Positions 1 through 64,000 of a stretch of DNA of 64,000 bases are shown here, in pieces. Within the stretch, counting starts at the first letter, position 1, and the number at the start of each line of letters is the position of its first letter. The position numbers and the translations under genes are program-made. Source of the DNA: a virus; IMG/VR virus record IMGVR_UViG_3300005527_000058, positions 1-64,000 of that record. The stretch is one strand, 5' to 3'. The notes below the pieces were generated by a model. It did not search any database, was not told the origin of the DNA, and saw nothing but the letters and a program-made list of their open reading frames with translations.

Positions 1-270
1 ACCACTATTTTTATAATAAACATATATTATGGTTCCGTTATCTCTTGTAATAATATCAATTAATTTAATATCACCAGTTAACTTGATATTAGTTTCTTCA
101 AAAAACTCCCGTTTTGCTCCGTTAATCGGACTTTCATTAGTATTAACCTTACCTAAAGGAATAGACCACTCACCACCATACGCTTGTTTTTCAGCTCTTT
201 TACACATTAATACCTTATCACCGTATTGGATAATCGTACCAGAAACAACTTTCATTTTATCAGTATTCAT
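1..270 (-). CDS. Nudix hydrolase, C-terminus cut by window edge
   Basis: The first 90 residues are readable from an ATG at 270 and the frame stays open to base 1. A complete Nudix box is visible: G40, five residues, E46, seven residues, R54-E55, then E58-E59 (in the stretch ending AKREFFEETNI). The family hydrolyses nucleoside diphosphates linked to another moiety, using divalent metal held by the box glutamates. The strand before it (VLMCKRA..GGEWSIPLGK) fits the usual Nudix beta-sheet entry. It diverges from the DUF192 gene, with only 14 bases between the two start codons. The substrate cannot be judged from this fragment; clean-up of modified nucleotides or mRNA decapping are both known phage uses. 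Confidence 0.85.
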   Translation of the reverse strand, partial: MNTDKMKVVSGTIIQYGDKVLMCKRAEKQAYGGEWSIPLGKVNTNESPINGAKREFFEETNIKLTGDIKLIDIITRDNGTIIYVYYKNSG

Positions 271-284
271 ATATTTATCAGTAT

Positions 285-626
285 ATGATTATAAGTATAA
301 ACAAAAAGAAATTCAAAGTAAAAACTGTAGTTTCTAAAAAAGATACCATCAATGGTATGATGAACAAAAAGTTCAATACAGAATTCAACGGAATGTTATT
401 CATTATGGACGAAGGTGAACATTGTTTTTGGATGAAGAATTGTATAATCCCATTAGACATTATTTACATTGAAGATGGTAGGATTACCGAGATTCATCAT
501 GATTGTCCTCCGTGTAAGTCAGATGATTGTACTAACTACTGTGGTGAAGGAGATTTTATATTGGAAGTTAAAGGTGGTACTTGTAAAAAGAATGGAATTA
601 AAGTGGGTGATTTAGTCCACATCTAA
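285..626 (+). CDS. DUF192 family protein
   Basis: This 113-aa protein has the DUF192 (COG1430) signature: a GM(L/M)F strand followed by FWMKN and IPLDIIYIEDGRI, then a PC segment and a late ILEV..GT..KNGIKVGD strand. The family is small, beta-rich and of unknown biochemical role; cellular members are often exported but no signal peptide is seen here. Extra cysteines (PPCKSDDCTNYC, TCKK) could bind metal or form disulfides. The 3' end overlaps the stop of the convergent DHH gene by 15 bases. The start leaves almost no room for a leader, so a leaderless or very short transcript is likely. Confidence 0.8.
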   Translation: MIISINKKKFKVKTVVSKKDTINGMMNKKFNTEFNGMLFIMDEGEHCFWMKNCIIPLDIIYIEDGRITEIHHDCPPCKSDDCTNYCGEGDFILEVKGGTCKKNGIKVGDLVHI

Positions 627-2174
627 ACCACCCTCTTCGTCAATTTTTCTTTGTAATATCTCAATAAACTTATTTCTCATATCCATAATCAAATCTCTAG
701 TTGTTCTTTCCTTCACATCTTCAGAACCTTCATTTTCTTTATTAATTTGTCTCATGGCCGCTTCAACTTGTTTAGGTGACAATTTTCTATATTTTAGAAG
801 TTTACCTTTTATGTCTTTAACAAAATCATTATCACCTTTGTAATTAGCAATTGGTAATAATTCTTCAGGTAAATCTTTAGTATATGGTTTAGCATAATTA
901 CTATATATGAAATTAATACCCGAAATATTTGTTATACATTTATGACCACCTGAATTAGCATCTAAAAAATCATACCCATTAATTGAGTTTCCGTTATAAG
1001 ACGGCATTTCACCATATATTGCTTCCATATCTCTTTTAGTGAAACCAACAGAATCTTCAGTTGCACTTCTTTCAGATATCTTTTTAATAAGCGAATATGG
1101 TAATATTTGTTGTTCTAACTCAGGTTTAAAAAATTCTAATACTTCATCTTTGATTTTACCTAAATCAATCCCTTTAAGAGCTCGTTCTTTTTTAAATGGA
1201 TTACAAGATGCTTGGACCATACCGACTGATGCCATACCAGTAACTAAAAAGTCAGCATCAGGATATAATTCAAATGGGATATATCTATCATATGAACCTT
1301 TCTTCATATGACCTAAATCAAATTGTGTTAAAATATTACCGATAACCTGAACACCAGCATTAGTCGCAGTACCTTCTTTTCTATCTTTAATATATTTTTC
1401 TTGGTTTTTTATCATTGTATCAATATCTGCATAATTCCTTTCTATTGCAAATTGTTTAATAAGATTATAGATACCTTTAATAGATGGTTCAGAACGCATA
1501 ACCAAATCCTCCATAAATTTAGGATAATTCTTATAAGCCAATAATAGTTTGTTGGTAACAAGTCCCAACATAACCATATTCTCTCTACTAGTTTTATTTT
1601 CATCAAAACTAAATATGAAATTCATAACCATCTTGGGAGTAATATTATTCATAGCGTAATTAGCCGAGTCTACTGTTGAGATTATAAATAAATCAACATC
1701 TGAAAATAATTCTTTTGGAGAGACCGTTTGTGATATCGTCTCAACATTTGACCTTGAATGTTTGAAACTTGTTGATGTACCTTTTTCAACACCCGCTTGG
1801 CTATCGTGGTGGTCTGTATGTATTTTAAACATTGGTTTTCCGTGAGCAAAGTCCACTAACACAGGCATAACCTCACCTTTAGCGTCAGGTTTCTTTATCG
1901 CCCATTCTTTTTCACCATATTGTATAACTTCACAATCAACAACTTCAAAACCTTGATTCTCAAGATACTTTTTCATTGCAATTGCCGTTGTTACCCCATC
2001 CAAATCTTGATGAAAATAAATTTTTGCTTTCTTGTATCTTTCATGAATATTACCCATTTCATCATCACTGTCAGAACCTAAAAATTTAGTAATATCTCTA
2101 ATACCTGATTCAGTAATAATTTTTTTGATGACAGTTTTTAATTCTGATTCTGTTAATCTTACCTTTTTTTTCAT
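612..2174 (-). CDS. DHH-family phosphoesterase
   Basis: The 520-aa protein has the DHH superfamily core: FHQDLDGVTTA near residue 55 (motif I) and HTDHHDSQ near 120 (the DHH motif itself), with conserved aspartates between them (VLVDFAHG). DHH enzymes use two metal ions to cleave phosphodiesters and include RecJ exonuclease and NrnA-type nanoRNases. I choose the ATG at 2174 (MKKKVRLTES); the upstream extension in this frame would start with TTG inside the previous gene. The N-terminus carries an LTESELKTVIKKIITES helix that recurs in other proteins of the window and precedes the enzyme domain. The C-terminal third shows no DHHA1 motif I can identify. It could degrade host or phage nucleic acid, or be carried in the virion. 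Confidence 0.75.
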   Translation of the reverse strand: MKKKVRLTESELKTVIKKIITESGIRDITKFLGSDSDDEMGNIHERYKKAKIYFHQDLDGVTTAIAMKKYLENQGFEVVDCEVIQYGEKEWAIKKPDAKGEVMPVLVDFAHGKPMFKIHTDHHDSQAGVEKGTSTSFKHSRSNVETISQTVSPKELFSDVDLFIISTVDSANYAMNNITPKMVMNFIFSFDENKTSRENMVMLGLVTNKLLLAYKNYPKFMEDLVMRSEPSIKGIYNLIKQFAIERNYADIDTMIKNQEKYIKDRKEGTATNAGVQVIGNILTQFDLGHMKKGSYDRYIPFELYPDADFLVTGMASVGMVQASCNPFKKERALKGIDLGKIKDEVLEFFKPELEQQILPYSLIKKISERSATEDSVGFTKRDMEAIYGEMPSYNGNSINGYDFLDANSGGHKCITNISGINFIYSNYAKPYTKDLPEELLPIANYKGDNDFVKDIKGKLLKYRKLSPKQVEAAMRQINKENEGSEDVKERTTRDLIMDMRNKFIEILQRKIDEEGGLDVD

Positions 2175-2175
2175 A

Positions 2176-3291
2176 TTACTTAGCAAAAATTGATGACAAT
2201 AGACTACCTATTGGGTCTAATTTAAATTTATTATCTTTTAATGAATCGTCAGTTTTCATTGATGAGTCTTCAACTTCACTATCACCTCCAAAATCTTCAT
2301 TCCAGTATTTTTTAGCTTTAGCGGTTTTATTGTAATCCTCAATTTCATCATCAAGATTTGGTACTTGTTTTATTAATTCATTAGGTCCTACAAAGTTTCC
2401 AATACCCAAACTATCAAGTAAACCTAAATACCATTTAGTTCGTCTCATTAATGACCTTGTTGCAGCATTGCCAAACAATCTAGGGGCACCTGCCGTAAAT
2501 TTTTGCCATAAAGAGGCATCTGATGTAATATATTTTAAATAATTTTTTCCTTGACCGTAATCTCTAAAACCTCTGAACCCTGTTTGTTGTCCCATTAATT
2601 TGGCGAACTCTTCTTTCTCAGCAGCAGATAATGCTTTTTCACCTTTTAATCCTGACTTAAGTATTTCACCCTCAGCCTTCATATATCTACTACCTTTTGT
2701 GAATAATCTAATAAACTCCTCAATCAAATTAACTAATCTTGGACCTAAATAAGGAACTTTACCCACTGACGCTCTTAATATTTCAATTAACTTGGTTGCC
2801 CATTTTGGAGCTGTTTCTACTAACTTAGCAACAGGTCCACCAATTTTTTCAGCGGTAGACGCCATCTTAACCGCATCACCAGCAACAGTTGCCGCTTTAA
2901 ACGCTTTCATACTATCACCACCTATCTTAATCGCCCCTACAACAGGTTTGGCTAAAACATCACCTAAATAAGGTAAAACAGATATAAATGACAATAAAGC
3001 GAATAATTTATCACCTTGTCTCCAATAACTAATACCGTTAATTAAATCTACAACACCTGTTGGGTCAAATATACCAACAATATCCCCAATAGTATTATAC
3101 CATTTAGATTCATTAATTAATTTAGCTTTTTCAGGGTAAGTTGCTTTTAGGAATTCAACAACAAAAGTTTTATCATCAATACTAAGTTTTGACCACTTTT
3201 CTTCTAAGATGTTGAAAAACTCTTCCTTATATATTTGAGTCATCTTTGATTTAAGTTCTGACTCTGTTAATACTATACCATTCATTGACAT
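2176..3291 (-). CDS. hydrophobic protein with LTESEL leader; possible ejected or pretoxin-like protein
   Basis: The 371-aa product starts MSMNGIVLTESELKS, the same short helix seen at the front of the downstream DHH protein. After about 70 residues comes a hydrophobic stretch (FDPTGVVDLING then LFALLSFISVLPYLGD) rich in Gly, Pro and Ala. This resembles the pre-toxin segments that precede effector domains in polymorphic toxins; that resemblance is by eye only. The C-terminal 150 residues are unassigned. The upstream ORF extension lies in a terminator, which supports the ATG at 3291. It is separated from the methyltransferase by that terminator and ends one base before the DHH start. Confidence 0.6.
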   Translation of the reverse strand: MSMNGIVLTESELKSKMTQIYKEEFFNILEEKWSKLSIDDKTFVVEFLKATYPEKAKLINESKWYNTIGDIVGIFDPTGVVDLINGISYWRQGDKLFALLSFISVLPYLGDVLAKPVVGAIKIGGDSMKAFKAATVAGDAVKMASTAEKIGGPVAKLVETAPKWATKLIEILRASVGKVPYLGPRLVNLIEEFIRLFTKGSRYMKAEGEILKSGLKGEKALSAAEKEEFAKLMGQQTGFRGFRDYGQGKNYLKYITSDASLWQKFTAGAPRLFGNAATRSLMRRTKWYLGLLDSLGIGNFVGPNELIKQVPNLDDEIEDYNKTAKAKKYWNEDFGGDSEVEDSSMKTDDSLKDNKFKLDPIGSLLSSIFAK

Positions 3292-3321
3292 TTTATTTAT
3301 TCTATAAATATTAGAATAAAC

Positions 3322-3346
3322 AAAAAACCCCAACTTTTATTGGGGA
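3322..3346 (-). terminator. intrinsic terminator behind the methyltransferase
   Basis: On the minus strand a CCCCAA/TTGGGG stem with a six-base loop is followed by six T. The methyltransferase stop codon lies within the hairpin loop. Confidence 0.75.
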
Positions 3347-4203
3347 TTCTCAAATTCTAATTGTTGTTGTCTTTTTTGTTCAACAAATGCTTGGACTCGT
3401 TCTGTTGCAATTTGTTGATAGTTAGGTGATAATTCAATACCTATCCATCTTCTATCTAATATCTCAGCAGCAACCAAACTTGTTCCTGAACCCGCGAATG
3501 GGTCTAATATTACATCATTCTTATATGATAATATTTTTATGGCTTTCGTTGGGATATCCATTGAGAATGTTGCTTTAGTTAATGATTTAGTGTCCGCAAA
3601 ATACTTCCACTGACCGAACACCAATTCCATAAACTCTTTCTTATCCATTTCATCGTATACCACTTTCTTTTTGAATGTTCCGTCTTCTTGTTCAATCTCT
3701 ACGGTTTCACCCTTCCATTGTGGTTCACCCTTAACTTTCTTAATGTGTTTGTTTTTGTACGCTAAAATCACACATTCCTTCGGGTTATATATGTACGGCG
3801 AACTCGGACTCATCCATGAACCCCAAGCAGTTGTTTTACTACGATGAGGTGAATCTTCTTCAAGGTCAACAATACCAAAGAACTTAAAACCAATTCGTTT
3901 CATTACTTGGTATACTTCGGATACAAAAAATATTCTACCTCCTTTGTCTTGTCTATTAATTTCATAAGGAATGTTTAACGCAATCCTACCATCATCTTTT
4001 AATATTTGGTAAGCTTCAGTCAACCACTCTTTGGTAAATTTAAGATACTCATCAAAATATACATCATCGTCGTGTACGTCATAGGCAATCCCGACTCCAT
4101 AAGGTGGTGATGTAACAATTAAATCAACCGAATCAATCGGCATTTCCGACATCACTTTAACACAATCACCATTGGTGATTTTTCCTAAATAATTTTCTAT
4201 CAT
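3337..4203 (-). CDS. DNA methyltransferase, beta class (N6-adenine or N4-cytosine)
   Basis: The catalytic motif IV (TSPPYGVG) lies near residue 32 and the SAM-binding motif I (LDPFAGSGTSLVAAE) near residue 235. That order is the one found in beta-class amino-methyltransferases. SPPY is compatible with either N4-cytosine or N6-adenine methylation. No restriction endonuclease is adjacent, so an orphan enzyme is likely, for example one protecting phage DNA from host restriction. At 288 aa it has a normal length and looks intact. The recognition sequence cannot be predicted from the sequence. Confidence 0.9.
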   Translation of the reverse strand: MIENYLGKITNGDCVKVMSEMPIDSVDLIVTSPPYGVGIAYDVHDDDVYFDEYLKFTKEWLTEAYQILKDDGRIALNIPYEINRQDKGGRIFFVSEVYQVMKRIGFKFFGIVDLEEDSPHRSKTTAWGSWMSPSSPYIYNPKECVILAYKNKHIKKVKGEPQWKGETVEIEQEDGTFKKKVVYDEMDKKEFMELVFGQWKYFADTKSLTKATFSMDIPTKAIKILSYKNDVILDPFAGSGTSLVAAEILDRRWIGIELSPNYQQIATERVQAFVEQKRQQQLEFENPQ

Positions 4204-4210
4204 ATTAACT

Positions 4211-4732
4211 TTATTTTAAATGGTAATGATAACCTTTACTTGATGTATCACCATAACCTTTATAAATGTTATGGTCATCACCATTATAAGTAATTCCCGT
4301 GACTAATTCAATCATATCGCCAATGTTTGTTAGAGATAATTTAAGTAGTTCAGGATTAAATTCGCCCTCTAATGGTATATCATAAATTACATGTTCACCC
4401 TTACAATAATCCTCAATAAACAAATACAAACCTTCATCACAATATTTGTCTTGGAATTCTATGTTATCATAGTCAACCTTTTCTGTTTCATAGATTATTT
4501 CACCATCTTCATTCTCCACTCTAAAATATAATGCGTCAGGATAAACACCCATAATTGTTTCTTCAGGACTATCAAAAAAAGATTCAACTTCAAGTATTTG
4601 ACATATATCGTCATATTCCATATTATCACCTTCAACATCTTCGTTATAGAAAGTATCAAACTGTTCTTCGTTGATTTTGAAGGGGTATATTTCGGACCCT
4701 CTGCCTCCAATTATAATTTTATAATATTTCAT
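4211..4732 (-). CDS. acidic protein of unknown function
   Basis: The 173-aa product is rich in Asp, Glu and Tyr and has no motif I recognise. It begins MKYYKIIIGGRG and ends in a Gly/His/Tyr-rich tail (GYGDTSSKGYHYHLK). The strongly acidic composition recalls DNA-mimic or inhibitor proteins of phages, but that is only a compositional hint. It lies one base after the 65-aa gene and seven bases before the methyltransferase, so the three are probably co-transcribed. Confidence 0.7.
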   Translation of the reverse strand: MKYYKIIIGGRGSEIYPFKINEEQFDTFYNEDVEGDNMEYDDICQILEVESFFDSPEETIMGVYPDALYFRVENEDGEIIYETEKVDYDNIEFQDKYCDEGLYLFIEDYCKGEHVIYDIPLEGEFNPELLKLSLTNIGDMIELVTGITYNGDDHNIYKGYGDTSSKGYHYHLK

Positions 4733-4733
4733 T

Positions 4734-4931
4734 TTAATTTAAATTGATTTCTTCTTGATGACACAATACTACTTCTTTGTTTTCCTCATCAACAAAGCCA
4801 GCAACTATCGCTTTATCAACCCTATATCTATATTCTTCGTTAATAATACCCTCTTCCCCATTGACGCAAGAATAATCATCAAATTCTTCGGGTAGAGAAT
4901 TTAACCATTCTTTAAGTTCTTTTAATTTCAT
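4734..4931 (-). CDS. small acidic protein of unknown function
   Basis: I start at the ATG at 4931 (MKLKELKEWLNSLPEEFDD), giving 65 aa; a 12-residue upstream extension is possible but starts inside an A/T-rich leader. The N-terminal helix with LPEEFDDY is a pattern often seen in small phage and plasmid proteins, without known function. It is followed by a short beta-rich part (KAIVAGFVDEENKEVVL). Confidence 0.65.
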   Translation of the reverse strand: MKLKELKEWLNSLPEEFDDYSCVNGEEGIINEEYRYRVDKAIVAGFVDEENKEVVLCHQEEINLN

Positions 4932-4982
4932 TACTCTTTTTTTTAAAGAATAATAATTATAAACCAATAAATCAAATAGATT

Positions 4983-5927
4983 TTACCAACAAGAAATCAG
5001 AACAAGACCGTCACCACCTCGTCCACCACTTCCTCCTGTTGATGCATATGAAGCACCACCTCCACCACCACCTGAACCATAAGAACCTCGTCCACCAATA
5101 CCTCCGACCGCTGCACTAACACCTTTAGAACCACCACCTGAACCACCCGTATATACCATAGGTAAGTTTAAGTAAGATTCTGTTGTTGGGTTAATCCCAT
5201 TAAACCCACTCTTACCTCCAATAAGTGCAGCTGTTGACCCATCAGCATTACCACCTAAAATACTAGGTAAAAAACCACTACCTATAATGTCACCACCTGC
5301 TCTTGTGTTGGCACCTGATATACTAACACCACCTCCACCAGCACCACCTGTAACAGGTAATGATGGTGTAATGCTCGTTCCATCTGTTGGTGTATTAGCA
5401 CCACCAGCACCACCTCCTTGTCCATTTACAGAGGTAATCATACCCATATTCGCCAAAGGGTAATTAGTGTATGTCCATCTAGTTCCAGCAGTTCCACCAA
5501 CTCCTGAACCTGAAACTGAGTTGGTACCTCCACCACCACCACCCGCAGCGGCGTCTCCACTTTGAGCAACAATAAATATTGGTGATGTACTAGACCTGAT
5601 TGATACATAAGATAATACACCCGATGCCGCCCCAGTACCCGCTGCGGCCCCATTAGAACCTATCCCAACACTAATATATAATGTATCGGGTAATAAAAAT
5701 GCGGGGTATAAAGCCACGGTAATAGATGATGATGCACCACCACCACCTCCTCCTCCTGAGTTGTTACCACCTGTTCTACCTCCACCACCAGCACCGCCAG
5801 CACCAATAACATACATATAAACAAAATTAATGTTAGATGGTTTTGTCCAAGTTTGCCAATTAGTACTTGTAGTTGCGTAAAACACTTTGTGGTAAAGTGA
5901 TTTATTTGGTAAATTTAATATATCCAT
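4983..5927 (-). CDS. glycine-rich tail fibre adhesin, copy 1
   Basis: The 314-aa protein has a short N-terminal domain with WQTWTKPSNINFVYMYVIGAG, then long runs of glycine interrupted by beta-strand-like pieces, and ends GGRGGDGLVLISCW. This matches the phage glycine-rich domain proteins; T4-related gp38-type adhesins fold such segments into a sandwich of polyglycine II helices that bind the host receptor. It lies four bases after its paralogue at 5932-6852 and shares domain order with it. Receptor specificity probably lies in the variable loops between Gly runs. The proline-rich plus-strand frames here are only the complement of the glycine codons. Confidence 0.8.
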   Translation of the reverse strand: MDILNLPNKSLYHKVFYATTSTNWQTWTKPSNINFVYMYVIGAGGAGGGGRTGGNNSGGGGGGGASSSITVALYPAFLLPDTLYISVGIGSNGAAAGTGAASGVLSYVSIRSSTSPIFIVAQSGDAAAGGGGGGTNSVSGSGVGGTAGTRWTYTNYPLANMGMITSVNGQGGGAGGANTPTDGTSITPSLPVTGGAGGGGVSISGANTRAGGDIIGSGFLPSILGGNADGSTAALIGGKSGFNGINPTTESYLNLPMVYTGGSGGGSKGVSAAVGGIGGRGSYGSGGGGGGASYASTGGSGGRGGDGLVLISCW

Positions 5928-5931
5928 ATAA

Positions 5932-6852
5932 TTAATAACAAGTTACTATCACAATACCATCACCACCACGACCTCCAGGGCCTGAGTTATTGGTTACACC
6001 AACACCACCACCTCCGCCACCTGAGCCGTATCCACCAGCACCACCTGACCCTCCTGTGTTATTGTTTGATGCACCACCGCCTGCACCTCCTGTAAAAAAT
6101 AATGGTAATGATGTTATTCCGTTTATTGATGGATTTAACGATATAAAACCACCTGACCCATCAGTTCCATTTAAATTGACGTTTCCTGTGCCACCTGAGA
6201 TTGTTGGACAAAATCCTGAGCCATTAATATCTGCACCGTTAAAGACTGAACCTAAGTTTGTTCCTCCACCAGCAGCCCCACCCGTAGTTATACCCGCTAT
6301 AGAAATATTTGTTGGGGCCGTAGTCGTTGTTCCTGCACCTCCTGATTGGCCACCAATTGATGTGACTAAACCTAAATCACTCAAAACACTTCCAGCCCAA
6401 GATGTTCCCGCTGAGCCAGCAGTTCCCGCATTTGTTCCTGAGTTTCCACCACCAGCAGCGGCCGCCCCACTTTGTAATAATATATTTATTGCGGTAGTAT
6501 TTGGTTGTACTGACACATATGAAAGACCGCCAGAACCACCATTACTCCCTGTAGTTCCTGAACCTGGAATACCTCCAGGACCAACCTGAATAAATAAAGT
6601 ATCAGGTATCTGTGATGCCGAAAACATACCTAAAGTAACTGAAGATGAACCACCACCACCACCACTTCTACGTGTTGTAGAACCAGTTCCTGATTGGCCT
6701 GAACCACCTCCTCCACCACCACCAATAACTAAAAAACTAACCATTTTAGCATTACTTGGTTTCTGCCAAATTTGCCAAGAATTACTTCCTCCATTGGTGT
6801 AGAAGACTTGATTATTTAAATCACTATTTGATAAATGAAACGTATCAATCAT
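5932..6852 (-). CDS. glycine-rich tail fibre adhesin, copy 2
   Basis: This 306-aa paralogue of the previous gene starts MIDTFHLSNSDLNNQVFY, has the same SWQIWQKPSN..MVSFLVIGGGG entry and ends GGRGGDGIVIVTCY. The two copies align across their whole length but differ in the strands between the glycine runs, as expected for diversified receptor-binding tips. It follows a 57-aa ORF and a 139-aa structural protein on the same strand, making one tail-tip operon with the 973-aa fibre upstream. Confidence 0.8.
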   Translation of the reverse strand: MIDTFHLSNSDLNNQVFYTNGGSNSWQIWQKPSNAKMVSFLVIGGGGGGGSGQSGTGSTTRRSGGGGGSSSVTLGMFSASQIPDTLFIQVGPGGIPGSGTTGSNGGSGGLSYVSVQPNTTAINILLQSGAAAAGGGNSGTNAGTAGSAGTSWAGSVLSDLGLVTSIGGQSGGAGTTTTAPTNISIAGITTGGAAGGGTNLGSVFNGADINGSGFCPTISGGTGNVNLNGTDGSGGFISLNPSINGITSLPLFFTGGAGGGASNNNTGGSGGAGGYGSGGGGGGVGVTNNSGPGGRGGDGIVIVTCY

Positions 6853-6864
6853 TTTTATTTAATT

Positions 6865-7038
6865 TTAAACCCAAGAAGGAATTACAGTCTCGGTATTAAT
6901 TATATTATACCCATAAGAACCTTCAAGTATTAATTGATTATTATTTAAATCAACATAATCTATAACGTTACCATTGTCAACAACTTGATAGAATTGACCC
7001 TCATAACCATATTCAAATTCACATAAATAATACTCCAT
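6865..7038 (-). CDS. small protein in the tail-fibre operon
   Basis: An intact 57-aa frame runs from the ATG at 7038 (MEYYLCEFEYGYEG) to a TAA at 6865 and fills the gap between the 139-aa protein and glycine-rich copy 2. It is acidic and Tyr/Asn-rich and ends VIPSWV. No family is recognised. Its tight placement (5- and 12-base spacers) is the main support for it being real. Confidence 0.6.
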   Translation of the reverse strand: MEYYLCEFEYGYEGQFYQVVDNGNVIDYVDLNNNQLILEGSYGYNIINTETVIPSWV

Positions 7039-7043
7039 ATTTT

Positions 7044-7463
7044 TTAATATTTACCACCAATACAAGTTATCGTGTAACCAGCTGCCACCGCAGTTCCAAG
7101 TGTTACATACAGTCTATATCCCGCAGGTAATGCAAAGTTCAACGGTATTTCGTATGTTGAGAGTGCAGATGTTTCAGACAATGTTGTTGCGGCTAATGAA
7201 ATTTCATCCCACAATGCATTATTTGATGCAGTTGCGGTTGTTGCGCCATTATTTATAAAAACTCTTGCAACTGTTGCTACATTTGTACCTAAAGCCCTAA
7301 ATCTCAGTCTTTGAACATACCCCCCATTAGACCCTGCGGTAAAAACTAATGATATCGTCCCTGATGTTAAATCTTTAGTTGTATTTGCCGTAACCGCAGA
7401 AACCGACCATTGGGTATCCGCTGATGCGGTAAAAATTGGTTGTGTATTTAATGATGTTCCCAT
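7044..7463 (-). CDS. small beta-rich virion protein (tail-tip associated)
   Basis: The 139-aa product (MGTSLNTQPIFTASADTQW) is Thr/Ala/Ser-rich with alternating hydrophobic strands and almost no charge, typical of a phage structural beta-sandwich. It ends YTITCIGGKY. It lies between the long fibre and the glycine-rich adhesins, so a role as a fibre or tail-tip component is inferred from context. No named family is recognised. Confidence 0.65.
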   Translation of the reverse strand: MGTSLNTQPIFTASADTQWSVSAVTANTTKDLTSGTISLVFTAGSNGGYVQRLRFRALGTNVATVARVFINNGATTATASNNALWDEISLAATTLSETSALSTYEIPLNFALPAGYRLYVTLGTAVAAGYTITCIGGKY

Positions 7464-7490
7464 ATTTAATTTTTAATTTTTATTTATTAT

Positions 7491-10412
7491 TTATACCATA
7501 TAATTACCTGTGAACATAGTATATGATATCCCATAATTATAAGTACCTATTGGTGTGCTTGAAGCATCAACATATTCAATGGCTCCTGTTGTTGGGTTTC
7601 TAGATAAAATTTGAGTGTTAGTATTTTCATTTGTTGGTGTTGTCGTGATTACCATAGTTCCACCACTTATCGTACCATCAACGATTGTATTACCCGTAAC
7701 ATTTAATGTGCTAGCAGTTGTTGCTCGTAATGTAGTATTTCCTGTTACGGTTAAAGGACCATTTATTGTTGCCGATGTCCCGCTTAATTGACTTGTCCAA
7801 TTCGCCGAACCATTAGCATCAACAGAATATAAAAACTTACCAACACCCTCTGTCCCATCTGACAATCTAACAGCATAATCTCTACCTCCTTGACCTGATG
7901 ATATAAATTCACCACCATAATATGTGGCTGATGGGTCAGCGGAAATATCAAATACGGATTCACCTTTAATACCAACAACAGTTCCAAAATCATCTCTACC
8001 TACACCATTAATTCCAATTCCATTACCATAAGAAAAAATACCTGTTCCCGCCATAAAACTGGTATTTGAATTACCGATATTTATTCCTATTGTTTTTCCA
8101 GCAACTTCTAAATCCACCAAAGTTCCACTAGTTACACTTGTTTTACCAATCGCAACATTACCTGAACTGTCAATTACAAATGGCGTAGAATCTGGATTTG
8201 TCAAATCTTCAACAACAAAGGCATTACCTGAACCTGTTTGTGTAATCCTAACTAAGTCTGAGGATGTGTTGGAGCTAAACCAATTGACACCAGTATTACC
8301 ACTAACGACTAAATTTCCTCTAACTGTTGTGTTTCCTGTAACCGTTAAATCACCATTAATGGTTCCTGATGTTCCAGTAAATGCTTGTAAACTTGTATTT
8401 CCCGTTACGGTTAATTCACCATTAACAGTCCATCCTGTCACTGTATTAATAAGTGCGGTTAAATCAGGTTGACCATTATTTTGACTAATTGTGAAAACAT
8501 TGTCATTATAAGTAAATGCGGTTACATAAGTATCGGGGTCAATAGGTAAATTTTGGTACGTTGTTGCTGATACCGTGGTTGCGGTTAATCCATCTAAAGT
8601 TGTGTTACCTGTAACATTCAAATCACCATTAACAGTCCAACCTGTAACAGAATTAATTACCACAGTTAAATCAGGTTGGCCATTATTCTGTTTTATCACA
8701 AATTCATTATCATTGTAAGTAAAACCTGTAACATATGTGTCAGGGTCAATAGGTAAATTTTGGTACGTTGTTGCTGATACCGTGGTTGCAGTAATAGTAT
8801 TTGCACTGATAGAACCATCAGCCCTAACAAACATTGTTACAGTTCCACCTGAATTTAACGTCTCAAATAAACTTGTAACGTTATCGGCAGTTCCCGAACC
8901 ATTCTTGATTGATACAGGTCCTAACGTTGAGTTAGTTGTTATCTCAGGTGTTACTGAATTATTATAAGCTTGTTGTAAATTGGTTGTTGACACACCACCA
9001 GCGGACCCAACTGTCTCACCAAATTTTGAGGCGAAAAAGAATCGGGCTTTAGACGTATCACTTAAATCAGTCGCAGTGCTTAAAACAGATAATATACCTA
9101 TTAAAATTCCATTATTTGTAAAATTACTAAATGTGTTAAATTGTTCTGTTGCAATACCTTCAATTGCTGCAGTTAACTGTTGATATTCTGTTTGACCATA
9201 TTGAACCCTAAATATACCGTTCTGAACCAAATAAATTCTTTGGTTGGTTGCCTTTGTACCCGAAATTGGTGTAACAGCACCACCAACATCATAATTTGTT
9301 GGGTCAATAAATGTAGTATTTGATGCAGTACCACCTGTTTGTGTTCTATATTGGAAAGTACAAGGATTAGTTCCTGATACATAAATAGAGTTAGGACTTA
9401 ATGTGTCATTTGCGAAATTAATACCTAAACCATATAGATAACCAGCACTTGTATTAAAACTTAAATTAACACCATTAGGTGATGCGTATATCCCCCCATT
9501 TATAAGATTTATAGGTGTAAACATATCCCTAAGTTGGGATAATGGTGATAACACAAAATCAGGTTGACTAAAAGCGTTAATAATATTTGTTTTATTAGCA
9601 TGACCTAATTTACCTAAAAATATATTTTGTCTTCTCTGTTCTTCAGTTAACTCTATATTTGATTGACTAATAGTCCCACCACTTGTTAAGTAAACCCAAG
9701 TTTCAGTTGCGGTAGTTACATATGTTGCGGTATGAGTTCCACCACTATAATAAATATAATATAGTTGGGGACTTAATGGATTTGTCGTATCATCAACAAT
9801 CCAACCCTTAACAGGGGCAACTGTAAATGTTGTTGGTGACGCGATAGTTAAACCTGTAAATTCGAACACACCTGTTGATGAGTTAACTGTTGATATATTA
9901 TACGAAATCGCAACCCAATTAGACCCATTACTTGCCAATTGTATTGTATTAGTTTCACCTAAAATCACAAATGATTTACCATCAATATCTTGACCTGAAA
10001 TTGGTTGTACCGTTACCGCACCACCACCATTGTTTTTAACAACTAATAACCTACCTTGTATTCCGACTGCCGATGGTAAATAAACAGTAAATGTTCCACC
10101 CGTAACGTCAATCATATAATCCTGAGTAGTTGCAGAATATGTACTATTAATCGTAACCTGTTTGAATGTAACACCACCTGTTGATGTTATACCGTTAGTT
10201 TCAGTTTTACCTGTCACATAGGTATTACCCGTAATTTGGACATCCCCATCAATGGTTAATCCTGTTATATTTTTTAATATATTATCTCTTGTTATCTGTT
10301 TGGAACTACCCGTTGGGTCATCCGTTGGGTCACTGACATCAACCACATAAAATAAGGTATTACCTGACGCGGCGGATAATGAAGGTAATTGAGTTAATTT
10401 TTCGTTAGCCAT
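7491..10412 (-). CDS. long tail fibre protein (973 aa)
   Basis: It starts MANEKLTQLPSLSAASGNTLFYVVDVSD, a form common at the N-terminus of tail fibres. The middle and C-terminal parts contain many copies of a T(V/L)TGNT(T/S)L strand-turn motif, as in trimeric beta-helical fibre shafts. A 69-residue unit (NLPIDPDTYVT..FTYND through VTGWTVNG) is present twice in a row near residues 540-665. There is no clear intramolecular chaperone domain at the C-terminus, which ends NYGISYTMFTGNYMV. It is the first gene of the minus-strand fibre operon and diverges from the plus-strand 177-aa gene. Confidence 0.8.
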   Translation of the reverse strand: MANEKLTQLPSLSAASGNTLFYVVDVSDPTDDPTGSSKQITRDNILKNITGLTIDGDVQITGNTYVTGKTETNGITSTGGVTFKQVTINSTYSATTQDYMIDVTGGTFTVYLPSAVGIQGRLLVVKNNGGGAVTVQPISGQDIDGKSFVILGETNTIQLASNGSNWVAISYNISTVNSSTGVFEFTGLTIASPTTFTVAPVKGWIVDDTTNPLSPQLYYIYYSGGTHTATYVTTATETWVYLTSGGTISQSNIELTEEQRRQNIFLGKLGHANKTNIINAFSQPDFVLSPLSQLRDMFTPINLINGGIYASPNGVNLSFNTSAGYLYGLGINFANDTLSPNSIYVSGTNPCTFQYRTQTGGTASNTTFIDPTNYDVGGAVTPISGTKATNQRIYLVQNGIFRVQYGQTEYQQLTAAIEGIATEQFNTFSNFTNNGILIGILSVLSTATDLSDTSKARFFFASKFGETVGSAGGVSTTNLQQAYNNSVTPEITTNSTLGPVSIKNGSGTADNVTSLFETLNSGGTVTMFVRADGSISANTITATTVSATTYQNLPIDPDTYVTGFTYNDNEFVIKQNNGQPDLTVVINSVTGWTVNGDLNVTGNTTLDGLTATTVSATTYQNLPIDPDTYVTAFTYNDNVFTISQNNGQPDLTALINTVTGWTVNGELTVTGNTSLQAFTGTSGTINGDLTVTGNTTVRGNLVVSGNTGVNWFSSNTSSDLVRITQTGSGNAFVVEDLTNPDSTPFVIDSSGNVAIGKTSVTSGTLVDLEVAGKTIGINIGNSNTSFMAGTGIFSYGNGIGINGVGRDDFGTVVGIKGESVFDISADPSATYYGGEFISSGQGGRDYAVRLSDGTEGVGKFLYSVDANGSANWTSQLSGTSATINGPLTVTGNTTLRATTASTLNVTGNTIVDGTISGGTMVITTTPTNENTNTQILSRNPTTGAIEYVDASSTPIGTYNYGISYTMFTGNYMV
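8418..8790 (-). repeat. tandem duplication of a 207-bp (69-aa) fibre unit
   Basis: Bases 8418-8583 and 8625-8790 are two copies at a distance of exactly 207 bases. The last 45 or so bases of each copy are identical, while the rest has drifted. The duplication keeps the reading frame of the fibre gene. Confidence 0.8.
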
Positions 10413-10509
10413 CTATAATTGAGATATTGTTTTATTTATCTTTAATCATAAATATAACGATTGATGTAATTTTCCATATCAGTTATATATATTATACATA
10501 TTTATCAAT

Positions 10510-11043
10510 ATGAATAAAGAATCTTTGCTCAGGTTGGTTGAGAAAGTTGGTATTTGGGACGCCGCTAAAATGGTTGGTCTAAGTATTACCGAAATATTAA
10601 CTATCACAAAATACCCATTATACCCTACGGAATCATACGAGGTGTTACTTGACCTTATAAGTCATCAAGAGATTCCCACCAGTTATAAAGAATTTATTAT
10701 ATCCGCAGATAGTTATGAGGGCACCGTTAGTTGGACCCCTTTAACATCAATTAGAACTGAATATAATGGAAGACAATTTACTGAAGGTATTATGATACTC
10801 GCAACACCATATTGGGATGGTAGGGCAATATTACCATATAATGTTGAATACTATGTATTAAATATTAATGGATTACATGCGGCTAATGAAGAACAACCCG
10901 ACTTTTATCTTAGTAGAGAGATACCAAGTAAATTTAGAGATATTGAAGATTTACTTCAGTGGTACGAGGATGTTTATCTACCAGGTGTTTATGATAACAT
11001 TATTAACACAATTTTACCTCAATTAAGAGCCGAATATATTTAA
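10510..11043 (+). CDS. unknown protein with a possible HTH-like N-terminus
   Basis: The 177-aa product begins MNKESLLRLVEKVGIWDAAK and continues MVGLSITEILTIT, a short helix-turn-helix-like layout. The rest is mixed alpha/beta with many aromatic residues and no motif I can name. It is a lone plus-strand gene between two minus-strand operons, diverging from the long fibre and converging on the DUF3310 gene with overlapping stop codons. Function unknown; a regulator is possible but unproven. Confidence 0.65.
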   Translation: MNKESLLRLVEKVGIWDAAKMVGLSITEILTITKYPLYPTESYEVLLDLISHQEIPTSYKEFIISADSYEGTVSWTPLTSIRTEYNGRQFTEGIMILATPYWDGRAILPYNVEYYVLNINGLHAANEEQPDFYLSREIPSKFRDIEDLLQWYEDVYLPGVYDNIINTILPQLRAEYI

Positions 11044-11270
11044 TTTGATTTCTTCTCCAATTGTTCAATGTGGTGTTGTAAATACCATAAAGCTTTCTTA
11101 AGGTCCTGTAATTCTTTATCAGACTCTTTCTTACCAGCCCTTGAGATATACTTTACAGTATTACCCAAACTAAAACCTAAGTCCCAAGCATCTATCACCT
11201 TGATGGCCTCATATTCATTATTTTTTCCTCCGTAATGTTCTGGGTGGTTAACTTGTTCTTTTTGTTCCAT
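11040..11270 (-). CDS. DUF3310 protein
   Basis: The 76-aa sequence shows the DUF3310 pattern: VNHPEHYGG at the start, EAIKVIDAW, LGNTVKYISRAGKK, then DLKKALWYLQHHIE. The family is widespread in phages, often near nucleotide-metabolism genes, and its activity has not been established to my knowledge. It is complete and follows the secreted-protein gene with a one-base gap. Confidence 0.85.
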   Translation of the reverse strand: MEQKEQVNHPEHYGGKNNEYEAIKVIDAWDLGFSLGNTVKYISRAGKKESDKELQDLKKALWYLQHHIEQLEKKSN

Positions 11271-11271
11271 T

Positions 11272-11784
11272 TTATGCTCGTTTTATTTCTTTTCCGTTTT
11301 TATCTAACCATATTATTCTTGGTGAATTTAAATATATCCATTTACCACCAACCCTTTTTGCGTAAGGTACTTTAATTACTTTTTCTTTAACAAATTTATC
11401 AGGATTTTCTTTATGTTCAATTAATATTAGTTGGTCTCTATAAGCCCATTCATCAACTTTCTCAAAAATGGTATTATTTACCTCAACTTCATTATTGATA
11501 TGGTAAAATGATAACTTTTTATTTAAATCATCAACACCTTGATATTCATATGTGTCATTTAATCTGAACGCACCGTTTTTATATTTGTAGAAAAAATAAA
11601 AAGTATCTTTAGATATTGTACCGATAAGGAAATAATTGACTGAATCTATTTGATATGGTCCGTCAAACAATTTTATGTTTTTTTGTTTTCCGATGAATTC
11701 ATTAACCCCATCAATATTATTATTAATTTGAGAAAACCCAATCAAGGTGTTAATGAAACAAAAAACAATTAAAAAAAATCTCAT
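11272..11784 (-). CDS. predicted exported protein
   Basis: The 170-aa protein starts with a typical Bacteroidota signal peptide: MRFFLIVFCFINTLIGFSQ, with likely cleavage at or just before the Gln. The mature part is beta-rich (YQIDSVNYFLIGTI, YFFYKYKNGAF) with a Lys-rich C-terminal half. It probably enters the periplasm of the infected host. No family is recognised. It follows glutamine synthetase with a one-base gap, so the two are likely co-expressed. Confidence 0.7.
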   Translation of the reverse strand: MRFFLIVFCFINTLIGFSQINNNIDGVNEFIGKQKNIKLFDGPYQIDSVNYFLIGTISKDTFYFFYKYKNGAFRLNDTYEYQGVDDLNKKLSFYHINNEVEVNNTIFEKVDEWAYRDQLILIEHKENPDKFVKEKVIKVPYAKRVGGKWIYLNSPRIIWLDKNGKEIKRA

Positions 11785-11785
11785 T

Positions 11786-13159
11786 TTATTTATTTTCCTT
11801 ATAATTTTTAATCATTTGGTTTAATTTGTCCTCGTATTCTTCTTTTTTGGATATTCTATCTTCAACAATTTTATTTTTGGTAACCATATCTTTAATTCTG
11901 TCCGCGTTCATCATTTTTTCTAAAATCTCTTTTGGTATTTTTGTGGGACCTTCTTTTCCAAACGTAGCGTTAAAATTAATTTTTTCTGTGTCTATATTGG
12001 ACCCATCCATAGTTTCAGAGTCAATTTCATACTCCTCATCATCTCTATATTCTTTCAATAACTCATCATTACTCAATACCCCATTTAAATGTTGTTTTAA
12101 GACCTCATAATCTTTTACGACATAATTCATTTTATGCTTCATATCAAATATAGTTTCAGCATTATTAATGGATAAATCTATCTGATGAATAATTTTGTAT
12201 GGGTCAGCATTTGAAGCTGGTCGTCTATCTTCAATATAACCTTTCCATTCTTTTGCGGTTGATTGTGGAATTCTAATTGATGCTCCTCTGTCTGATACAC
12301 CCCAACTAAACTTATCAATTGATTGTGTTTCAAACTTACCAGTTAATCTAAGTTCATTAGACGACCCATAATTTTTGATGTGTTCATAGTGTCTTGCCTC
12401 AAAACTTGAAAATAAAGATTGAAAATATTCTTCACCCCCAACTTCTCTCATATATTCTGTTGAGAAATTGGTATGTAATCCCGACCCATTCCATTCTCCG
12501 TGTTGGATAGGTTTTGGGTGTAGTTCAATCTCATATCCATATTCTTCAGAAATTTTATGTAAGAAATATCTTGTCATCCAAAGGTCATCACCACCTTTCA
12601 TCTTACCTTTTGAAAAGACTTGATATTCCCACTGTCCTAATGCAACCTCAGCATTTGTTCCCGTAATATTAATACCATAATTTAAACACATGTTGGTATG
12701 TTTCTCCACAAATTCTCTACCAACAACATTTGCACCAACACCACAATAAAACTCACCTTGTTGATTACTATGTCTTCCACTATGACCCAACACTGGCATG
12801 TTTTTACCTTCACGAATAAAATATTCTTGTTCAAACCCAAACCACATTCCATTATCATCTTCTGTTATTTTAGCTCTTGTATTAGATTGATGTGGAGTTC
12901 CGTCAGAATTCATTACTTCACACAAAACATATACCGTAGATAACCTATCAGTCGTATAATGTCTTACAGGTTTTAAAATACAATCAGAATCACCTGTTTC
13001 AGCTTGATTAGTTGATGAACCATCAAAATTCCATTCAGGAAATTTACCTGTTAAAAACGCCTCACTTATATCGTCATGACTAACAATTTTAACTTTACTT
13101 CTTAGATTTGGTTCTGGTGTGTACCCATCAAGCCACACATATTCTAATTTAACTTTCAT
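11786..13159 (-). CDS. glutamine synthetase, type II, with C-terminal extension
   Basis: Glutamine synthetase joins ammonia to glutamate using ATP. The sequence follows the eukaryote-like GSII type: YVWLDG at 7-12, WNFDGSSTNQA at 43-53, GFEQEYF at 108-114, GTNAEV at 167-172, NGSGLHTNFST at 224-234, RGASIRIP at 291-298 and EDRRPASNADPY at 310-321. The metal-binding glutamates and the ATP-site region look intact, so an active enzyme is likely. Usual bacterial GSII length is about 330-350 aa; here roughly 110 extra residues follow, highly charged and helical (ending in a Lys/Glu-rich coil). It overlaps the 63-aa gene by 11 bases. As a phage gene it is a candidate auxiliary metabolic gene for nitrogen assimilation. 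Confidence 0.93.
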   Translation of the reverse strand: MKVKLEYVWLDGYTPEPNLRSKVKIVSHDDISEAFLTGKFPEWNFDGSSTNQAETGDSDCILKPVRHYTTDRLSTVYVLCEVMNSDGTPHQSNTRAKITEDDNGMWFGFEQEYFIREGKNMPVLGHSGRHSNQQGEFYCGVGANVVGREFVEKHTNMCLNYGINITGTNAEVALGQWEYQVFSKGKMKGGDDLWMTRYFLHKISEEYGYEIELHPKPIQHGEWNGSGLHTNFSTEYMREVGGEEYFQSLFSSFEARHYEHIKNYGSSNELRLTGKFETQSIDKFSWGVSDRGASIRIPQSTAKEWKGYIEDRRPASNADPYKIIHQIDLSINNAETIFDMKHKMNYVVKDYEVLKQHLNGVLSNDELLKEYRDDEEYEIDSETMDGSNIDTEKINFNATFGKEGPTKIPKEILEKMMNADRIKDMVTKNKIVEDRISKKEEYEDKLNQMIKNYKENK

Positions 13160-13340
13160 GATTATTATTAATGTAGTTTATTATTTCTTCTTCAGATTTA
13201 CCTTCGGTAAACATATGATATACTTCCTTTGAAAAATCATCCGTCATAAATACCGCATCAGGATTACCCAAATAATTGGTAAGATTGTCAATGTTACTTA
13301 TGATGTTTTCTTTACTTAAAATTCTCTTATTAAAACCCAT
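13149..13340 (-). CDS. small protein upstream of glutamine synthetase
   Basis: The 63-aa product (MGFNKRILSKENIISNI) is helical with a C-terminal EEEIINYINNNHES segment. It overlaps the glutamine synthetase start by 11 bases and the upstream gene by one base, so it is translated in a coupled series. No family is recognised. Confidence 0.6.
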   Translation of the reverse strand: MGFNKRILSKENIISNIDNLTNYLGNPDAVFMTDDFSKEVYHMFTEGKSEEEIINYINNNHES

Positions 13341-14119
13341 TAGGACAAAGTTTTAGTTTCTACTTTTGCAACTTTATATTGATTAATGTGAGATAATATC
13401 TTCCTTTTAAAGATAGGTAGTAAAGTTTCTTTTAAAGGAAAAATACTACTACAACTAACTTCAATTATTGGATACGTCTTCTCATCATTTTTTTCATATG
13501 TTTTAGAAAACATAGAAATAATTTTATCAACTGTCAAGTCGTTTTCTTCACTTTTATAGATTTGTTTTAAATGAGTTTTAGTTTGATTTTCAGTTTTATA
13601 AACTTTTTTTGTTGTATATTGCCACACATATAAAACCCCTTCATTATTTTTATAATAAAAAAACCCTGATTTAGATTTTATACTATTCCTATTTTTCTTG
13701 ACTTTAATATCAATTGAATCATAAACCACAGTCCATAATGACTTCGCAAAATTGAAGTAGTCGTAAAGTTGTGGCTGTGAATTTTTTAAAATCTTTTTAT
13801 ATTCATCAACTTCTTCAGTGGCTAACACTGGTATGTCTTTAACTTTTAAGTCCGATAATAACAATTCATCATCATTAGTTGAGAATTTCTTTTCAGTATA
13901 AAGGATTTTATTGGAATTTATTAATGTCTGAATATTACCTAAATGCAAAGACAACTCAATAAACATTGGGTAAATCTTCATCTCTTCAAAATACTTATTT
14001 AACTTTTGGAAATAATTTAAAAGGACGTATTGTTTCTGCTCCGCATCTAACACTCCATGGAATAACCAGTCGGTATCCATGATAAAATCAAATTTCTTTT
14101 TTGGTTTTTTTGTTGACAT
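13340..14119 (-). CDS. protein of unknown function, 259 aa
   Basis: It starts MSTKKPKKKFDFIMDTDWLFHG with a Lys-rich tail before the first predicted helix. The middle has YNYFQ/KLNKYFEEMKIYP-type helices and a Lys-rich stretch (KVKKNRNSIKSKSGFFYYK). No catalytic motif is visible. It is the first gene of a series leading into glutamine synthetase. The basic N-terminus and the SIFPLKETLLPIFKRK tail could bind nucleic acid or a partner protein; this is a guess. Confidence 0.65.
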   Translation of the reverse strand: MSTKKPKKKFDFIMDTDWLFHGVLDAEQKQYVLLNYFQKLNKYFEEMKIYPMFIELSLHLGNIQTLINSNKILYTEKKFSTNDDELLLSDLKVKDIPVLATEEVDEYKKILKNSQPQLYDYFNFAKSLWTVVYDSIDIKVKKNRNSIKSKSGFFYYKNNEGVLYVWQYTTKKVYKTENQTKTHLKQIYKSEENDLTVDKIISMFSKTYEKNDEKTYPIIEVSCSSIFPLKETLLPIFKRKILSHINQYKVAKVETKTLS

Positions 14120-14156
14120 AACATAAGTATAAGTAAAATTATCATAAATTGGTAGA

Positions 14157-15581
14157 TTAACTAATTCTCATAATATAATATTCTTGACCATCAATACGAT
14201 AGGTGTCATATTGACCATCATATCCATTAATATCACCATAGTCACCGTCTTTTATAAGTGTTTTAAGTATACAATCATTATCAACAAATCTTATTATATC
14301 TTTATCACTATATCCTAATTCTTTAAGATAATCTAATGGGTCTCGTCTAACTCTGTTAACTAATTCGTCAACTTTATTATCAACCATATCTTGGGTAACT
14401 TCTTTAGCCGAGTCATTAATACTTTCAATCTCATCTTCAGCGTTAGATTTCTTTTCCTCAGCGTCATCAATCATACCTTGAACCTCATCATAGGCTTTAG
14501 AGTATTCATCGGGTTCCTCAATTTCAGAATCTAACTCAGATTGTCTGTTTTCCATTCTTTCAATATATTCTTCCAAACTTTTGATGTAATCATTAAGTTC
14601 ATTAATTCTCTTTTCTTGCTCATCACTTAATTCATAATCATCACCATCAAAATAAGATTCGGGATTATCCCATACATCACGATTATAATCTTCCTCAGCC
14701 ATTTCAACAATATAATCCTCATCAAGACAATCTTCAATAACCCATTTATTAAACGAACCCACACCATCATCTTCTAAACGACCCTTATAATATTCTTCAA
14801 GAGCTTCATCCATTTCATCTTCTGTTGCCACGGTATATTCAACATAATTACTTCTAGTTCTTAATGGTATTATATTGAAGTCATCTAAACCATAATGTTT
14901 CCCATAAGGAACAATTGTATTATATAAATCATTATTTCTTTCTTCAAGTCCCTCAATGTCTCCCTCCAATTCGTTTAATTTATCGTATAATTCACTCTCT
15001 TCTTCATCATCCTCGGTCTCATTATATTCCTTCTCAATTCTTTCGTATTTCTTTTTTAACTCAACCAATTCTTCCCTTTCATTATCATCTAATGTTTCAA
15101 TTTCTCCAGAACCAACTAACCATTTAAATAGAGCGTTAACTTTATTTGCTTCATCACTTTCACCTATTTCCCATTCACCACTTTCTTTCCTTTCTTGGTT
15201 TTCTTCCAACCATTTTTGGTCTTGTTTAATAAGTCGTTTGGATTCTCTTGGCGTTCCACTATCCCAAATGTATCCTTTGGCAATACCATCAGGTAGTTCA
15301 GAAATCTTTGTGTTACTTATATCCAATCTACCATCCACATAAGCAACATTACCTAGTGTTTTTATTGGTAATCCTCTAACATCTAAGTCACCTGTGATAT
15401 AAAGTGGTTTACCTCCGAACTTTTTAATTCTAGTAACACCAGGACTATTGTCAGAAAGTTTTAATAGTTCTAAGTATTCTTCAGGTGATATACGATATAC
15501 ATCATCAGAGCCATCCTGCTCAACTAATAAATTAATAAACTTACGCAATTTGTTGTGGTTAATATTTGGTTTCATATCCAT
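14157..15581 (-). CDS. acidic LRR/coiled-coil protein
   Basis: The 474-aa product starts with a short helix (NKLRKFINLLVEQDG), then about 50 residues of LRR-like strands (LYITGDLDVRGLP, GRLDISNTKISELPDG). From about residue 120 it is extremely acidic and predicted to be coiled coil (long Glu/Asp/Lys runs with ELNDYIKSLEEYIERMENR). The C-terminal 60 residues form a compact domain (DYGDINGYDGQYDTYRIDG). The N-terminal helix resembles the shared leader of other proteins here. A virion-internal or scaffold-like role is possible. It diverges from the 47-aa plus-strand gene. Confidence 0.65.
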   Translation of the reverse strand: MDMKPNINHNKLRKFINLLVEQDGSDDVYRISPEEYLELLKLSDNSPGVTRIKKFGGKPLYITGDLDVRGLPIKTLGNVAYVDGRLDISNTKISELPDGIAKGYIWDSGTPRESKRLIKQDQKWLEENQERKESGEWEIGESDEANKVNALFKWLVGSGEIETLDDNEREELVELKKKYERIEKEYNETEDDEEESELYDKLNELEGDIEGLEERNNDLYNTIVPYGKHYGLDDFNIIPLRTRSNYVEYTVATEDEMDEALEEYYKGRLEDDGVGSFNKWVIEDCLDEDYIVEMAEEDYNRDVWDNPESYFDGDDYELSDEQEKRINELNDYIKSLEEYIERMENRQSELDSEIEEPDEYSKAYDEVQGMIDDAEEKKSNAEDEIESINDSAKEVTQDMVDNKVDELVNRVRRDPLDYLKELGYSDKDIIRFVDNDCILKTLIKDGDYGDINGYDGQYDTYRIDGQEYYIMRIS

Positions 15582-15684
15582 AAATATTTTAAAATAAATT
15601 AAAACAAGGTTTTATTTACATATTACATCTCATTTAGATATTTATAAATGTATACAAACAATAAACGTTTAAAAAAAATTAACA

Positions 15685-15828
15685 ATGAGTTGTGGATGCA
15701 AGAACAAAGGTAACCAAGCACAAACAAATCAACAAAGTGCGGCACCTCAAGCACAACCAACTAATAACACTTCTATTCAGGAGTCAATTAAGAAGGTTGT
15801 AGAGAAATACTACACTAAGAAGAAGTAA
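15685..15828 (+). CDS. small Cys/Gln-rich protein (47 aa)
   Basis: An intact frame runs from the ATG at 15685 to TAA at 15828. It starts MSCGCKNKGN, has a Gln/Ala/Pro-rich linker and ends with an amphipathic helix (SIQESIKKVVEKYYTKKK). The helix resembles the ESEL..IIKKI-type helix of other proteins here. A terminator follows 22 bases after the stop, which supports a real short transcription unit. Function unknown; CGC could bind metal. Confidence 0.7.
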   Translation: MSCGCKNKGNQAQTNQQSAAPQAQPTNNTSIQESIKKVVEKYYTKKK

Positions 15829-15850
15829 TTCTTGGTTTTCTAGAAAGGAT

Positions 15851-15877
15851 AGGAGGATATTGTATGTCCTCCTTTTT
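15851..15877 (+). terminator. intrinsic terminator after the 47-aa gene
   Basis: AGGAGGA pairs with TCCTCCT across a nine-base loop, followed by a run of T. The AGGAGG here is part of the hairpin and is not a ribosome binding site for the following gene. Confidence 0.8.
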
Positions 15878-15935
15878 CATTTTACTATTTAAGGTATTAA
15901 TAATTTTAGTTATTAATTGGTATAAATTTAACATT

Positions 15936-16751
15936 ATGAGATATATCAATCCAAATTCAAACAGAGGTCTTGTTAATAAAATGGCCGATTACATTTTAAA
16001 AAAATTAACCCTTGATTACGATTCGGTTATTGAAGTAACTGACTGTGGAAAGTTTTTTGTTATTAATGGGATGACAAATCGTAAAGATATTTTAGAAATG
16101 TCAAAAATCCAAGAGGAGTTCACCGAACAAAACAAAGAGTTACTTTCAAAATTCGGTTATGAAAACATTAATGTAATTGACTTAATTATGTATGATGTAG
16201 AACTTGAAAGTAAGACTGACTATTCATTCACTTTTTACAATACTGAAAGACCGTCATTCTCCAAAAGATTAATTGAGTTTATAAAATCAAACGACCTTAA
16301 TGTATGGTCAGCGTCTGATAACTATGGGTTACAAGTTGAGGTTGACTATTCAGAAGCAAAAACCCCTTCTTTAGTTAATTTTAATTACTCACCTCTATCA
16401 GTAACATCTGAGTTCCCATACGGTCATAGTTTAAATATGGGTAGATTACATTACTACTACTCCGAATACATCTGTAATCATCTATTTAATGTAATAAAAT
16501 CAAATAAAATAGACTTTAAGATTTCAACTAAACTAAATGAAGAAGAAGATTTTGATATTGAATTATTTTCTGAGACAAAACATTATCCTGACAAGGTTGT
16601 TAAGTCATTAGTTTTGGATGTATTTGATTTTAAATTAAGCGACTTTAAATTTTTACTGTCAACCTATGATTTAGTTGAGGACTTGGATAATCCGTTTTCC
16701 CCTAAACCTTGGCTTATAAGAGATAAGTTAGAAGAGTTAGTTATTATGTAA
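15936..16751 (+). CDS. protein of unknown function, 271 aa
   Basis: I start at the ATG at 15936 (MRYINPNSNRGLVNKMADYI); the longer frame from 15864 begins inside the terminator of the previous gene and would add an artificial hydrophobic segment. The protein has a FFVINGMT strand followed by mixed alpha/beta regions and a Tyr-rich patch (LHYYYSEYIC). I do not recognise a family. It is followed directly by a bidirectional terminator shared with the thioredoxin/glutaredoxin operon. Confidence 0.7.
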   Translation: MRYINPNSNRGLVNKMADYILKKLTLDYDSVIEVTDCGKFFVINGMTNRKDILEMSKIQEEFTEQNKELLSKFGYENINVIDLIMYDVELESKTDYSFTFYNTERPSFSKRLIEFIKSNDLNVWSASDNYGLQVEVDYSEAKTPSLVNFNYSPLSVTSEFPYGHSLNMGRLHYYYSEYICNHLFNVIKSNKIDFKISTKLNEEEDFDIELFSETKHYPDKVVKSLVLDVFDFKLSDFKFLLSTYDLVEDLDNPFSPKPWLIRDKLEELVIM

Positions 16752-16754
16752 AAT

Positions 16755-16785
16755 AAACCCCACCTTTTAAGTGGGGTTTTTATTA
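16755..16785. terminator. bidirectional terminator
   Basis: AAACCCCAC pairs with GTGGGGTTT over a seven-base loop, flanked by A-rich and T-rich tracts. It serves the plus-strand 271-aa gene and can also stop the convergent glutaredoxin operon. Confidence 0.85.
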
Positions 16786-17067
16786 TTTTGTAAAGTGTTC
16801 TTTAATTATTTCCACACCATCTTCAATCTCTTCAAAATCTCTACCAGGTGCAAACAATAGAGAATTAGGTTCCTCGTTTGGGGATTCTACAATCATAAAT
16901 GCAGGTACATAATCGTTTTCTGTTATTTCAACAAATAAATCATACTCGTCTTTATGTTCATCAATATCCCTCTCATAGAATTCCAAATTTTGTTCTTTAA
17001 GCTGACCTTTAAATACATCACAGAAAGGACAACCTTTCATTGTGAACACTATTAATATTTTATCCAT
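16783..17067 (-). CDS. glutaredoxin-like protein
   Basis: The 94-aa protein has the thioredoxin-fold entry LIVFTMKGCPFCDVFK with a CPFC active site at residues 13-16, close to the CPYC of classic glutaredoxins. A cis-proline strand (YVPAFMIVE) follows near residue 55. It overlaps the thioredoxin start region by eight bases. Such proteins reduce disulfides, including those of ribonucleotide reductase; no reductase gene is in the window. Confidence 0.8.
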   Translation of the reverse strand: MDKILIVFTMKGCPFCDVFKGQLKEQNLEFYERDIDEHKDEYDLFVEITENDYVPAFMIVESPNEEPNSLLFAPGRDFEEIEDGVEIIKEHFTK

Positions 17068-17374
17068 TTACCAAGTTTTTAGCAATCTGTTTAAGTTCCG
17101 ATTCTTGGACAACCCCAACTTTAGTTTCAACAACTTGACCTTTATCAAACACTTTAATTGTTGGTACACTTCTAATACCCAATGAAACGGCCAAATCTCT
17201 ATTTAAATCAACATCCATAGTATACATTTGGACATCAGTTTCATTTTCGGTAGTAACTTTCTCAAAGATAGGTTTTAACATTCTACAAGGACCACACCAA
17301 GTCGCCCAAAAATCAACCATAACTTTTTCACCATTCTCAATCTTTTCCAGTAATTCTTTCGCTGTTATTTCCAT
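17060..17374 (-). CDS. trxA: thioredoxin
   Basis: This 104-aa protein is a full-length thioredoxin: VDFWATWCGPCRMLKP carries the CGPC redox site near residues 27-30, followed by MYTMDVDLN, LGIRSVPTIKVF with the cis-proline, and a final helix. It reduces protein disulfides and in phages can serve nucleotide reduction or as a polymerase processivity factor (as host thioredoxin does in T7). It pairs with the glutaredoxin downstream and overlaps the upstream 119-aa gene by 38 bases. Confidence 0.95.
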   Translation of the reverse strand: MEITAKELLEKIENGEKVMVDFWATWCGPCRMLKPIFEKVTTENETDVQMYTMDVDLNRDLAVSLGIRSVPTIKVFDKGQVVETKVGVVQESELKQIAKNLVNG

Positions 17375-17696
17375 AATTTTTAATTTGTTTTTTTATTATG
17401 TGTAATGTAAAATTAACAATATCTCTTTTGTCAATTTTAGATAATATAAATACCTCGTATTCGTTGTTTTCATTTAGTCTATAGTAGATGTAGATACCTG
17501 TTTTATCGTATTGTAAAAACTCTTCAATAATAAGCGATTTATCCTGATTATCATCCGCAAAATACCATATAGTGATTGACTTGTTTAATAATGATTTTAA
17601 GATTTCCCATTCACCTATTTTTATATAAGATATGCACGGGTATGATTCAACATCAAACCTATATAAATCAATAATATGTTCAGGAACCTTAATCAT
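17337..17696 (-). CDS. small protein upstream of thioredoxin
   Basis: The 119-aa product (MIKVPEHIIDLYRFDVESYP) has alternating strands and helices with YIYYRLNENNEYEVFIL and no motif I recognise. It overlaps the PcfJ-like gene by four bases (ATGA type) and thioredoxin by 38 bases. The long overlap with thioredoxin means its last dozen codons share sequence with the thioredoxin start. Confidence 0.6.
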   Translation of the reverse strand: MIKVPEHIIDLYRFDVESYPCISYIKIGEWEILKSLLNKSITIWYFADDNQDKSLIIEEFLQYDKTGIYIYYRLNENNEYEVFILSKIDKRDIVNFTLHIIKKQIKNYGNNSERITGKD

Positions 17697-19354
17697 GGTA
17701 AATCATCAAATTCATAAAAATTTAAACTATGTCCCGCTTGAACGGCTCGGTTATCCCACTGAATAAAACCATCGTCACCAATATTCAAACCACTTTCAAT
17801 TTTTGACATATTCTTAAATGTAACTTGTATTTTGGGTAAGGTAAATAATTTCTGTTTACATAACTCCTTTATCCTCAAATCCAAAATTCTTAGAGGTTCA
17901 TCCCACTCAGGTTCTGGTATCATGTTTGACTTTCTTTTAGTTTGAACTCTTTTTAAGGTTATCTCTTTAGTTTCCCAATCAGTACATACCAAATTATATT
18001 CAATAGTCAATTTATTTTTACCTGTGTTTGAACCCTCCCTCAATGAGATTATCATCGCTGAAGGTTTATTAATATAAGTTCTAACACAGTTATTTTGTGT
18101 CATTGACTCAAAGTTATAATCAGAACTGTTGGTTAATAAGACAGGGTAATAATCAATTTCATTCACCGCAATATTTTGTTCAACCCATCCCTTGAAATCG
18201 TTCCCGTAAAATCTATCATATCTACATTTACTAAGGTCCGCAACTTTCTCACTCCATTCGTAATGCTCGTCATTAAAATCATCAAGAGTTTTAGATTTCC
18301 ATTTCACAGGATTAATATCCGATAATCTAAGTTTAAACCTTATGTGGTCTGTAAATGTGGAAAGGTCAATCTTTTCATCCAATATCAATTTAAAAATTTC
18401 ATAAGCATTATTTTTTTCAGCTTTAGTATAATCGTTCAAATTATAATATGTACCACCATAATAATTACTAAACTGTAGTATTTTAACAATGTCTTCGTCA
18501 GGTTTTGATAGGATATATTTTTCACCAAATACTTGATATGCAAAGTGTAGATATTCAAGATTAATAACTTTAACCAAATGTAAACATCTTTTAATTTTAT
18601 CACCTTTTAGTTTATGTAAATCCATATAAGAATCTATAAACTTGTAGTTAACTTTCTTTAGTAACTTTTTAGTAGGTTGTGGATAAACACAAATGAACGC
18701 ATCCCAATTGTTTGGTAGTTTAGCCCCGCTTTTCTCCAAGAAGTATTTATAGAATCTTAATTTGGGGTTTCCTAAATACTTTTCAGTGCCAGGAATACCA
18801 TTAACAAATGATTCAAGCATATTTGATTGACTATCTGAGTGTCCCAAACTACCATTAATATAACAATTGATTGACTCAAGCCAATCACTAGTTAATAAAA
18901 CCCTGTTGCATTTTTTAATCGCCTTTCTCTTTAAGTGGTAATTTATTATTTTACCATAATACAGGGCATTTGTCTTTATGTTATATGATATATATTCAAG
19001 GTTAGTTCTTACTCTGAAATACTTTTTACCAACATTTCTACCCCTACTGTATCTAAATATTTTAATACTAATCTTATCCTCGTTTTTTGTAACCGTGGCA
19101 ATTCTTCTTGACATAGAAACTTTAGCGAAAGGATTACCATAATTCTCCATAAATGCTTCTTCGTTATTACTAATTGTTTTATTTTTAAAAAACCCATTAG
19201 TTAACATATACCGTCTAGATTGACGCAATCTAACCCCAAAAAGTTCGGGGTATAAGTCATCTTGGGGAGTATCTATATACTCATCTAATGAGTTGTTATT
19301 ATCGTACAACCACACATCGTATGTAACCTTAATATCTTCAAAAAGTTTCTCCAT
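17693..19354 (-). CDS. PcfJ-like domain protein
   Basis: The 553-aa protein has a C-terminal region resembling the PcfJ-like family: a strand, then MTQNNCVRTYINKP, MIISLREG and KLTIEYNL, matching the family's pattern of Cys-Val followed by a Tyr and a basic strand. The N-terminal 300 residues are Lys/Tyr-rich and helical. PcfJ proteins are found on conjugative plasmids and phages; their biochemical role is not established. A terminator separates it from the DUF932 gene upstream. Confidence 0.6.
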   Translation of the reverse strand: MEKLFEDIKVTYDVWLYDNNNSLDEYIDTPQDDLYPELFGVRLRQSRRYMLTNGFFKNKTISNNEEAFMENYGNPFAKVSMSRRIATVTKNEDKISIKIFRYSRGRNVGKKYFRVRTNLEYISYNIKTNALYYGKIINYHLKRKAIKKCNRVLLTSDWLESINCYINGSLGHSDSQSNMLESFVNGIPGTEKYLGNPKLRFYKYFLEKSGAKLPNNWDAFICVYPQPTKKLLKKVNYKFIDSYMDLHKLKGDKIKRCLHLVKVINLEYLHFAYQVFGEKYILSKPDEDIVKILQFSNYYGGTYYNLNDYTKAEKNNAYEIFKLILDEKIDLSTFTDHIRFKLRLSDINPVKWKSKTLDDFNDEHYEWSEKVADLSKCRYDRFYGNDFKGWVEQNIAVNEIDYYPVLLTNSSDYNFESMTQNNCVRTYINKPSAMIISLREGSNTGKNKLTIEYNLVCTDWETKEITLKRVQTKRKSNMIPEPEWDEPLRILDLRIKELCKQKLFTLPKIQVTFKNMSKIESGLNIGDDGFIQWDNRAVQAGHSLNFYEFDDLP

Positions 19355-19365
19355 ATCACAAATAT

Positions 19366-19391
19366 AAGAAAAGATGGGGAATTAATCCCCA
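19366..19391 (-). terminator. intrinsic terminator after the DUF932 gene
   Basis: On the minus strand TGGGGA pairs with TCCCCA around a five-base loop, followed by ATCTTTTCT. It lies between the DUF932 stop and the PcfJ-like start. Confidence 0.65.
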
Positions 19392-19396
19392 CCTTA

Positions 19397-20158
19397 TTAA
19401 ATCATTGTTTCAGCAAGTTCCCAAAGTTGGGTATTGATTTGATTCACCGCTGAGATACCTTTAAGTCCTTTAAGAGCGGTCTTTCTACCATTTGGTGTCT
19501 CGTAAGATAGTCCTCCACGAACATACTTCTCTTGAACCACATTCATTACTCTCCAAAGGTCGTCACCTTCATCGTCCACACGATTAGGAACCAATAGACC
19601 CTCAACCTCCATTGCGGAAAGAACTTTACCTGTCTTCCATCGGAACTCAGCCGATTTTCTAACGAAATCAATCTTTTCGTCGGTAGTCATTATTTTTTCC
19701 ATCATACGACCAACAGATGTCTCAATTTTAGGAAGACGCTTTGCGAAAGTCTCAGTTAATCGTTTAACCTCATCCAAGTCAAACTTTTGGTGACGAACTT
19801 TAAGGGAGTCAGAGATTGCGGTAGGAACCGTAAGACCATTAGAACATACAAGTCGGTGTAGACCCGCACTTACTTGGAATGTTGCAGTCCCATTATGAGA
19901 GTTTCGGATAATAGCCTCAACCAAAGTATCACCAACTTTAGGTAATTCACCATTACGGAATTTCAATTGGTGTAGAGCATGAATACCTCTACCTGTTTGA
20001 GACACGCTAGATAGTTCCCACCCTTCTCTTTGGAAGTTTTCAAGGATTTCGTCTGTAGGTACAAATACGTACTTATCAGATACCTTTGGTGATGGTCCTG
20101 TTGCGAATACTGATGGTGCTAGTTCTTTGATTTTTTGTACGGTAAATTCTGCTTTCAT
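19397..20158 (-). CDS. DUF932 phage/plasmid-like protein
   Basis: The 253-aa protein matches the DUF932 family by its layout: VSDKYVFVPTDEILENF near the start, GIHALHQLKFR, then the core FQVSAGLHRLVCSNGLTVP near residue 100 and a helical C-terminus. The family is common on phages and plasmids and its function is not firmly known. The gene is less AT-rich than most neighbours. It has its own consensus promoter directly upstream and terminators on both sides, so it is a single-gene transcription unit, probably strongly expressed. Confidence 0.8.
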   Translation of the reverse strand: MKAEFTVQKIKELAPSVFATGPSPKVSDKYVFVPTDEILENFQREGWELSSVSQTGRGIHALHQLKFRNGELPKVGDTLVEAIIRNSHNGTATFQVSAGLHRLVCSNGLTVPTAISDSLKVRHQKFDLDEVKRLTETFAKRLPKIETSVGRMMEKIMTTDEKIDFVRKSAEFRWKTGKVLSAMEVEGLLVPNRVDDEGDDLWRVMNVVQEKYVRGGLSYETPNGRKTALKGLKGISAVNQINTQLWELAETMI

Positions 20159-20182
20159 ATATCTCTGTTTAAATTTGTCTTA

Positions 20183-20212
20183 CAAAGATAGACAAAAAAA
20201 CAAATCCTCCAA
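20183..20212 (-). promoter_or_regulatory. Bacteroidota-type promoter for the DUF932 gene
   Basis: On the minus strand TTG, 19 bases, then TATCTTTG fits the -33/-7 consensus (TTG and TAnnTTTG) of Bacteroidota primary sigma factors. The predicted start point lies about 15-20 bases before the ATG at 20158. The -33 box sits inside the upstream terminator. Confidence 0.75.
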
Positions 20213-20233
20213 CACTCTGGAGGATTTTTTTTT
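20203..20233. terminator. bidirectional terminator
   Basis: AATCCTCC pairs with GGAGGATT over an eight-base loop, with T tracts on both sides. It ends the minus-strand 94-aa gene. Confidence 0.85.
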
Positions 20234-20516
20234 AATTTAAACAAATAGTTCCGTATTTCGTTGACTCAAATATCTTAGATATTCTAACAATATCGGGTGT
20301 TTCTTCATTTCTAATCTCTAAAACAATTTCCATCATTTGTCTATTAGTTAAAGAAATGTCTTCACCTTTCTCGTAATTTTCAAAACATCTCATTCTAACC
20401 TTATCGTAGAATGTTTCTTTTAAAGTGTCCCCAATTAAATCAATTAAATCGTTTGGGTTACTTTCAAAAAAGTTGATGAATTGATTCATGTAAATCTCAA
20501 TATCAACATTTTTCAT
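20232..20516 (-). CDS. small acidic protein, 94 aa
   Basis: It begins MKNVDIEIYMNQFINFFESNP and is helical and acidic, with a LTNRQMMEIVLEI helix in the middle. No family is recognised. It sits between the LRR protein gene and a terminator. Confidence 0.65.
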   Translation of the reverse strand: MKNVDIEIYMNQFINFFESNPNDLIDLIGDTLKETFYDKVRMRCFENYEKGEDISLTNRQMMEIVLEIRNEETPDIVRISKIFESTKYGTICLN

Positions 20517-20534
20517 AATTTATTTTTTTTAATT

Positions 20535-21914
20535 CTATTGAACGTAGTAAAACCCTTGACCTTCTTCAACCATTTTTTCAGCCAATCTTGGTGGAATAAC
20601 TAAGTTAGGGACATTTCTAATTGTTACAAATGATAAGTTAGGTAAATCAGCCAATGTCTCAGGTAATTCTTTTAAATTTTCATTATCCGATAGTGTTAAG
20701 AACTGAAGATTCTTCATGTTACCGATAGAATCGGGTAGACTCTTAACAAGTTTTACTAACATCAACGCCTCAACATTTGTAAATTTACCAAGACTTTCAG
20801 GAATATCCCAAGCAACTTTCTCGTTAGAAGTATTATTAATCAATAAATATTTGATATTAGTCGGTAATGACTCAAACAATTCTTCAAATCCGTAAAGAAC
20901 AATGAATTTACCTGCCGAACTTTGAGGGTAGTTAATCTCAACCTTTTCACCGTTACCAGTAACCAATCCTTTTGCAAACTCAGGTTTGAAATACTCTTTT
21001 AATTCAACCATTGGTCCGTTTAACATTTCAACCAAGTTAACTGAACGGTCCATTCTATCCATAAACTGACTAGATGGGAAATGGAACTGATATCTTTCTT
21101 GAGGTAATCCTGTTCTAGCACCAACTAAACCTTTATCATCGTTTGCCATAATAACATACAAAGGACCTTGTTTAGCATAAGTCATAAAGTAGTTAGACCC
21201 TGGAGGTGATGTGCACCAATGTGATTCACCATTTTGATAATCATAGAATCCACCATACCATTGAGCGGCTTCTTGTTGTTGTGGTCCTGTACCTTCTATC
21301 TTAATTAAAGTATAGTTTTCACCTTCTTTCAGAATCTCACCACCTGGATGTGCAAATCTGTTTTCCTTCCTTTCTTGTCTAGCTTGAGACTTAACATCTT
21401 TTTTGTTGATTTTCTGTTTGACATCTTCAGGAAGATTCATGATAATATTCAACAATGAATTAGGAGTTAATTTATTAATGTCTCTTTGTTCTTGAGGGAT
21501 GTATTGTTTAATCTTTTCAAACTTACTCAACATATCAGTAAACTTGAATAAATCTTCAATGAATCGTCTTTTAAACTCTTTAATTGTGTTTTTGTATTCT
21601 GGTGAATTAACATCAGATGTTCCGATATCATCTAAATCTTGACTTGATGGTTTAACAAAGTTCTTTAACATCCACTGTGTGAACTTACCCACTTTAACTT
21701 TATCCATATCTTGGATTGATGCACCGTCAACATCAAAGTTCTGAGGTGCCTTAGTAGTGGGGTCCGCAAATATGATTTGTTTCAGACTATCAAAATCCAT
21801 TAAACCTCTTCCTTTAGGGTCTTTTTTATTAGGTACAACTAATTTGTCGTATAATACTTGGAATCTTGATTGTTCTTCTTTAATTAAGTGTCTAATGATT
21901 GAATTGAATCTCAT
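20535..21914 (-). CDS. leucine-rich-repeat protein, probably virion-associated
   Basis: The 459-aa protein begins MRFNSIIRHLIKEEQS, a short helix like the leader of other proteins in the window. A basic/Gln-rich middle (KKDVKSQARQERKENR) is followed by a Trp-rich part (AQWYGGFYDYQNGESHW). The last 100 residues are bona fide LRRs: IPESLGKFTNVEALML, LPDSIGNMKNLQFLTLS, LPETLADLPNLSFVTI. LRRs bind protein partners. Role unknown; the leader suggests packaging into the capsid, which is inference. Confidence 0.75.
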   Translation of the reverse strand: MRFNSIIRHLIKEEQSRFQVLYDKLVVPNKKDPKGRGLMDFDSLKQIIFADPTTKAPQNFDVDGASIQDMDKVKVGKFTQWMLKNFVKPSSQDLDDIGTSDVNSPEYKNTIKEFKRRFIEDLFKFTDMLSKFEKIKQYIPQEQRDINKLTPNSLLNIIMNLPEDVKQKINKKDVKSQARQERKENRFAHPGGEILKEGENYTLIKIEGTGPQQQEAAQWYGGFYDYQNGESHWCTSPPGSNYFMTYAKQGPLYVIMANDDKGLVGARTGLPQERYQFHFPSSQFMDRMDRSVNLVEMLNGPMVELKEYFKPEFAKGLVTGNGEKVEINYPQSSAGKFIVLYGFEELFESLPTNIKYLLINNTSNEKVAWDIPESLGKFTNVEALMLVKLVKSLPDSIGNMKNLQFLTLSDNENLKELPETLADLPNLSFVTIRNVPNLVIPPRLAEKMVEEGQGFYYVQ

Positions 21915-21963
21915 AGTTTCATTTTTTATTAATAAATATTTCAGTTTTCAAAAATAGTCATTT

Positions 21964-22821
21964 TTATTTATAATTCATAATGAGTAACTCTTCACCCATA
22001 TTTTGTTTGGTTCCTTTCTTAGCGGCAGCGGCTTTTGCAAACTCTTTCATCTCCCAAGTATAAATGTCTTTTGGGAACCATTCAGATAATAAGGGGAAAT
22101 CATAATAGGACAATGAAAATTTACCTTTAATGTCTTTTAAACAATTTGCTAATCTTTCGTGGTCTTGTCTTCCAAAATCGTGGTTAGAATAATAACTCCC
22201 TTCACCAACAATATAATACGGTGGGTCAACATAAAAATAAGTTGTCGGAGAGTCATATTTCTCAATAACTTCTTGAAAATCCATATTTTCAACGAAAGTA
22301 ATTCTTTCAAACATTTTTTGCCACTCAGGTTTTTTTAATTTATTTTTAAATGAAGTAAACTTTGAATGATACTTACCTTTTAAGTCAATAAACTTTGATT
22401 TAGAAGGATTCGAACCCGAAAACACTTGAGTTAAAACGTAAATATATTTTGCAGCAACAACATAATCGTAAGCTTCTACGCTGAAATTCTCATCAAATAT
22501 TTCAGCCTGAAACCTGATAAATTGTTCACTACAAATCGGATTAGTCGGGAAAACTTCTTTTTCCTGAACCACTAATTTTTCACATTCTTCAAGTAATCTT
22601 TGATGGTTCTTCTGTAAACATTGATACATATTATAGTTCAATGGATTAAAATCATTATACACTACCGTTTTAAGATTCGGATAGTCATCTAAATTCATTT
22701 TAAAAAATGTCCAAAATTGTCCACTAAACGCTTCAACAAATGTCTCAATGTCTTTAGGTATATTTGGAATTATTAATTGTGGGGCAATTTTAGATTTACC
22801 ACCGACATAAGATACACACAT
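21964..22821 (-). CDS. DNA adenine methyltransferase, D12 class (Dam-like)
   Basis: The 285-aa enzyme shows the D12 class layout: YVGGKSKIAP near residue 5, FVEAFSGQF near 30 (motif I, FxG) and YVDPPYY near residue 200 (motif IV). This class methylates adenine N6. The order is that of alpha-class Dam/DpnIIA enzymes. It is separate from the beta-class methyltransferase at 3337 and also has no adjacent nuclease. A GGTTCGAATCC stretch in its middle is coding, not a tRNA arm. Confidence 0.9.
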   Translation of the reverse strand: MCVSYVGGKSKIAPQLIIPNIPKDIETFVEAFSGQFWTFFKMNLDDYPNLKTVVYNDFNPLNYNMYQCLQKNHQRLLEECEKLVVQEKEVFPTNPICSEQFIRFQAEIFDENFSVEAYDYVVAAKYIYVLTQVFSGSNPSKSKFIDLKGKYHSKFTSFKNKLKKPEWQKMFERITFVENMDFQEVIEKYDSPTTYFYVDPPYYIVGEGSYYSNHDFGRQDHERLANCLKDIKGKFSLSYYDFPLLSEWFPKDIYTWEMKEFAKAAAAKKGTKQNMGEELLIMNYK

Positions 22822-22841
22822 ATTATATTATTTTATTTAAT

Positions 22842-23453
22842 TTATTTAATTTGTTTAAATTTTAGTAATTTTCTTTCTAAGAACGTTATCGCCTTTGGGT
22901 AAATATAATCCCTAAAATTAGTAATATCCATTATTTTATTAATTTTAATAACCGAATAGTTTTCATATATGTATGGTTTTCCATAACCTAAGAATTTTAC
23001 AAGTTCATTGTTAAATTCTTTATTAGAACACAAACTTACAACAAAAGAATTTGGTCTATTTTTCACTTTTGAAATACTACCGTCACCATCAAAATAACCT
23101 CTTATAAAGTGAGGCATGAATACCTCATCTAACTTAGGTAAACGTATTTTTTGAGTTTTATTATTAACACACCCCAATTCAAATAATTGTTTAACCATTA
23201 TGTTTGAGTAAACTGTTACGGAACAAAATTTAGACTTCTTATCTACCCCACATTTTATAGGTTTATCACACCCTAAATCTTTAAGAAATAATTCAATATG
23301 GTTTCTATCAGTATCTTTTAATTTTAGTTTCACTTCACCACTTTTACCATTTTTCATTCTAGTATATCCATCGGCATATAAAAACCCTAACCAATAAGCG
23401 GATTTTTCATTCACCTCGTGAAAAAAATATTCATTAAAATTATATTTTTTCAT
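22842..23453 (-). CDS. LAGLIDADG homing endonuclease
   Basis: The 203-aa protein has two LAGLIDADG motifs, AYWLGFLYADG near residue 20 and FIRGYFDGDG near 117, so it is a single-chain double-motif enzyme. Such free-standing endonucleases cut long asymmetric DNA sites and spread by repair of the break. It overlaps the small upstream gene by 14 bases. No interrupted host gene is seen, so the neighbouring methyltransferase or the RNA locus could mark the insertion site. Confidence 0.9.
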   Translation of the reverse strand: MKKYNFNEYFFHEVNEKSAYWLGFLYADGYTRMKNGKSGEVKLKLKDTDRNHIELFLKDLGCDKPIKCGVDKKSKFCSVTVYSNIMVKQLFELGCVNNKTQKIRLPKLDEVFMPHFIRGYFDGDGSISKVKNRPNSFVVSLCSNKEFNNELVKFLGYGKPYIYENYSVIKINKIMDITNFRDYIYPKAITFLERKLLKFKQIK

Positions 23454-23607
23454 AATGTTCTTTAACTAAATTCTGGATAAATTTGGAGATACTTACCCCC
23501 TCGTTCTTCATTTTATCAAAAAGATATCGGTCAATACTAATTCCATACTTAACTTTTTTATCTTTATCTTCTTTTTTAGGTCTCCCCATTTTAGTTTCCA
23601 TACTCAT
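23440..23607 (-). CDS. small RHH-like protein paired with the homing endonuclease
   Basis: Starting at the ATG at 23607 the product is 55 aa. It has MGRPKKEDKDKKVKYGISIDRYLFDKM, an arrangement seen in small ribbon-helix-helix DNA-binding proteins, and overlaps the endonuclease start by 14 bases. The overlap implies coupled translation. It may tether or regulate the endonuclease. A longer start (to 23655) is possible but begins in the RNA-locus flank. Confidence 0.6.
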   Translation of the reverse strand: MSMETKMGRPKKEDKDKKVKYGISIDRYLFDKMKNEGVSISKFIQNLVKEHYEKI

Positions 23608-23685
23608 CTCTTTATTATAAATATAAGTAAAGTGCGTTAAAAAGTCAATAACCAAAAAAAACTTTTAAAAAAATCATTATACCTA

Positions 23686-23715
23686 TTGTATATATCAAAC
23701 AAAGGCTTAAATTTG
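23686..23715 (+). promoter_or_regulatory. consensus Bacteroidota promoter for an untranslated RNA locus
   Basis: TTG at 23686, exactly 19 bases, then TAAATTTG at 23708 is an ideal match to the phylum's -33/-7 consensus. It is the cleaner of only two such exact pairs I found in the gene-start regions of the window. Confidence 0.8.
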
Positions 23716-23720
23716 TATTG

Positions 23721-23870
23721 TTGATGTGATTGAGGACACACAACAGGATGTCAGAACTCCTAACTTACAATCTGACCATCAAGTATCGGGTGAGGTGATA
23801 CGGGTTGATTACCCCAACTTAATAAGTGAAACAATTAGTTAAACCCCATTGGTTCAGTGGGGTTAATTTA
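23721..23870 (+). ncRNA. structured untranslated RNA (regulatory leader or stand-alone small RNA)
   Basis: About 150 bases between the promoter at 23686 and a terminator near 23842-23864 contain no sustained frame. Three hairpins can be drawn by eye: GATG/TCAGA with TCTGA/C/CATC (23747-23780, nine pairs, one bulge, 15-base loop), GTATC/GATAC (23783-23801) and GGGT/ACCC (23802-23814) placed directly after it. The terminator pairs AACCCCA with TGGGGTT. The locus lies upstream of a 51-aa membrane protein gene and opposite the RHH/endonuclease pair. It may be a small RNA or an attenuating leader for that gene. Confidence 0.6.
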
Positions 23871-23872
23871 TT
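23842..23872 (+). terminator. terminator of the RNA locus (weak T tract)
   Basis: AACCCCA at 23842 pairs with TGGGGTT at 23858 over nine bases of loop; the following tract is T-rich but interrupted. It could act as a full terminator or as a conditional attenuator. Confidence 0.65.
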
Positions 23873-23923
23873 TACTTATAAAAGAATTGGTAATATAATT
23901 GTTTATTACAAATTAATCTAATT

Positions 23924-24079
23924 ATGAACACATCAAGTAAAGAATGTAAAGAATGTCAGAAAGGACCTCTTAACGTTAATTCAAACTATAAAATAATTAT
24001 ATTTTCATCTTTTATTTCAATAATGGCGATTTACGGTATTGTTAGGATTATCTCAGATATTATCGGGTATTTAAAATAA
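23924..24079 (+). CDS. small membrane protein with a CxxC motif
   Basis: An intact 51-aa frame starts MNTSSKECKECQKG with a CKEC pair and continues into one transmembrane helix (IIIFSSFISIMAIYGIVRIIS). Its stop is directly adjacent to the stop of dnaJ on the other strand. The position behind the structured RNA makes it a candidate for control by that element. Function unknown. Confidence 0.6.
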   Translation: MNTSSKECKECQKGPLNVNSNYKIIIFSSFISIMAIYGIVRIISDIIGYLK

Positions 24080-24988
24080 CTAATTCTTAACAAACTTAAC
24101 GTGTTGTTTTATAAACAAATCTCCACCGTGAAATCCTTTACCTTTAACTCTCAACGGTATTGATGTATTAAACTCATTAGGTAAATTTAATGATATAGGA
24201 CCGCTAGGATGTGGTATCTCAATTGAATCGGAGTTTAATTCATCGTAATTATAAAATTTATTATATATAAGGTCATTACCTAATTTTTCCCAATTATCTT
24301 CAGGGATAATATTAATTTTCATAACTAAATTACCGTAACTACCATTACTGTAATCCCCGTTACCTTGCATTTTTAAAAACTGTGACTCATCAATTCCGTG
24401 TGGCAATTTAATTTTAATATTTTCCATTTTAGTTTTTGTTGTCTTACCATTACAACCGTGACAAACACTGGTATAAACTTGACCAGACCCTTTACAATTA
24501 TTACAAGTTTGTCTAACAACCTGACTAAACATACTACCACCAACTTTAACATCAAAAAAACCTTGCCCTTGACAAGATGGACAATTTGTTTTTTCACCTC
24601 CACGCCCTTCACAAGTATTACACATTACTTCTCTTGAATATGTAATTTCTTTATCCTTCCCAAGGAACGATTCAATTACTCCAACATTAACATGTAATAT
24701 TTTATCGGGAGCCCCTCTTCTAAATCCTTGATTAAACATATTAAACATATCTGAGAATGGGTTAAATCCTCCACCCATATCCCCAAATGGATTGTTTTTT
24801 TGATTATCGTATTGTTTTCTTTTATTCTCATCACCCAATGTGTCATAAGCTTCAGATATTTTCTTAAAGGTATCTTCAGACCCACCTTTATCAGGATGAT
24901 GTTTAACGGCCAATTTTCTATAAGCTTTTTTAATTTCATCTTGAGTTGCACTTTCTTTAACTCCTAATGTCTCGTAAAAATTCTCCAT
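24080..24988 (-). CDS. dnaJ: DnaJ (Hsp40) co-chaperone
   Basis: The 302-aa protein has a J domain with HPD at residues 31-33, a Gly/Phe-rich linker ([15 protein letters not shown]), and a four-repeat zinc-finger domain with CxxC pairs at about 123, 136, 162 and 176 ([32 protein letters not shown]). The client-binding C-terminal part is shorter than in E. coli DnaJ (376 aa). It stimulates Hsp70 (DnaK), probably the host's, since none is seen here. Phage-borne DnaJ may help fold the large virion proteins. Confidence 0.95.
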
Positions 24989-25022
24989 TTCCTTTTTTTT
25001 CTATTATATTAATTTTTTATGT

Positions 25023-25661
25023 ATGTACATGATTGTTCTGTTTAAAAATAAAGTAAAAAAGAAAATAATAAAGAAATTTAAAACATTTAAACGTGCCGAA
25101 AATTTTTATAAAACACTAATAGATAAAAGTGAGAATATTATATTTTCTAAACAATACGATAACGGATTTGAATCCAATTATGAATTAGGTCTTTTAGAGC
25201 CAAAATCTAATAACATCAATTCTTTATTTATAAAAGACAATATTGGTAGGCAAATAAAAGTTGAGTTAGATGAAAATGAACACATTATAACTAAAATAAA
25301 CCCATATAATATTGATGAATTTTTCCTTGATTATAACACTAAGAAAAAAATAAACACCACTACATTTATTAAAAAATATTTAGACTCGCCAGGTCTTAAA
25401 ATGGTTTCCAAGTTAAATAACAAAATTATTGTTCAAAATGATGATGTATTTAAATTATTCACCTTCAAAAATGATGATGATTCATCAAGATTTATTGACT
25501 CAATGTTATCTTATTTTTTGGAATTAAAAAGAATGGATTGTATGTTTATTAAAGATTACGATACTAATCAGAGGAAATACCTCTATAACATCCTGACTGA
25601 GAAGGGATTCCCTAAATCTTATCTTTTTCGTCAGTCAACAACTCATCCAACAAAAAGATGA
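25023..25661 (+). CDS. basic protein of unknown function, 212 aa
   Basis: It begins MYMIVLFKNKVKKKIIKKFK; an in-frame ATG two codons later is an alternative start. The N-terminus is strongly basic, the rest mixed with KLNNKIIVQNDDVFKLF strands. No known family is recognised. It diverges from dnaJ and its end overlaps the convergent 83-aa gene by 50 bases. Confidence 0.6.
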   Translation: MYMIVLFKNKVKKKIIKKFKTFKRAENFYKTLIDKSENIIFSKQYDNGFESNYELGLLEPKSNNINSLFIKDNIGRQIKVELDENEHIITKINPYNIDEFFLDYNTKKKINTTTFIKKYLDSPGLKMVSKLNNKIIVQNDDVFKLFTFKNDDDSSRFIDSMLSYFLELKRMDCMFIKDYDTNQRKYLYNILTEKGFPKSYLFRQSTTHPTKR

Positions 25662-25863
25662 ATTCTGTTCCAGATATTTCAATTTTAAACTGCTTGAAGG
25701 ATTGGTCCACCTCCCTAAAATTTTTCTGTACTTTCTTAAAGTCGTCTATTTTAAGTTCAAAGATAATCGCCTTCCTCCCATTTGGGAATAGAGTATCTGA
25801 AGCATCGGCAATAATGGCTAATTTTTCTATAATCCCATCAATACTCTCTTGATTTTCTGCCAT
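25612..25863 (-). CDS. small protein, 83 aa
   Basis: The product (MAENQESIDGIIEKLAIIADA) has a helix then strands (FELKIDDFKKV, KIEISGTEFIFLLDELL). No motif recognised. It overlaps a plus-strand gene at its 3' end by 50 bases and is downstream of two other small genes in a minus-strand operon. Confidence 0.55.
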   Translation of the reverse strand: MAENQESIDGIIEKLAIIADASDTLFPNGRKAIIFELKIDDFKKVQKNFREVDQSFKQFKIEISGTEFIFLLDELLTDEKDKI

Positions 25864-25979
25864 AATGTCAATTTTTTAGGTACAACTACTTTGGGTAGAA
25901 TATCCTCTTTTTTTAATTTTTTAATGTTTTGTATAATTTGATTTTTATCAATCTCTAACTCTTTCTTATCCTTTGTCAT
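25827..25979 (-). CDS. small basic protein
   Basis: I prefer the ATG at 25979 (MTKDKKELEIDKNQIIQNI), which gives 50 aa and only a 14-base overlap with the upstream gene; a start at 26027 would overlap it by 62 bases. It ends with a basic amphipathic helix (KLTLWQKIKRVLMGL) that could touch membrane. Function unknown. Confidence 0.5.
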   Translation of the reverse strand: MTKDKKELEIDKNQIIQNIKKLKKEDILPKVVVPKKLTLWQKIKRVLMGL

Positions 25980-26409
25980 CTGTGTCTCTAACCACTTCAG
26001 ATGGTTTGATTTCTTCTTCATCGTCATCTAATTCAATTTTATTTAAATTCAACTGAAACTTTAAATTTTTAAGACTATTTAAATTTTGTTTTTCAAAAAT
26101 ACCTTTTAACTCATTAACCTTATTTTCAAACAATCGTTCTTTTTCTTCTCTCTCTAAGTTATATTTAATAATATTTTTAATGTTTGAGGTAATTCTGTCC
26201 ACATCTTGTTCATTTATTTCAGATACAAAAGAAAAAAACCTATGTGTTGCGGTTTTACTTTCCTGTTCAACTACTCTATCTTCGTCAACATATTTTTTTG
26301 GTAATTTCCAAGATAATGGAAATGATACGTCAAAACTAAAATAATCTTTTAATTTTCTTACAGATTGTAGATGTGGTAAAAGACTTGAAAATTCTTTATA
26401 TAAACTCAT
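25966..26409 (-). CDS. protein of unknown function, 147 aa
   Basis: It starts MSLYKEFSSLLPHLQSVRKLKDYFSF with a KLPKKYVDEDRVV segment and ends with an acidic tail (DDDEEEIKPSEVV). The middle is coiled coil. It lies directly after a one-TM protein gene. Function unknown. Confidence 0.6.
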   Translation of the reverse strand: MSLYKEFSSLLPHLQSVRKLKDYFSFDVSFPLSWKLPKKYVDEDRVVEQESKTATHRFFSFVSEINEQDVDRITSNIKNIIKYNLEREEKERLFENKVNELKGIFEKQNLNSLKNLKFQLNLNKIELDDDEEEIKPSEVVRDTDDKG

Positions 26410-26410
26410 A

Positions 26411-26599
26411 TTATGATTTAATTAAATATGTTATAATGTATGACATTGATAACCCTAGGTAAATTAGAACCCTATTACTCAATACAATCCTTTCGGGCTG
26501 ATTTTGTAATAGGGTACTTATAAACCTAAAAACTGTCCTTAACACAGTTAAGACTGAAAATATAAATACGAATAAAAATATACTTTCAATATTGTACAT
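26411..26599 (-). CDS. small membrane protein, 62 aa
   Basis: Two hydrophobic segments are visible: IFLFVFIFSVLTVLRTVF and VLIYLGLSMSYIITYLI, separated by a polar loop. Its start codon overlaps the stop of the histone H1-like gene (TAATG), so translation is coupled. Topology fits a small two-TM protein; role unknown. Confidence 0.6.
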   Translation of the reverse strand: MYNIESIFLFVFIFSVLTVLRTVFRFISTLLQNQPERIVLSNRVLIYLGLSMSYIITYLIKS

Positions 26600-26778
26600 T
26601 ACTCAGTCCCTTTTCTTTCTTCTAATACCTCTTTTCTAAGGGTTTGTAACAAATCTTTTAACTCTTGAGCAATTTTACGAGTTCTAGTTCCCGCACTTTT
26701 GTTACCACCTTTAAAAAACTTAGTACCATTAACTGACAATTCTTCTGTCAATGTTTTAATTTGTTCTAATGTTTCCAT
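26599..26778 (-). CDS. histone H1-like DNA-binding protein
   Basis: A 59-aa frame from the ATG at 26778 begins METLEQIKTLTEELSVNG and contains KFFKGGNKSAGTRTRKIAQELK, followed by LLQTLRKEVLEERK. This closely follows the Bacteroidota histone H1-like (Hc1-type) family, whose core is a KF..GN.AAGTR.RK..QELK pattern. Such proteins bind DNA without sequence preference and can compact it. It is complete and ends by overlapping the next gene. It may compact phage DNA or alter host nucleoid structure. Confidence 0.8.
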   Translation of the reverse strand: METLEQIKTLTEELSVNGTKFFKGGNKSAGTRTRKIAQELKDLLQTLRKEVLEERKGTE

Positions 26779-26846
26779 TTAAAATAATTTAATGAATTTT
26801 ATTGTTTAAGTAAAATGTAATTTTATTTGACTCATTGTAAATAGAA

Positions 26847-27317
26847 TCAAGATTTTTTAATACTCTTGTCTAAAAATTTATACATTGTTGAGACCATATC
26901 TAAATCTGACTTGGTAAACCCTTTTTCCATATTAAATAGGTCATCAAAAAATTCTCCCACCGAATTTTTAAGATATTCTTCTTTTTGATTATAAAAAACT
27001 TCAAAGAAGAATGATTTAAAATAATCATAATGTTCACCTCTACTTGAGAATTTTATTCCTTCCTTTTCAAAGTTATCCAATGTTCTTTTCCAACACCATT
27101 CAAAATGTTTTTGATTATCTTCATCACTTAAAGTTATTTTGGTGTCAACAGGAACATCACTTTCACCCAAATAAGTTTTTCTTATAAGTTCATAAAGTGA
27201 TAATGAAAAATCAGAAAAGAGTTCTAATTTTTCATATATAATATTATTAGCCTCAAACCACACTAAAACATCTTCGTGGGCAATTGGTTTTGTTAGGTAA
27301 TTAAAAAAATTCTCCAT
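26847..27317 (-). CDS. protein of unknown function, 156 aa
   Basis: The product (MENFFNYLTKPIAHEDVLVWF) is acidic, aromatic-rich and helical. No family recognised. Unusually, its ATG lies inside the 3' arm of a terminator-like hairpin (27312-27334), so expression may depend on that structure or on a start point downstream of it. No other good start is seen nearby. Confidence 0.6.
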   Translation of the reverse strand: MENFFNYLTKPIAHEDVLVWFEANNIIYEKLELFSDFSLSLYELIRKTYLGESDVPVDTKITLSDEDNQKHFEWCWKRTLDNFEKEGIKFSSRGEHYDYFKSFFFEVFYNQKEEYLKNSVGEFFDDLFNMEKGFTKSDLDMVSTMYKFLDKSIKKS

Positions 27318-27334
27318 AGAGTTCGTCTATGGAG
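27301..27334 (-). terminator. terminator overlapping a start codon
   Basis: TTCTCCATAGA pairs with TCTATGGAGAA (11 pairs, five-base loop CGAAC), followed by seven T on the minus strand. The ATG of the 156-aa gene is in the second arm. Confidence 0.8.
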
Positions 27335-27364
27335 AAATAATAATTAAATATGTGTTAATGTAAA

Positions 27365-29131
27365 TTATTGAGTCTTTCTGTCGTAATTCATCAGGTGTTG
27401 AATCTTGTTGAACTCTTCGTTTAATACTTTACTTTCTTTAGTATCAGATTCTTTAATATGAATTCCTGAACCTGAATTCTCACCAGTACCGTCAGTAACA
27501 GGGACTCTAGATTTTCTATATGCCGTTTCTTTCGCCTTGTGAAATTTCTTAGCCTTTCTTTTCTTATTAACATTTTTATTCACCTCGGTTTGTTCAGCAT
27601 TAGCATATTCATCCGAATTACCTGTTCTTGAGGACCCTTCAATTGTATCGGACACCCAATCTTCATCATATTCAATTTCTTCAGGTACTAAATCTTCCAT
27701 CCCTGGTTTCATATAATTATTTAAAAAATCTTTACCGTCATCTGACATTGTATATTTCTTTGCGGCCATTTTGGCTAACTGTCCATTACCTTTTGGGAAA
27801 TGTTTTGGACTTTCAGTATACTCACCTTTTGAACCGTCTTTCAAATATTCTTTCATTTTAGCAGCAACCGATTTTAAATATTCATCATTTTCCTTACCGT
27901 CTTTTCTATGAACTTCTTCATACTTAGTAAGACCTTTAGGTTTTCCACCAATAACTTTTAACTTCTCTTCTTCTTTGATAATATTCTCAATTAACTCAAT
28001 CATTTCATCTTCAGTAAGTTTTACAGATTCTTTAATCTTACTTTTCTTACCATTCTTACCTAGTTTAACTCCACGACCTAAAAGAATATCTTTACGAGTT
28101 ACTTTACCGTCACCACTTAAATCAGGAAACTTTTTACCTTCTTTAGTTTCAGATTTTTTACCTTGTAACATTTTAAAGTCCTCATCATCAATTTTATTAT
28201 TTTTGTTTTTGTCCAAAACTCTTTGTCTACCATGAAGTCTCTCGGTCATTTCTGACTTACAATCATATCTTTTCATAAGTTCCTTATCTAAATCAGTGAC
28301 TTTACCTCCTTGATTACGAATTACATCGTTAACTGCTTTACATCCACCAACATTTGGCTCATCACTAGTGTAATCAAATTCTTCATCACCTTCTTCATCA
28401 AATACACCTTCTTCTACGTAGTCAAATTCATTAGAATCGTCTAAATCATCAACATCATAAATGTCTTCATCCATCATACCATATGATTTACCGCATTCCA
28501 TACATTCACCTTCATACATATTTCCACCACATTCACAAAGTGATTTTTCCATTTCTGACACTAAATCACCACCATCTTCATCGTCAAAATTGTAATCATA
28601 GTCATCATCGTCATCATCACGGAAATTTCTTTTAAATAAGTCAGAAATATCATCCATTTTATTACCCAAATATTTACTAGGTGTTATTGAGTCGTCTCTT
28701 AAATTTCTCATATCAATATCTCTACCTTTAGGTATTTTTTTAAACTCTCTTGAAGAATAATCTTTACCACCTCTTGCTTTTTGAATATACGGGTCATCAA
28801 ATCCCTCATCCAACTCTGTATCGGAATCAATATCAAGTTCAGTCCATTCGTTGTCACCCGAATCTTCATCATCAAAGAAACGACCTCTCATTGTTCCATC
28901 TTCTTCTTCATCAGAGTCAACATAATCATTCATTAATGCGTCAATTTCTTCTCGTGACATTTTTGAAAAATTTAATTTACCAAACTTTGGATGGTCGTCT
29001 TCCATACCTCCAAGTTCGTTAACATTAGTCTTTATTTTTGACATAAGTTCGTCAGCCCTTTCTTCTAAATTCTCATTTAAAAATTTACTAACGATAGAAT
29101 TAATATAACTTTCATTTAGTCTTCTTTTCAT
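27365..29131 (-). CDS. acidic multi-motif protein, probably virion-internal
   Basis: The 588-aa protein opens MKRRLNESYINSIVSKFLNEN and is very acidic in its first 300 residues. It holds a four-Cys zinc-ribbon-like cluster near 195-210 (CECGG..CMECG), two EF-hand or dockerin-like calcium loops near 305 (DKNKNNKIDDEDF) and 335 (DLSGDGKVTRKDI), and an internal LTEDEMIELIENIIKEE near 370, a copy of the leader helix seen elsewhere. The C-terminal 100 residues are basic (KNVNKKRKAKKFHK) and it ends EEFNKIQHLMNYD. A scaffold or ejected internal protein is plausible. Confidence 0.7.
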   Translation of the reverse strand: MKRRLNESYINSIVSKFLNENLEERADELMSKIKTNVNELGGMEDDHPKFGKLNFSKMSREEIDALMNDYVDSDEEEDGTMRGRFFDDEDSGDNEWTELDIDSDTELDEGFDDPYIQKARGGKDYSSREFKKIPKGRDIDMRNLRDDSITPSKYLGNKMDDISDLFKRNFRDDDDDDYDYNFDDEDGGDLVSEMEKSLCECGGNMYEGECMECGKSYGMMDEDIYDVDDLDDSNEFDYVEEGVFDEEGDEEFDYTSDEPNVGGCKAVNDVIRNQGGKVTDLDKELMKRYDCKSEMTERLHGRQRVLDKNKNNKIDDEDFKMLQGKKSETKEGKKFPDLSGDGKVTRKDILLGRGVKLGKNGKKSKIKESVKLTEDEMIELIENIIKEEEKLKVIGGKPKGLTKYEEVHRKDGKENDEYLKSVAAKMKEYLKDGSKGEYTESPKHFPKGNGQLAKMAAKKYTMSDDGKDFLNNYMKPGMEDLVPEEIEYDEDWVSDTIEGSSRTGNSDEYANAEQTEVNKNVNKKRKAKKFHKAKETAYRKSRVPVTDGTGENSGSGIHIKESDTKESKVLNEEFNKIQHLMNYDRKTQ

Positions 29132-29169
29132 TGTTTTGTTTTTTTTTATAAATACCTATAAAATCAGGT

Positions 29170-29733
29170 TTATTTATTTTGATTCAAATGATTTTTTAAA
29201 ATAGTTCTAATCACCGACTCACTTAAATTATATTTCTCACTAAGTTTTTTAATCACATTGTCAACAATACCCTCATTAGTTAATTTAAGAGCATTTATAT
29301 CCCCTTGATTACAATAAGGAAATTTTTTACATTTTTTCTTAACTTGAACGAACTTACCTCCAGGTATTTGAGTTTTAGATTTACCCCTCCAATCTTTCTT
29401 TTTTGTTGACTTAGCCCAAGCGGCGGTGGTTAAGTAAGACCCTGATGATACAGAGCCAGTTGCTTCAGTCGCCTCAACTTTAGTGATGTCCTCAATATCT
29501 TTCTTTGTAGCACTAAACAGTTGTGTTGAGTACCCACCAGCAGAAGCCGCGCCCATTCCCTCATCAGTTTCACCATTGTTGGGTTCTTCACTTAATTCAC
29601 GGTTATACGTATTAATACTTTTCATAGCTTCAATATTACCACCTTCAACACCTGAATTAAAAACTCCCGCAGAACTCATTTGTTTAGGTATAGCACTTTT
29701 TAAATTTGACATAAAATCTTCACTTAAATTCAT
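29170..29733 (-). CDS. probable virion protein, 187 aa
   Basis: It starts MNLSEDFMSNLKSAIPKQM, then Gly/Ser/Ala-rich sequence (MGAASAGGYSTQLF) and a Lys/Cys-rich patch (KFVQVKKKCKKFPYC). The C-terminus (LTNEGIVDNVIKKLSEKYNLSESVIRTI) is helical, resembling the leader helix of other proteins here. Structural role inferred from composition and neighbours. Confidence 0.6.
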   Translation of the reverse strand: MNLSEDFMSNLKSAIPKQMSSAGVFNSGVEGGNIEAMKSINTYNRELSEEPNNGETDEGMGAASAGGYSTQLFSATKKDIEDITKVEATEATGSVSSGSYLTTAAWAKSTKKKDWRGKSKTQIPGGKFVQVKKKCKKFPYCNQGDINALKLTNEGIVDNVIKKLSEKYNLSESVIRTILKNHLNQNK

Positions 29734-29736
29734 CTA

Positions 29737-29982
29737 TCAAGCATTTTTTAATCTAGGTTCCCAATAACCTCGTTGAGTCCACATAAAATTGTAGAATTCT
29801 CTGAAAACTTTTATAACAACATCTTTAACATCACCTTGAACTTTACCTCTACTAATTTCTTTAGCCAAGATAGTTAATAACTTATCTTCGTATTGTTTCA
29901 TGGTATTACTACCAATGAAATCTTTAATTTCTTTACGAATCATTGTTTCAATCTCTCTTTTTTCAGTTGTAGTAAGTGCCAT
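29737..29982 (-). CDS. small helical virion protein
   Basis: The 81-aa product (MALTTTEKREIETMIRKEI) is nearly all helix and ends REFYNFMWTQRGYWEP, with no known motif. It is three bases upstream of the 187-aa structural gene and one base after the one-TM protein gene, so likely co-expressed. Confidence 0.6.
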   Translation of the reverse strand: MALTTTEKREIETMIRKEIKDFIGSNTMKQYEDKLLTILAKEISRGKVQGDVKDVVIKVFREFYNFMWTQRGYWEPRLKNA

Positions 29983-29983
29983 A

Positions 29984-30613
29984 TTATTTCTTTAATCTAA
30001 TTAATCTATAAATACCTCCTTGAAGTAAAACTTCTTTTCCAGTTCCAACCCCGATTCCAAGATTAAACGTATTTTCTTTTTTATTTTTTAACATTATAGT
30101 AGGTCCAAGGTACACACTATTTAATCCTGAATTGTACCCACCAAATCCTCCAACAAAAAATTGTAGTCGTGGGTCTTGTTTCAGATAAAGAACCTCTTTA
30201 ACGGTAATTTTATTCACATAAGACTCCCACTTCCTATTTAAAATGGAATTATTAAAAATAGTATCAACAACAGAGATATACCCTAAACTATCACCAAGTT
30301 TTAATGTATCTTTATAAACAACCTGACTGTAATAATTTCTGATAATACCGTTTGTATCAACATTTGACGGTACATCAACATAAATCGTATTTTCACGATA
30401 TATTTCTTTACCATCTTTATATATAACTTGTTTTACAGGTACTAATACAGTATCAATTTCGTGTTTAATTATAGTATAAGTTTTTCCCGCAATTTTTACT
30501 TTTTTCTTATCATCACTGATATCCGTTGAGCACATATTCAATAAAAAAATGACAATAATTAATCCGAAAATTATTATTGTTTTTGTGTCAATTTTTTCAA
30601 AGAATTTACTCAT
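29984..30613 (-). CDS. membrane-anchored protein, possible spanin-like component
   Basis: A single TM helix near residues 11-28 (TIIIFGLIIVIFLLNMC) is followed by a periplasmic-type beta-rich domain (VSFVGGFGGYNSG.., GPTIMLKN). The 209-aa length and location beside endolysin genes make a spanin or a late-envelope protein possible, but the domain could equally be a cell-surface sensor. It overlaps its neighbour by eight bases. Confidence 0.5.
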   Translation of the reverse strand: MSKFFEKIDTKTIIIFGLIIVIFLLNMCSTDISDDKKKVKIAGKTYTIIKHEIDTVLVPVKQVIYKDGKEIYRENTIYVDVPSNVDTNGIIRNYYSQVVYKDTLKLGDSLGYISVVDTIFNNSILNRKWESYVNKITVKEVLYLKQDPRLQFFVGGFGGYNSGLNSVYLGPTIMLKNKKENTFNLGIGVGTGKEVLLQGGIYRLIRLKK

Positions 30614-31235
30614 TTGGTGAAGTTTTCTTTCTTGATGCTAAAACTTTAGCCCACTTAGATTTAAACTTATCGTAATAAACTTTTAATTTATTCACCATAT
30701 CTAAAAACTTTTCATCAGTCTTAATCATATCCCCTTGAATATAAACACCATTTTCTTCACCTATTGAGTAGAAAAATTCAATATCAAAATCAATAATTTT
30801 ACCTGACCATTCAACGTTCTTTGAATAGACGTTTAACTTATTGAAATCAACTAAATCTGAAACCTCACTAACGAACTCGTCCATAGTTTCTTGGAAGGCC
30901 ATTTTTTCATCCGTAGTTAATTCTAAGTCAGTATTATCTTTACCGTGTAAAACTAATATTCCACCAGATATTCTGTAACCTTGTTTCTTATCGTCCGCAG
31001 TTTCTTTTTCTTTATTATCATCACTTACTTCGTACTCATCTTTTTCCTCGTCTTCATCATCTTCAATTGAATCTTCAATTGCTTTACCGACATTATATTT
31101 TTTCAAAACGTCTTCTTCGGTTAACATACCATAAGTTTTTTTAATTCTTTCGGTTTCTTCTTTAACTAAAGAATTTGACAACATATTTCTAGTCGCCTTT
31201 AACAAATCTTTTATTTCATCATGCTTGTTCTTCAT
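30606..31235 (-). CDS. acidic protein of unknown function, 209 aa
   Basis: It begins MKNKHDEIKDLLKATRNML and has a long Glu/Asp run (DSIEDDEDEEKDEYEV). The C-terminal 100 residues look like a folded domain (SGGILVLHGKDNTDLELTTDEK). No family recognised. It overlaps the amidase by 17 bases. Confidence 0.55.
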   Translation of the reverse strand: MKNKHDEIKDLLKATRNMLSNSLVKEETERIKKTYGMLTEEDVLKKYNVGKAIEDSIEDDEDEEKDEYEVSDDNKEKETADDKKQGYRISGGILVLHGKDNTDLELTTDEKMAFQETMDEFVSEVSDLVDFNKLNVYSKNVEWSGKIIDFDIEFFYSIGEENGVYIQGDMIKTDEKFLDMVNKLKVYYDKFKSKWAKVLASRKKTSPNE

Positions 31236-31821
31236 GTTCTATTTTTTTTAAAAACTCTTCATAATTGAATGCTGGACTTAAATCAGTTTTATCTGTATAG
31301 AAATTACTTCTTGTTACCACACCTTCAAACTTATGAGCCCCATTTATTTTTGTATTATGTCCAATAATACTTGGAGTTATTGACATATTTTTGAATATTT
31401 CTTTACACAGATTAACTGTTGAATCAACTTGTTTTTCGGTGTAAGGTTGCCAAAAATAATAGTCTCTCCATTTTTTTTCGTACACTTTACCTTTATAAAT
31501 ATCACCAATCCAGTTAACGTAATAGTCTGATAGGGGTTCTTTTTGTAACCAACCCAAATTTTCTAAACATATAATAACTGAATTTCTATTGATATTGGGT
31601 TCTTTGAAGTAATTTGTGTGTTCGTTATTATCCAATAACTTAAGTATCTTACCTTCTCTATTTATAATATAATTGGGGATTCTTTTAAAATCCCCATTAT
31701 AACGATATTTTAACCCCTGAAGATACTCATTCACATTTCTTGATGTGTGGGTTAAAATTATTTGATGTTTTTTCTTTTGTTTACCTGTTGGTTTAAAATC
31801 TCCGTGTTTTATAATTTCCAT
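31219..31821 (-). CDS. N-acetylmuramoyl-L-alanine amidase endolysin
   Basis: The 200-aa protein fits the amidase_2/T7-lysozyme fold: an IILTHTSRN strand with the first zinc His near 25, YIINREGKILKLLD, a NRNSVIICLENLGW strand, YTEKQVDSTVNLC helix, IIGHNTKI with the second His near 151 and a DLSPAFNY third zinc ligand. It cleaves the amide between muramic acid and the stem peptide for lysis. No signal peptide, so it needs holin or other export. It lies directly upstream of a 209-aa gene, and downstream of a four-TM protein. Confidence 0.85.
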   Translation of the reverse strand: MEIIKHGDFKPTGKQKKKHQIILTHTSRNVNEYLQGLKYRYNGDFKRIPNYIINREGKILKLLDNNEHTNYFKEPNINRNSVIICLENLGWLQKEPLSDYYVNWIGDIYKGKVYEKKWRDYYFWQPYTEKQVDSTVNLCKEIFKNMSITPSIIGHNTKINGAHKFEGVVTRSNFYTDKTDLSPAFNYEEFLKKIEHEEQA

Positions 31822-31844
31822 AATGATTTATAAAAATTTTATCA

Positions 31845-32675
31845 TTATGTATTTTTAACATAACTCAATCTTCTAATTCCATCATCGGTAGTTGTTGTAG
31901 TTGTCATAATATCATCAAACTCTAACATTCTATCTATCGGAAATTTTGTATTTTCTGTTAATTCAACTTCCTCCTCAATCTCCTCTTCCATTTCTTGAGT
32001 ATCATAAGGGGTAAATGCTAATGATGTCGGTTCTTCTGCAAGTTCTTCCTCAGTAGGGGGTTCAGGTAATTTACCTTCTTCTCTTAATTCATTAACTTTT
32101 TCCCAAACTTTTTTAGCGTTTATTATTTTTTCATTTGGTTCTGGATATTCATTATCATTATCCTCAGTTATTTCCTCATTTACAATCTCGTTTACAGTCT
32201 CCTTTACGGTATTATTACTTTCATATTTAACAAAGAAATGTAATGATGTTAATGAGATAACGGGTAATAAACCACCTTCTAGGAAGGCCAACCATCGTTT
32301 CATTGATATTACATCTGTCGGGTCTGACCCCATCATTTCCCATAATGGACCTGTTAACTCAACCCAAGATTTAAATAAAGTTCCATTACCATCAATTTCT
32401 TTATATGAGAAAAAGATATTACCAATCATTTGGATTAATGTTATTAAACCAAACATAAACCATACCCCTCCTTTGATTTTATTGGTCGCAGCAACAAGTG
32501 CGGTCATCGCCCCAACTTCAATTGCTATTGATAGATATATCGCCCAACTAAAAGGGTTTGCAATATCATACCAACTTACAACGTGTGAAATAGAAATACC
32601 CGCAACCAAAATAATTGGTAACAGAAACATACTTCTATTTGGATTATCTTTTACCCAATTAAATATTTTTTTCAT
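31845..32675 (-). CDS. polytopic membrane protein, candidate holin or envelope protein
   Basis: At least three and probably four transmembrane helices lie in the first 150 residues (MFLLPIILVAGISISHVV, AIYLSIAIEVGAMTALVA, FMFGLITLIQMIGNIFF, FLEGGLLPVISLTSLHFF), followed by a long acidic cytoplasmic tail (EEEIEEEVEL). The size is larger than classic holins. It is 23 bases upstream of the amidase, so a holin-like or lysis-related role is a reasonable inference from context. Confidence 0.55.
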   Translation of the reverse strand: MKKIFNWVKDNPNRSMFLLPIILVAGISISHVVSWYDIANPFSWAIYLSIAIEVGAMTALVAATNKIKGGVWFMFGLITLIQMIGNIFFSYKEIDGNGTLFKSWVELTGPLWEMMGSDPTDVISMKRWLAFLEGGLLPVISLTSLHFFVKYESNNTVKETVNEIVNEEITEDNDNEYPEPNEKIINAKKVWEKVNELREEGKLPEPPTEEELAEEPTSLAFTPYDTQEMEEEIEEEVELTENTKFPIDRMLEFDDIMTTTTTTDDGIRRLSYVKNT

Positions 32676-33001
32676 TTTTCAAGTTCTTGAATATTTTTCT
32701 TAACAACCGCATGTAATTCCATAAGTTGCGGTCCTCTATCTTTTGAGGAAATGTAGTCATCGTAATCTCTATGGACTTTTATTTTTTCTTGTCTAATAAC
32801 TTCAGATATATTATTAATTGTATCTTTTTGACCATTAACAAGTCGTGTTAAACTATCAATAACATTTTCATTAGCGGTTTTAACTTTATCTAATTTCCTA
32901 ACTTCACCTGACTTGATACAAGAACGCATAAGGAAAATAAATAAAAGCGTAGCCAAAATATGAATTTTAAACTTTTTAACAAAATCAATAACTTTTTTCA
33001 T
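32672..33001 (-). CDS. single-TM coiled-coil protein, candidate inner spanin
   Basis: Starting at the ATG at 33001 (MKKVIDFVKKFKIHILATLL), the product has one TM helix then a coiled coil (SLTRLVNGQKDTINNISEVI) typical of i-spanins. A start upstream at 33040 lies inside the terminator of the sigma gene and is rejected. It overlaps the four-TM gene by four bases, supporting a lysis cassette. Confidence 0.55.
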   Translation of the reverse strand: MKKVIDFVKKFKIHILATLLFIFLMRSCIKSGEVRKLDKVKTANENVIDSLTRLVNGQKDTINNISEVIRQEKIKVHRDYDDYISSKDRGPQLMELHAVVKKNIQELEK

Positions 33002-33022
33002 AACAATAATTTTTATTAAAAT

Positions 33023-33057
33023 AAAAAAACCTTCTACCATAATAAATAGAAGGTTTT
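33023..33057 (-). terminator. terminator after the sigma factor gene
   Basis: AAAACCTTCTA pairs with TAGAAGGTTTT (11 pairs); A- and T-rich tracts flank it so it can act in either direction. Confidence 0.85.
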
Positions 33058-33064
33058 ACTTTTT

Positions 33065-33865
33065 TTATAGGTAGTCAAACAAAACCGAACTTTCATTCCT
33101 TAATTTTCTAAGAGCCTTTTCTTTAATCTGTCTAACTCTTTCTTTAGTCAAATCAAAATCAGACCCAATGTCTTCTAACGTTCTTGGAGTACCAGTTAAC
33201 CCGAAATAATCACCAATGATAACTTTCTCACGTTCATCAAGAATGTTTAAAATTTCAAACATTTTTTGTTTCAACATGTCCTTACTATTGAATACCTCAT
33301 CAGGCATTTCAGCATCATCGTTTTTTATAATATCAACCAATGTATCACCATCTTCATTGATATTCATATCTAAATCAATCATGCTTGGTAAGTTTTGAAA
33401 TTTATCATCTAATTTACCCCCATTGGATTCAATCTCTTTTTTTGCCTTATGTAAATCTTGTACAACGTTAACTGGGAGTCTTATTGTTCTCGCATTATCA
33501 TTTAAAGATTGTAAAATTGATTGTTTAACCCACCAAACCGCATAAGAAATAAATCTAAGGTCTTTACCCCAATCAAAATTTTTAATCGCTTTCATTAAAC
33601 CTAAATTACCTTCAGCAACTAAGTCAGGAAAATCTAAACCTTGATTTTGATATTGTTTAGCAACCGTGATAACAAAACGTAAATTACCCTCTAATAATTC
33701 TTTATACACCCTTTCTTTTTGAGTATCGGAAAGATTTCCTGTCTTCATTAGATTGGAAAGCTCTCTTTCTCTTTCAGGTGTCATAACTTTTATCTTACGA
33801 ATATCTTTAAGATAAAGTTGGATTTCTTCTTGATTAATCGGAATTGATAAGTTTTTCTCTTTCAT
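33065..33865 (-). CDS. sigma-70 family RNA polymerase sigma factor
   Basis: The 266-aa protein has sigma region 1.2 (IQLYLKDIRKIKVMTPERE), region 2 with GNLRFVITVAKQYQNQGL and DLVAEGNLGLMKAIKNF, RFISYAVWWVKQSI (2.4), region 3 (IRLPVNVVQDLHKA) and region 4 ending LTKERVRQIKEKALRKLR. It resembles the short RpoD of Bacteroidota in size and layout. It may redirect host RNA polymerase to late phage promoters. The two best promoter matches here are of the host-type consensus. Confidence 0.93.
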   Translation of the reverse strand: MKEKNLSIPINQEEIQLYLKDIRKIKVMTPERERELSNLMKTGNLSDTQKERVYKELLEGNLRFVITVAKQYQNQGLDFPDLVAEGNLGLMKAIKNFDWGKDLRFISYAVWWVKQSILQSLNDNARTIRLPVNVVQDLHKAKKEIESNGGKLDDKFQNLPSMIDLDMNINEDGDTLVDIIKNDDAEMPDEVFNSKDMLKQKMFEILNILDEREKVIIGDYFGLTGTPRTLEDIGSDFDLTKERVRQIKEKALRKLRNESSVLFDYL

Positions 33866-33869
33866 ATTA

Positions 33870-34403
33870 TTATAGTTGTTTTGCGTAATTATCTAAAATA
33901 GTTTTCTCTTGTTTGGTTAATGACTTAATACCGACATCTCTAATTTTATCAAGAATATCATTAACTGAAGGTTCATAAGATTTTGACCTTAATTTCTCAA
34001 TTTCATCATCTTCTTCATCAAAATCTTCATGTATTAAATCTTCAAACATCTCATTAATCCTATTTATTTTAGAAATATTTGTAGGTTTAATTACTAAAGG
34101 AGTATTCCCAAATAAATGCTTGTCAACCTCTTTTCCAAAACCTGAAGCCATATTTTCTTTATCCAAAGGTAGTAACATAAATGGAATATTTTCCACCTCA
34201 AACATAATTTTAATGAATTCAGATAAATTTTTAAATTTTTCATCTGATGTGAATACATATACCGCCGATTGTGGTCCGTAATAATATCTCACATCAGTTG
34301 ACAACGCTAACATTGATATTTCTTCACCTAACGTTGTAACAAACTTATCTTGGTCTTCATCAACAGCAAAAACGAATAAGATGTATGTGTTTTTTGTTTT
34401 CAT
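33870..34403 (-). CDS. protein of unknown function with a DUF6576-like tail
   Basis: From the ATG at 34403 (MKTKNTYILFVFAVDEDQDK) the protein is 177 aa. The first 100 residues look like an alpha/beta domain. The C-terminus (NDILDKIRDVGIKSLTKQEK) resembles a short C-terminal helix-turn-helix of Bacteroidota rhomboid-family and other proteins; this is by eye. It lies between the SbcC and sigma genes. Confidence 0.55.
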   Translation of the reverse strand: MKTKNTYILFVFAVDEDQDKFVTTLGEEISMLALSTDVRYYYGPQSAVYVFTSDEKFKNLSEFIKIMFEVENIPFMLLPLDKENMASGFGKEVDKHLFGNTPLVIKPTNISKINRINEMFEDLIHEDFDEEDDEIEKLRSKSYEPSVNDILDKIRDVGIKSLTKQEKTILDNYAKQL

Positions 34404-34450
34404 AGTCTTTATTTTTAACAAATATATAAACTTTTATCCAATCCCCCAAA

Positions 34451-36823
34451 CTATTGGGTCACAAAACTAACATTTTCTTCCTTCCTAATTTTAATTACAT
34501 TGTCAGCCCAATTTGTTACTAGTGGATTATGTGTAATTACAAATATTTTTTCAAAATATTCCTTAATTTTTGTAAAAAACTCAGAAACCATGTCCATATT
34601 CTCATTTGATATTTTACCAAACACCTCATCAAAGACGATAATGTTTGGTTTTGGTAACGAACAAATCTTACTTAAAACAGCTCTTAATGATAATGACGCA
34701 ATAGTTCGTTCATAACCAGAACCTGAAACCATATTCTTTTCAACCTGAGTATTGTTATCAATCATAACAAAATCCACTTCATTTTTATCGTTAATTCTAA
34801 TCTCCAATCTGAAGTGAGAACTATCCTCAAGTAATCTTTGTAATTCAGAATTAATCAATGGCATCATGGTTCTCATAATCATTTTGGTTATACCATTCTT
34901 ACCATAAATTTCTAAATATATTTTGTATACCTTTTCTTTTTCACTCTCCTCTTCAATTTTTTTAATCTTATCAAGGTTATTATTAATCTCTTGAGTTAGA
35001 GTTTCTATTTTGTAATTTCCTGTTGAAATGGTCTTTTCTGTTGCACTTTTTAATGTACTAAGTTCATCCATTCTCAAACTTGATTTCACCAATAAACCAT
35101 CAATTCTCTCGTTATCCTTAATCTTATCCTGAATCTCGTTATATTTTTTAATCTTATCTCTCAGGTTATTAATTTTTAGGTCACAACTTTCAATATTAAG
35201 TTCATATTTTTCTTTGATAAGTTTGTTCTTTTCATACTCATCAAATTCTTTTTTTAACCTTACAAAAGTTTGTTCCATGCTTGATAAAACCTGCATTGTG
35301 GTCCAAATAGTATCTTTTTGCCCGATAAATCCGTCAAGTTCCGCAATTTTTGCATTGGTAATTGCCGCATTCATTAACTCAATACCACAATGTTCGCATT
35401 TAATTCCACCCTCAACTGAAGTTTTTAACTTCTCAACTTCTTCTATTTTGGTTTCAAGTTGAATTAACTCTTTATTAAGTTTAGCATATTCTTCCTTAAC
35501 CTCATCATGCTTGTCCTCTTTATAAAACTCACTTGGTTCAACAACATTAAGTTCTTCAATTTGTTTGATAATACCCTCTTTTGTCTTTTCAAGTGTCTCA
35601 ATCTCAGTTGTTACGGTTGTTGGTATTAATGAACTTATTTCAGTATCAATATCAGTATGTTTTTGTTTCAATAAATCATCACGATATTCTTGTCCTTTGA
35701 TAATCCTGTTTTGGATATCAATCAATGTTGTATTAGCAGTTTCAATCTCAACTTTTAACTCATCAATTGATTTCTGTTTTTCCTCATTATCACTTTTAAG
35801 TTTTTCACTACTATAGACATTTGATATCATGGACTTGGAGAACTCTCCATAGATTTCTTTACCAATCTCTTCTTTTCTTTTTAAGAACTCAAGACCCATA
35901 AATCTTGATAGGACCTGACCTCTAGCCGTTGGTTTTGAGTCAATCAGGTCCTCCAAGTTTGTTGCGGTGGTAAGAATCGTCATTAAGAAATCTTCTTTTG
36001 TACCAATAGATGTCTTAATAAATTTTTCAGTTTCCCTTCTCTGTTCACCAGTGAAATTTTGTAAGCTACCATCAGATAATCTTTTGTAGAAATCCAACTC
36101 AGTTTTAACATTCCAATCACCACTCTTAGATTTTTTACGCTCAATGTTTCTTAGGATGATATATTCCTCACCATCTATTAATACCTCACCTTTAACCGCA
36201 ACCTTGTTCTTATCTGTAAATCTATTAAAGATTTCTTCTGCTTTAGTTGTCTTCGTTGTTTCGTTAAAGAATAAGAATAATAATAAATCCACGGTAAGGA
36301 CCGTCTTACCTCCAAAGTTAGGTGGATTTGATTCCACCACCGATATCCCACTACACTTATCAAAATCAATCTTTTGATTCTCACCATAAGAAAGGAAGTT
36401 TGAAAACTCAATATTCTTAATGAACCATCTTTTAAATGGTTGAGCCTCATCATCGTTCAATGACATTTTGTTGTCAACTGCGGAATCAATATCTAAAACT
36501 TTATCTAAATAATCATCTAAATTCTTGTTTTCTAGATATTGTTTAGCTAATTCTTGTTGATAATTTTTATCCAAGATATTGAATGAGATGTCAACATTAT
36601 GGGTTGTTTCCTTATCAACTTTGGTTTTAGTAATTACATTAACATTAGTTGTTTCATATTTCTTTTGGAAATAGTGTCTAACACTTTTAATCTTCTCTTG
36701 TGTAAAGTTTTCAGCGTAGTCCTCCCATACCACTTGGACATATGGGTTATCTAAAGTTGTTAATGTTACTTCTTCTGTCATTTTTGTATAATTAAATTTT
36801 GGTGGTGGATTAAATAAATCCAT
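34451..36823 (-). CDS. sbcC: SbcC/Rad50-like ATPase (T4 gp46 type)
   Basis: The 790-aa protein has an SMC-like ATPase head split by a long coiled coil. The N-head motif is IEFSNFLSYGENQ followed by the Walker A equivalent ESNPPNFGGKT near 164-174, the zinc hook is CEHCG near 474, and Walker B is IIVFDEVF near 728 with a signature MVSGSGYERT before it. It forms a nuclease complex with the SbcD-like protein for DNA-end processing and recombination-dependent replication. An extra 120-residue N-terminal domain precedes the ATPase head. The P-loop has Asn where Gly is usual at the first position. Confidence 0.9.
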   Translation of the reverse strand: MDLFNPPPKFNYTKMTEEVTLTTLDNPYVQVVWEDYAENFTQEKIKSVRHYFQKKYETTNVNVITKTKVDKETTHNVDISFNILDKNYQQELAKQYLENKNLDDYLDKVLDIDSAVDNKMSLNDDEAQPFKRWFIKNIEFSNFLSYGENQKIDFDKCSGISVVESNPPNFGGKTVLTVDLLLFLFFNETTKTTKAEEIFNRFTDKNKVAVKGEVLIDGEEYIILRNIERKKSKSGDWNVKTELDFYKRLSDGSLQNFTGEQRRETEKFIKTSIGTKEDFLMTILTTATNLEDLIDSKPTARGQVLSRFMGLEFLKRKEEIGKEIYGEFSKSMISNVYSSEKLKSDNEEKQKSIDELKVEIETANTTLIDIQNRIIKGQEYRDDLLKQKHTDIDTEISSLIPTTVTTEIETLEKTKEGIIKQIEELNVVEPSEFYKEDKHDEVKEEYAKLNKELIQLETKIEEVEKLKTSVEGGIKCEHCGIELMNAAITNAKIAELDGFIGQKDTIWTTMQVLSSMEQTFVRLKKEFDEYEKNKLIKEKYELNIESCDLKINNLRDKIKKYNEIQDKIKDNERIDGLLVKSSLRMDELSTLKSATEKTISTGNYKIETLTQEINNNLDKIKKIEEESEKEKVYKIYLEIYGKNGITKMIMRTMMPLINSELQRLLEDSSHFRLEIRINDKNEVDFVMIDNNTQVEKNMVSGSGYERTIASLSLRAVLSKICSLPKPNIIVFDEVFGKISNENMDMVSEFFTKIKEYFEKIFVITHNPLVTNWADNVIKIRKEENVSFVTQ

Positions 36824-36829
36824 AGTTTA

Positions 36830-37087
36830 TTATCCTTCTTGGTCTGGTAATGTTTCATCAACGATTGTTGCATCTTCAACTTCTTCAGATTTTTCCATAA
36901 CAGAAACACCATTCTCAATCATGTCAACAACTTCCGCACCTTCAATTTCATTAAAGTTTTTCGCCAACTCATCAAACTTCATTTTCATTAACTCGTTATA
37001 AGTTTTCTGAAATTGTTTTTTTTCAATAGCAATTCGTTGATTTCTTTTAACAACTTTTTTTCTGTGTTCTTTAGCTTTCTTTCCCAT
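36830..37087 (-). CDS. small protein with basic N-terminus, acidic tail
   Basis: The 85-aa product starts MGKKAKEHRKKVVKRNQRIA and ends with an acidic tail (EEVEDATIVDETL). The charged bipartite layout suggests nucleic acid contact at the N-terminus. No family. It lies six bases upstream of the SbcC gene, so likely co-expressed. Confidence 0.55.
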   Translation of the reverse strand: MGKKAKEHRKKVVKRNQRIAIEKKQFQKTYNELMKMKFDELAKNFNEIEGAEVVDMIENGVSVMEKSEEVEDATIVDETLPDQEG

Positions 37088-37099
37088 TTTTATTTTAAA

Positions 37100-37507
37100 T
37101 TAACCATTAATAATTTCTTCACCATTCTCATCTTTAACAATATATGTTAACTCTTGTTTTTGATTTGACATTCTATTTTCCTCAAACCATTCTACAATTG
37201 CATTGATTGCCCATACAGCTCCTGATGAAAGTATACCATCAAAAAACCAAGAAATTTCATCAGCAATACCAAATAAAGAACTTACTGGTGAATATACACA
37301 AAATCCCAAAAAGAATCCACCCCATGTTGAGAAACACATTGGACAAGATATAATACCATGTAAAAATGTACCTAACTCACTAAATGGTGTTAGTTCATTC
37401 TCACCCCATTTTCTTAACCCATCCCTCAATCCTTGGAATATTGAGCCGTAAACCATAATGTTCATTAAACCATAACTTAAAATGAACCACGCTAATAATT
37501 GTACCAT
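37100..37507 (-). CDS. membrane protein with a CPMC motif
   Basis: The 135-aa product has two or three hydrophobic segments (VQLLAWFILSYGLMNIMVYG, WGGFFLGFCVYSPVSSLF, WFFDGILSSGAVWAINAIV) and an ISCPMCFSTWGGF patch like the DUF1360-type small phage membrane proteins. Function unknown. Confidence 0.6.
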   Translation of the reverse strand: MVQLLAWFILSYGLMNIMVYGSIFQGLRDGLRKWGENELTPFSELGTFLHGIISCPMCFSTWGGFFLGFCVYSPVSSLFGIADEISWFFDGILSSGAVWAINAIVEWFEENRMSNQKQELTYIVKDENGEEIING

Positions 37508-37511
37508 AACT

Positions 37512-38201
37512 TTATAAATTTTCGTTTATGTTTGAACCTTTCATATATACCGCACCTGTCGGATTTAATCTTGATTCTAATTGTTTAATAAGACCCTTCA
37601 AACCATCTATTTCGGTGTTCTTATCTTTCATTTCACTTCTTAACTTTTGTAATGTATCCTGAAGCATAATAACCTTATCATTTGGTTTTTCAACTTCCTT
37701 AATTACTTCCACCTCTTTGATAATTTCAACAGGTGGTTTGTCTAAAGCAATGTCTAAACTTCGTCTAAGTTCGTCTAATTTTTCATCCTTTTTAGACATT
37801 TCATTTTTTAACTCGGCAATAACTCCGCCAAGTTCATCTTCAGTTGTTTTGTCACTAATATACTCAACTTTTGTGACAACTTTTTCAACGGGTATTTCTT
37901 TAATAATTTCCTTCTCAATCACAACTTCAACAGGTACCTCAACAATCTTTTCTTTTTCAACAATAACTTCAACAGGTACCTCAACAATCCTATCAACAGG
38001 GACTTCCACTAGTTTTTCAACAATAACTTCTTTTATTAAGTCTTTTTCACCTTCATTAAGTGTTTTTCCCAAAAGTCCATACTTTTTTATGTCAAACCCT
38101 TGTTTGAAACACTGGGACACGAATAACTCAACATCATCAATATTATTTAATTTACAATAGTCAAGTATGTCTGAATTATATTTTGGATTAACATTATACA
38201 T
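37512..38201 (-). CDS. VEVPV-repeat coiled-coil protein
   Basis: The 229-aa protein starts MYNVNPKYNSDILDYCKLNN, then carries at least six degenerate copies of (I/V)VE(V/I)PVE(V/K)(V/I)(V/I)EKE in residues 60-115, followed by a coiled coil (KDEKLDELRRSLDIALD). It overlaps the SbcD start by eight bases and lies between the SbcD and SbcC genes. A scaffold or regulator of the nuclease complex is possible from context. Confidence 0.6.
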   Translation of the reverse strand: MYNVNPKYNSDILDYCKLNNIDDVELFVSQCFKQGFDIKKYGLLGKTLNEGEKDLIKEVIVEKLVEVPVDRIVEVPVEVIVEKEKIVEVPVEVVIEKEIIKEIPVEKVVTKVEYISDKTTEDELGGVIAELKNEMSKKDEKLDELRRSLDIALDKPPVEIIKEVEVIKEVEKPNDKVIMLQDTLQKLRSEMKDKNTEIDGLKGLIKQLESRLNPTGAVYMKGSNINENL

Positions 38202-38973
38202 TACTTAAAACCTCATCACCATTAATGATATCCTCAAATGATTTTATCTTAAATGATAAGAAAGGTTTAGGATTTTCCAAATCAACAAATTCATATTTAT
38301 CCTTTTCAACATCGTAAATTCCATATCCATGGTTCTTTATTGTTTCACCATAGTTTTGTTGAATGGTTGACCCTACCATGTATGCTTTCTTACCTCCTGG
38401 TATGTTGAATACTTGTCTTTTATGAATATCCCCACAAAGTACAATATCACAACCTGCAAACTTATCAGTTTCAAATCCTGTGTCAAATTTATACCCAATA
38501 TCGGTCGTTAATCCTTGTACTGGTCCGTGGAACAAACCAATCTTAACTTGGTCTGACTTTTGAATGTCGGGTGGAATGTTGTGGTCCATCAAAGAATAAA
38601 CACACCAATCAATATTTTGGTCTTCATATACACCTCTACTTTTTAAGTAAACAATGTTCTCATCTTGTAATGAATCAATAATAGGTGTTAGAGCGTCCAA
38701 TCTTGACATGTTGTTTTCCAAAAAGTCGTGGTTACCAATAATAAGAATTGTTTTTGCAATCTTTGAGCATTCAGTTAAAGTCCAAGCAACAAACTCAATA
38801 AGTTCAGGTGTCATTTGATTTTTAGAATGAACCAAATCACCAGTAAAAACAATTCTATCAGGTTTGATTTCCTTAAATTGTTCAAACATATCCACCAATA
38901 TCCCACGATATAAATCGTGGTCCCTGAAAAGTCGGATATGTAAGTCTGAAAAGTGTACTAATTTCTGTATCAT
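38194..38973 (-). CDS. sbcD: SbcD/Mre11-like nuclease (T4 gp47 type)
   Basis: The 259-aa protein has the Mre11 calcineurin-like motifs: FSDLHIRL near 8, FTGDLVHSKNQ near 43, IGNHDFLENN near 80, LFHGPVQG near 150 and CGDIHKR near 180. Two metal ions there drive the nuclease. It works with the SbcC-like protein. It is a minimal form without an obvious DNA-capping domain. Confidence 0.92.
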   Translation of the reverse strand: MIQKLVHFSDLHIRLFRDHDLYRGILVDMFEQFKEIKPDRIVFTGDLVHSKNQMTPELIEFVAWTLTECSKIAKTILIIGNHDFLENNMSRLDALTPIIDSLQDENIVYLKSRGVYEDQNIDWCVYSLMDHNIPPDIQKSDQVKIGLFHGPVQGLTTDIGYKFDTGFETDKFAGCDIVLCGDIHKRQVFNIPGGKKAYMVGSTIQQNYGETIKNHGYGIYDVEKDKYEFVDLENPKPFLSFKIKSFEDIINGDEVLSNV

Positions 38974-39203
38974 TACATTACAATTTTTGGTGGTTTACCC
39001 AAGTCATCATATTCGTCGGGTTTAATAGTGATAGGTTCAAATATAGGTGCGGTTTTTCTACCTAAATGTTTAAATGTATCAAGGTCAATCTCATCTTTAA
39101 CCTGACTCATCTTCTCAATAATTGGCGCTATATCTATATGTTTGTTCTCCAACTTCCCATATAGATATCCTTCCAACCAAATATAAAATTCCTTATGTGT
39201 CAT
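38973..39203 (-). CDS. small protein upstream of sbcD
   Basis: The 76-aa product (MTHKEFYIWLEGYLYGKLEN) overlaps the SbcD start by one base and the 47-aa gene by four bases (ATGA). Helical N-terminus, Lys/Pro-rich C-terminus. No family recognised. Confidence 0.55.
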   Translation of the reverse strand: MTHKEFYIWLEGYLYGKLENKHIDIAPIIEKMSQVKDEIDLDTFKHLGRKTAPIFEPITIKPDEYDDLGKPPKIVM

Positions 39204-39343
39204 ACCCCCATATTATATAAATTAGCTAATATCAACCGAGCCATTTTAAATTCTTTAACCCTATTTAATTTTAGACCATAAGTGTGTGCAATCACAACTA
39301 AATATGGTTTGACATCACTATATTTCATTTTACCAATTTCCAT
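39200..39343 (-). CDS. small protein, 47 aa
   Basis: An intact frame from the ATG at 39343 (MEIGKMKYSDVKPYLVVIAH) to TGA at 39200. It overlaps both neighbours by short TAATG- and ATGA-type junctions, which strongly supports it being translated. Helical and basic; function unknown. Confidence 0.6.
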   Translation of the reverse strand: MEIGKMKYSDVKPYLVVIAHTYGLKLNRVKEFKMARLILANLYNMGV

Positions 39344-39558
39344 TAATTATCAAATAATTTAAATTCTTCATTAACATGACCACAATCATCACATCTGTAT
39401 GTTGGGAATGGTACTATAGTGTCTTCAGAACTACCAGTTAATAACGCCGCAACTTTTTTAATTAAAACCACTTCTTTAAAATAGGTACTACCACATTCCT
39501 CACAAACTACCGTAGGTTGTTTCTTTAAGTCAATTCTAGGTTGTATTAAATCTTCCAT
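39343..39558 (-). CDS. small zinc-ribbon protein
   Basis: The 71-aa product has two CxxC pairs, CEECG near residue 19 and CDDCG near 56, with a VVL strand and PTYR spacing typical of a zinc ribbon. It ends in the operon with the 47-aa gene. Such small ribbons often bind nucleic acid or polymerase; no specific role can be given. Confidence 0.7.
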   Translation of the reverse strand: MEDLIQPRIDLKKQPTVVCEECGSTYFKEVVLIKKVAALLTGSSEDTIVPFPTYRCDDCGHVNEEFKLFDN

Positions 39559-39560
39559 AA

Positions 39561-39809
39561 TTAGTAATTTACTATTTCTTCTTCCTCATTTGTGTATTTT
39601 TGTTTAATCATTTCAGTATTAAACTGAAACTCGTCCGATAATGTACTTTCAGAACCCCCTTTAATGTTTTCTTCGTACATAATTTCGTTAAAATGTTCAA
39701 CAATTTCTTCTTCAGTTTTCCCTTCAAGTTCAGGATAATCTTCTAAGTTAATTTCAATTGGTCCATAAGATTCGTAAACCTCATAGGTTTTGGTCATGTA
39801 AAGTTTCAT
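39561..39809 (-). CDS. acidic protein of unknown function, 82 aa
   Basis: It starts MKLYMTKTYEVYESYGPIE and is strongly acidic (EEEIVEHFNEIMYEE). It has no recognised family and lies two bases before the zinc-ribbon gene. Confidence 0.6.
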   Translation of the reverse strand: MKLYMTKTYEVYESYGPIEINLEDYPELEGKTEEEIVEHFNEIMYEENIKGGSESTLSDEFQFNTEMIKQKYTNEEEEIVNY

Positions 39810-39895
39810 TTTATTATATATTTGATGTTTATTTTTCCAACTTCTTTATCCCACGATGTGTTATACCACCATGCAATTGTAATTGTAGATTCCAT
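39806..39895 (-). CDS. possible 29-aa ORF coupled to the next gene
   Basis: A frame of 29 residues (MESTITIAWWYNTSWDKEVG) runs from the ATG at 39895 to TGA at 39806 and overlaps the 82-aa gene start by four bases (ATGA). The coupling is the only support; it could be a leader peptide. Low confidence. Confidence 0.35.
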   Translation of the reverse strand: MESTITIAWWYNTSWDKEVGKINIKYIIK

Positions 39896-39918
39896 AGTCT
39901 AATAATATTAAATTTGTT

Positions 39919-40776
39919 TTATTTTGTCAAATACTTTGACATATCCATATCAAGTATTGTGTTTAAAACTTGTTTGGGGACTCTATATTCCTCATATTCA
40001 CCCTCATCACTTAAGTGAACAACAATACATCCATATATCTTAATGTTCTCGTATTTACTACCTTTCAACATATCTAAAAGTAATTTACCATAAAATGGTA
40101 ATTGAGTGAAGTAGTGTCCAAGTGCGGTATCATCCAAGTTATTGAAGGGGTATTTCATCTTTTTGGTAAAGTGATTCGCTTCAAAGTTCTTCTTCTTATT
40201 TGTCTTCCAATCTGTTACCACAATACCTACCTCTGTTTTGTCTTTATTAAAGAACAACCACTTCTTATCAGGTTGTCCAACATATCCAAGTTCATTACTT
40301 CCTAACACAATTTCAGTATCCAATAGAACACCTTCTCTTTCTAACATCAATTCCAAATATCTACTACCCGCAGATATCATAGAATCCCCTTTTAATATCT
40401 GAGTAAAATCAACCTCAAATATTGGTTCCCTCACTTCTTTGTCCAAACCAAACATCTCAACTGACTTCTTCTCCAAAAAATAGTGGACTCTGGAACCCAT
40501 ATTTGTGGAATATGTACCAGCTTGGGACCATTCCTTCAATAACCTCTCTTTCTCAACAGGGTCTCCAGCGGCTTTCTTATCAGCAATTCCATCAGAGTCA
40601 AACTCAGTATAAAAAAGTTTCATAACTTTTGATACAGATGGCCAATCAGACCTTAACTCACCTTTCTTATCTAACATCGTATAAGTGTGTGTGTCCTCAA
40701 CGAATGTTAATTGTAGTTCTTCTTGTTTCTTTTTGATTATTTCATTAATCTCATCTCTAATCTCGTATAAATTCAT
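39919..40776 (-). CDS. PD-(D/E)XK nuclease-like protein
   Basis: The 285-aa protein begins with helices then FVEDTHTYTM and SVSKVMKLFY, and has the catalytic-type pair YVGQPDKKWLF (Asp) and VVTDWKTNKKK (Asp, then Lys) near residue 170-200, as in RecB/Cas4-type exonucleases. It is adjacent to and overlaps primase by four bases. It may process recombination or replication intermediates. No Fe-S cysteine cluster is seen. Confidence 0.7.
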   Translation of the reverse strand: MNLYEIRDEINEIIKKKQEELQLTFVEDTHTYTMLDKKGELRSDWPSVSKVMKLFYTEFDSDGIADKKAAGDPVEKERLLKEWSQAGTYSTNMGSRVHYFLEKKSVEMFGLDKEVREPIFEVDFTQILKGDSMISAGSRYLELMLEREGVLLDTEIVLGSNELGYVGQPDKKWLFFNKDKTEVGIVVTDWKTNKKKNFEANHFTKKMKYPFNNLDDTALGHYFTQLPFYGKLLLDMLKGSKYENIKIYGCIVVHLSDEGEYEEYRVPKQVLNTILDMDMSKYLTK

Positions 40777-41672
40777 CGCATATTATAATAATATTCATTT
40801 ATTTCCCCTCTTAAATCGGCAACATCCGAATCTCCCGTTAATTTTATAATCTTAACTCTACCATATAAATCACCACCATTTAAATTGTGGTATAACTTGG
40901 TGGCATCACTCCAAGCGTCACTATCCAAACATATTATGATGTTACCTTTGGCTTTATTATATATCGTTTCAAATAGTAAATCCGACATATGTTTACCAAG
41001 CATTGCAATACTATTGGGTAAGAACACCGAATCAAACGCGCCTTCAACCAAATAGATATCTTTGTTCCAATCAATTAGGTTTTCGTTAAAGATTATCTTA
41101 TCTTTTTCAGCCTCTGGGTTCTTGTATTTAGCTTTGGTGTGGGGGTCCCAACTTCTCGCAATATAATAGTTCAATTCACCTTTCTTATCATATGACGGAA
41201 CAACTATTCTACCTGAATGACTACCCTTATCACAAAACCCAATCCCATACTTTTCAATTATATCATTAGTAATACCTCTACTTTTAAGATAGTTATATGC
41301 CTGTTGATATATAGGGTATCTTGGGTTTGAATCCTTGAAGAGGGTGAAATTTGGTGGTAATGTTAATTTTTTAACTTTCTTTTCTTTGGGTTTATTTTCC
41401 TCTGGTTGGAGGATTTTATAAACCTTTTTTTGTTTACGATTACCATATTTATCAAACAACTTACCCAAAGGTCCGTGAGTCCCCTCGCTATCGCCGCAAG
41501 ACCAACATTTATAAACATGTGAGAAATAATTAACCTCAAGATTACCCTTGTGTCTATCCTCATCACAAACAGGACAATCAAATGAGATTTGACCCCTATG
41601 TTCGTAGTGAAGTTTCTCATCACCCAAAATTTCTTTGAGCAATTCAACCAATATTTCTTTATCGTCTGACAT
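40773..41672 (-). CDS. DNA primase, zinc finger plus Toprim
   Basis: From the ATG at 41672 (MSDDKEILVELLKEIL) the protein is 299 aa. It has a CHC2-type zinc finger (CPVCDEDRHKG then YKCWSCG), a middle region with RGITNDIIEKYGIGF, and a Toprim domain with IYLVEGAFDSVF (Glu) and IICLDSDAWSDA (Asp-x-Asp). It makes RNA primers. There is no fused helicase domain, so the replicative helicase is elsewhere. It diverges from the surface-protein cluster. Confidence 0.9.
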   Translation of the reverse strand: MSDDKEILVELLKEILGDEKLHYEHRGQISFDCPVCDEDRHKGNLEVNYFSHVYKCWSCGDSEGTHGPLGKLFDKYGNRKQKKVYKILQPEENKPKEKKVKKLTLPPNFTLFKDSNPRYPIYQQAYNYLKSRGITNDIIEKYGIGFCDKGSHSGRIVVPSYDKKGELNYYIARSWDPHTKAKYKNPEAEKDKIIFNENLIDWNKDIYLVEGAFDSVFLPNSIAMLGKHMSDLLFETIYNKAKGNIIICLDSDAWSDATKLYHNLNGGDLYGRVKIIKLTGDSDVADLRGEINEYYYNMR

Positions 41673-41757
41673 TACACCTAAAATAAGAATAAATAATATA
41701 TGAATCAACCTTCACAAGTTTTTGACCTCCTTTATATTTATTTTAAAAACAAAATAA

Positions 41758-41973
41758 ATGCCGACGCAAATAACCATAAACACAATTTCGGGAGTTCAAC
41801 CATACGATATATACATATGTGATGACCCAATCACAACTTGCATATATATAAGTACAATTTCAACTGTTCCTTATGTATTTAACGTACCTACATTATTGGA
41901 TGGTCAATCATCATATAATTTAAAAATTGTGGATAATAACGGTTGCTCGGTTGAAGAAAATTTAATACCATAA
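41758..41973 (+). CDS. stand-alone N-terminal domain of the giant repeat protein
   Basis: The 71-aa product (MPTQITINTISGVQPYDIYIC) aligns with the N-terminus of the 1750-aa protein at 44112 ([15 protein letters not shown] then CVLI). Both continue with a hydrophobic VPYVFNVPTLLD-type strand and a KI.DNNGC ending. It overlaps the following gene by one base. It may be an attachment module that mounts the surface proteins on the virion. Confidence 0.7.
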   Translation: MPTQITINTISGVQPYDIYICDDPITTCIYISTISTVPYVFNVPTLLDGQSSYNLKIVDNNGCSVEENLIP

Positions 41974-44060
41974 TGAGTTGTAATTGTTTATTAGTCAGAA
42001 TTGACCCTAATGATATTAGTTCATCAACAGGTAATACCCTATACACCGATAATACCGTCTTTATTGATGGTTTTTTAGATTGTGAGTCAACCCCTGTTGT
42101 AAATGAATTTACAGATAGAGGGTATTACTGTTATTGTATGACAACTTCCGCAGATTGTAGTATTTGTGCGGGTGACGGATGGGTCGTTTATGACGAAACA
42201 TCTTGCTACAGAGAAATTACAACAGCCGCAACACCTCCTGTATCACCATTATCGGCGGTTGCCACATCATTTTTTGTGTATTCACAATTTGGTAGTTATT
42301 TTTACCAACCAGGATTTTGTCAATGTGGTTCAGGTGCAACATATACTATAGTTACAGGTGTTGATTCGTGGGAAAATGTTGGTGACACTATTTCTGAAGG
42401 CCCTTTAAATAGATGTGCCATTTGGCCAACAACAGGTGGAAGTGCACCACCATTCAACAAATGGTTAGGATTTTCATCTTGTTTATCAGGGATTACTGAA
42501 ACAAAAACATACTGGGTTGGAATTGGGGCTGATGATGATTTTAGACTTGTCTTAGATGGTAATCTTATTGTAGATACTTCTTTACCTCCTAATCCTTTCA
42601 CAACGAGTAACGGTCAATCCTTTAAAAGATGGAACGTATACCCCGTTGAGATTGGTGCAGGTGACCATACTTTGGAGGTTTACGGATTAAATGCTGGTAG
42701 TCAAGGTGGTTTTGGATGTGAGATTTATGATGGTGATTTAGCAACATTAACTGGTTTAACGACTTATGCGGCATTAGAACCTTATATAATATTCACAACA
42801 TCAGGCCAAACAGAATTTACTATAGTTCAAGACACATTAGGTAATTACGATTCATCAGGTTATACTTGTCCTTCAGGATATGTTTATTCTGAATGTAGTG
42901 GAACTTGTGTTTCATATGAATTCTGCGAAACACCAATGTCACCAACACTTTATTATTATCAAGATGATATAATAGTTTCAGGTGAAAGTGTTTTAAGTGA
43001 ATTTGTTTTACAAGAAGAAAATTGTTCTGAAGAAAGTGATTGTTGTGGTGATATATGTAACACATCAGGTTATTGTGTTTCAAATACGGAAAATATATCA
43101 TATGATGATAACTACATTGAGAGTGGTTTACATAACGGTAAACCTTATTGGGTTGGGGAATCTAATGGTTTATTTATTTATTATTCAACAGGTAACACTC
43201 AATGGTGTTTAGCGATGTCTTTAGACGGTCCTTGCTTTCTTTCAGGTAAATCACCTTGTGTTAGTGTTTGTCCTGATTTACTTTCAGAATATTTTTCTGA
43301 AGGAACTTGTTCAACCACAACTACAACAACGTCACCTTGTGATACTTTTGATTTTGAATCGTTATTTAATTGCGAGTTTGAGCCAACCCCTACCCCCACC
43401 CCAACTCAAACAACAACACCCACACCTACCCCAACACCAAGTCCAACAAATGTTTGTGGAGGTGTAAATGTTGGTGCAACTATTTTATCGTTTACGCCAA
43501 CACCAAGCCCGACTCCTACAATAACACCAACACCTTCGGGTATTGTTGAAAGGCCGTGTCAATACTCTGGTGATGTAACATTTAATACGGTTAATGAAAT
43601 GATTAATTGTCCTGTGAGTAAACAATTTCAAGATTGTTACAATGGAACAATGTATTATACCACTAATAACGTAACTATCCCATCAGGAGGGACTTTAGAA
43701 CAATATCAAGTATTCTATTCAACTGTTGACGGATTAACTAAATGTATTTCATATGTTGGGATTACAACTCAAGTAATCGGGGTTAATAATATAATTTTAA
43801 ATGTTGGTCCTTTAGGATTATCTAATTTAGGTGGTTGTGCTGTTTGTACAACTTTTTCTGAGTGTTATACTTATACTGTTAATACAACAAAAGGCAATTC
43901 TATCACATTTGAATATACTCCATGTTGTGGTGAATCATTACCGTCACCATATACTTTTGATGAAGGTTCAATTAGTTTTTGTTCAATTACATACCCTAAC
44001 ATAATTTTAGGTTCACCGATTATATCCGTTACAGCATCCTGTGAAAAGTGTCTCGCATAA
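41973..44060 (+). CDS. Cys-rich surface protein with PA14-like domain and Thr/Pro linkers
   Basis: The 695-aa product starts MSCNCLLVRIDPNDISSS. A region near residues 120-270 has WVGIGADDDFRLVLDG and a DHTLEVYGLNAG turn, as in PA14/lectin-like sugar-binding domains. Several Cys-rich parts follow, then Thr/Pro linkers ([13 protein letters not shown]) near 470 and 510, and a final Cys-rich module (FEYTPCCGESLPS..). There is no signal peptide, so it is probably a virion protein. Likely host surface-binding. Confidence 0.7.
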   Translation: MSCNCLLVRIDPNDISSSTGNTLYTDNTVFIDGFLDCESTPVVNEFTDRGYYCYCMTTSADCSICAGDGWVVYDETSCYREITTAATPPVSPLSAVATSFFVYSQFGSYFYQPGFCQCGSGATYTIVTGVDSWENVGDTISEGPLNRCAIWPTTGGSAPPFNKWLGFSSCLSGITETKTYWVGIGADDDFRLVLDGNLIVDTSLPPNPFTTSNGQSFKRWNVYPVEIGAGDHTLEVYGLNAGSQGGFGCEIYDGDLATLTGLTTYAALEPYIIFTTSGQTEFTIVQDTLGNYDSSGYTCPSGYVYSECSGTCVSYEFCETPMSPTLYYYQDDIIVSGESVLSEFVLQEENCSEESDCCGDICNTSGYCVSNTENISYDDNYIESGLHNGKPYWVGESNGLFIYYSTGNTQWCLAMSLDGPCFLSGKSPCVSVCPDLLSEYFSEGTCSTTTTTTSPCDTFDFESLFNCEFEPTPTPTPTQTTTPTPTPTPSPTNVCGGVNVGATILSFTPTPSPTPTITPTPSGIVERPCQYSGDVTFNTVNEMINCPVSKQFQDCYNGTMYYTTNNVTIPSGGTLEQYQVFYSTVDGLTKCISYVGITTQVIGVNNIILNVGPLGLSNLGGCAVCTTFSECYTYTVNTTKGNSITFEYTPCCGESLPSPYTFDEGSISFCSITYPNIILGSPIISVTASCEKCLA

Positions 44061-44111
44061 ACTTAGTTTTATTCAGATATAAAAAAGTGAATTAAATATT
44101 TATGTAATATA

Positions 44112-47100
44112 ATGACTTCAATTGAAATAAGTAACATATCAGGTTTACCAAACCCATATCAGATTTACGTTTGTGACGTATTTGGTAATCAATGTGTTCT
44201 AATTGCAACAATTAATACTTTAGTACCTCCAAGTACAACATTTTTATTACCCAGTCAATTTGATAGCGCACCTGCAGTTGGTATTAAAATTATAACAAAT
44301 GATGGTTGTGAACGATTTGAAATTGTTTATTGTATATCACTAATTACGACCCCAACCCCAACCCCAACTCCAACACCGACTCCAACACCGACTCCAACTT
44401 CAACTCCAACACCAACTAACACCCCAACTGAAACTCCAACTAACACCCCAACTGAAACTCCAACTAACACCCCAACTGAAACACCTACTAACACCCCAAC
44501 TGAAACACCTACTAACACCCCAACTGAAACACCTACTAACACCCCAACTGAAACACCTACTAACACCCCAACAAAAACTGCAACAAATACACCAACTGAG
44601 ACCCCTACTAACACTCCAACTGAGACGCCAACTAACACTCCAACTGAAACACCAACTAACACACCAACTGAAACTCCGACGAACACACCAACAAAAACTG
44701 CAACAAATACACCTACTGAAACACCAACGAACACACCTACTGAAACTCCGACGAATACACCTACTGAAACTCCTACTCAAACACCGACTAACACAATAAC
44801 ACCAACCAATACTGAGACCCCTACGAACACACCTACGAATACATTAACACCTACTAATACTGAGACTCCTACTCAAACACCGACTAACACAATTACACCA
44901 ACTAATACAATAACTCCAACTAATACTGAAACACCTACTCAAACGCCAACTAATACCATTACCCCAACTCCGACTGAAACACCTACTAATACCCCAACTA
45001 ATACCATTACCCCAACTAATACTGAAACTCCAACGAACACTCCAACGAACACATTAACACCAACCAATACTGAGACCCCTACGAACACCCCAACAAATAC
45101 AATAACACCAACTAACACTGAAACTCCTACACCTACCCCAACTAACACGATAACCCCAACCAATACTGAGACCCCTACTCAAACGCCGACTAACACAATA
45201 ACACCAACCAATACTGAGACCCCTACGAACACCCCTACGAACACAATAACACCAACCAATACTGAGACCCCTACGAACACCCCTACGAACACAATAACAC
45301 CAACTAACACTGAAACTCCCACGAACACCCCTACGAACACAATAACACCAACTAACACTATTACCCCAACTAACACTATTACTCCAACTAACACTGAAAC
45401 ACCTACTCAAACACCAACTAACACAGTCACACCGACAAACACAATCACACCAACAAACACAGAGACACCTACTCAAACGCCAACTAATACCATAACCCCA
45501 ACTAATACTGAAACACCTACTCAAACGCCAACTAACACGATAACCCCAACTAATACTGAGACCCCCACTCAAACACCAACTAATACACCTACGAATACTG
45601 TCACACCAACTAATACTTCAACTCAAACTCCAACAAATACACCTACAAATACTGTTACACCGACAATAACTTCAACACAAACTCCGACTAATACGTCCAC
45701 TAACACAGGTACTCCAACAAATACACCTACAAACACATCAACAAATACACCAACTAATACGCCGACAAATACTATTACCCCAACAAACACATCAACTCAA
45801 ACACCTACGAACACATCAACAAATACTCCAACGAATACCGTTACACCAACAAGAACTGCAACTAACACACCAACGAATACTCCAACTAATACTGTAACCC
45901 CAACAAACACTTCAACCCAAACTCCGACCAACACACCTACAAATACTCCAACGAATACTGTAACGCCAACTAATACTTCCACTCAAACTCCGACTAACAC
46001 ACCTACTAATACTCCAACAAGAACTGTTACACCTACTAACACTATAACACCTACTAATACATCAACTCAAACACCAACCAATACACCTACAAATACTGTA
46101 ACATCTACTATCACCCCTACAAATACACCTACAAATACTTTAACACCAACCAACACTATTACTCAAACCCCTACGAACACACCTACAAACACAATTACAC
46201 CTACAGGTACAATAACACAAACTCCAACCAATACACCGACTAATACTTTAACACCAACGAACACATTAACTCAGACACCAACAAACACTCCTACAAATAC
46301 CGTAACTCCAACTATTACTTCAACTCAAACTCCGACTAACACACCAACAAGAACTGTTACACCTACTAATACTCCAACGAATACCTCAACTAATACTCCT
46401 ACTAACACTATAACACCGACAAATACACCAACTAATACGCCAACAAACACGATAACAAATACTGTTACACCTACTAACACCTCAACAAATACACCAACAA
46501 ATACCGCAACGAATACACCAACAAATACCGTTACTCCTACTAACACTCCTACTAACACTCCTACTAACACTCCTACGAATACCTCAACGAATACCCCTAC
46601 AAGAACATCCACACCAACTAATACCCCTACAAGAACCGCAACGAATACACCAACTAATACCCCTACAAATACTGTAACACCAACTCAAACAAGTACTCAG
46701 ACACCAACTCAAACAAATACTCAGACACCAACTAACACTTCAACTAATACTGTAACACCAACACCAACTCAATACCCATGTAATTGTATTGACTTTTTAG
46801 ATACAACAATAGAGGGTTTTATCACATATAGTTATGTTGATTGTTCAAATGTTACCGTTACAGGTGTTACAAATCCAGGTAATGATTCATTTAGAGTTTG
46901 TGGTAGTAATCCTATTGTTAGTAGTCCTAAATTAGAATTCACTATAGGTGGATTTTGTTCTGGAGGTATATGTCCAACACCAACTCCAACACCAACACCA
47001 ACTAATACTCCGACTAATACTCCGACTAATACAAATACTCCGACTAATACACCTACAAGAACATCTACACCAACTAACACTCCGACAAGAACCTCAACTA

Positions 47101-49364
47101 ACACCCCGACCAATACGGTGACGCCAACAAGAACACCAACTAATACACCAACTCCTACCCAAACACCTACCCAAACACCTACTAACACTATAACAAACAC
47201 ACCTACAAGGACATCAACACCTACAAGGACATCAACAAACACACCTACAAGGACATCAACACCTACAAATACACCTACAAGAACATCAACACCTACAAAC
47301 ACACCTACATTAACTGAAACCCCTTCACAATTCTGTTTTTCATTCCCTTCAAATCAGACAAATATTATAATTAACGATAATACAACCGCATCAGTATACC
47401 CTATAACTTTTACAGTATCAGGTTTAGTTACACCAATTACAGATGTTAAATTTGTACTTAGTGGTTATTCTCACAATGCGGTTGGGGACGTTGGGATGGT
47501 TTTAGTTGCACCTGATAATTCAACTTATTCATTAATTGCGGGTAGAATAGGTGGTGTTACAACCGCAACTAATGTAACAGTTACATTAACGTCTTTCTCA
47601 ACGCCTGATTGGAATGGATTTAGTTCAGGTACATTTGGTAATAACTCTACAATACAAAACTCAATGACGTTTAGTGCCCCTTGTCCAGTACCTCCTTTGG
47701 TGGCTCCTGGTAACTCACCTGAGTTTACTGTATTTGACGGAATACAACCACCAAATTCAAATGGTACTTGGTCATTATATATCCAAGATTTTGCGGTAGT
47801 AGATGCTGGTACGTTATCAAGCGCAACTTTAATAATCTGTACTGATGATGTAACTCCTACACCAACACCAAGTAACACTCAAACACCTACTAATACTGCA
47901 ACACCTACAAGGACACCTACTAATACTGTAACACCTACAAGGACACCTACTAACACACCAACCAATACCTCAACAAATACACCTACAAGAACCGTTACAC
48001 CAACCAATACCTCAACAAATACACCTACAAGAACCGTTACTCCAACAAATACTCCAACCAACACACCTACAAGAACTTCAACTAATACCCCAACTAATAC
48101 TGTAACACCTACAAGGACACCTACTAACACACCAACCAATACCTCAACAAATACACCAACAAATACACCTACAAGAACCGTTACACCAACCAATACCTCA
48201 ACAAATACACCTACAAGAACCGTTACTCCAACAAGAACACCAACAAATACACCTACAAGAACTTCAACTAATACCCCAACTAATACTGTAACACCAACAA
48301 ATACACCTACCAACACACCTACCAACACACCTACAAGAACCGTTACTCCAACAAGAACACCATCCAATACACCTACAAGAACCGTTACTCCAACAAGAAC
48401 ACCTACTAATACACCAACAAGAACTCTTACTCCAACAAGAACACCAACAAATACACCTACAAGAACCGTTACTCCAACAAGAACACCAACACCAACACCA
48501 ACTTGTAGTTGTCTTCAGTATGAATTGGTGTCAAACTCATTTCCTGCGAATACAACATTTACATTTACCCCTTGTTGTGATGAGGCCGCAACATCACCAA
48601 TTATTATAAATAATTTTCAGAGTCCTGTATATGTATGTTCCAGTACTACCCCATCCCGTTCAGGTGCTGGGTCTGTAACAGCCGTGGGGTGTTGTCCAAG
48701 TTGTAATCTAACTCAGTCAGGATTAGTTTTATGGTATGATGCGGGTAATGAAAATTCTTATTCAGGGAGTACCAATTTACTTGATTTAACAACAAATAAT
48801 AACGATACCGTCTTAAGTTCGGGTGTTACGTATTTTCCAAATATACCTCAAGTTTATGGTAGTTTACTTTTTGATGGTGCTGGTGATGATGGGTTAGATG
48901 GTAATAACGCATCAATACAATTATCAACGGGTTGTACTGTTGAGGCGTTTATTAGACCAACAGGGTTTACTAATAGCCCTAATATAATTTCAAAAGATAG
49001 TAATAACGGTTATAGATTGAGAATTAATACATCGGGAAATATTAATTTTATTGCTGATGGTTCGGCAATTAATTATACATCATCACCAACAGTATTAACC
49101 GCAAATACATGGGCTCACGTTGTTGCAACACACGGCCCAAGTGGTGGTAATTTATATCTTAACGGTACTTCAGTTGGTAGTAATGGGGACCCTTTTGGGA
49201 CAGTTACAAACGTTTCTAGTTTACGGGTTGGTAGGTTCCAAGCAGGTTCGCCTCAAGAATATTTCCAAGGTTATATCGCTATTATTAGAATATATAACAG
49301 AGAATTAAGCTCTACTGAGGTCACCAATAATTTTAATTCAGAAAAAGATAGATTTGGTTTATGA
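44112..49364 (+). CDS. giant Thr/Pro-repeat virion adhesin with P-domain and LamG-like domain
   Basis: The 1750-aa protein has: an attachment-like N-terminus (1-75), a roughly 800-residue Thr/Pro/Asn linker of TNTPT-type units, a Cys-rich module (~888-955), a second linker, a P-domain (proprotein-convertase type, ~1074-1246, with [19 protein letters not shown] and [10 protein letters not shown]), a third linker, another Cys-rich module (~1465-1535) and a C-terminal LamG/concanavalin-like domain (~1535-1750, [10 protein letters not shown] and [13 protein letters not shown]). It lacks a signal peptide. A long flexible stalk carrying host-binding heads is the natural reading. Minus-strand frames across the repeats are artefacts. 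Confidence 0.8.
44343..46765 (+). repeat. Thr/Pro/Asn repeat block 1
   Basis: Bases encode degenerate four-residue units (mainly Thr-Asn-Thr-Pro and Thr-Glu-Thr-Pro), with a 12-base period and higher-order 24- and 48-base arrangements. Codons vary synonymously within the block, so the DNA copies are not identical. Confidence 0.9.
46975..47325 (+). repeat. Thr/Pro repeat block 2
   Basis: A shorter block of the same TNTPT-type units between a Cys-rich module and the P-domain, with more Thr-Arg-Thr units than block 1. Confidence 0.85.
47854..48500 (+). repeat. Thr/Pro repeat block 3
   Basis: The third linker, rich in Thr-Arg-Thr-Pro units, with several near-identical 60-base stretches. It leads into the last Cys-rich module. 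Confidence 0.85.
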
Positions 49365-49600
49365 GAAAGTATTTAATTATTTTAACATCAGAACTTAGCA
49401 AAGTTGATTTTAATCAAATTTTAGAAAGAAGTATTTCTGAATTGGGATTTAGTATTGACGGTACTAAAACTTTTATAAGATGGCAATCGGAAACTGACCC
49501 TACATTTCTTATTGATTTAAGTTATATGGAAGGTCCGTATAATAACTCAGAAATGATTACTATTTTATCAGGTCCAGAATGGTTTACTGAAAGTGTATAA
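49361..49600 (+). CDS. small protein after the giant adhesin
   Basis: The 79-aa product ([20 protein letters not shown]) overlaps the adhesin stop by four bases (ATGA) and ends immediately before the RuvC-like gene on the other strand. It has ILTSEL/IDGTKTFIRWQ strands, no signal peptide and no recognised family. Confidence 0.65.
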   Translation: MRKYLIILTSELSKVDFNQILERSISELGFSIDGTKTFIRWQSETDPTFLIDLSYMEGPYNNSEMITILSGPEWFTESV

Positions 49601-50209
49601 TTACCAAACTTCAAGTTGTTTCATATAACCAAGGACACAACAATAGGCATCTGTTTGGTCAAAATTTTCTTTTTTAAGGGTATTGTTCTTAGTATACAAC
49701 CATTGAATTTGTGGTTCAAGTTTTGCAACTTTTTCCCATATAATCATTTTCTTATCAATATCTTTTGGTAAACCACCAAATAAAACATATTTCCCTTTAT
49801 CATTTTGTTGGACTAGTTCAGGAAATGCAAACTTTCTTGAATTATACGTAGAAATAAACTCAGGTACAATCCCTAACATATCATATATTTCTTTACAAAG
49901 AAAACTATTAAATCTTAATAGGGTTTGGACCGTATTAATATTGTTTGAATTCAATAATGGTTCTTCTATAATGACTTTAACGATACCTAAATTTTTATAT
50001 TCAAGTAATTTGGTTCTAAATATCTCGGCCTTTAATAATAGTTCTTTTATTTTACTATTCTCACCATTATCTTTTGATTTTGGTCTTGGCGATATGTGAG
50101 TCAATTCTAATAATTCTTGATTTTTTATATCAAATAACGCCCACCCTATGGTACGAGTTGAGATATCTAAACCCAAAACTTTTGGGCTTTCTTTTAAGGT
50201 TTTACTCAT
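49601..50209 (-). CDS. RuvC-like Holliday junction resolvase
   Basis: From the ATG at 50209 the protein is 202 aa with an RNase H fold: LGLDISTRTIGWALF carries the first Asp near 14, VIIEEPLLNSNN the Glu near 80, and FDQTDAYCCVLGY the acidic pair near 185. These residues match RuvC-type active sites. It would resolve branched DNA made in recombination-dependent replication and packaging. It is convergent with the surface-protein cluster. Confidence 0.8.
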   Translation of the reverse strand: MSKTLKESPKVLGLDISTRTIGWALFDIKNQELLELTHISPRPKSKDNGENSKIKELLLKAEIFRTKLLEYKNLGIVKVIIEEPLLNSNNINTVQTLLRFNSFLCKEIYDMLGIVPEFISTYNSRKFAFPELVQQNDKGKYVLFGGLPKDIDKKMIIWEKVAKLEPQIQWLYTKNNTLKKENFDQTDAYCCVLGYMKQLEVW

Positions 50210-50213
50210 AATT

Positions 50214-52649
50214 TTAAAAATCAAATTTTATAACAAATTGCTGAATCCCTTGTCTTGGTGTTGGTGATTGCAATTTTGATATAATCATAAGCTCTTTTTT
50301 AGAATTATAAAGTCCAACTTCAGTTATGTAAGATGTTGTACCATTGACCCATCCAGGGTTTGAACTTGCTTGGAATTCGGCTTGACTTAAATTAATTTTG
50401 TACCTCATCTCATATATAGTTGCTTGAATATCCGTTTCAAGTGTTCCATAAAAATAAAACTCATCACCAAAATTAAGTTGGGTACCAGTATCACCAAGTG
50501 TTGTTAAATCAAGATAATCACTTAAATCATAAGTGGGGGCATTGTTATATAAATCATCAGTAATCACAAATGTTGTACCTGTCAATCCATCTTGAGTAAT
50601 GTGACCATTAATTGTGGTTGCAGATAATAAATCGGTGAAATCAATAATTTTCCAATCCGTAGGGTCAGGTCTTCCATCACCAGTTACTTTTTGACAAATT
50701 ATTTCAAATTTGGTTCCTAAATATCCTGTTGTAATATCACAATTCGTCGGACAAATGGTTGTTGTAGTTGTTGTATAGACACTTGTTGTGGTAGTTGTTG
50801 TAGATGGATTGTACGGTTGGTAATTTAAACACCCAAATTCACCTCCGAATCTCACCGCAACATTTTGTGATGAAATATCATTACAATTTAGATTAGGACC
50901 CTGTTGTTTAATGTAATAATTGCAATGTAATGAATTGGTAAATGACATATCATTACTTAATCTATAAGTAACATACATATATTCAGTATTACCCGTTAAA
51001 ACTCCTTGGGTTGATTGACTTTCACTTCCACAAGTATTAGGTGTAACTAAAGATGTTTTAGGTGCTGGTAATGTCCAGTTTCTATTTGATTTATACGACA
51101 TTGCAGCTATAATCTCCTCATCGTCTATAACCACAATTTTGTGGTCAGGAAATACTTTCCCAATTCTATTAGGTAATCCGTTACTATTAGGGTTAGTATC
51201 CCAAAGATGATAGTAACGAATACCAGGTAAATTCATATCAATGTTTTTCTTAGACTCAATATATTCTACTTGAAATAAATCAAACTCCTCAAATCCTGGA
51301 GGGTCCACATAAAAACATTGCCCTTGACAACAATCAGGGTTTTTATGCCACATTAACCAAGGTAAACACATTTTAAAATTTCTTGCTTGTCCTAAAGTAT
51401 CTTCAGGTACATTCGGGTCTAATGGTTCTAATGCGAATTTTTCACCATAAACAAAATCAATAGTTTGATTAGTGTAATGAATAATAGCAATAGCCTTTTG
51501 TTCTTCAGGTGTTACCACAACCTTTTCATCAAATGAATTATAAAAATATACCGAATCAGTATCGGTCTGACCTGAACTTGATTGATACCCCAAATATTCT
51601 TTAGTTCCAATATAATCAACCGAACCAAAGTCACTAAATCCTTTATATACCGAATTATTAATACCAGCTAAAGTTTCTGACCAAGGAATATTCATATTCC
51701 ATATCTTAACATCTAATTGGTCAGTATTACAAACTGATTCAAAATCAATCACATCAATTCCAAAATGTTGTAAGGGAGTTTCACTATCATAAAAAGGTAC
51801 CATTGCTGGTGGGTATATTAAAGTTCGGGAATAACAATTCCCCAACAAATAAGTAAAGTCAGGTGTAGGTCTATCTAATGTGATTTGGTTATGACATACA
51901 TCAATAATCCTATATGTTAATATTGGATAACAGCTATACATTGACATCGCACAATTAGGTACTTCTACAGGGGTCGGTGTTGGGAACACTGTTGTTGTAG
52001 TAGTAGTTGTTTCACAAGGTATTGTTGTCGTTGTCGTTGTGGTTGGTGGTATAGTGGTGGTTGTGGTTGTTGTGGTAGTTTCAGTGCCACACCCACAATC
52101 TTGTTTAGCCATACCATCATAATATATTGTAATAAAATCACCAACTTGAGGTAATCTACCTATATTTAGGTTACAACCAGAATAAATAATTTCAATGATA
52201 TTTGACCCATTTAATGTAGTCATATCAACTATATAATTAGAGTTAATAGTATGACTATTATCAGTATAAGCACTCCAAGATGTAAAATCATTAACCGTAA
52301 TTCCCGTAAAAAAACCTCTAGGCTCCGCCCTATTATATACAGGACTTACTACTGAATCCATATAAGGAATCCCATAAGTATTACCCGTAAAACCATCAAC
52401 GTAGTAAGGATATTTAACATTTTGTTTGTTTGATTGAGGAACTCCACTTGAATTTTGAGCATTAAATGCTGGTTCCAATATCATCGTATTATATTGGTTA
52501 TACGAACTTGGTAATACATCATATGACACCTCACTATCCCCAATTTGGAAATATGAAATATTAAAATTACCTTCGGATAACCTTTGTCTTCCCGTATCAG
52601 TTAACCTACTATTAATTAACGCTGATGTATTTTTTATTATATAACTCAT
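50214..52649 (-). CDS. baseplate/tail protein with poly-Thr linkers
   Basis: The 811-aa protein starts MSYIIKNTSALINSRLTDTG and RLSEGNFNISYFQIGDSEV, a layout seen in phage baseplate proteins. The C-terminus has SYITEVGLYNSKKELMIIS, like the tail-collar domain family. Two poly-Thr stretches (near residue 190 and 630) interrupt Cys-rich parts. It probably joins tail fibres to the baseplate. Confidence 0.7.
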   Translation of the reverse strand: MSYIIKNTSALINSRLTDTGRQRLSEGNFNISYFQIGDSEVSYDVLPSSYNQYNTMILEPAFNAQNSSGVPQSNKQNVKYPYYVDGFTGNTYGIPYMDSVVSPVYNRAEPRGFFTGITVNDFTSWSAYTDNSHTINSNYIVDMTTLNGSNIIEIIYSGCNLNIGRLPQVGDFITIYYDGMAKQDCGCGTETTTTTTTTTIPPTTTTTTTIPCETTTTTTTVFPTPTPVEVPNCAMSMYSCYPILTYRIIDVCHNQITLDRPTPDFTYLLGNCYSRTLIYPPAMVPFYDSETPLQHFGIDVIDFESVCNTDQLDVKIWNMNIPWSETLAGINNSVYKGFSDFGSVDYIGTKEYLGYQSSSGQTDTDSVYFYNSFDEKVVVTPEEQKAIAIIHYTNQTIDFVYGEKFALEPLDPNVPEDTLGQARNFKMCLPWLMWHKNPDCCQGQCFYVDPPGFEEFDLFQVEYIESKKNIDMNLPGIRYYHLWDTNPNSNGLPNRIGKVFPDHKIVVIDDEEIIAAMSYKSNRNWTLPAPKTSLVTPNTCGSESQSTQGVLTGNTEYMYVTYRLSNDMSFTNSLHCNYYIKQQGPNLNCNDISSQNVAVRFGGEFGCLNYQPYNPSTTTTTTSVYTTTTTTICPTNCDITTGYLGTKFEIICQKVTGDGRPDPTDWKIIDFTDLLSATTINGHITQDGLTGTTFVITDDLYNNAPTYDLSDYLDLTTLGDTGTQLNFGDEFYFYGTLETDIQATIYEMRYKINLSQAEFQASSNPGWVNGTTSYITEVGLYNSKKELMIISKLQSPTPRQGIQQFVIKFDF

Positions 52650-52679
52650 ATTTTATTTATAAATATCTTATTTTAAAAA

Positions 52680-53537
52680 TTAGCAAGGTATTCCTATAAC
52701 TGTTATATTATTGCTAGCGACGATAGTACCCAATGAATCCTTTATTTGTGGTGAATATAACCCATTACATATTCCTTGGAATATTGGGCTACTCACCCAA
52801 GTAACCCCCCCATCTATGGAGTATTGATAAGGTGGTACCCCTCCGCCACCAGTAATTGTGATAGAATTTAAACAACTGTAATCACAACCTTTATAATTAA
52901 CACTTGCACTTATGGTTAAATTATCATTATTTTGACATTCACCTTCGTAAACAGTTACACTTCCATCAACACCTAATATGTTCCAACCACTTAATGGTGG
53001 GTATGCTGGGTTATTATTTATAACAACTAAATTAGTTAATGTGTCAACCAATTCCCATCTGTTGTCAACTGTATCCCATATTATAGAATATAACATATCA
53101 TCTGAAATCCAAGTTGGGTATCCGTCATATAATCCATTAGGGTTAAAGTGAATTAGCAAGTTAACTTCAGTAACTTGTTTACCAACATAATCGTAATATG
53201 AAATAACCATACAAAAATCATAAGTTGGTTGAGATGTTGTTGTTGATGTTGTTGTGGTAGTAGTTGTCCCCTGAGTTGTTAGAACACAAGTTGTATTAAT
53301 AATAAAATCACCATAATAATCAGTTATTGTTGCCGAATAAGACCCTTCCGACAGATTATCTATTGAAACTGTATTATTCCCATTTTCCCACACAATATTA
53401 TATGGTGGTGTCCCTCCTGTTATAATTAAAGTTGCGGTACCGTTAGATGCTCTAGGTTTACTAGGATTAGTCACAACACATACCACACCCATAGGGAAAA
53501 TGGTTATAGGTGAACATTCATTAACGTTTTCTGACAT
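52680..53537 (-). CDS. SprB-like-repeat tail protein
   Basis: The 285-aa product has at least two SprB-like units with the GGTPPYNIVWENGNNT / LSEGSYSATITD and GGGVPPYQYSIDGG patterns, a poly-Thr linker (TTTTTTSTTTS) in between and no signal peptide. SprB repeats belong to Flavobacterium gliding adhesins and related surface proteins. Here they are presumably host-surface binders in the virion. Confidence 0.65.
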   Translation of the reverse strand: MSENVNECSPITIFPMGVVCVVTNPSKPRASNGTATLIITGGTPPYNIVWENGNNTVSIDNLSEGSYSATITDYYGDFIINTTCVLTTQGTTTTTTTSTTTSQPTYDFCMVISYYDYVGKQVTEVNLLIHFNPNGLYDGYPTWISDDMLYSIIWDTVDNRWELVDTLTNLVVINNNPAYPPLSGWNILGVDGSVTVYEGECQNNDNLTISASVNYKGCDYSCLNSITITGGGGVPPYQYSIDGGVTWVSSPIFQGICNGLYSPQIKDSLGTIVASNNITVIGIPC

Positions 53538-53564
53538 TACAGTTTTTTTTATATAAATAATGTG

Positions 53565-54548
53565 TTATTTGGTTTTTTTATTAATTAATGACTTCATAAC
53601 TTCAATATATTTAATGGTTGAGCTATGTTTATCTATATAATTAAAATAGTTAGGATTTTCTTCAAGTTTTTGAAGTGGGTCCTGATTAATATAATCCCCT
53701 TTATAGAATTTTGTATTTCTTAAATCTTGAGTCACTCCAGCCATATGAAGTATTGGTTTTTTTTCATATAAATTAACAGTATCAGTCGCCCAAGAAAAAT
53801 CTAAATCATTGGTAATGTTAGTTTCTTTACCAAAATACCATAAGTTCCATAATACTGACCACATCTCAGCGGTCCAAAACTGAATCTCACCAGGACTTAT
53901 AGGGAATCTCTTTTGATAATTTAACATTTGGTCATATAATGGAACACAATCGTCATATATTTTTTTCCAAATTTCTGAATCAGTGTTTTTTATTATATAT
54001 TGTCCTCCACCTGAATTAAGTTGATTACATTTAACACATTCAACGTCAATCCCAACAATATCAACCATTTCTTGAATTAACTGACCTTTTTCGGAATTTG
54101 GGTGTTGTTTCTCATACCGTTCACAACAATCCATAATATAATTGTACCCAATATAACCTACAGTATCGGAAAGATAAATTACATCATCTCCCATTAATTT
54201 ATCAAAGTCGGGTAACTCTCTAAAAATAATGTCAGCATCATGCAGAAAAAAAGATTTACCATATTCAGGATATTCTTCTAGCCATTTATAAATTAAAAAC
54301 GGTTTAATGTTAGGGATATAATGTTTTTTTTCTCTCTCATCAACATAATGATGAACATTTATACCCATATCTTTTAAACGTAATGATTCTTCACTAGGTT
54401 CTTTTTTTCCGTGAACCATCGCTAAAAGAACGTGAATGTTATTTGGATTTATACCCTTTTCAATAAAATTATGTACGTAGACTTTTATTTGCCAATGAAA
54501 ATATGGAACATCAGGTTGTGCTGAAACAAATTTTAAATTATTAACCAT
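53565..54548 (-). CDS. GT-A-type glycosyltransferase-like protein
   Basis: The 327-aa protein has SFFLHDADIIFRELP, with the DxD-like metal motif (HDADIIF) of GT-A sugar transferases, and acceptor-loop features such as QLNSGGGQYII and FWTAEMWSV. It is not a structural protein by composition and lies between tail protein genes. It may glycosylate the Thr-rich virion proteins or host surface; inference from the DxD and context. Confidence 0.65.
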   Translation of the reverse strand: MVNNLKFVSAQPDVPYFHWQIKVYVHNFIEKGINPNNIHVLLAMVHGKKEPSEESLRLKDMGINVHHYVDEREKKHYIPNIKPFLIYKWLEEYPEYGKSFFLHDADIIFRELPDFDKLMGDDVIYLSDTVGYIGYNYIMDCCERYEKQHPNSEKGQLIQEMVDIVGIDVECVKCNQLNSGGGQYIIKNTDSEIWKKIYDDCVPLYDQMLNYQKRFPISPGEIQFWTAEMWSVLWNLWYFGKETNITNDLDFSWATDTVNLYEKKPILHMAGVTQDLRNTKFYKGDYINQDPLQKLEENPNYFNYIDKHSSTIKYIEVMKSLINKKTK

Positions 54549-54591
54549 ATAGGAAATATAATTCAGAAGTTTTTCTTATCAACAATTTATT

Positions 54592-55098
54592 TTAAGTGAT
54601 GTAATTAAAATTGACGTATGATGTACCTTCAAAAGTTTCACCCATTATTAATACCATTATGTTTTTAATACAACACATAAATTCCGCCTCCATTGTTTGA
54701 TATTCTTCGGCTATCGTTAAATCAAAACTACCATCCCCATAATCCACAGTGTAATTATAAGAAACCATAGTACCTCCACTTGTTGGTAAATTAATACTTT
54801 CATTTTGAACCCCTGTTTGTGGTGAACATTGCATCATGTTAAAAAACACTTGGAATTTTTTATGGTAATCAATGAAACATCCCTCCCAAAAATCTTGGTA
54901 TATTTTTTCTTGGTATACCTCACCACAAGTTTCACCTGAAGTACATGGTGTTGCAGCGTTTATAAATTGTTTTAATGCTTGGATGAATGCGTTTTTTGAA
55001 TTATTAGCATATAAATATATATCCCCCCAAGTAGTACAATCAGACTCAGTAGTACCAGTCCCAATAATATTTCCGTTTAGATAATCACAAATATCCAT
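54592..55098 (-). CDS. Cys-containing tail protein, 168 aa
   Basis: It begins MDICDYLNGNIIGTGTTES and ends with a FEGTSYVNFNYIT strand; several Cys (TPCTSGETCGEVYQ, MCCIKN) resemble its neighbours. A structural role in the tail operon is inferred. No known family. Confidence 0.55.
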   Translation of the reverse strand: MDICDYLNGNIIGTGTTESDCTTWGDIYLYANNSKNAFIQALKQFINAATPCTSGETCGEVYQEKIYQDFWEGCFIDYHKKFQVFFNMMQCSPQTGVQNESINLPTSGGTMVSYNYTVDYGDGSFDLTIAEEYQTMEAEFMCCIKNIMVLIMGETFEGTSYVNFNYIT

Positions 55099-55109
55099 AT
55101 AAATTATAT

Positions 55110-57986
55110 TTAACTATTATATTTAAAAATTTGGTATAATGGGATATGAAATGACGACCAAGTAAAAGACCTCCAAACCAACATAAGTTGGTTTAATGAT
55201 AAAAGATAATAATCTCTTTGAGCTCTTTGTACCGCAGCACAATCTTCAATATCAGGATAACCTATTATTGGTGAACTTTCATTAATCCACGTATTTGTAT
55301 TAGGGTCCCATTTATAAAAAACACCATCGTCTATAACAAAACAAAATTCACCAAAATTACCTGTTAATGGTAAATCACCATATGATTGGACTTCAGTTAA
55401 CCATACGATATCAAAGTCATATTGAGGCCCAACTAAACCATTTTCCTCAAATATTTTTTTACAACTACATCCTTGTATTACCTTGAATTGCGTCCACCCA
55501 ACATTTTCAGGCCCATTGTAAAAATAATCACCCTCGTATCTAGATGGTGGTAATACAACAGGAATGGATTGGGCATAACTAATTCTACCCACTGAAAGGG
55601 CTAAAAGATAATTATTTATATAAGACAAATAGGCATTTCTAGCATTTCTAAACTCAATTTGTTTACTCTCAATAACACCGCAATCAGGATAATTTGGTAA
55701 CTCTTGACATCTAGTAGGTATAATATCCAAATTGTCTAATAAATCAATTCCAAATAAAGGCCATTTAATATCATAGATTACTTTAGTTTCTTCGGTTTCA
55801 CAATACTCTTCAGTTATTTCACAATTAATAGGGGTAAATTCAGGTACGGGACAATAACAAGCGACACACGAAATATCGTAATGAATTATCATATTAATTA
55901 TAATATTAGCATCATTTAATGAAATTTCGGAATTACAATCAGTTAAAATAGTCATTTGATTAGTTTCAATATCAAAAATAACAGAACCAATACCATCATA
56001 CCCTAATATTAAACTTCCAATAACATCATTCCATTGTTGGGTAGTTGGGTAATCATTTAAAGTTTCTCCCGTAAAAAATGTTTGGGTTGTGGTAACTCCG
56101 CTAACTGTAACGGATGCTTCAAATATAGCCTGATTCAAAATACAATTTGTATCCCCCGAACTTAAACTATAAAACCCATCAAGTAACATCTGTTTAGGTC
56201 CTTTTAAAATTATTTCACCATAATTTAATAAGTCAGAATCACAAACGCTATAAACTTGATAAGATGATAATAAAACATTACCATTAACTATAACTTCCGT
56301 AGTTGACTCACACCCATTGTCATCAACAACAGTCAATGAGTAGGTTCCAGCACTTAACCCCGTTATAGTTGACCCTGTTTGTCCGCTAGCGTTTGGGCTC
56401 CAAGTTAATGTGAATGGTGGTTCTCCACTAGTTATTAACGCTGTTACTGAACCATTATTACCCCCTAAAGCATCGGTCGGTACTAAAATAAAATCAACAT
56501 CACTTGATGTTGCCACATTTGCCGATATTGTTTGGGTACACCCATTATCATCCACAACATTTATACTATGTAATCCTGATGTTAGATTAGTAAAAGTTAC
56601 CGAACTTAAAGGACTAATAACAATTTCACTACCATCTAAAGTATATGTGTAAGAAGGTGTTCCTCCTGAAACTTCAACAGTTATTATCCCATTATCATCA
56701 CCACAAGTAGTACCTGTAACACTTGTTGACAAAATAAACGCATTATCATTCTCAATTGTGAAGGTATTACTATATTCACAAGGACCATCGTCAGATATTG
56801 TTAAAGTATATTCACCGTAGAATAAATTATTAAAGGTCCAAGTTGAACTATTTGTTGTTTGCGTTGTAGTTGGCCCACCTGTTTCACTTAAAGTGTAGTT
56901 GTAAGGTGGTGACCCTCCATTCAATACTATCGTGACATATCCAGATGCCCCACATACCGTTGGAGAATACGAAAACGATACAACCGAAAATCCTCCTGGA
57001 GTTGTGACCGTTATTGTTGCACTTGTAGTACAAAGTCCCGCATCAGTCACTAATATACTATAATTCCCACTAGATACATTAGTAAATGTGTATTCAGTGT
57101 CAAATGTAAAGTAATTACCTAATGTTGAGGCGGAGAAGTTATACGGTGAAGTACCGCCCGTAACAATAACAGTAATTTCACCATCCGAAGAATAACAAGA
57201 TGGGTCTGTTGTTAAAATAGACGCAATACCTACACTAGGTACTTCTGAAACTGAAGTTACTTTATTAACCGCACACCCTGTACTATCAGTTACCGTAACA
57301 TTATAAAACCCTGCGGTTAATCCACTAATACTTGATGTTGTTTGACCATTAGACCATAAATAAGTGTACGGAGGATTACCCGTTAACCCTGTTATAAATA
57401 TTTTACCTGAATTAACCGCACATCCCGCATCATTAACAACATAAAAACCAAAATCTATGGTACTTGAGTCTTTAATTATAACAGATTCACTTTGACCTGT
57501 ACAACCACCACCATCATTAGCAATTACATAATATGTACTTGCGGATAAATTAGTAAACTGATAAGAATTACCAGCGGTTGATGCTGACATTATAAAACCA
57601 TAAACAGAATCATACAATGAAAAAGTTGCTGTCCCATAATACCCACTTGTAACAGCACTTAAAGAACCATTATTCTCACCACATAAAGTATCTTCAAACG
57701 ATTCAATAGATACACAAGTCCCACTTGATATATAAACATTAACAGGAACTACTGTATTAGGTTCACAACTATCTATAATATTAAATGTGTAAGTCGCGGC
57801 AGATAATCCACTCTCACTATATGTTGTAACCCCAGGTCCTAAAGCAATTGTACCATAAGATGCAGGACTAATCCATTGTATTGTATAATCAGGTGCCGTA
57901 CCAAGAATACTAAGTTCAAAAGTCCCAACATTTATATTAGAACAATCACCTGTTATATTTAAACTATATGATAAAGGACAAGACAT
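55110..57986 (-). CDS. tail adhesin with multiple SprB-like repeats
   Basis: The 958-aa product has about seven SprB-like repeats in its first 570 residues, each with a PY(T/N)(Y/F) strand, a (G/S)-L-(S/T)-(A/S)-G-x-Y turn and a (V/I)-x-D end (for example NPPYTYLWSNGQTTSSI and LTAGFYNVTVTDSTGCAVN). The remaining 390 residues form a distinct non-repetitive domain (VYSVCDSDLLNYGEI, GWTQFKVIQGCSCKKIFEEN) that probably attaches to the virion. No signal peptide. It is a host-binding protein by inference. Confidence 0.75.
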   Translation of the reverse strand: MSCPLSYSLNITGDCSNINVGTFELSILGTAPDYTIQWISPASYGTIALGPGVTTYSESGLSAATYTFNIIDSCEPNTVVPVNVYISSGTCVSIESFEDTLCGENNGSLSAVTSGYYGTATFSLYDSVYGFIMSASTAGNSYQFTNLSASTYYVIANDGGGCTGQSESVIIKDSSTIDFGFYVVNDAGCAVNSGKIFITGLTGNPPYTYLWSNGQTTSSISGLTAGFYNVTVTDSTGCAVNKVTSVSEVPSVGIASILTTDPSCYSSDGEITVIVTGGTSPYNFSASTLGNYFTFDTEYTFTNVSSGNYSILVTDAGLCTTSATITVTTPGGFSVVSFSYSPTVCGASGYVTIVLNGGSPPYNYTLSETGGPTTTQTTNSSTWTFNNLFYGEYTLTISDDGPCEYSNTFTIENDNAFILSTSVTGTTCGDDNGIITVEVSGGTPSYTYTLDGSEIVISPLSSVTFTNLTSGLHSINVVDDNGCTQTISANVATSSDVDFILVPTDALGGNNGSVTALITSGEPPFTLTWSPNASGQTGSTITGLSAGTYSLTVVDDNGCESTTEVIVNGNVLLSSYQVYSVCDSDLLNYGEIILKGPKQMLLDGFYSLSSGDTNCILNQAIFEASVTVSGVTTTQTFFTGETLNDYPTTQQWNDVIGSLILGYDGIGSVIFDIETNQMTILTDCNSEISLNDANIIINMIIHYDISCVACYCPVPEFTPINCEITEEYCETEETKVIYDIKWPLFGIDLLDNLDIIPTRCQELPNYPDCGVIESKQIEFRNARNAYLSYINNYLLALSVGRISYAQSIPVVLPPSRYEGDYFYNGPENVGWTQFKVIQGCSCKKIFEENGLVGPQYDFDIVWLTEVQSYGDLPLTGNFGEFCFVIDDGVFYKWDPNTNTWINESSPIIGYPDIEDCAAVQRAQRDYYLLSLNQLMLVWRSFTWSSFHIPLYQIFKYNS

Positions 57987-60900
57987 TAATTACATAATAT
58001 ATTAAAATTTATTCCGACATTAATTTTTAAATTAACACCATCATCATCTTCAGAACAAATATTATTAAATACAACAACAGTATCTTCAGTTGTAAAATAA
58101 TAATCATATCCATAGATTTTTAAAGATTCTAATGAATCAGTTAATCCTGATAACCAAGCCGTAGTTGTAGTCGGATAACTAATATTAGGTACTGTTAATC
58201 CCACCCCATTAAAGAATGGTGTTTGAACAATTACCACATCATTTATTCTAATATCAACAAACCAACTTGAGTTTAATGAATTTATTAAACAATCATTTAA
58301 TGTATAACCGTTGGCGGTCAAATATTGATTTAATAAATAAGCCAAAACACCACTAAATTGTTGTATTTGTGGATTTGTATCCCAAGGATAAACAGGACAT
58401 TCAGTAGATTGTACAGGACAATCAACAGGAAATATATTTGTCGTTAATTCACAAGGTTTACAAGGTACAGGAATGATTTCACATCCTCTTTGTCTTCTCC
58501 ATACAAATTTTTGTCTATGGAAGATTGAATTCTCATATTTAACACCTGTATTCCATATGGTTGTCGCAGGTATCATTTGTTCAACAAGTCTAATCCAATA
58601 ATCACCAAGACCATTGACATATTCTATCATTGTTTTGTATGAAAAATTATCGTTCTTTACACCAATTCTGCCTTCAGATTCTAAATACCTCCAAAAAATA
58701 GAACCTAATGTTGGGTAACCTCCAGTTCTAGTTGAGTTGAATTGTCTATCTCTAACATTAATGGTATTAGTCCAAAAAGTTTGAGCGAACTCAAAAAATG
58801 TTTGTATTTTTGGCTGTGGATTTATTTCGGTCCAATCAATACCTCCTTTATTAGGGTAAATGTTTATCGGTGAAACAGTGTAAAATTGCGTTGGTAATAC
58901 CGTTTCACTTGTACCCGAAATGAATGACGGTACAACACTAAGTCCATATGAAATTTCACTAGGATTTGCATTTATATTTGTAAACGTACTGGTCAATGTT
59001 AACCCACTATAATCATCAGGTAATATTACATTAGTAACACCTGTTGTACTACCCGCCGAAATTGTTATACCTGTAGTTACACTTACGTCACCACTTATTG
59101 TACCTAAAACATTTGTAAAATTAAATGTTATATCAAACAATGGTGGTATGATAGTAGAAGCACTATAAGTTATATCAACAGAACCTGGTTGGTATATTGA
59201 GCTAATACTGTAAAATTGACTAATTTGTGGTACATAATTTAACCCTTCATTAGGTATTGGGAAATTATATTGTCTTGACATATACCATATGTCGTATGCG
59301 ATTCCTTGGGCAGGATTTAAAAATAAATCAACGTTTTTAACATTTAATACTAACTTATCATCACTAGTAAAATATCTTGCATTATAATTACCATCTAAAT
59401 TACTTCTTAAACCAATTTCTCTATCAGTCCAACTTTTATTATTATCAATAGTTGGTCTTAATCTAAACCCGATATCCATGAACGGAAACTCACGGAATCT
59501 ATTTAAATAAACTTGTCCATATGAATACGGTTCTAAAACCGTTTGGTAATTAGGGTTGGACCCAGTAAACACGCTATTAGTTAAATCAACTTGTTCTAAC
59601 GCCCTGTGTTGAGGTGTTTGTTCAAACCATCCACTACCTATTTGGAAAAAATAATCTTCCGTATCTTCAGGTGCCGATGGGAAACCGTTATCATCTATCG
59701 GATATTCTTCTCTACCAATATTAACATCTTGCAACGTGACTTGAGTTGTGAACCCTGTATACGTAACCCCCATTATAGAGTACAAATAACTTGGGTCTAA
59801 TGCTGGCGTATTTTGAACATACGTACCTCCCGATATTTGAGCATAGTATGAATCAAACTGAGTCATATTAATTTTTTGGTCTGCTAAATACACATACTCA
59901 TTAAATTCAACCAACGCTTCAGGTGCACCAATTAGTGTTAATAAAGTTTCAATTGATTTTCTAGTACCTTTGGATTTAAATAGGTAAGCCGAATTTAAAA
60001 CTAAGTTTCTATAATATTGATAGTTTAATTCATCAGGTGTCATTACACTATCAACACCACTAAATGCCGACTTATCAGTATTTTTTTGACCAAAAACAGA
60101 ATTTAATAATTCCTCATTAGATATTGGTGAGATATTTGTTCTCCATCCTAATGTTTGTGCTAAATTTTTTAAAAGTTGTGACGGTATGTCATTACCAACA
60201 TTGTAATTAACAGAATTAATATATGCTAACGCATCAATAAACTTTTTTGTTTCATCAAAACTTCTACCATAAATTTGTAGTACTTTCTCAACTTTTCTAC
60301 CAATGGTATCAAACTCATTGAAGGCCCCTGTGGTTAAGAACCGTGAAATTAAATTTGTCTTATATTCGTCAAATGATATACTTACCTCGTTTAATTTATT
60401 TAAGTAATTAGTGAATGCCCCCGTTATGATATCTAAGTTCCACTTACCTAATAAAGGCCAAGTTAAATTTTGATACTCGGTATAATATGTTCCATCATCA
60501 CCTACTTTAGGTATCTTGAATGTTGCAGTATATTTTGGGTTTACATTTCTATTCAGTAAAAAATCTTCAACCTCATCTAACGATTCATTTAAAACTTTAT
60601 TAACTTCTAAATCATTAGGTCTAATAATTAAAGTTTGATTGGTGGTTGATTCACCCGAAAATGGGTTACCCTCAACAACAATAGTTAATATCCCAGATGT
60701 CAATGATGTTGTTGATACAATTCTTTTTACGGAATACCCGTTATCGTTAAGATACAATGAATACTTACCATATTGAGTTGTCATATTCCTTAACTCGGAA
60801 ACTTCAACTTCATTTAGTTCCATATTCCTTGTGGCGTTAACACTAAAATCAACACCAAATGGGTTACTTATTTTTGAAATTGATAAATCAAAACTAGTTT

Positions 60901-61342
60901 CATCAAATTGAGGGTTATATATTATATTAGTAGCACTTGGTCCTGTAGTATAATCTTTACCTAAAAAATTAGACTCTATAGCTCCAGGGAAATAATTAAT
61001 GATTTTTTCCACAGAAACTGACATTCTTTTAACCATTGACCCATATAGTGTGAAATTAGTAATCTGAGATAAATCAAAATTTGGATATACTTTAAAATTG
61101 TTTTCAAATAAAGCTTTAGATTCATCAATACTATTCACACCTAACCCTTCTAAATTGATGGGGTTGGAGAAAACTCCTGTGTTAAAATTTCTATTAACTT
61201 TTTCCGTAACCGATGTTGTGAACTCAAAATTACCTTGAGTTAACCCACCACCTTGCACTAACTGAAATCCAACTAATTCATCGGAAAATGTTCCCGCTCC
61301 TGACGCTTTTTGTGGTGGGCAAGTATATTTTTTAATCGCCAT
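57986..61342 (-). CDS. large baseplate structural protein (1118 aa)
   Basis: It starts MAIKKYTCPPQKASGAGTFS, with a stretch near residue 450 (KSKGTRKSIETLLTLIGAP) typical of very large phage baseplate or tail-wedge proteins. The C-terminal 100 residues contain Cys-Pro-rich segments (CKPCELTTNIFP, CPVQSTECPVYPW). It overlaps the adhesin stop by one base and lies in the tail operon. Assigned as baseplate by length and context; the precise subunit is uncertain. Confidence 0.7.
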   Translation of the reverse strand: MAIKKYTCPPQKASGAGTFSDELVGFQLVQGGGLTQGNFEFTTSVTEKVNRNFNTGVFSNPINLEGLGVNSIDESKALFENNFKVYPNFDLSQITNFTLYGSMVKRMSVSVEKIINYFPGAIESNFLGKDYTTGPSATNIIYNPQFDETSFDLSISKISNPFGVDFSVNATRNMELNEVEVSELRNMTTQYGKYSLYLNDNGYSVKRIVSTTSLTSGILTIVVEGNPFSGESTTNQTLIIRPNDLEVNKVLNESLDEVEDFLLNRNVNPKYTATFKIPKVGDDGTYYTEYQNLTWPLLGKWNLDIITGAFTNYLNKLNEVSISFDEYKTNLISRFLTTGAFNEFDTIGRKVEKVLQIYGRSFDETKKFIDALAYINSVNYNVGNDIPSQLLKNLAQTLGWRTNISPISNEELLNSVFGQKNTDKSAFSGVDSVMTPDELNYQYYRNLVLNSAYLFKSKGTRKSIETLLTLIGAPEALVEFNEYVYLADQKINMTQFDSYYAQISGGTYVQNTPALDPSYLYSIMGVTYTGFTTQVTLQDVNIGREEYPIDDNGFPSAPEDTEDYFFQIGSGWFEQTPQHRALEQVDLTNSVFTGSNPNYQTVLEPYSYGQVYLNRFREFPFMDIGFRLRPTIDNNKSWTDREIGLRSNLDGNYNARYFTSDDKLVLNVKNVDLFLNPAQGIAYDIWYMSRQYNFPIPNEGLNYVPQISQFYSISSIYQPGSVDITYSASTIIPPLFDITFNFTNVLGTISGDVSVTTGITISAGSTTGVTNVILPDDYSGLTLTSTFTNINANPSEISYGLSVVPSFISGTSETVLPTQFYTVSPINIYPNKGGIDWTEINPQPKIQTFFEFAQTFWTNTINVRDRQFNSTRTGGYPTLGSIFWRYLESEGRIGVKNDNFSYKTMIEYVNGLGDYWIRLVEQMIPATTIWNTGVKYENSIFHRQKFVWRRQRGCEIIPVPCKPCELTTNIFPVDCPVQSTECPVYPWDTNPQIQQFSGVLAYLLNQYLTANGYTLNDCLINSLNSSWFVDIRINDVVIVQTPFFNGVGLTVPNISYPTTTTAWLSGLTDSLESLKIYGYDYYFTTEDTVVVFNNICSEDDDGVNLKINVGINFNILCN

Positions 61343-62250
61343 TATTCAGTTATATTTGTAAAGTTTTTACTAAAATCAATGTTATTACCTCTATCTTCTC
61401 TAACTTCATACAATAGGTTATTAAATTGGTCTCTAATTTCATAAAGATTGTATTGTTTGTAGATATTGTTATTACTGTCGTAAACAGTGTAAATCCCGTC
61501 ATCCATTGACTTAGTTTGGTTACCATAAAGAGCAATTGCCAATGTTGAGAAATCGTGTTCCGCCAATTCAATGTCTAAAGTTATTGGATTAAAAAATGTA
61601 TTAGTTATAATAATATCTTGGTCAGGTTGCCCAATGTATGGAGTGGCATTTGGTTTATTTGTGGGTGCCGATGATGGTGATAAAGTGCAAAATATTAAAT
61701 TAGTATTACTATCGGTATATCTGTATCGTATCGCTTTTTGTGATGTATTTGTTAAATTTTGAACCACAGGCTCACAAAAGAATGATGAGGTAATTAATCT
61801 AAAAAAATTAGGTACTTTTGTACCATCAGAATTTAAATACTCAACTCTAAAACCAACTAATCCTTGATTAACAAATTTATTTCTATAGTTAGTTGGAACC
61901 GCATTTAAATCAATTACTATACCTTTAACATTAGGTAGTGCGGATAAAACACCACAATCCAAAATTGTAGTTCTAATTTGAGCAGGTCTTATATAAAGGG
62001 TATATATACCTATTCTATTAAAGACATCGGAAGGTAATGTTAAATTATATAAACCCCCTAACAATTCAACATTAGCATTACCACCAGTGTCAGCATTATT
62101 AAAATACGGTTTAAGTATTGATGGTGCATCCAATTTTGTTAATAGAAAATTGTTTGTCTCATCTCTAGATGGGGTATAATTTAAAATTATCTCAACATCT
62201 TCAGGTGAAACATCTGCGGGTCTTATAGTACCGTAAACGCCAGTTGCCAT
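61342..62250 (-). CDS. baseplate/tail structural protein, 302 aa
   Basis: The product (MATGVYGTIRPADVSPEDVEI) is beta-rich with few motifs; a RPAQIRTTILDCGVL strand and a final TNITE are seen. Its stop overlaps the downstream gene's start by one base. Structural role from context only. Confidence 0.6.
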   Translation of the reverse strand: MATGVYGTIRPADVSPEDVEIILNYTPSRDETNNFLLTKLDAPSILKPYFNNADTGGNANVELLGGLYNLTLPSDVFNRIGIYTLYIRPAQIRTTILDCGVLSALPNVKGIVIDLNAVPTNYRNKFVNQGLVGFRVEYLNSDGTKVPNFFRLITSSFFCEPVVQNLTNTSQKAIRYRYTDSNTNLIFCTLSPSSAPTNKPNATPYIGQPDQDIIITNTFFNPITLDIELAEHDFSTLAIALYGNQTKSMDDGIYTVYDSNNNIYKQYNLYEIRDQFNNLLYEVREDRGNNIDFSKNFTNITE

Positions 62251-62280
62251 TTTATTTAGTTATTAATTTATTATTTTTAT

Positions 62281-63453
62281 TTAATATTTTACAATATTGA
62301 AGAACTTATATCCGTAATTAGTAAGTTCACCAATATTATCAACTTCATTTAATCTTTGTACTCTTTCGTAAGCACTTACTTTTCCTCTATCAATAAATAC
62401 ATCAGTTTGTACTTCTGCTTCATCAATAACGTTTAATAATACTTCATTTTTTGTTAATGCTGAACAAACTAACATATCTGATGTTATTCCCGATGTTTGA
62501 ACAATGAATATTGTAGTTCCATCGTTATAATCATAATAGTCAATGTCATTAATTGTATAGGCGGTGTAAGTATTTGATGGGTCAGGTCCCCAATATGTCC
62601 CAATATTTCCAGATGTTCCCGTTACTTGGACCCCTAATTTAAAATTACCCCCAAATAAATTATATTTGGGTCCATAAACTTGTAACCCATTAACATTTGA
62701 TGTTGTGTAACCTGTAACTGTTATTGGTGTTGCCGAAAAATTATAAACGTCTAAGTCACAATTAGAATCACCACTAAAAATATAATCATACATAATTGGA
62801 GTTGCGGACCAATTTCCACCTGCAGGAACAAAATAAGCAGTCCCGTTTGGATTTGTGATTGTTACATTTGTATAAGGTACTGTAATATCTTTTTTCACAA
62901 TGTTATATCCCCAAGGACTCATACCTGACATAGATATAGTATAATCTCCACTTTGGACATACGTATGTGATTGGAAAAATGGTGCAGTAAAACTAACCGT
63001 TTGAGCTGGTGTTCCATCACCCCAATCTACTTTATAATCGGAAAACTGTAAGTAATTTAATGAGTTAATATCAGATGTATTATAAAAATAATACTCATAT
63101 GGATTTAGAGTTGTTGATGAAAATAAAAAATTAGTCATTACATCTTTCTGTAAAACAGCTCCATCAAACGTTGAATAATACCCAATATCTATACAAGTTT
63201 CAGATAAAAATATTGGGATGGTTAACCCTGTTAATAATGAAGTTCCATTTGTACCTCCTGAAAGTATTTCAGTCATTGACGAATACACATAGGTTTGACC
63301 TGTGTAATACTTAGTTACAGCACTTGTGAAAATGTCACAACAAATCTCAATATCAAATTCTTCATTATAAGAGTCACCAGTAAAATTAACTAAGAATATA
63401 TCTCCATTAATTACTTCAGGGGATATTCTTATATTATATATTCTATCATCCAT
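62281..63453 (-). CDS. virion protein with a PKD-like domain
   Basis: The 390-aa protein has a PKD-like domain near residues 120-205 (DYKVDWGDGTPA then QSHTYVQSGDYTISMSG), which is the family's WGDGT/H.Y..G.Y pattern. PKD domains mediate protein or sugar contacts at cell surfaces. It is part of the tail operon. The remaining two thirds are beta-rich and unassigned. Confidence 0.65.
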   Translation of the reverse strand: MDDRIYNIRISPEVINGDIFLVNFTGDSYNEEFDIEICCDIFTSAVTKYYTGQTYVYSSMTEILSGGTNGTSLLTGLTIPIFLSETCIDIGYYSTFDGAVLQKDVMTNFLFSSTTLNPYEYYFYNTSDINSLNYLQFSDYKVDWGDGTPAQTVSFTAPFFQSHTYVQSGDYTISMSGMSPWGYNIVKKDITVPYTNVTITNPNGTAYFVPAGGNWSATPIMYDYIFSGDSNCDLDVYNFSATPITVTGYTTSNVNGLQVYGPKYNLFGGNFKLGVQVTGTSGNIGTYWGPDPSNTYTAYTINDIDYYDYNDGTTIFIVQTSGITSDMLVCSALTKNEVLLNVIDEAEVQTDVFIDRGKVSAYERVQRLNEVDNIGELTNYGYKFFNIVKY

Positions 63454-64000
63454 TATGGGTTAACATATTCATACCATTTTATTGGGTTACCAACACCCAC
63501 TCTAGTTCCTAAATAATCATAAATCATATACGTTTTAGTATTATAATTTAGGACTACTTTATTATAGAAATAATCATCATTATTAAATACAAATTTATTA
63601 GGTAGTGAAGATTGTGGAACTGTCATCATTCTTACATAAACACCTTGCTTAGCATCAAAAAATTTAACACTCATATAAAAAGTATCTAAATCCACAAATG
63701 TTTTTGATTTTAACCAATAAATAAAAAACCCTTCTTTTTTTGACGGTTTACTTGGTGATGGTATATAATCTAATAAGAATTTAGGTTTATCAACATTAAC
63801 ATTTGTTAGTGTTGGTGATATATTTATTTTTTCAAAAATACCATTATAAGCAGGTAAAATTATTGTGAAGCAATTAACTTGTTTTACACTATCGGTCGTA
63901 TCATAAAAATCTAATTTGAAGAATGATTTAATAAAAGGTTTTGCTTTGTAATATAACTCTTGACCTGTAAATCCTTCAGATATATAACTATTTCCCCAAT
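63453..64000 (-). CDS. partial virion protein, 5' end beyond the window
   Basis: The frame is open from 64000 to the TAA at 63453 (at least 182 residues), so the ATG at 63695 is only an internal Met. Visible sequence includes IILPAYNGIFEKINISP and YIPSPSKPSKKEG, with beta-rich character. It is the most upstream readable gene of the tail operon and overlaps the PKD gene by one base. Confidence 0.65.
   Translation of the reverse strand, partial: WGNSYISEGFTGQELYYKAKPFIKSFFKLDFYDTTDSVKQVNCFTIILPAYNGIFEKINISPTLTNVNVDKPKFLLDYIPSPSKPSKKEGFFIYWLKSKTFVDLDTFYMSVKFFDAKQGVYVRMMTVPQSSLPNKFVFNNDDYFYNKVVLNYNTKTYMIYDYLGTRVGVGNPIKWYEYVNP

Follow-up and report, generated by a model that had tools for sequence, protein, structure and literature searches.

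A conserved structured RNA gene without a known family in related uncultured bacterial viruses

Comparative sequence analysis indicates that a real and strongly conserved structured RNA gene is carried by a group of uncultured bacterial viruses. It was characterized in the first 64,000 nucleotides (hereafter the window) of a 73.8-kb IMG/VR virus record, where an RNA unit of four helices, P2 to P5, lies between a promoter-like and a terminator-like element (Table 1), and it is comparison between relatives that establishes the existence, the strand and the fold of this RNA. Across the group the RNA is built from an optional 5' hairpin, P1, one or two P2-P3 modules, then P4, P5 with its GAAA and a terminator-like hairpin, and its apical loops are near-invariant (..ACUCCUA..A.AAU in P2 and GGUGWRN in P3). 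The reading that we favour, and hold to be probable though with considerable reservation, is a phage-encoded noncoding RNA that acts in trans and that measures about 150 nt, tandem forms reaching about 230 nt. The ends of its transcript and its early expression are inferences, and its partner and a sponge-like action are hypotheses.

Table 1. Features of the RNA locus and of neighbouring genes, in window coordinates.
Feature	Position	Strand	Basis or detail
Bacteroidota-type promoter: TTG (23686-23688), 19-nt spacer, TAAATTTG (23708-23715)	23686-23715	+	sequence
P1, 5' hairpin (UUGUUG.UGUG / CACACAACAG), directly 3' of expected transcription start	23718-23746	+	fold
Conserved RNA unit P2-P3-P4-P5 (covariance model R1)	23745-23833	+	106.9 bits, E 5e-25
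P2, GG[A]UGUCAG / CUGA[C]CAUC	23746-23780	+	
P2 loop, 17 nt, UCCUA near-invariant	23755-23771	+	
P3, 6-bp stem, 7-nt loop GGUGAGG (consensus GGUGWRN)	23783-23801	+	
P4, short 3-bp GGG/CCC hairpin (GGGUU...ACCCC)	23802-23814	+	
P5, ACUU/AAGU mini-hairpin, 3-4 bp	23817-23827	+	
GAAA directly after P5	23828-23831	+	
Intrinsic-terminator-like hairpin AACCCCATTGGTTCAGTGGGGTT and T-rich tail	23842-23870	+	10-bp stem at 23842-23864
51-aa CxxC membrane protein gene, neighbour outside the RNA	23924-24079	+	
DnaJ gene (J domain, CxxCxGxG zinc domain, C-terminal domain)	24080-24988	-	
LAGLIDADG homing endonuclease gene (203 aa) and 71-aa partner (MGRPKKEDKDKKVKYGISIDRYLFDKM...)	22842-23655	-	
Phage sigma factor gene	33065-33865	-	

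The evidence for a structured RNA comes from this comparison, that is, from the fixed place of the promoter and from compensatory changes, and not from the lone sequence. Considered by itself, the RNA fold of the window is unremarkable (MFE z = -1.5; 17 of 200 shuffles fold equally well or better), and TTG-N18-20-TAnnTTTG is only mildly over-represented in the AT-rich window, with 13 occurrences versus 7 in shuffles. Homologues were sought by DNA pattern scans of IMG/VR, in which matches without the remaining motif were discarded as chance. The same element was found in 18 contigs, corresponding to about 13 distinguishable loci: the window, L003, L011, L012/L021 (one contig read as two pieces), L015, L018, L019, L027 (identical to L031, L062 and L065), L032, L041, L046, L063, L064 (the same as L071) and L076. 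One of the 18 contigs, L004, is identical to the window across the RNA stretch. The covariance model R1, in which the window sequence itself is included, recovers every copy with up to 109 bits and finds a single locus per carrier contig. Two tandem units are present in six loci and in L012/L021, either as a P2-P3 module 57 nt upstream of a full unit (L019, L032, L063 and L076) or as two full units spaced 92 nt (L018, L015 and L012/L021).

The fold was assessed in a nearly gap-free alignment (A2) of 15 full units of 89-91 nt, in which the consensus helices are P2 (GG[A]UGUCAG / CUGA[N]CRYY), P3 (six pairs closing the GGUGWRN loop), P4 (GGG/CCY) and P5 (three to four pairs and then GAAA). Standard pairs make up 96.5% of cells in the 15 units, compared with 88.4 +/- 0.9% in column shuffles and 29-49% with slid partners, and P3 and P5 together contain 34 two-sided compensatory cells, compared with 11.9 +/- 2.6 in column shuffles and 2-6 in slid controls. 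The support is strongest in P3, where all six pairs show compensatory two-sided changes and 99% of cells are paired, while in P5 two-sided changes (UA/CG swaps) occur in three of the four pairs. In P2 all cells are paired, with five pairs invariant and three varying one-sidedly (G-C/G-U, U-A/U-G), and its pairing is supported by one-sided changes only because its 5' strand never varies; similarly, P4 is weakly tested because it is nearly invariant. When the extra P2-P3 modules are added to the alignment, 99.6% of cells pair. As read on the + strand there are 36 G-U wobble pairs and no A-C, and hence the functional molecule is inferred to be a + strand RNA rather than a DNA element or an antisense RNA. 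An earlier note on the window had drawn three hairpins, which correspond to P1, P2 and P3 and are all present, and had proposed a search for covariation, which is now found in P3 and P5; P4 and the covarying P5 are two further helices that it did not mention. P1 is absent in L011, L041, L064 and L071, the 5' stems of other members differ (for example GUGUG/CACAC in L018), and P1 is less certain than P2 and P3 because the lowest-energy folds of L046 and L027 pair the 5' end elsewhere. Further tertiary pairs were sought by mutual information and rejected, as the high scores outside the known helices look like noise from relatedness.

An exact TTG-N19-TAnnTTTG, which we take to be the promoter recognized by the primary sigma factor of Bacteroidota, lies at the matching place in 10 of the 15 loci, where it ends about 20-33 nt upstream of the unit; in 80 nt of like composition an exact match would arise by chance with a probability of about 0.0005. 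Only the TAnnTTTG box is retained in L003. No promoter match is found in L011/L041 and L064/L071, in which the unit begins 2-3 nt past the upstream stop codon, and there the RNA would therefore be part of an mRNA 3' end. In those members for which the 3' flank was read, the last unit is followed by a terminator-like hairpin. Having a promoter and a terminator of its own, the RNA has the makings of an independent small RNA gene, although this applies at the level of sequence only and the transcript and its ends are inferred. Between the terminator and the next start codon, a TATTTAT motif is present in 10 of 12 loci (the window, L003 and the truncated L012 excluded). In the window and related loci, WTATTTAT occurs within 35 nt upstream of start codons in 30 of 197 regions versus about 5 expected, in many cases at a distance of about 12 nt from the ATG (examples in the window are at 52666 and 21939 on the - strand and at 10498 and 44096 on the + strand). 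This motif is plausibly a late promoter, because it is enriched upstream of genes and the phages encode their own sigma factor. Since the window and L003 lack TATTTAT before the 51-aa gene, some read-through into that gene cannot be excluded.

No match to the RNA was found in INPHARED or PLSDB, and the window DNA gave only chance-level matches to INPHARED. A pattern scan of 84,980 bacterial and archaeal species genomes returned no true match, the only hit (L092) being unrelated and due to chance. In Rfam 15, no family reached its curated threshold when the whole window was searched, and a permissive search with four members gave a best E of 0.13, far under the gathering scores. No description of the RNA was found in the papers searched, and an earlier report that never entered Rfam cannot be excluded. 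The absence of matches in all of these sources leads us to regard it as a new family within the broad class of phage-encoded structured RNAs. The promoter-like and terminator-like elements that the earlier note had placed around a functional RNA are indeed present, and its surmise that such an RNA has no known family agrees with the outcome of the Rfam search, the functional RNA itself being supported by the homologues, the two-sided covariation and the strand-specific wobble pairs.

Where marker genes were found, the carriers form one broad phage group (71-94% identity in the sigma factor and 54-76% in the primase) that keeps DnaJ at 44-77% identity and whose gene content includes SbcCD, primase and sigma factor; no tRNA was found in the window. 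The RNA is situated between a D12 adenine methylase gene and the DnaJ gene in the window and in seven other loci, and the gene directly downstream differs among them: in the window and L003 it encodes a CxxC membrane protein (51 or 54 aa), and in the six other methylase-DnaJ loci a protein of 160-172 aa. In loci of the L018/L015/L012, L011/L041 and L064/L071 types the RNA adjoins other genes, giving at least four gene contexts overall, and tens of kilobases separate it from DnaJ on any such record in which both were found. The small CxxC membrane protein (51-56 aa, with the CxxC N-terminal; also at 2459-2623 in L003 and 6897-7067 in L007) has no Pfam match and adjoins DnaJ in nearly all relatives, including L007, where the RNA is absent. 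The window unit and the first unit of L018 are 97% identical in the RNA, compared with 56% in DnaJ and 80% in the sigma factor. The RNA is thus conserved independently of its neighbours, which favours a trans-acting RNA, as a cis leader should track its own gene. Because it is more conserved than the compared protein genes, changes genome position and is duplicated, a selected molecular function is inferred.

Several other features of these genomes were observed. In the window the LAGLIDADG gene and its 71-aa partner lie between the methylase gene and the RNA promoter, and at the position of the LAGLIDADG gene L019 has instead a 266-aa endonuclease-like ORF with HNH-like cysteine motifs (near 2100-3050, - strand), accompanied by a clear relative of the 71-aa protein, so that one small protein accompanies two endonuclease types. 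Short helix-like N-terminal tags (MKKLIRKILKEE, MNLKESIKRILKEE, MKLLNVLKKLITES), which resemble the sequences that target internal proteins of T4 to the capsid, are found on many proteins (window 612-3291, 20535-21914 and 27365-29131, all on the - strand; also in L011 and L064), and several such genes adjoin the RNA. Finally, two long + strand genes (window 41973-49364) stand within a mostly - strand region and have ACTCCTA repeats and a strong GC-skew excursion, of -0.65 at 44-46 kb, as for repetitive fibre-like proteins.

The stretch had been described as having no sustained frame, and this description has to be corrected for the window, where a 38-codon frame is open from GTG 23726 to TAA 23842 and a second frame of 16 codons opens at ATG 23748; the 38-codon frame is not conserved. 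A small protein encoded in either frame could be argued from an AGGATG that resembles a start site and from similar peptides in many members, the ATG frame beginning MS[EV]LL in most, but it is largely refuted and retains next to no credibility. Diversity in the ATG frame is 0.17 at third positions versus 0.20-0.23 at the others, so that wobble sites are not more variable, the synonymous fractions in the two open frames (0.23 versus 0.24 expected and 0.25 versus 0.23 expected) show no excess, and both frames are broken by stops or frameshifts in relatives, with indels in L019u2 and L076u2. A tblastn search of the 38-aa frame against phages gave only matches with E of 3 or more, and the protein reading was rejected for both frames. 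One locus per genome, extreme sequence conservation and a promoter of its own would also be expected of a structural or replication RNA, such as a packaging RNA, an origin transcript or a primer. We regard this as very improbable, since there is no match in Rfam, which includes known phage RNAs, and the genome location is variable; no turn in GC skew was found at the RNA locus, and an origin of replication there was rejected on that ground.

The choice that was left undecided in the earlier note is that between a small RNA and a leader of the 51-aa gene. As a cis-acting leader of the riboswitch or attenuator type, the aptamer-like unit or units and the terminator would control read-through into the adjacent downstream gene, and in a variant of this an AGGA(U)GU/ACUCCU hairpin, formed by the 5' strand and loop of P2, could act as a switch against P2. 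The order of promoter, units, terminator and ORF within 20-60 nt on one strand in most loci is that of a leader, and arrays of two units look like tandem aptamers. In addition, the 5' strand of P2 and its loop are both near-invariant and AGGA:UCCU could pair in 98% of cells, but because nothing varies there covariation cannot test this alternative; a pseudoknot between the P2 loop and GGGUU is likewise possible but shows no covariation. A leader should, however, have a consistent downstream gene or function, which the at least four contexts do not show, as the downstream genes differ between them and are lost or gained without the RNA. Moreover, a late-type TATTTAT motif usually follows the terminator before the next gene, and the units of L011/L041 and L064/L071 directly follow a stop codon without a promoter match. 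The evidence speaks more for a free small RNA than for a leader because relatives of the 51-aa gene occur without the RNA (L007), because the RNA occurs without an adjoining 51-aa gene (L011, L018 and L064) and because a terminator-like hairpin stands between the two, and we consider a leader unlikely. The position of the unit after a stop codon in L011, L041, L064 and L071, with a terminator-like hairpin at the end, would suit a 3'-end element, either a compact fold with a role in protecting or processing the 3' ends of mRNAs or a small RNA derived from a 3' UTR. For a pure 3'-end element, however, the promoter directly upstream in 10 of 15 loci would be superfluous, and the loops are more conserved than a stability hairpin requires, which makes this reading more doubtful still than that of a leader.

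If the RNA does act in trans, as we favour, it would in most carriers be transcribed alone, by the RNA polymerase of the host together with the primary sigma factor of Bacteroidota, with a stop at the terminator, the next gene usually having its own late-type WTATTTAT motif, while in the L011/L041 and L064/L071 phages the RNA would be made as the 3' end of the mRNA of the upstream gene. The stems may serve as a scaffold on which the invariant loops are displayed to a single partner, be it an RNA or an RNA-binding protein of the host or the phage. Duplication of modules may multiply the binding sites in the manner of sponge-type small RNAs; both the binding and the sponge-like step are unproven and rest on analogy only. 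The DnaJ mRNA, the only strong candidate, was considered as a target of the P2 loop (9-bp match, DnaJ codons 8-10) and rejected, as the wobble bases that create this match are not retained in the other DnaJ starts that were read. A more far-reaching proposal, which can be only tentative and may well prove wrong, is that this is a new phage-specific class of trans-acting noncoding RNA, transcribed early by the host polymerase in Bacteroidota and using its tandem P2-P3 modules to sequester a host factor or to reprogram it. If true, phages would have here their own equivalent of sponge RNAs. To our knowledge, phage RNA regulation in Bacteroidota is almost unexplored. Few structured RNAs of virulent phages are well supported, and the present one is outside all Rfam 15 families; the covariance model, the defined modules and the near-invariant loops now allow a direct search for its partner.

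Each of four known systems resembles this RNA in part. Tandem riboswitches of the glycine-type architecture have transcription terminators, and in the present RNA, too, a terminator and an ORF come after folded units in tandem, but it has no conserved downstream gene, shared metabolic function or Rfam match. The phi29 prohead (packaging) RNA likewise comes from a phage, is of comparable size and has its own promoter, and its family is contained in Rfam; the present RNA does not match the model of a phi29-type packaging RNA, as it has no Rfam hit, and its carriers are phages of another kind, with SbcCD, primase and sigma factor. The CsrB/RsmZ-type RNAs are titrating small RNAs with repeated hairpins, and the likeness is that of a stand-alone structured RNA with repeated hairpin modules, a conserved loop sequence and a terminator, although the present RNA is phage-borne, has only one or two modules, and neither a GGA-in-loop pattern nor a CsrA partner is established for it. 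RNAs C and D, the stable small RNAs of T4-like phages, are similar in being small structured RNAs of large virulent phages whose function is unknown, whereas the present RNA lies outside a tRNA cluster and has a promoter and a terminator of its own.
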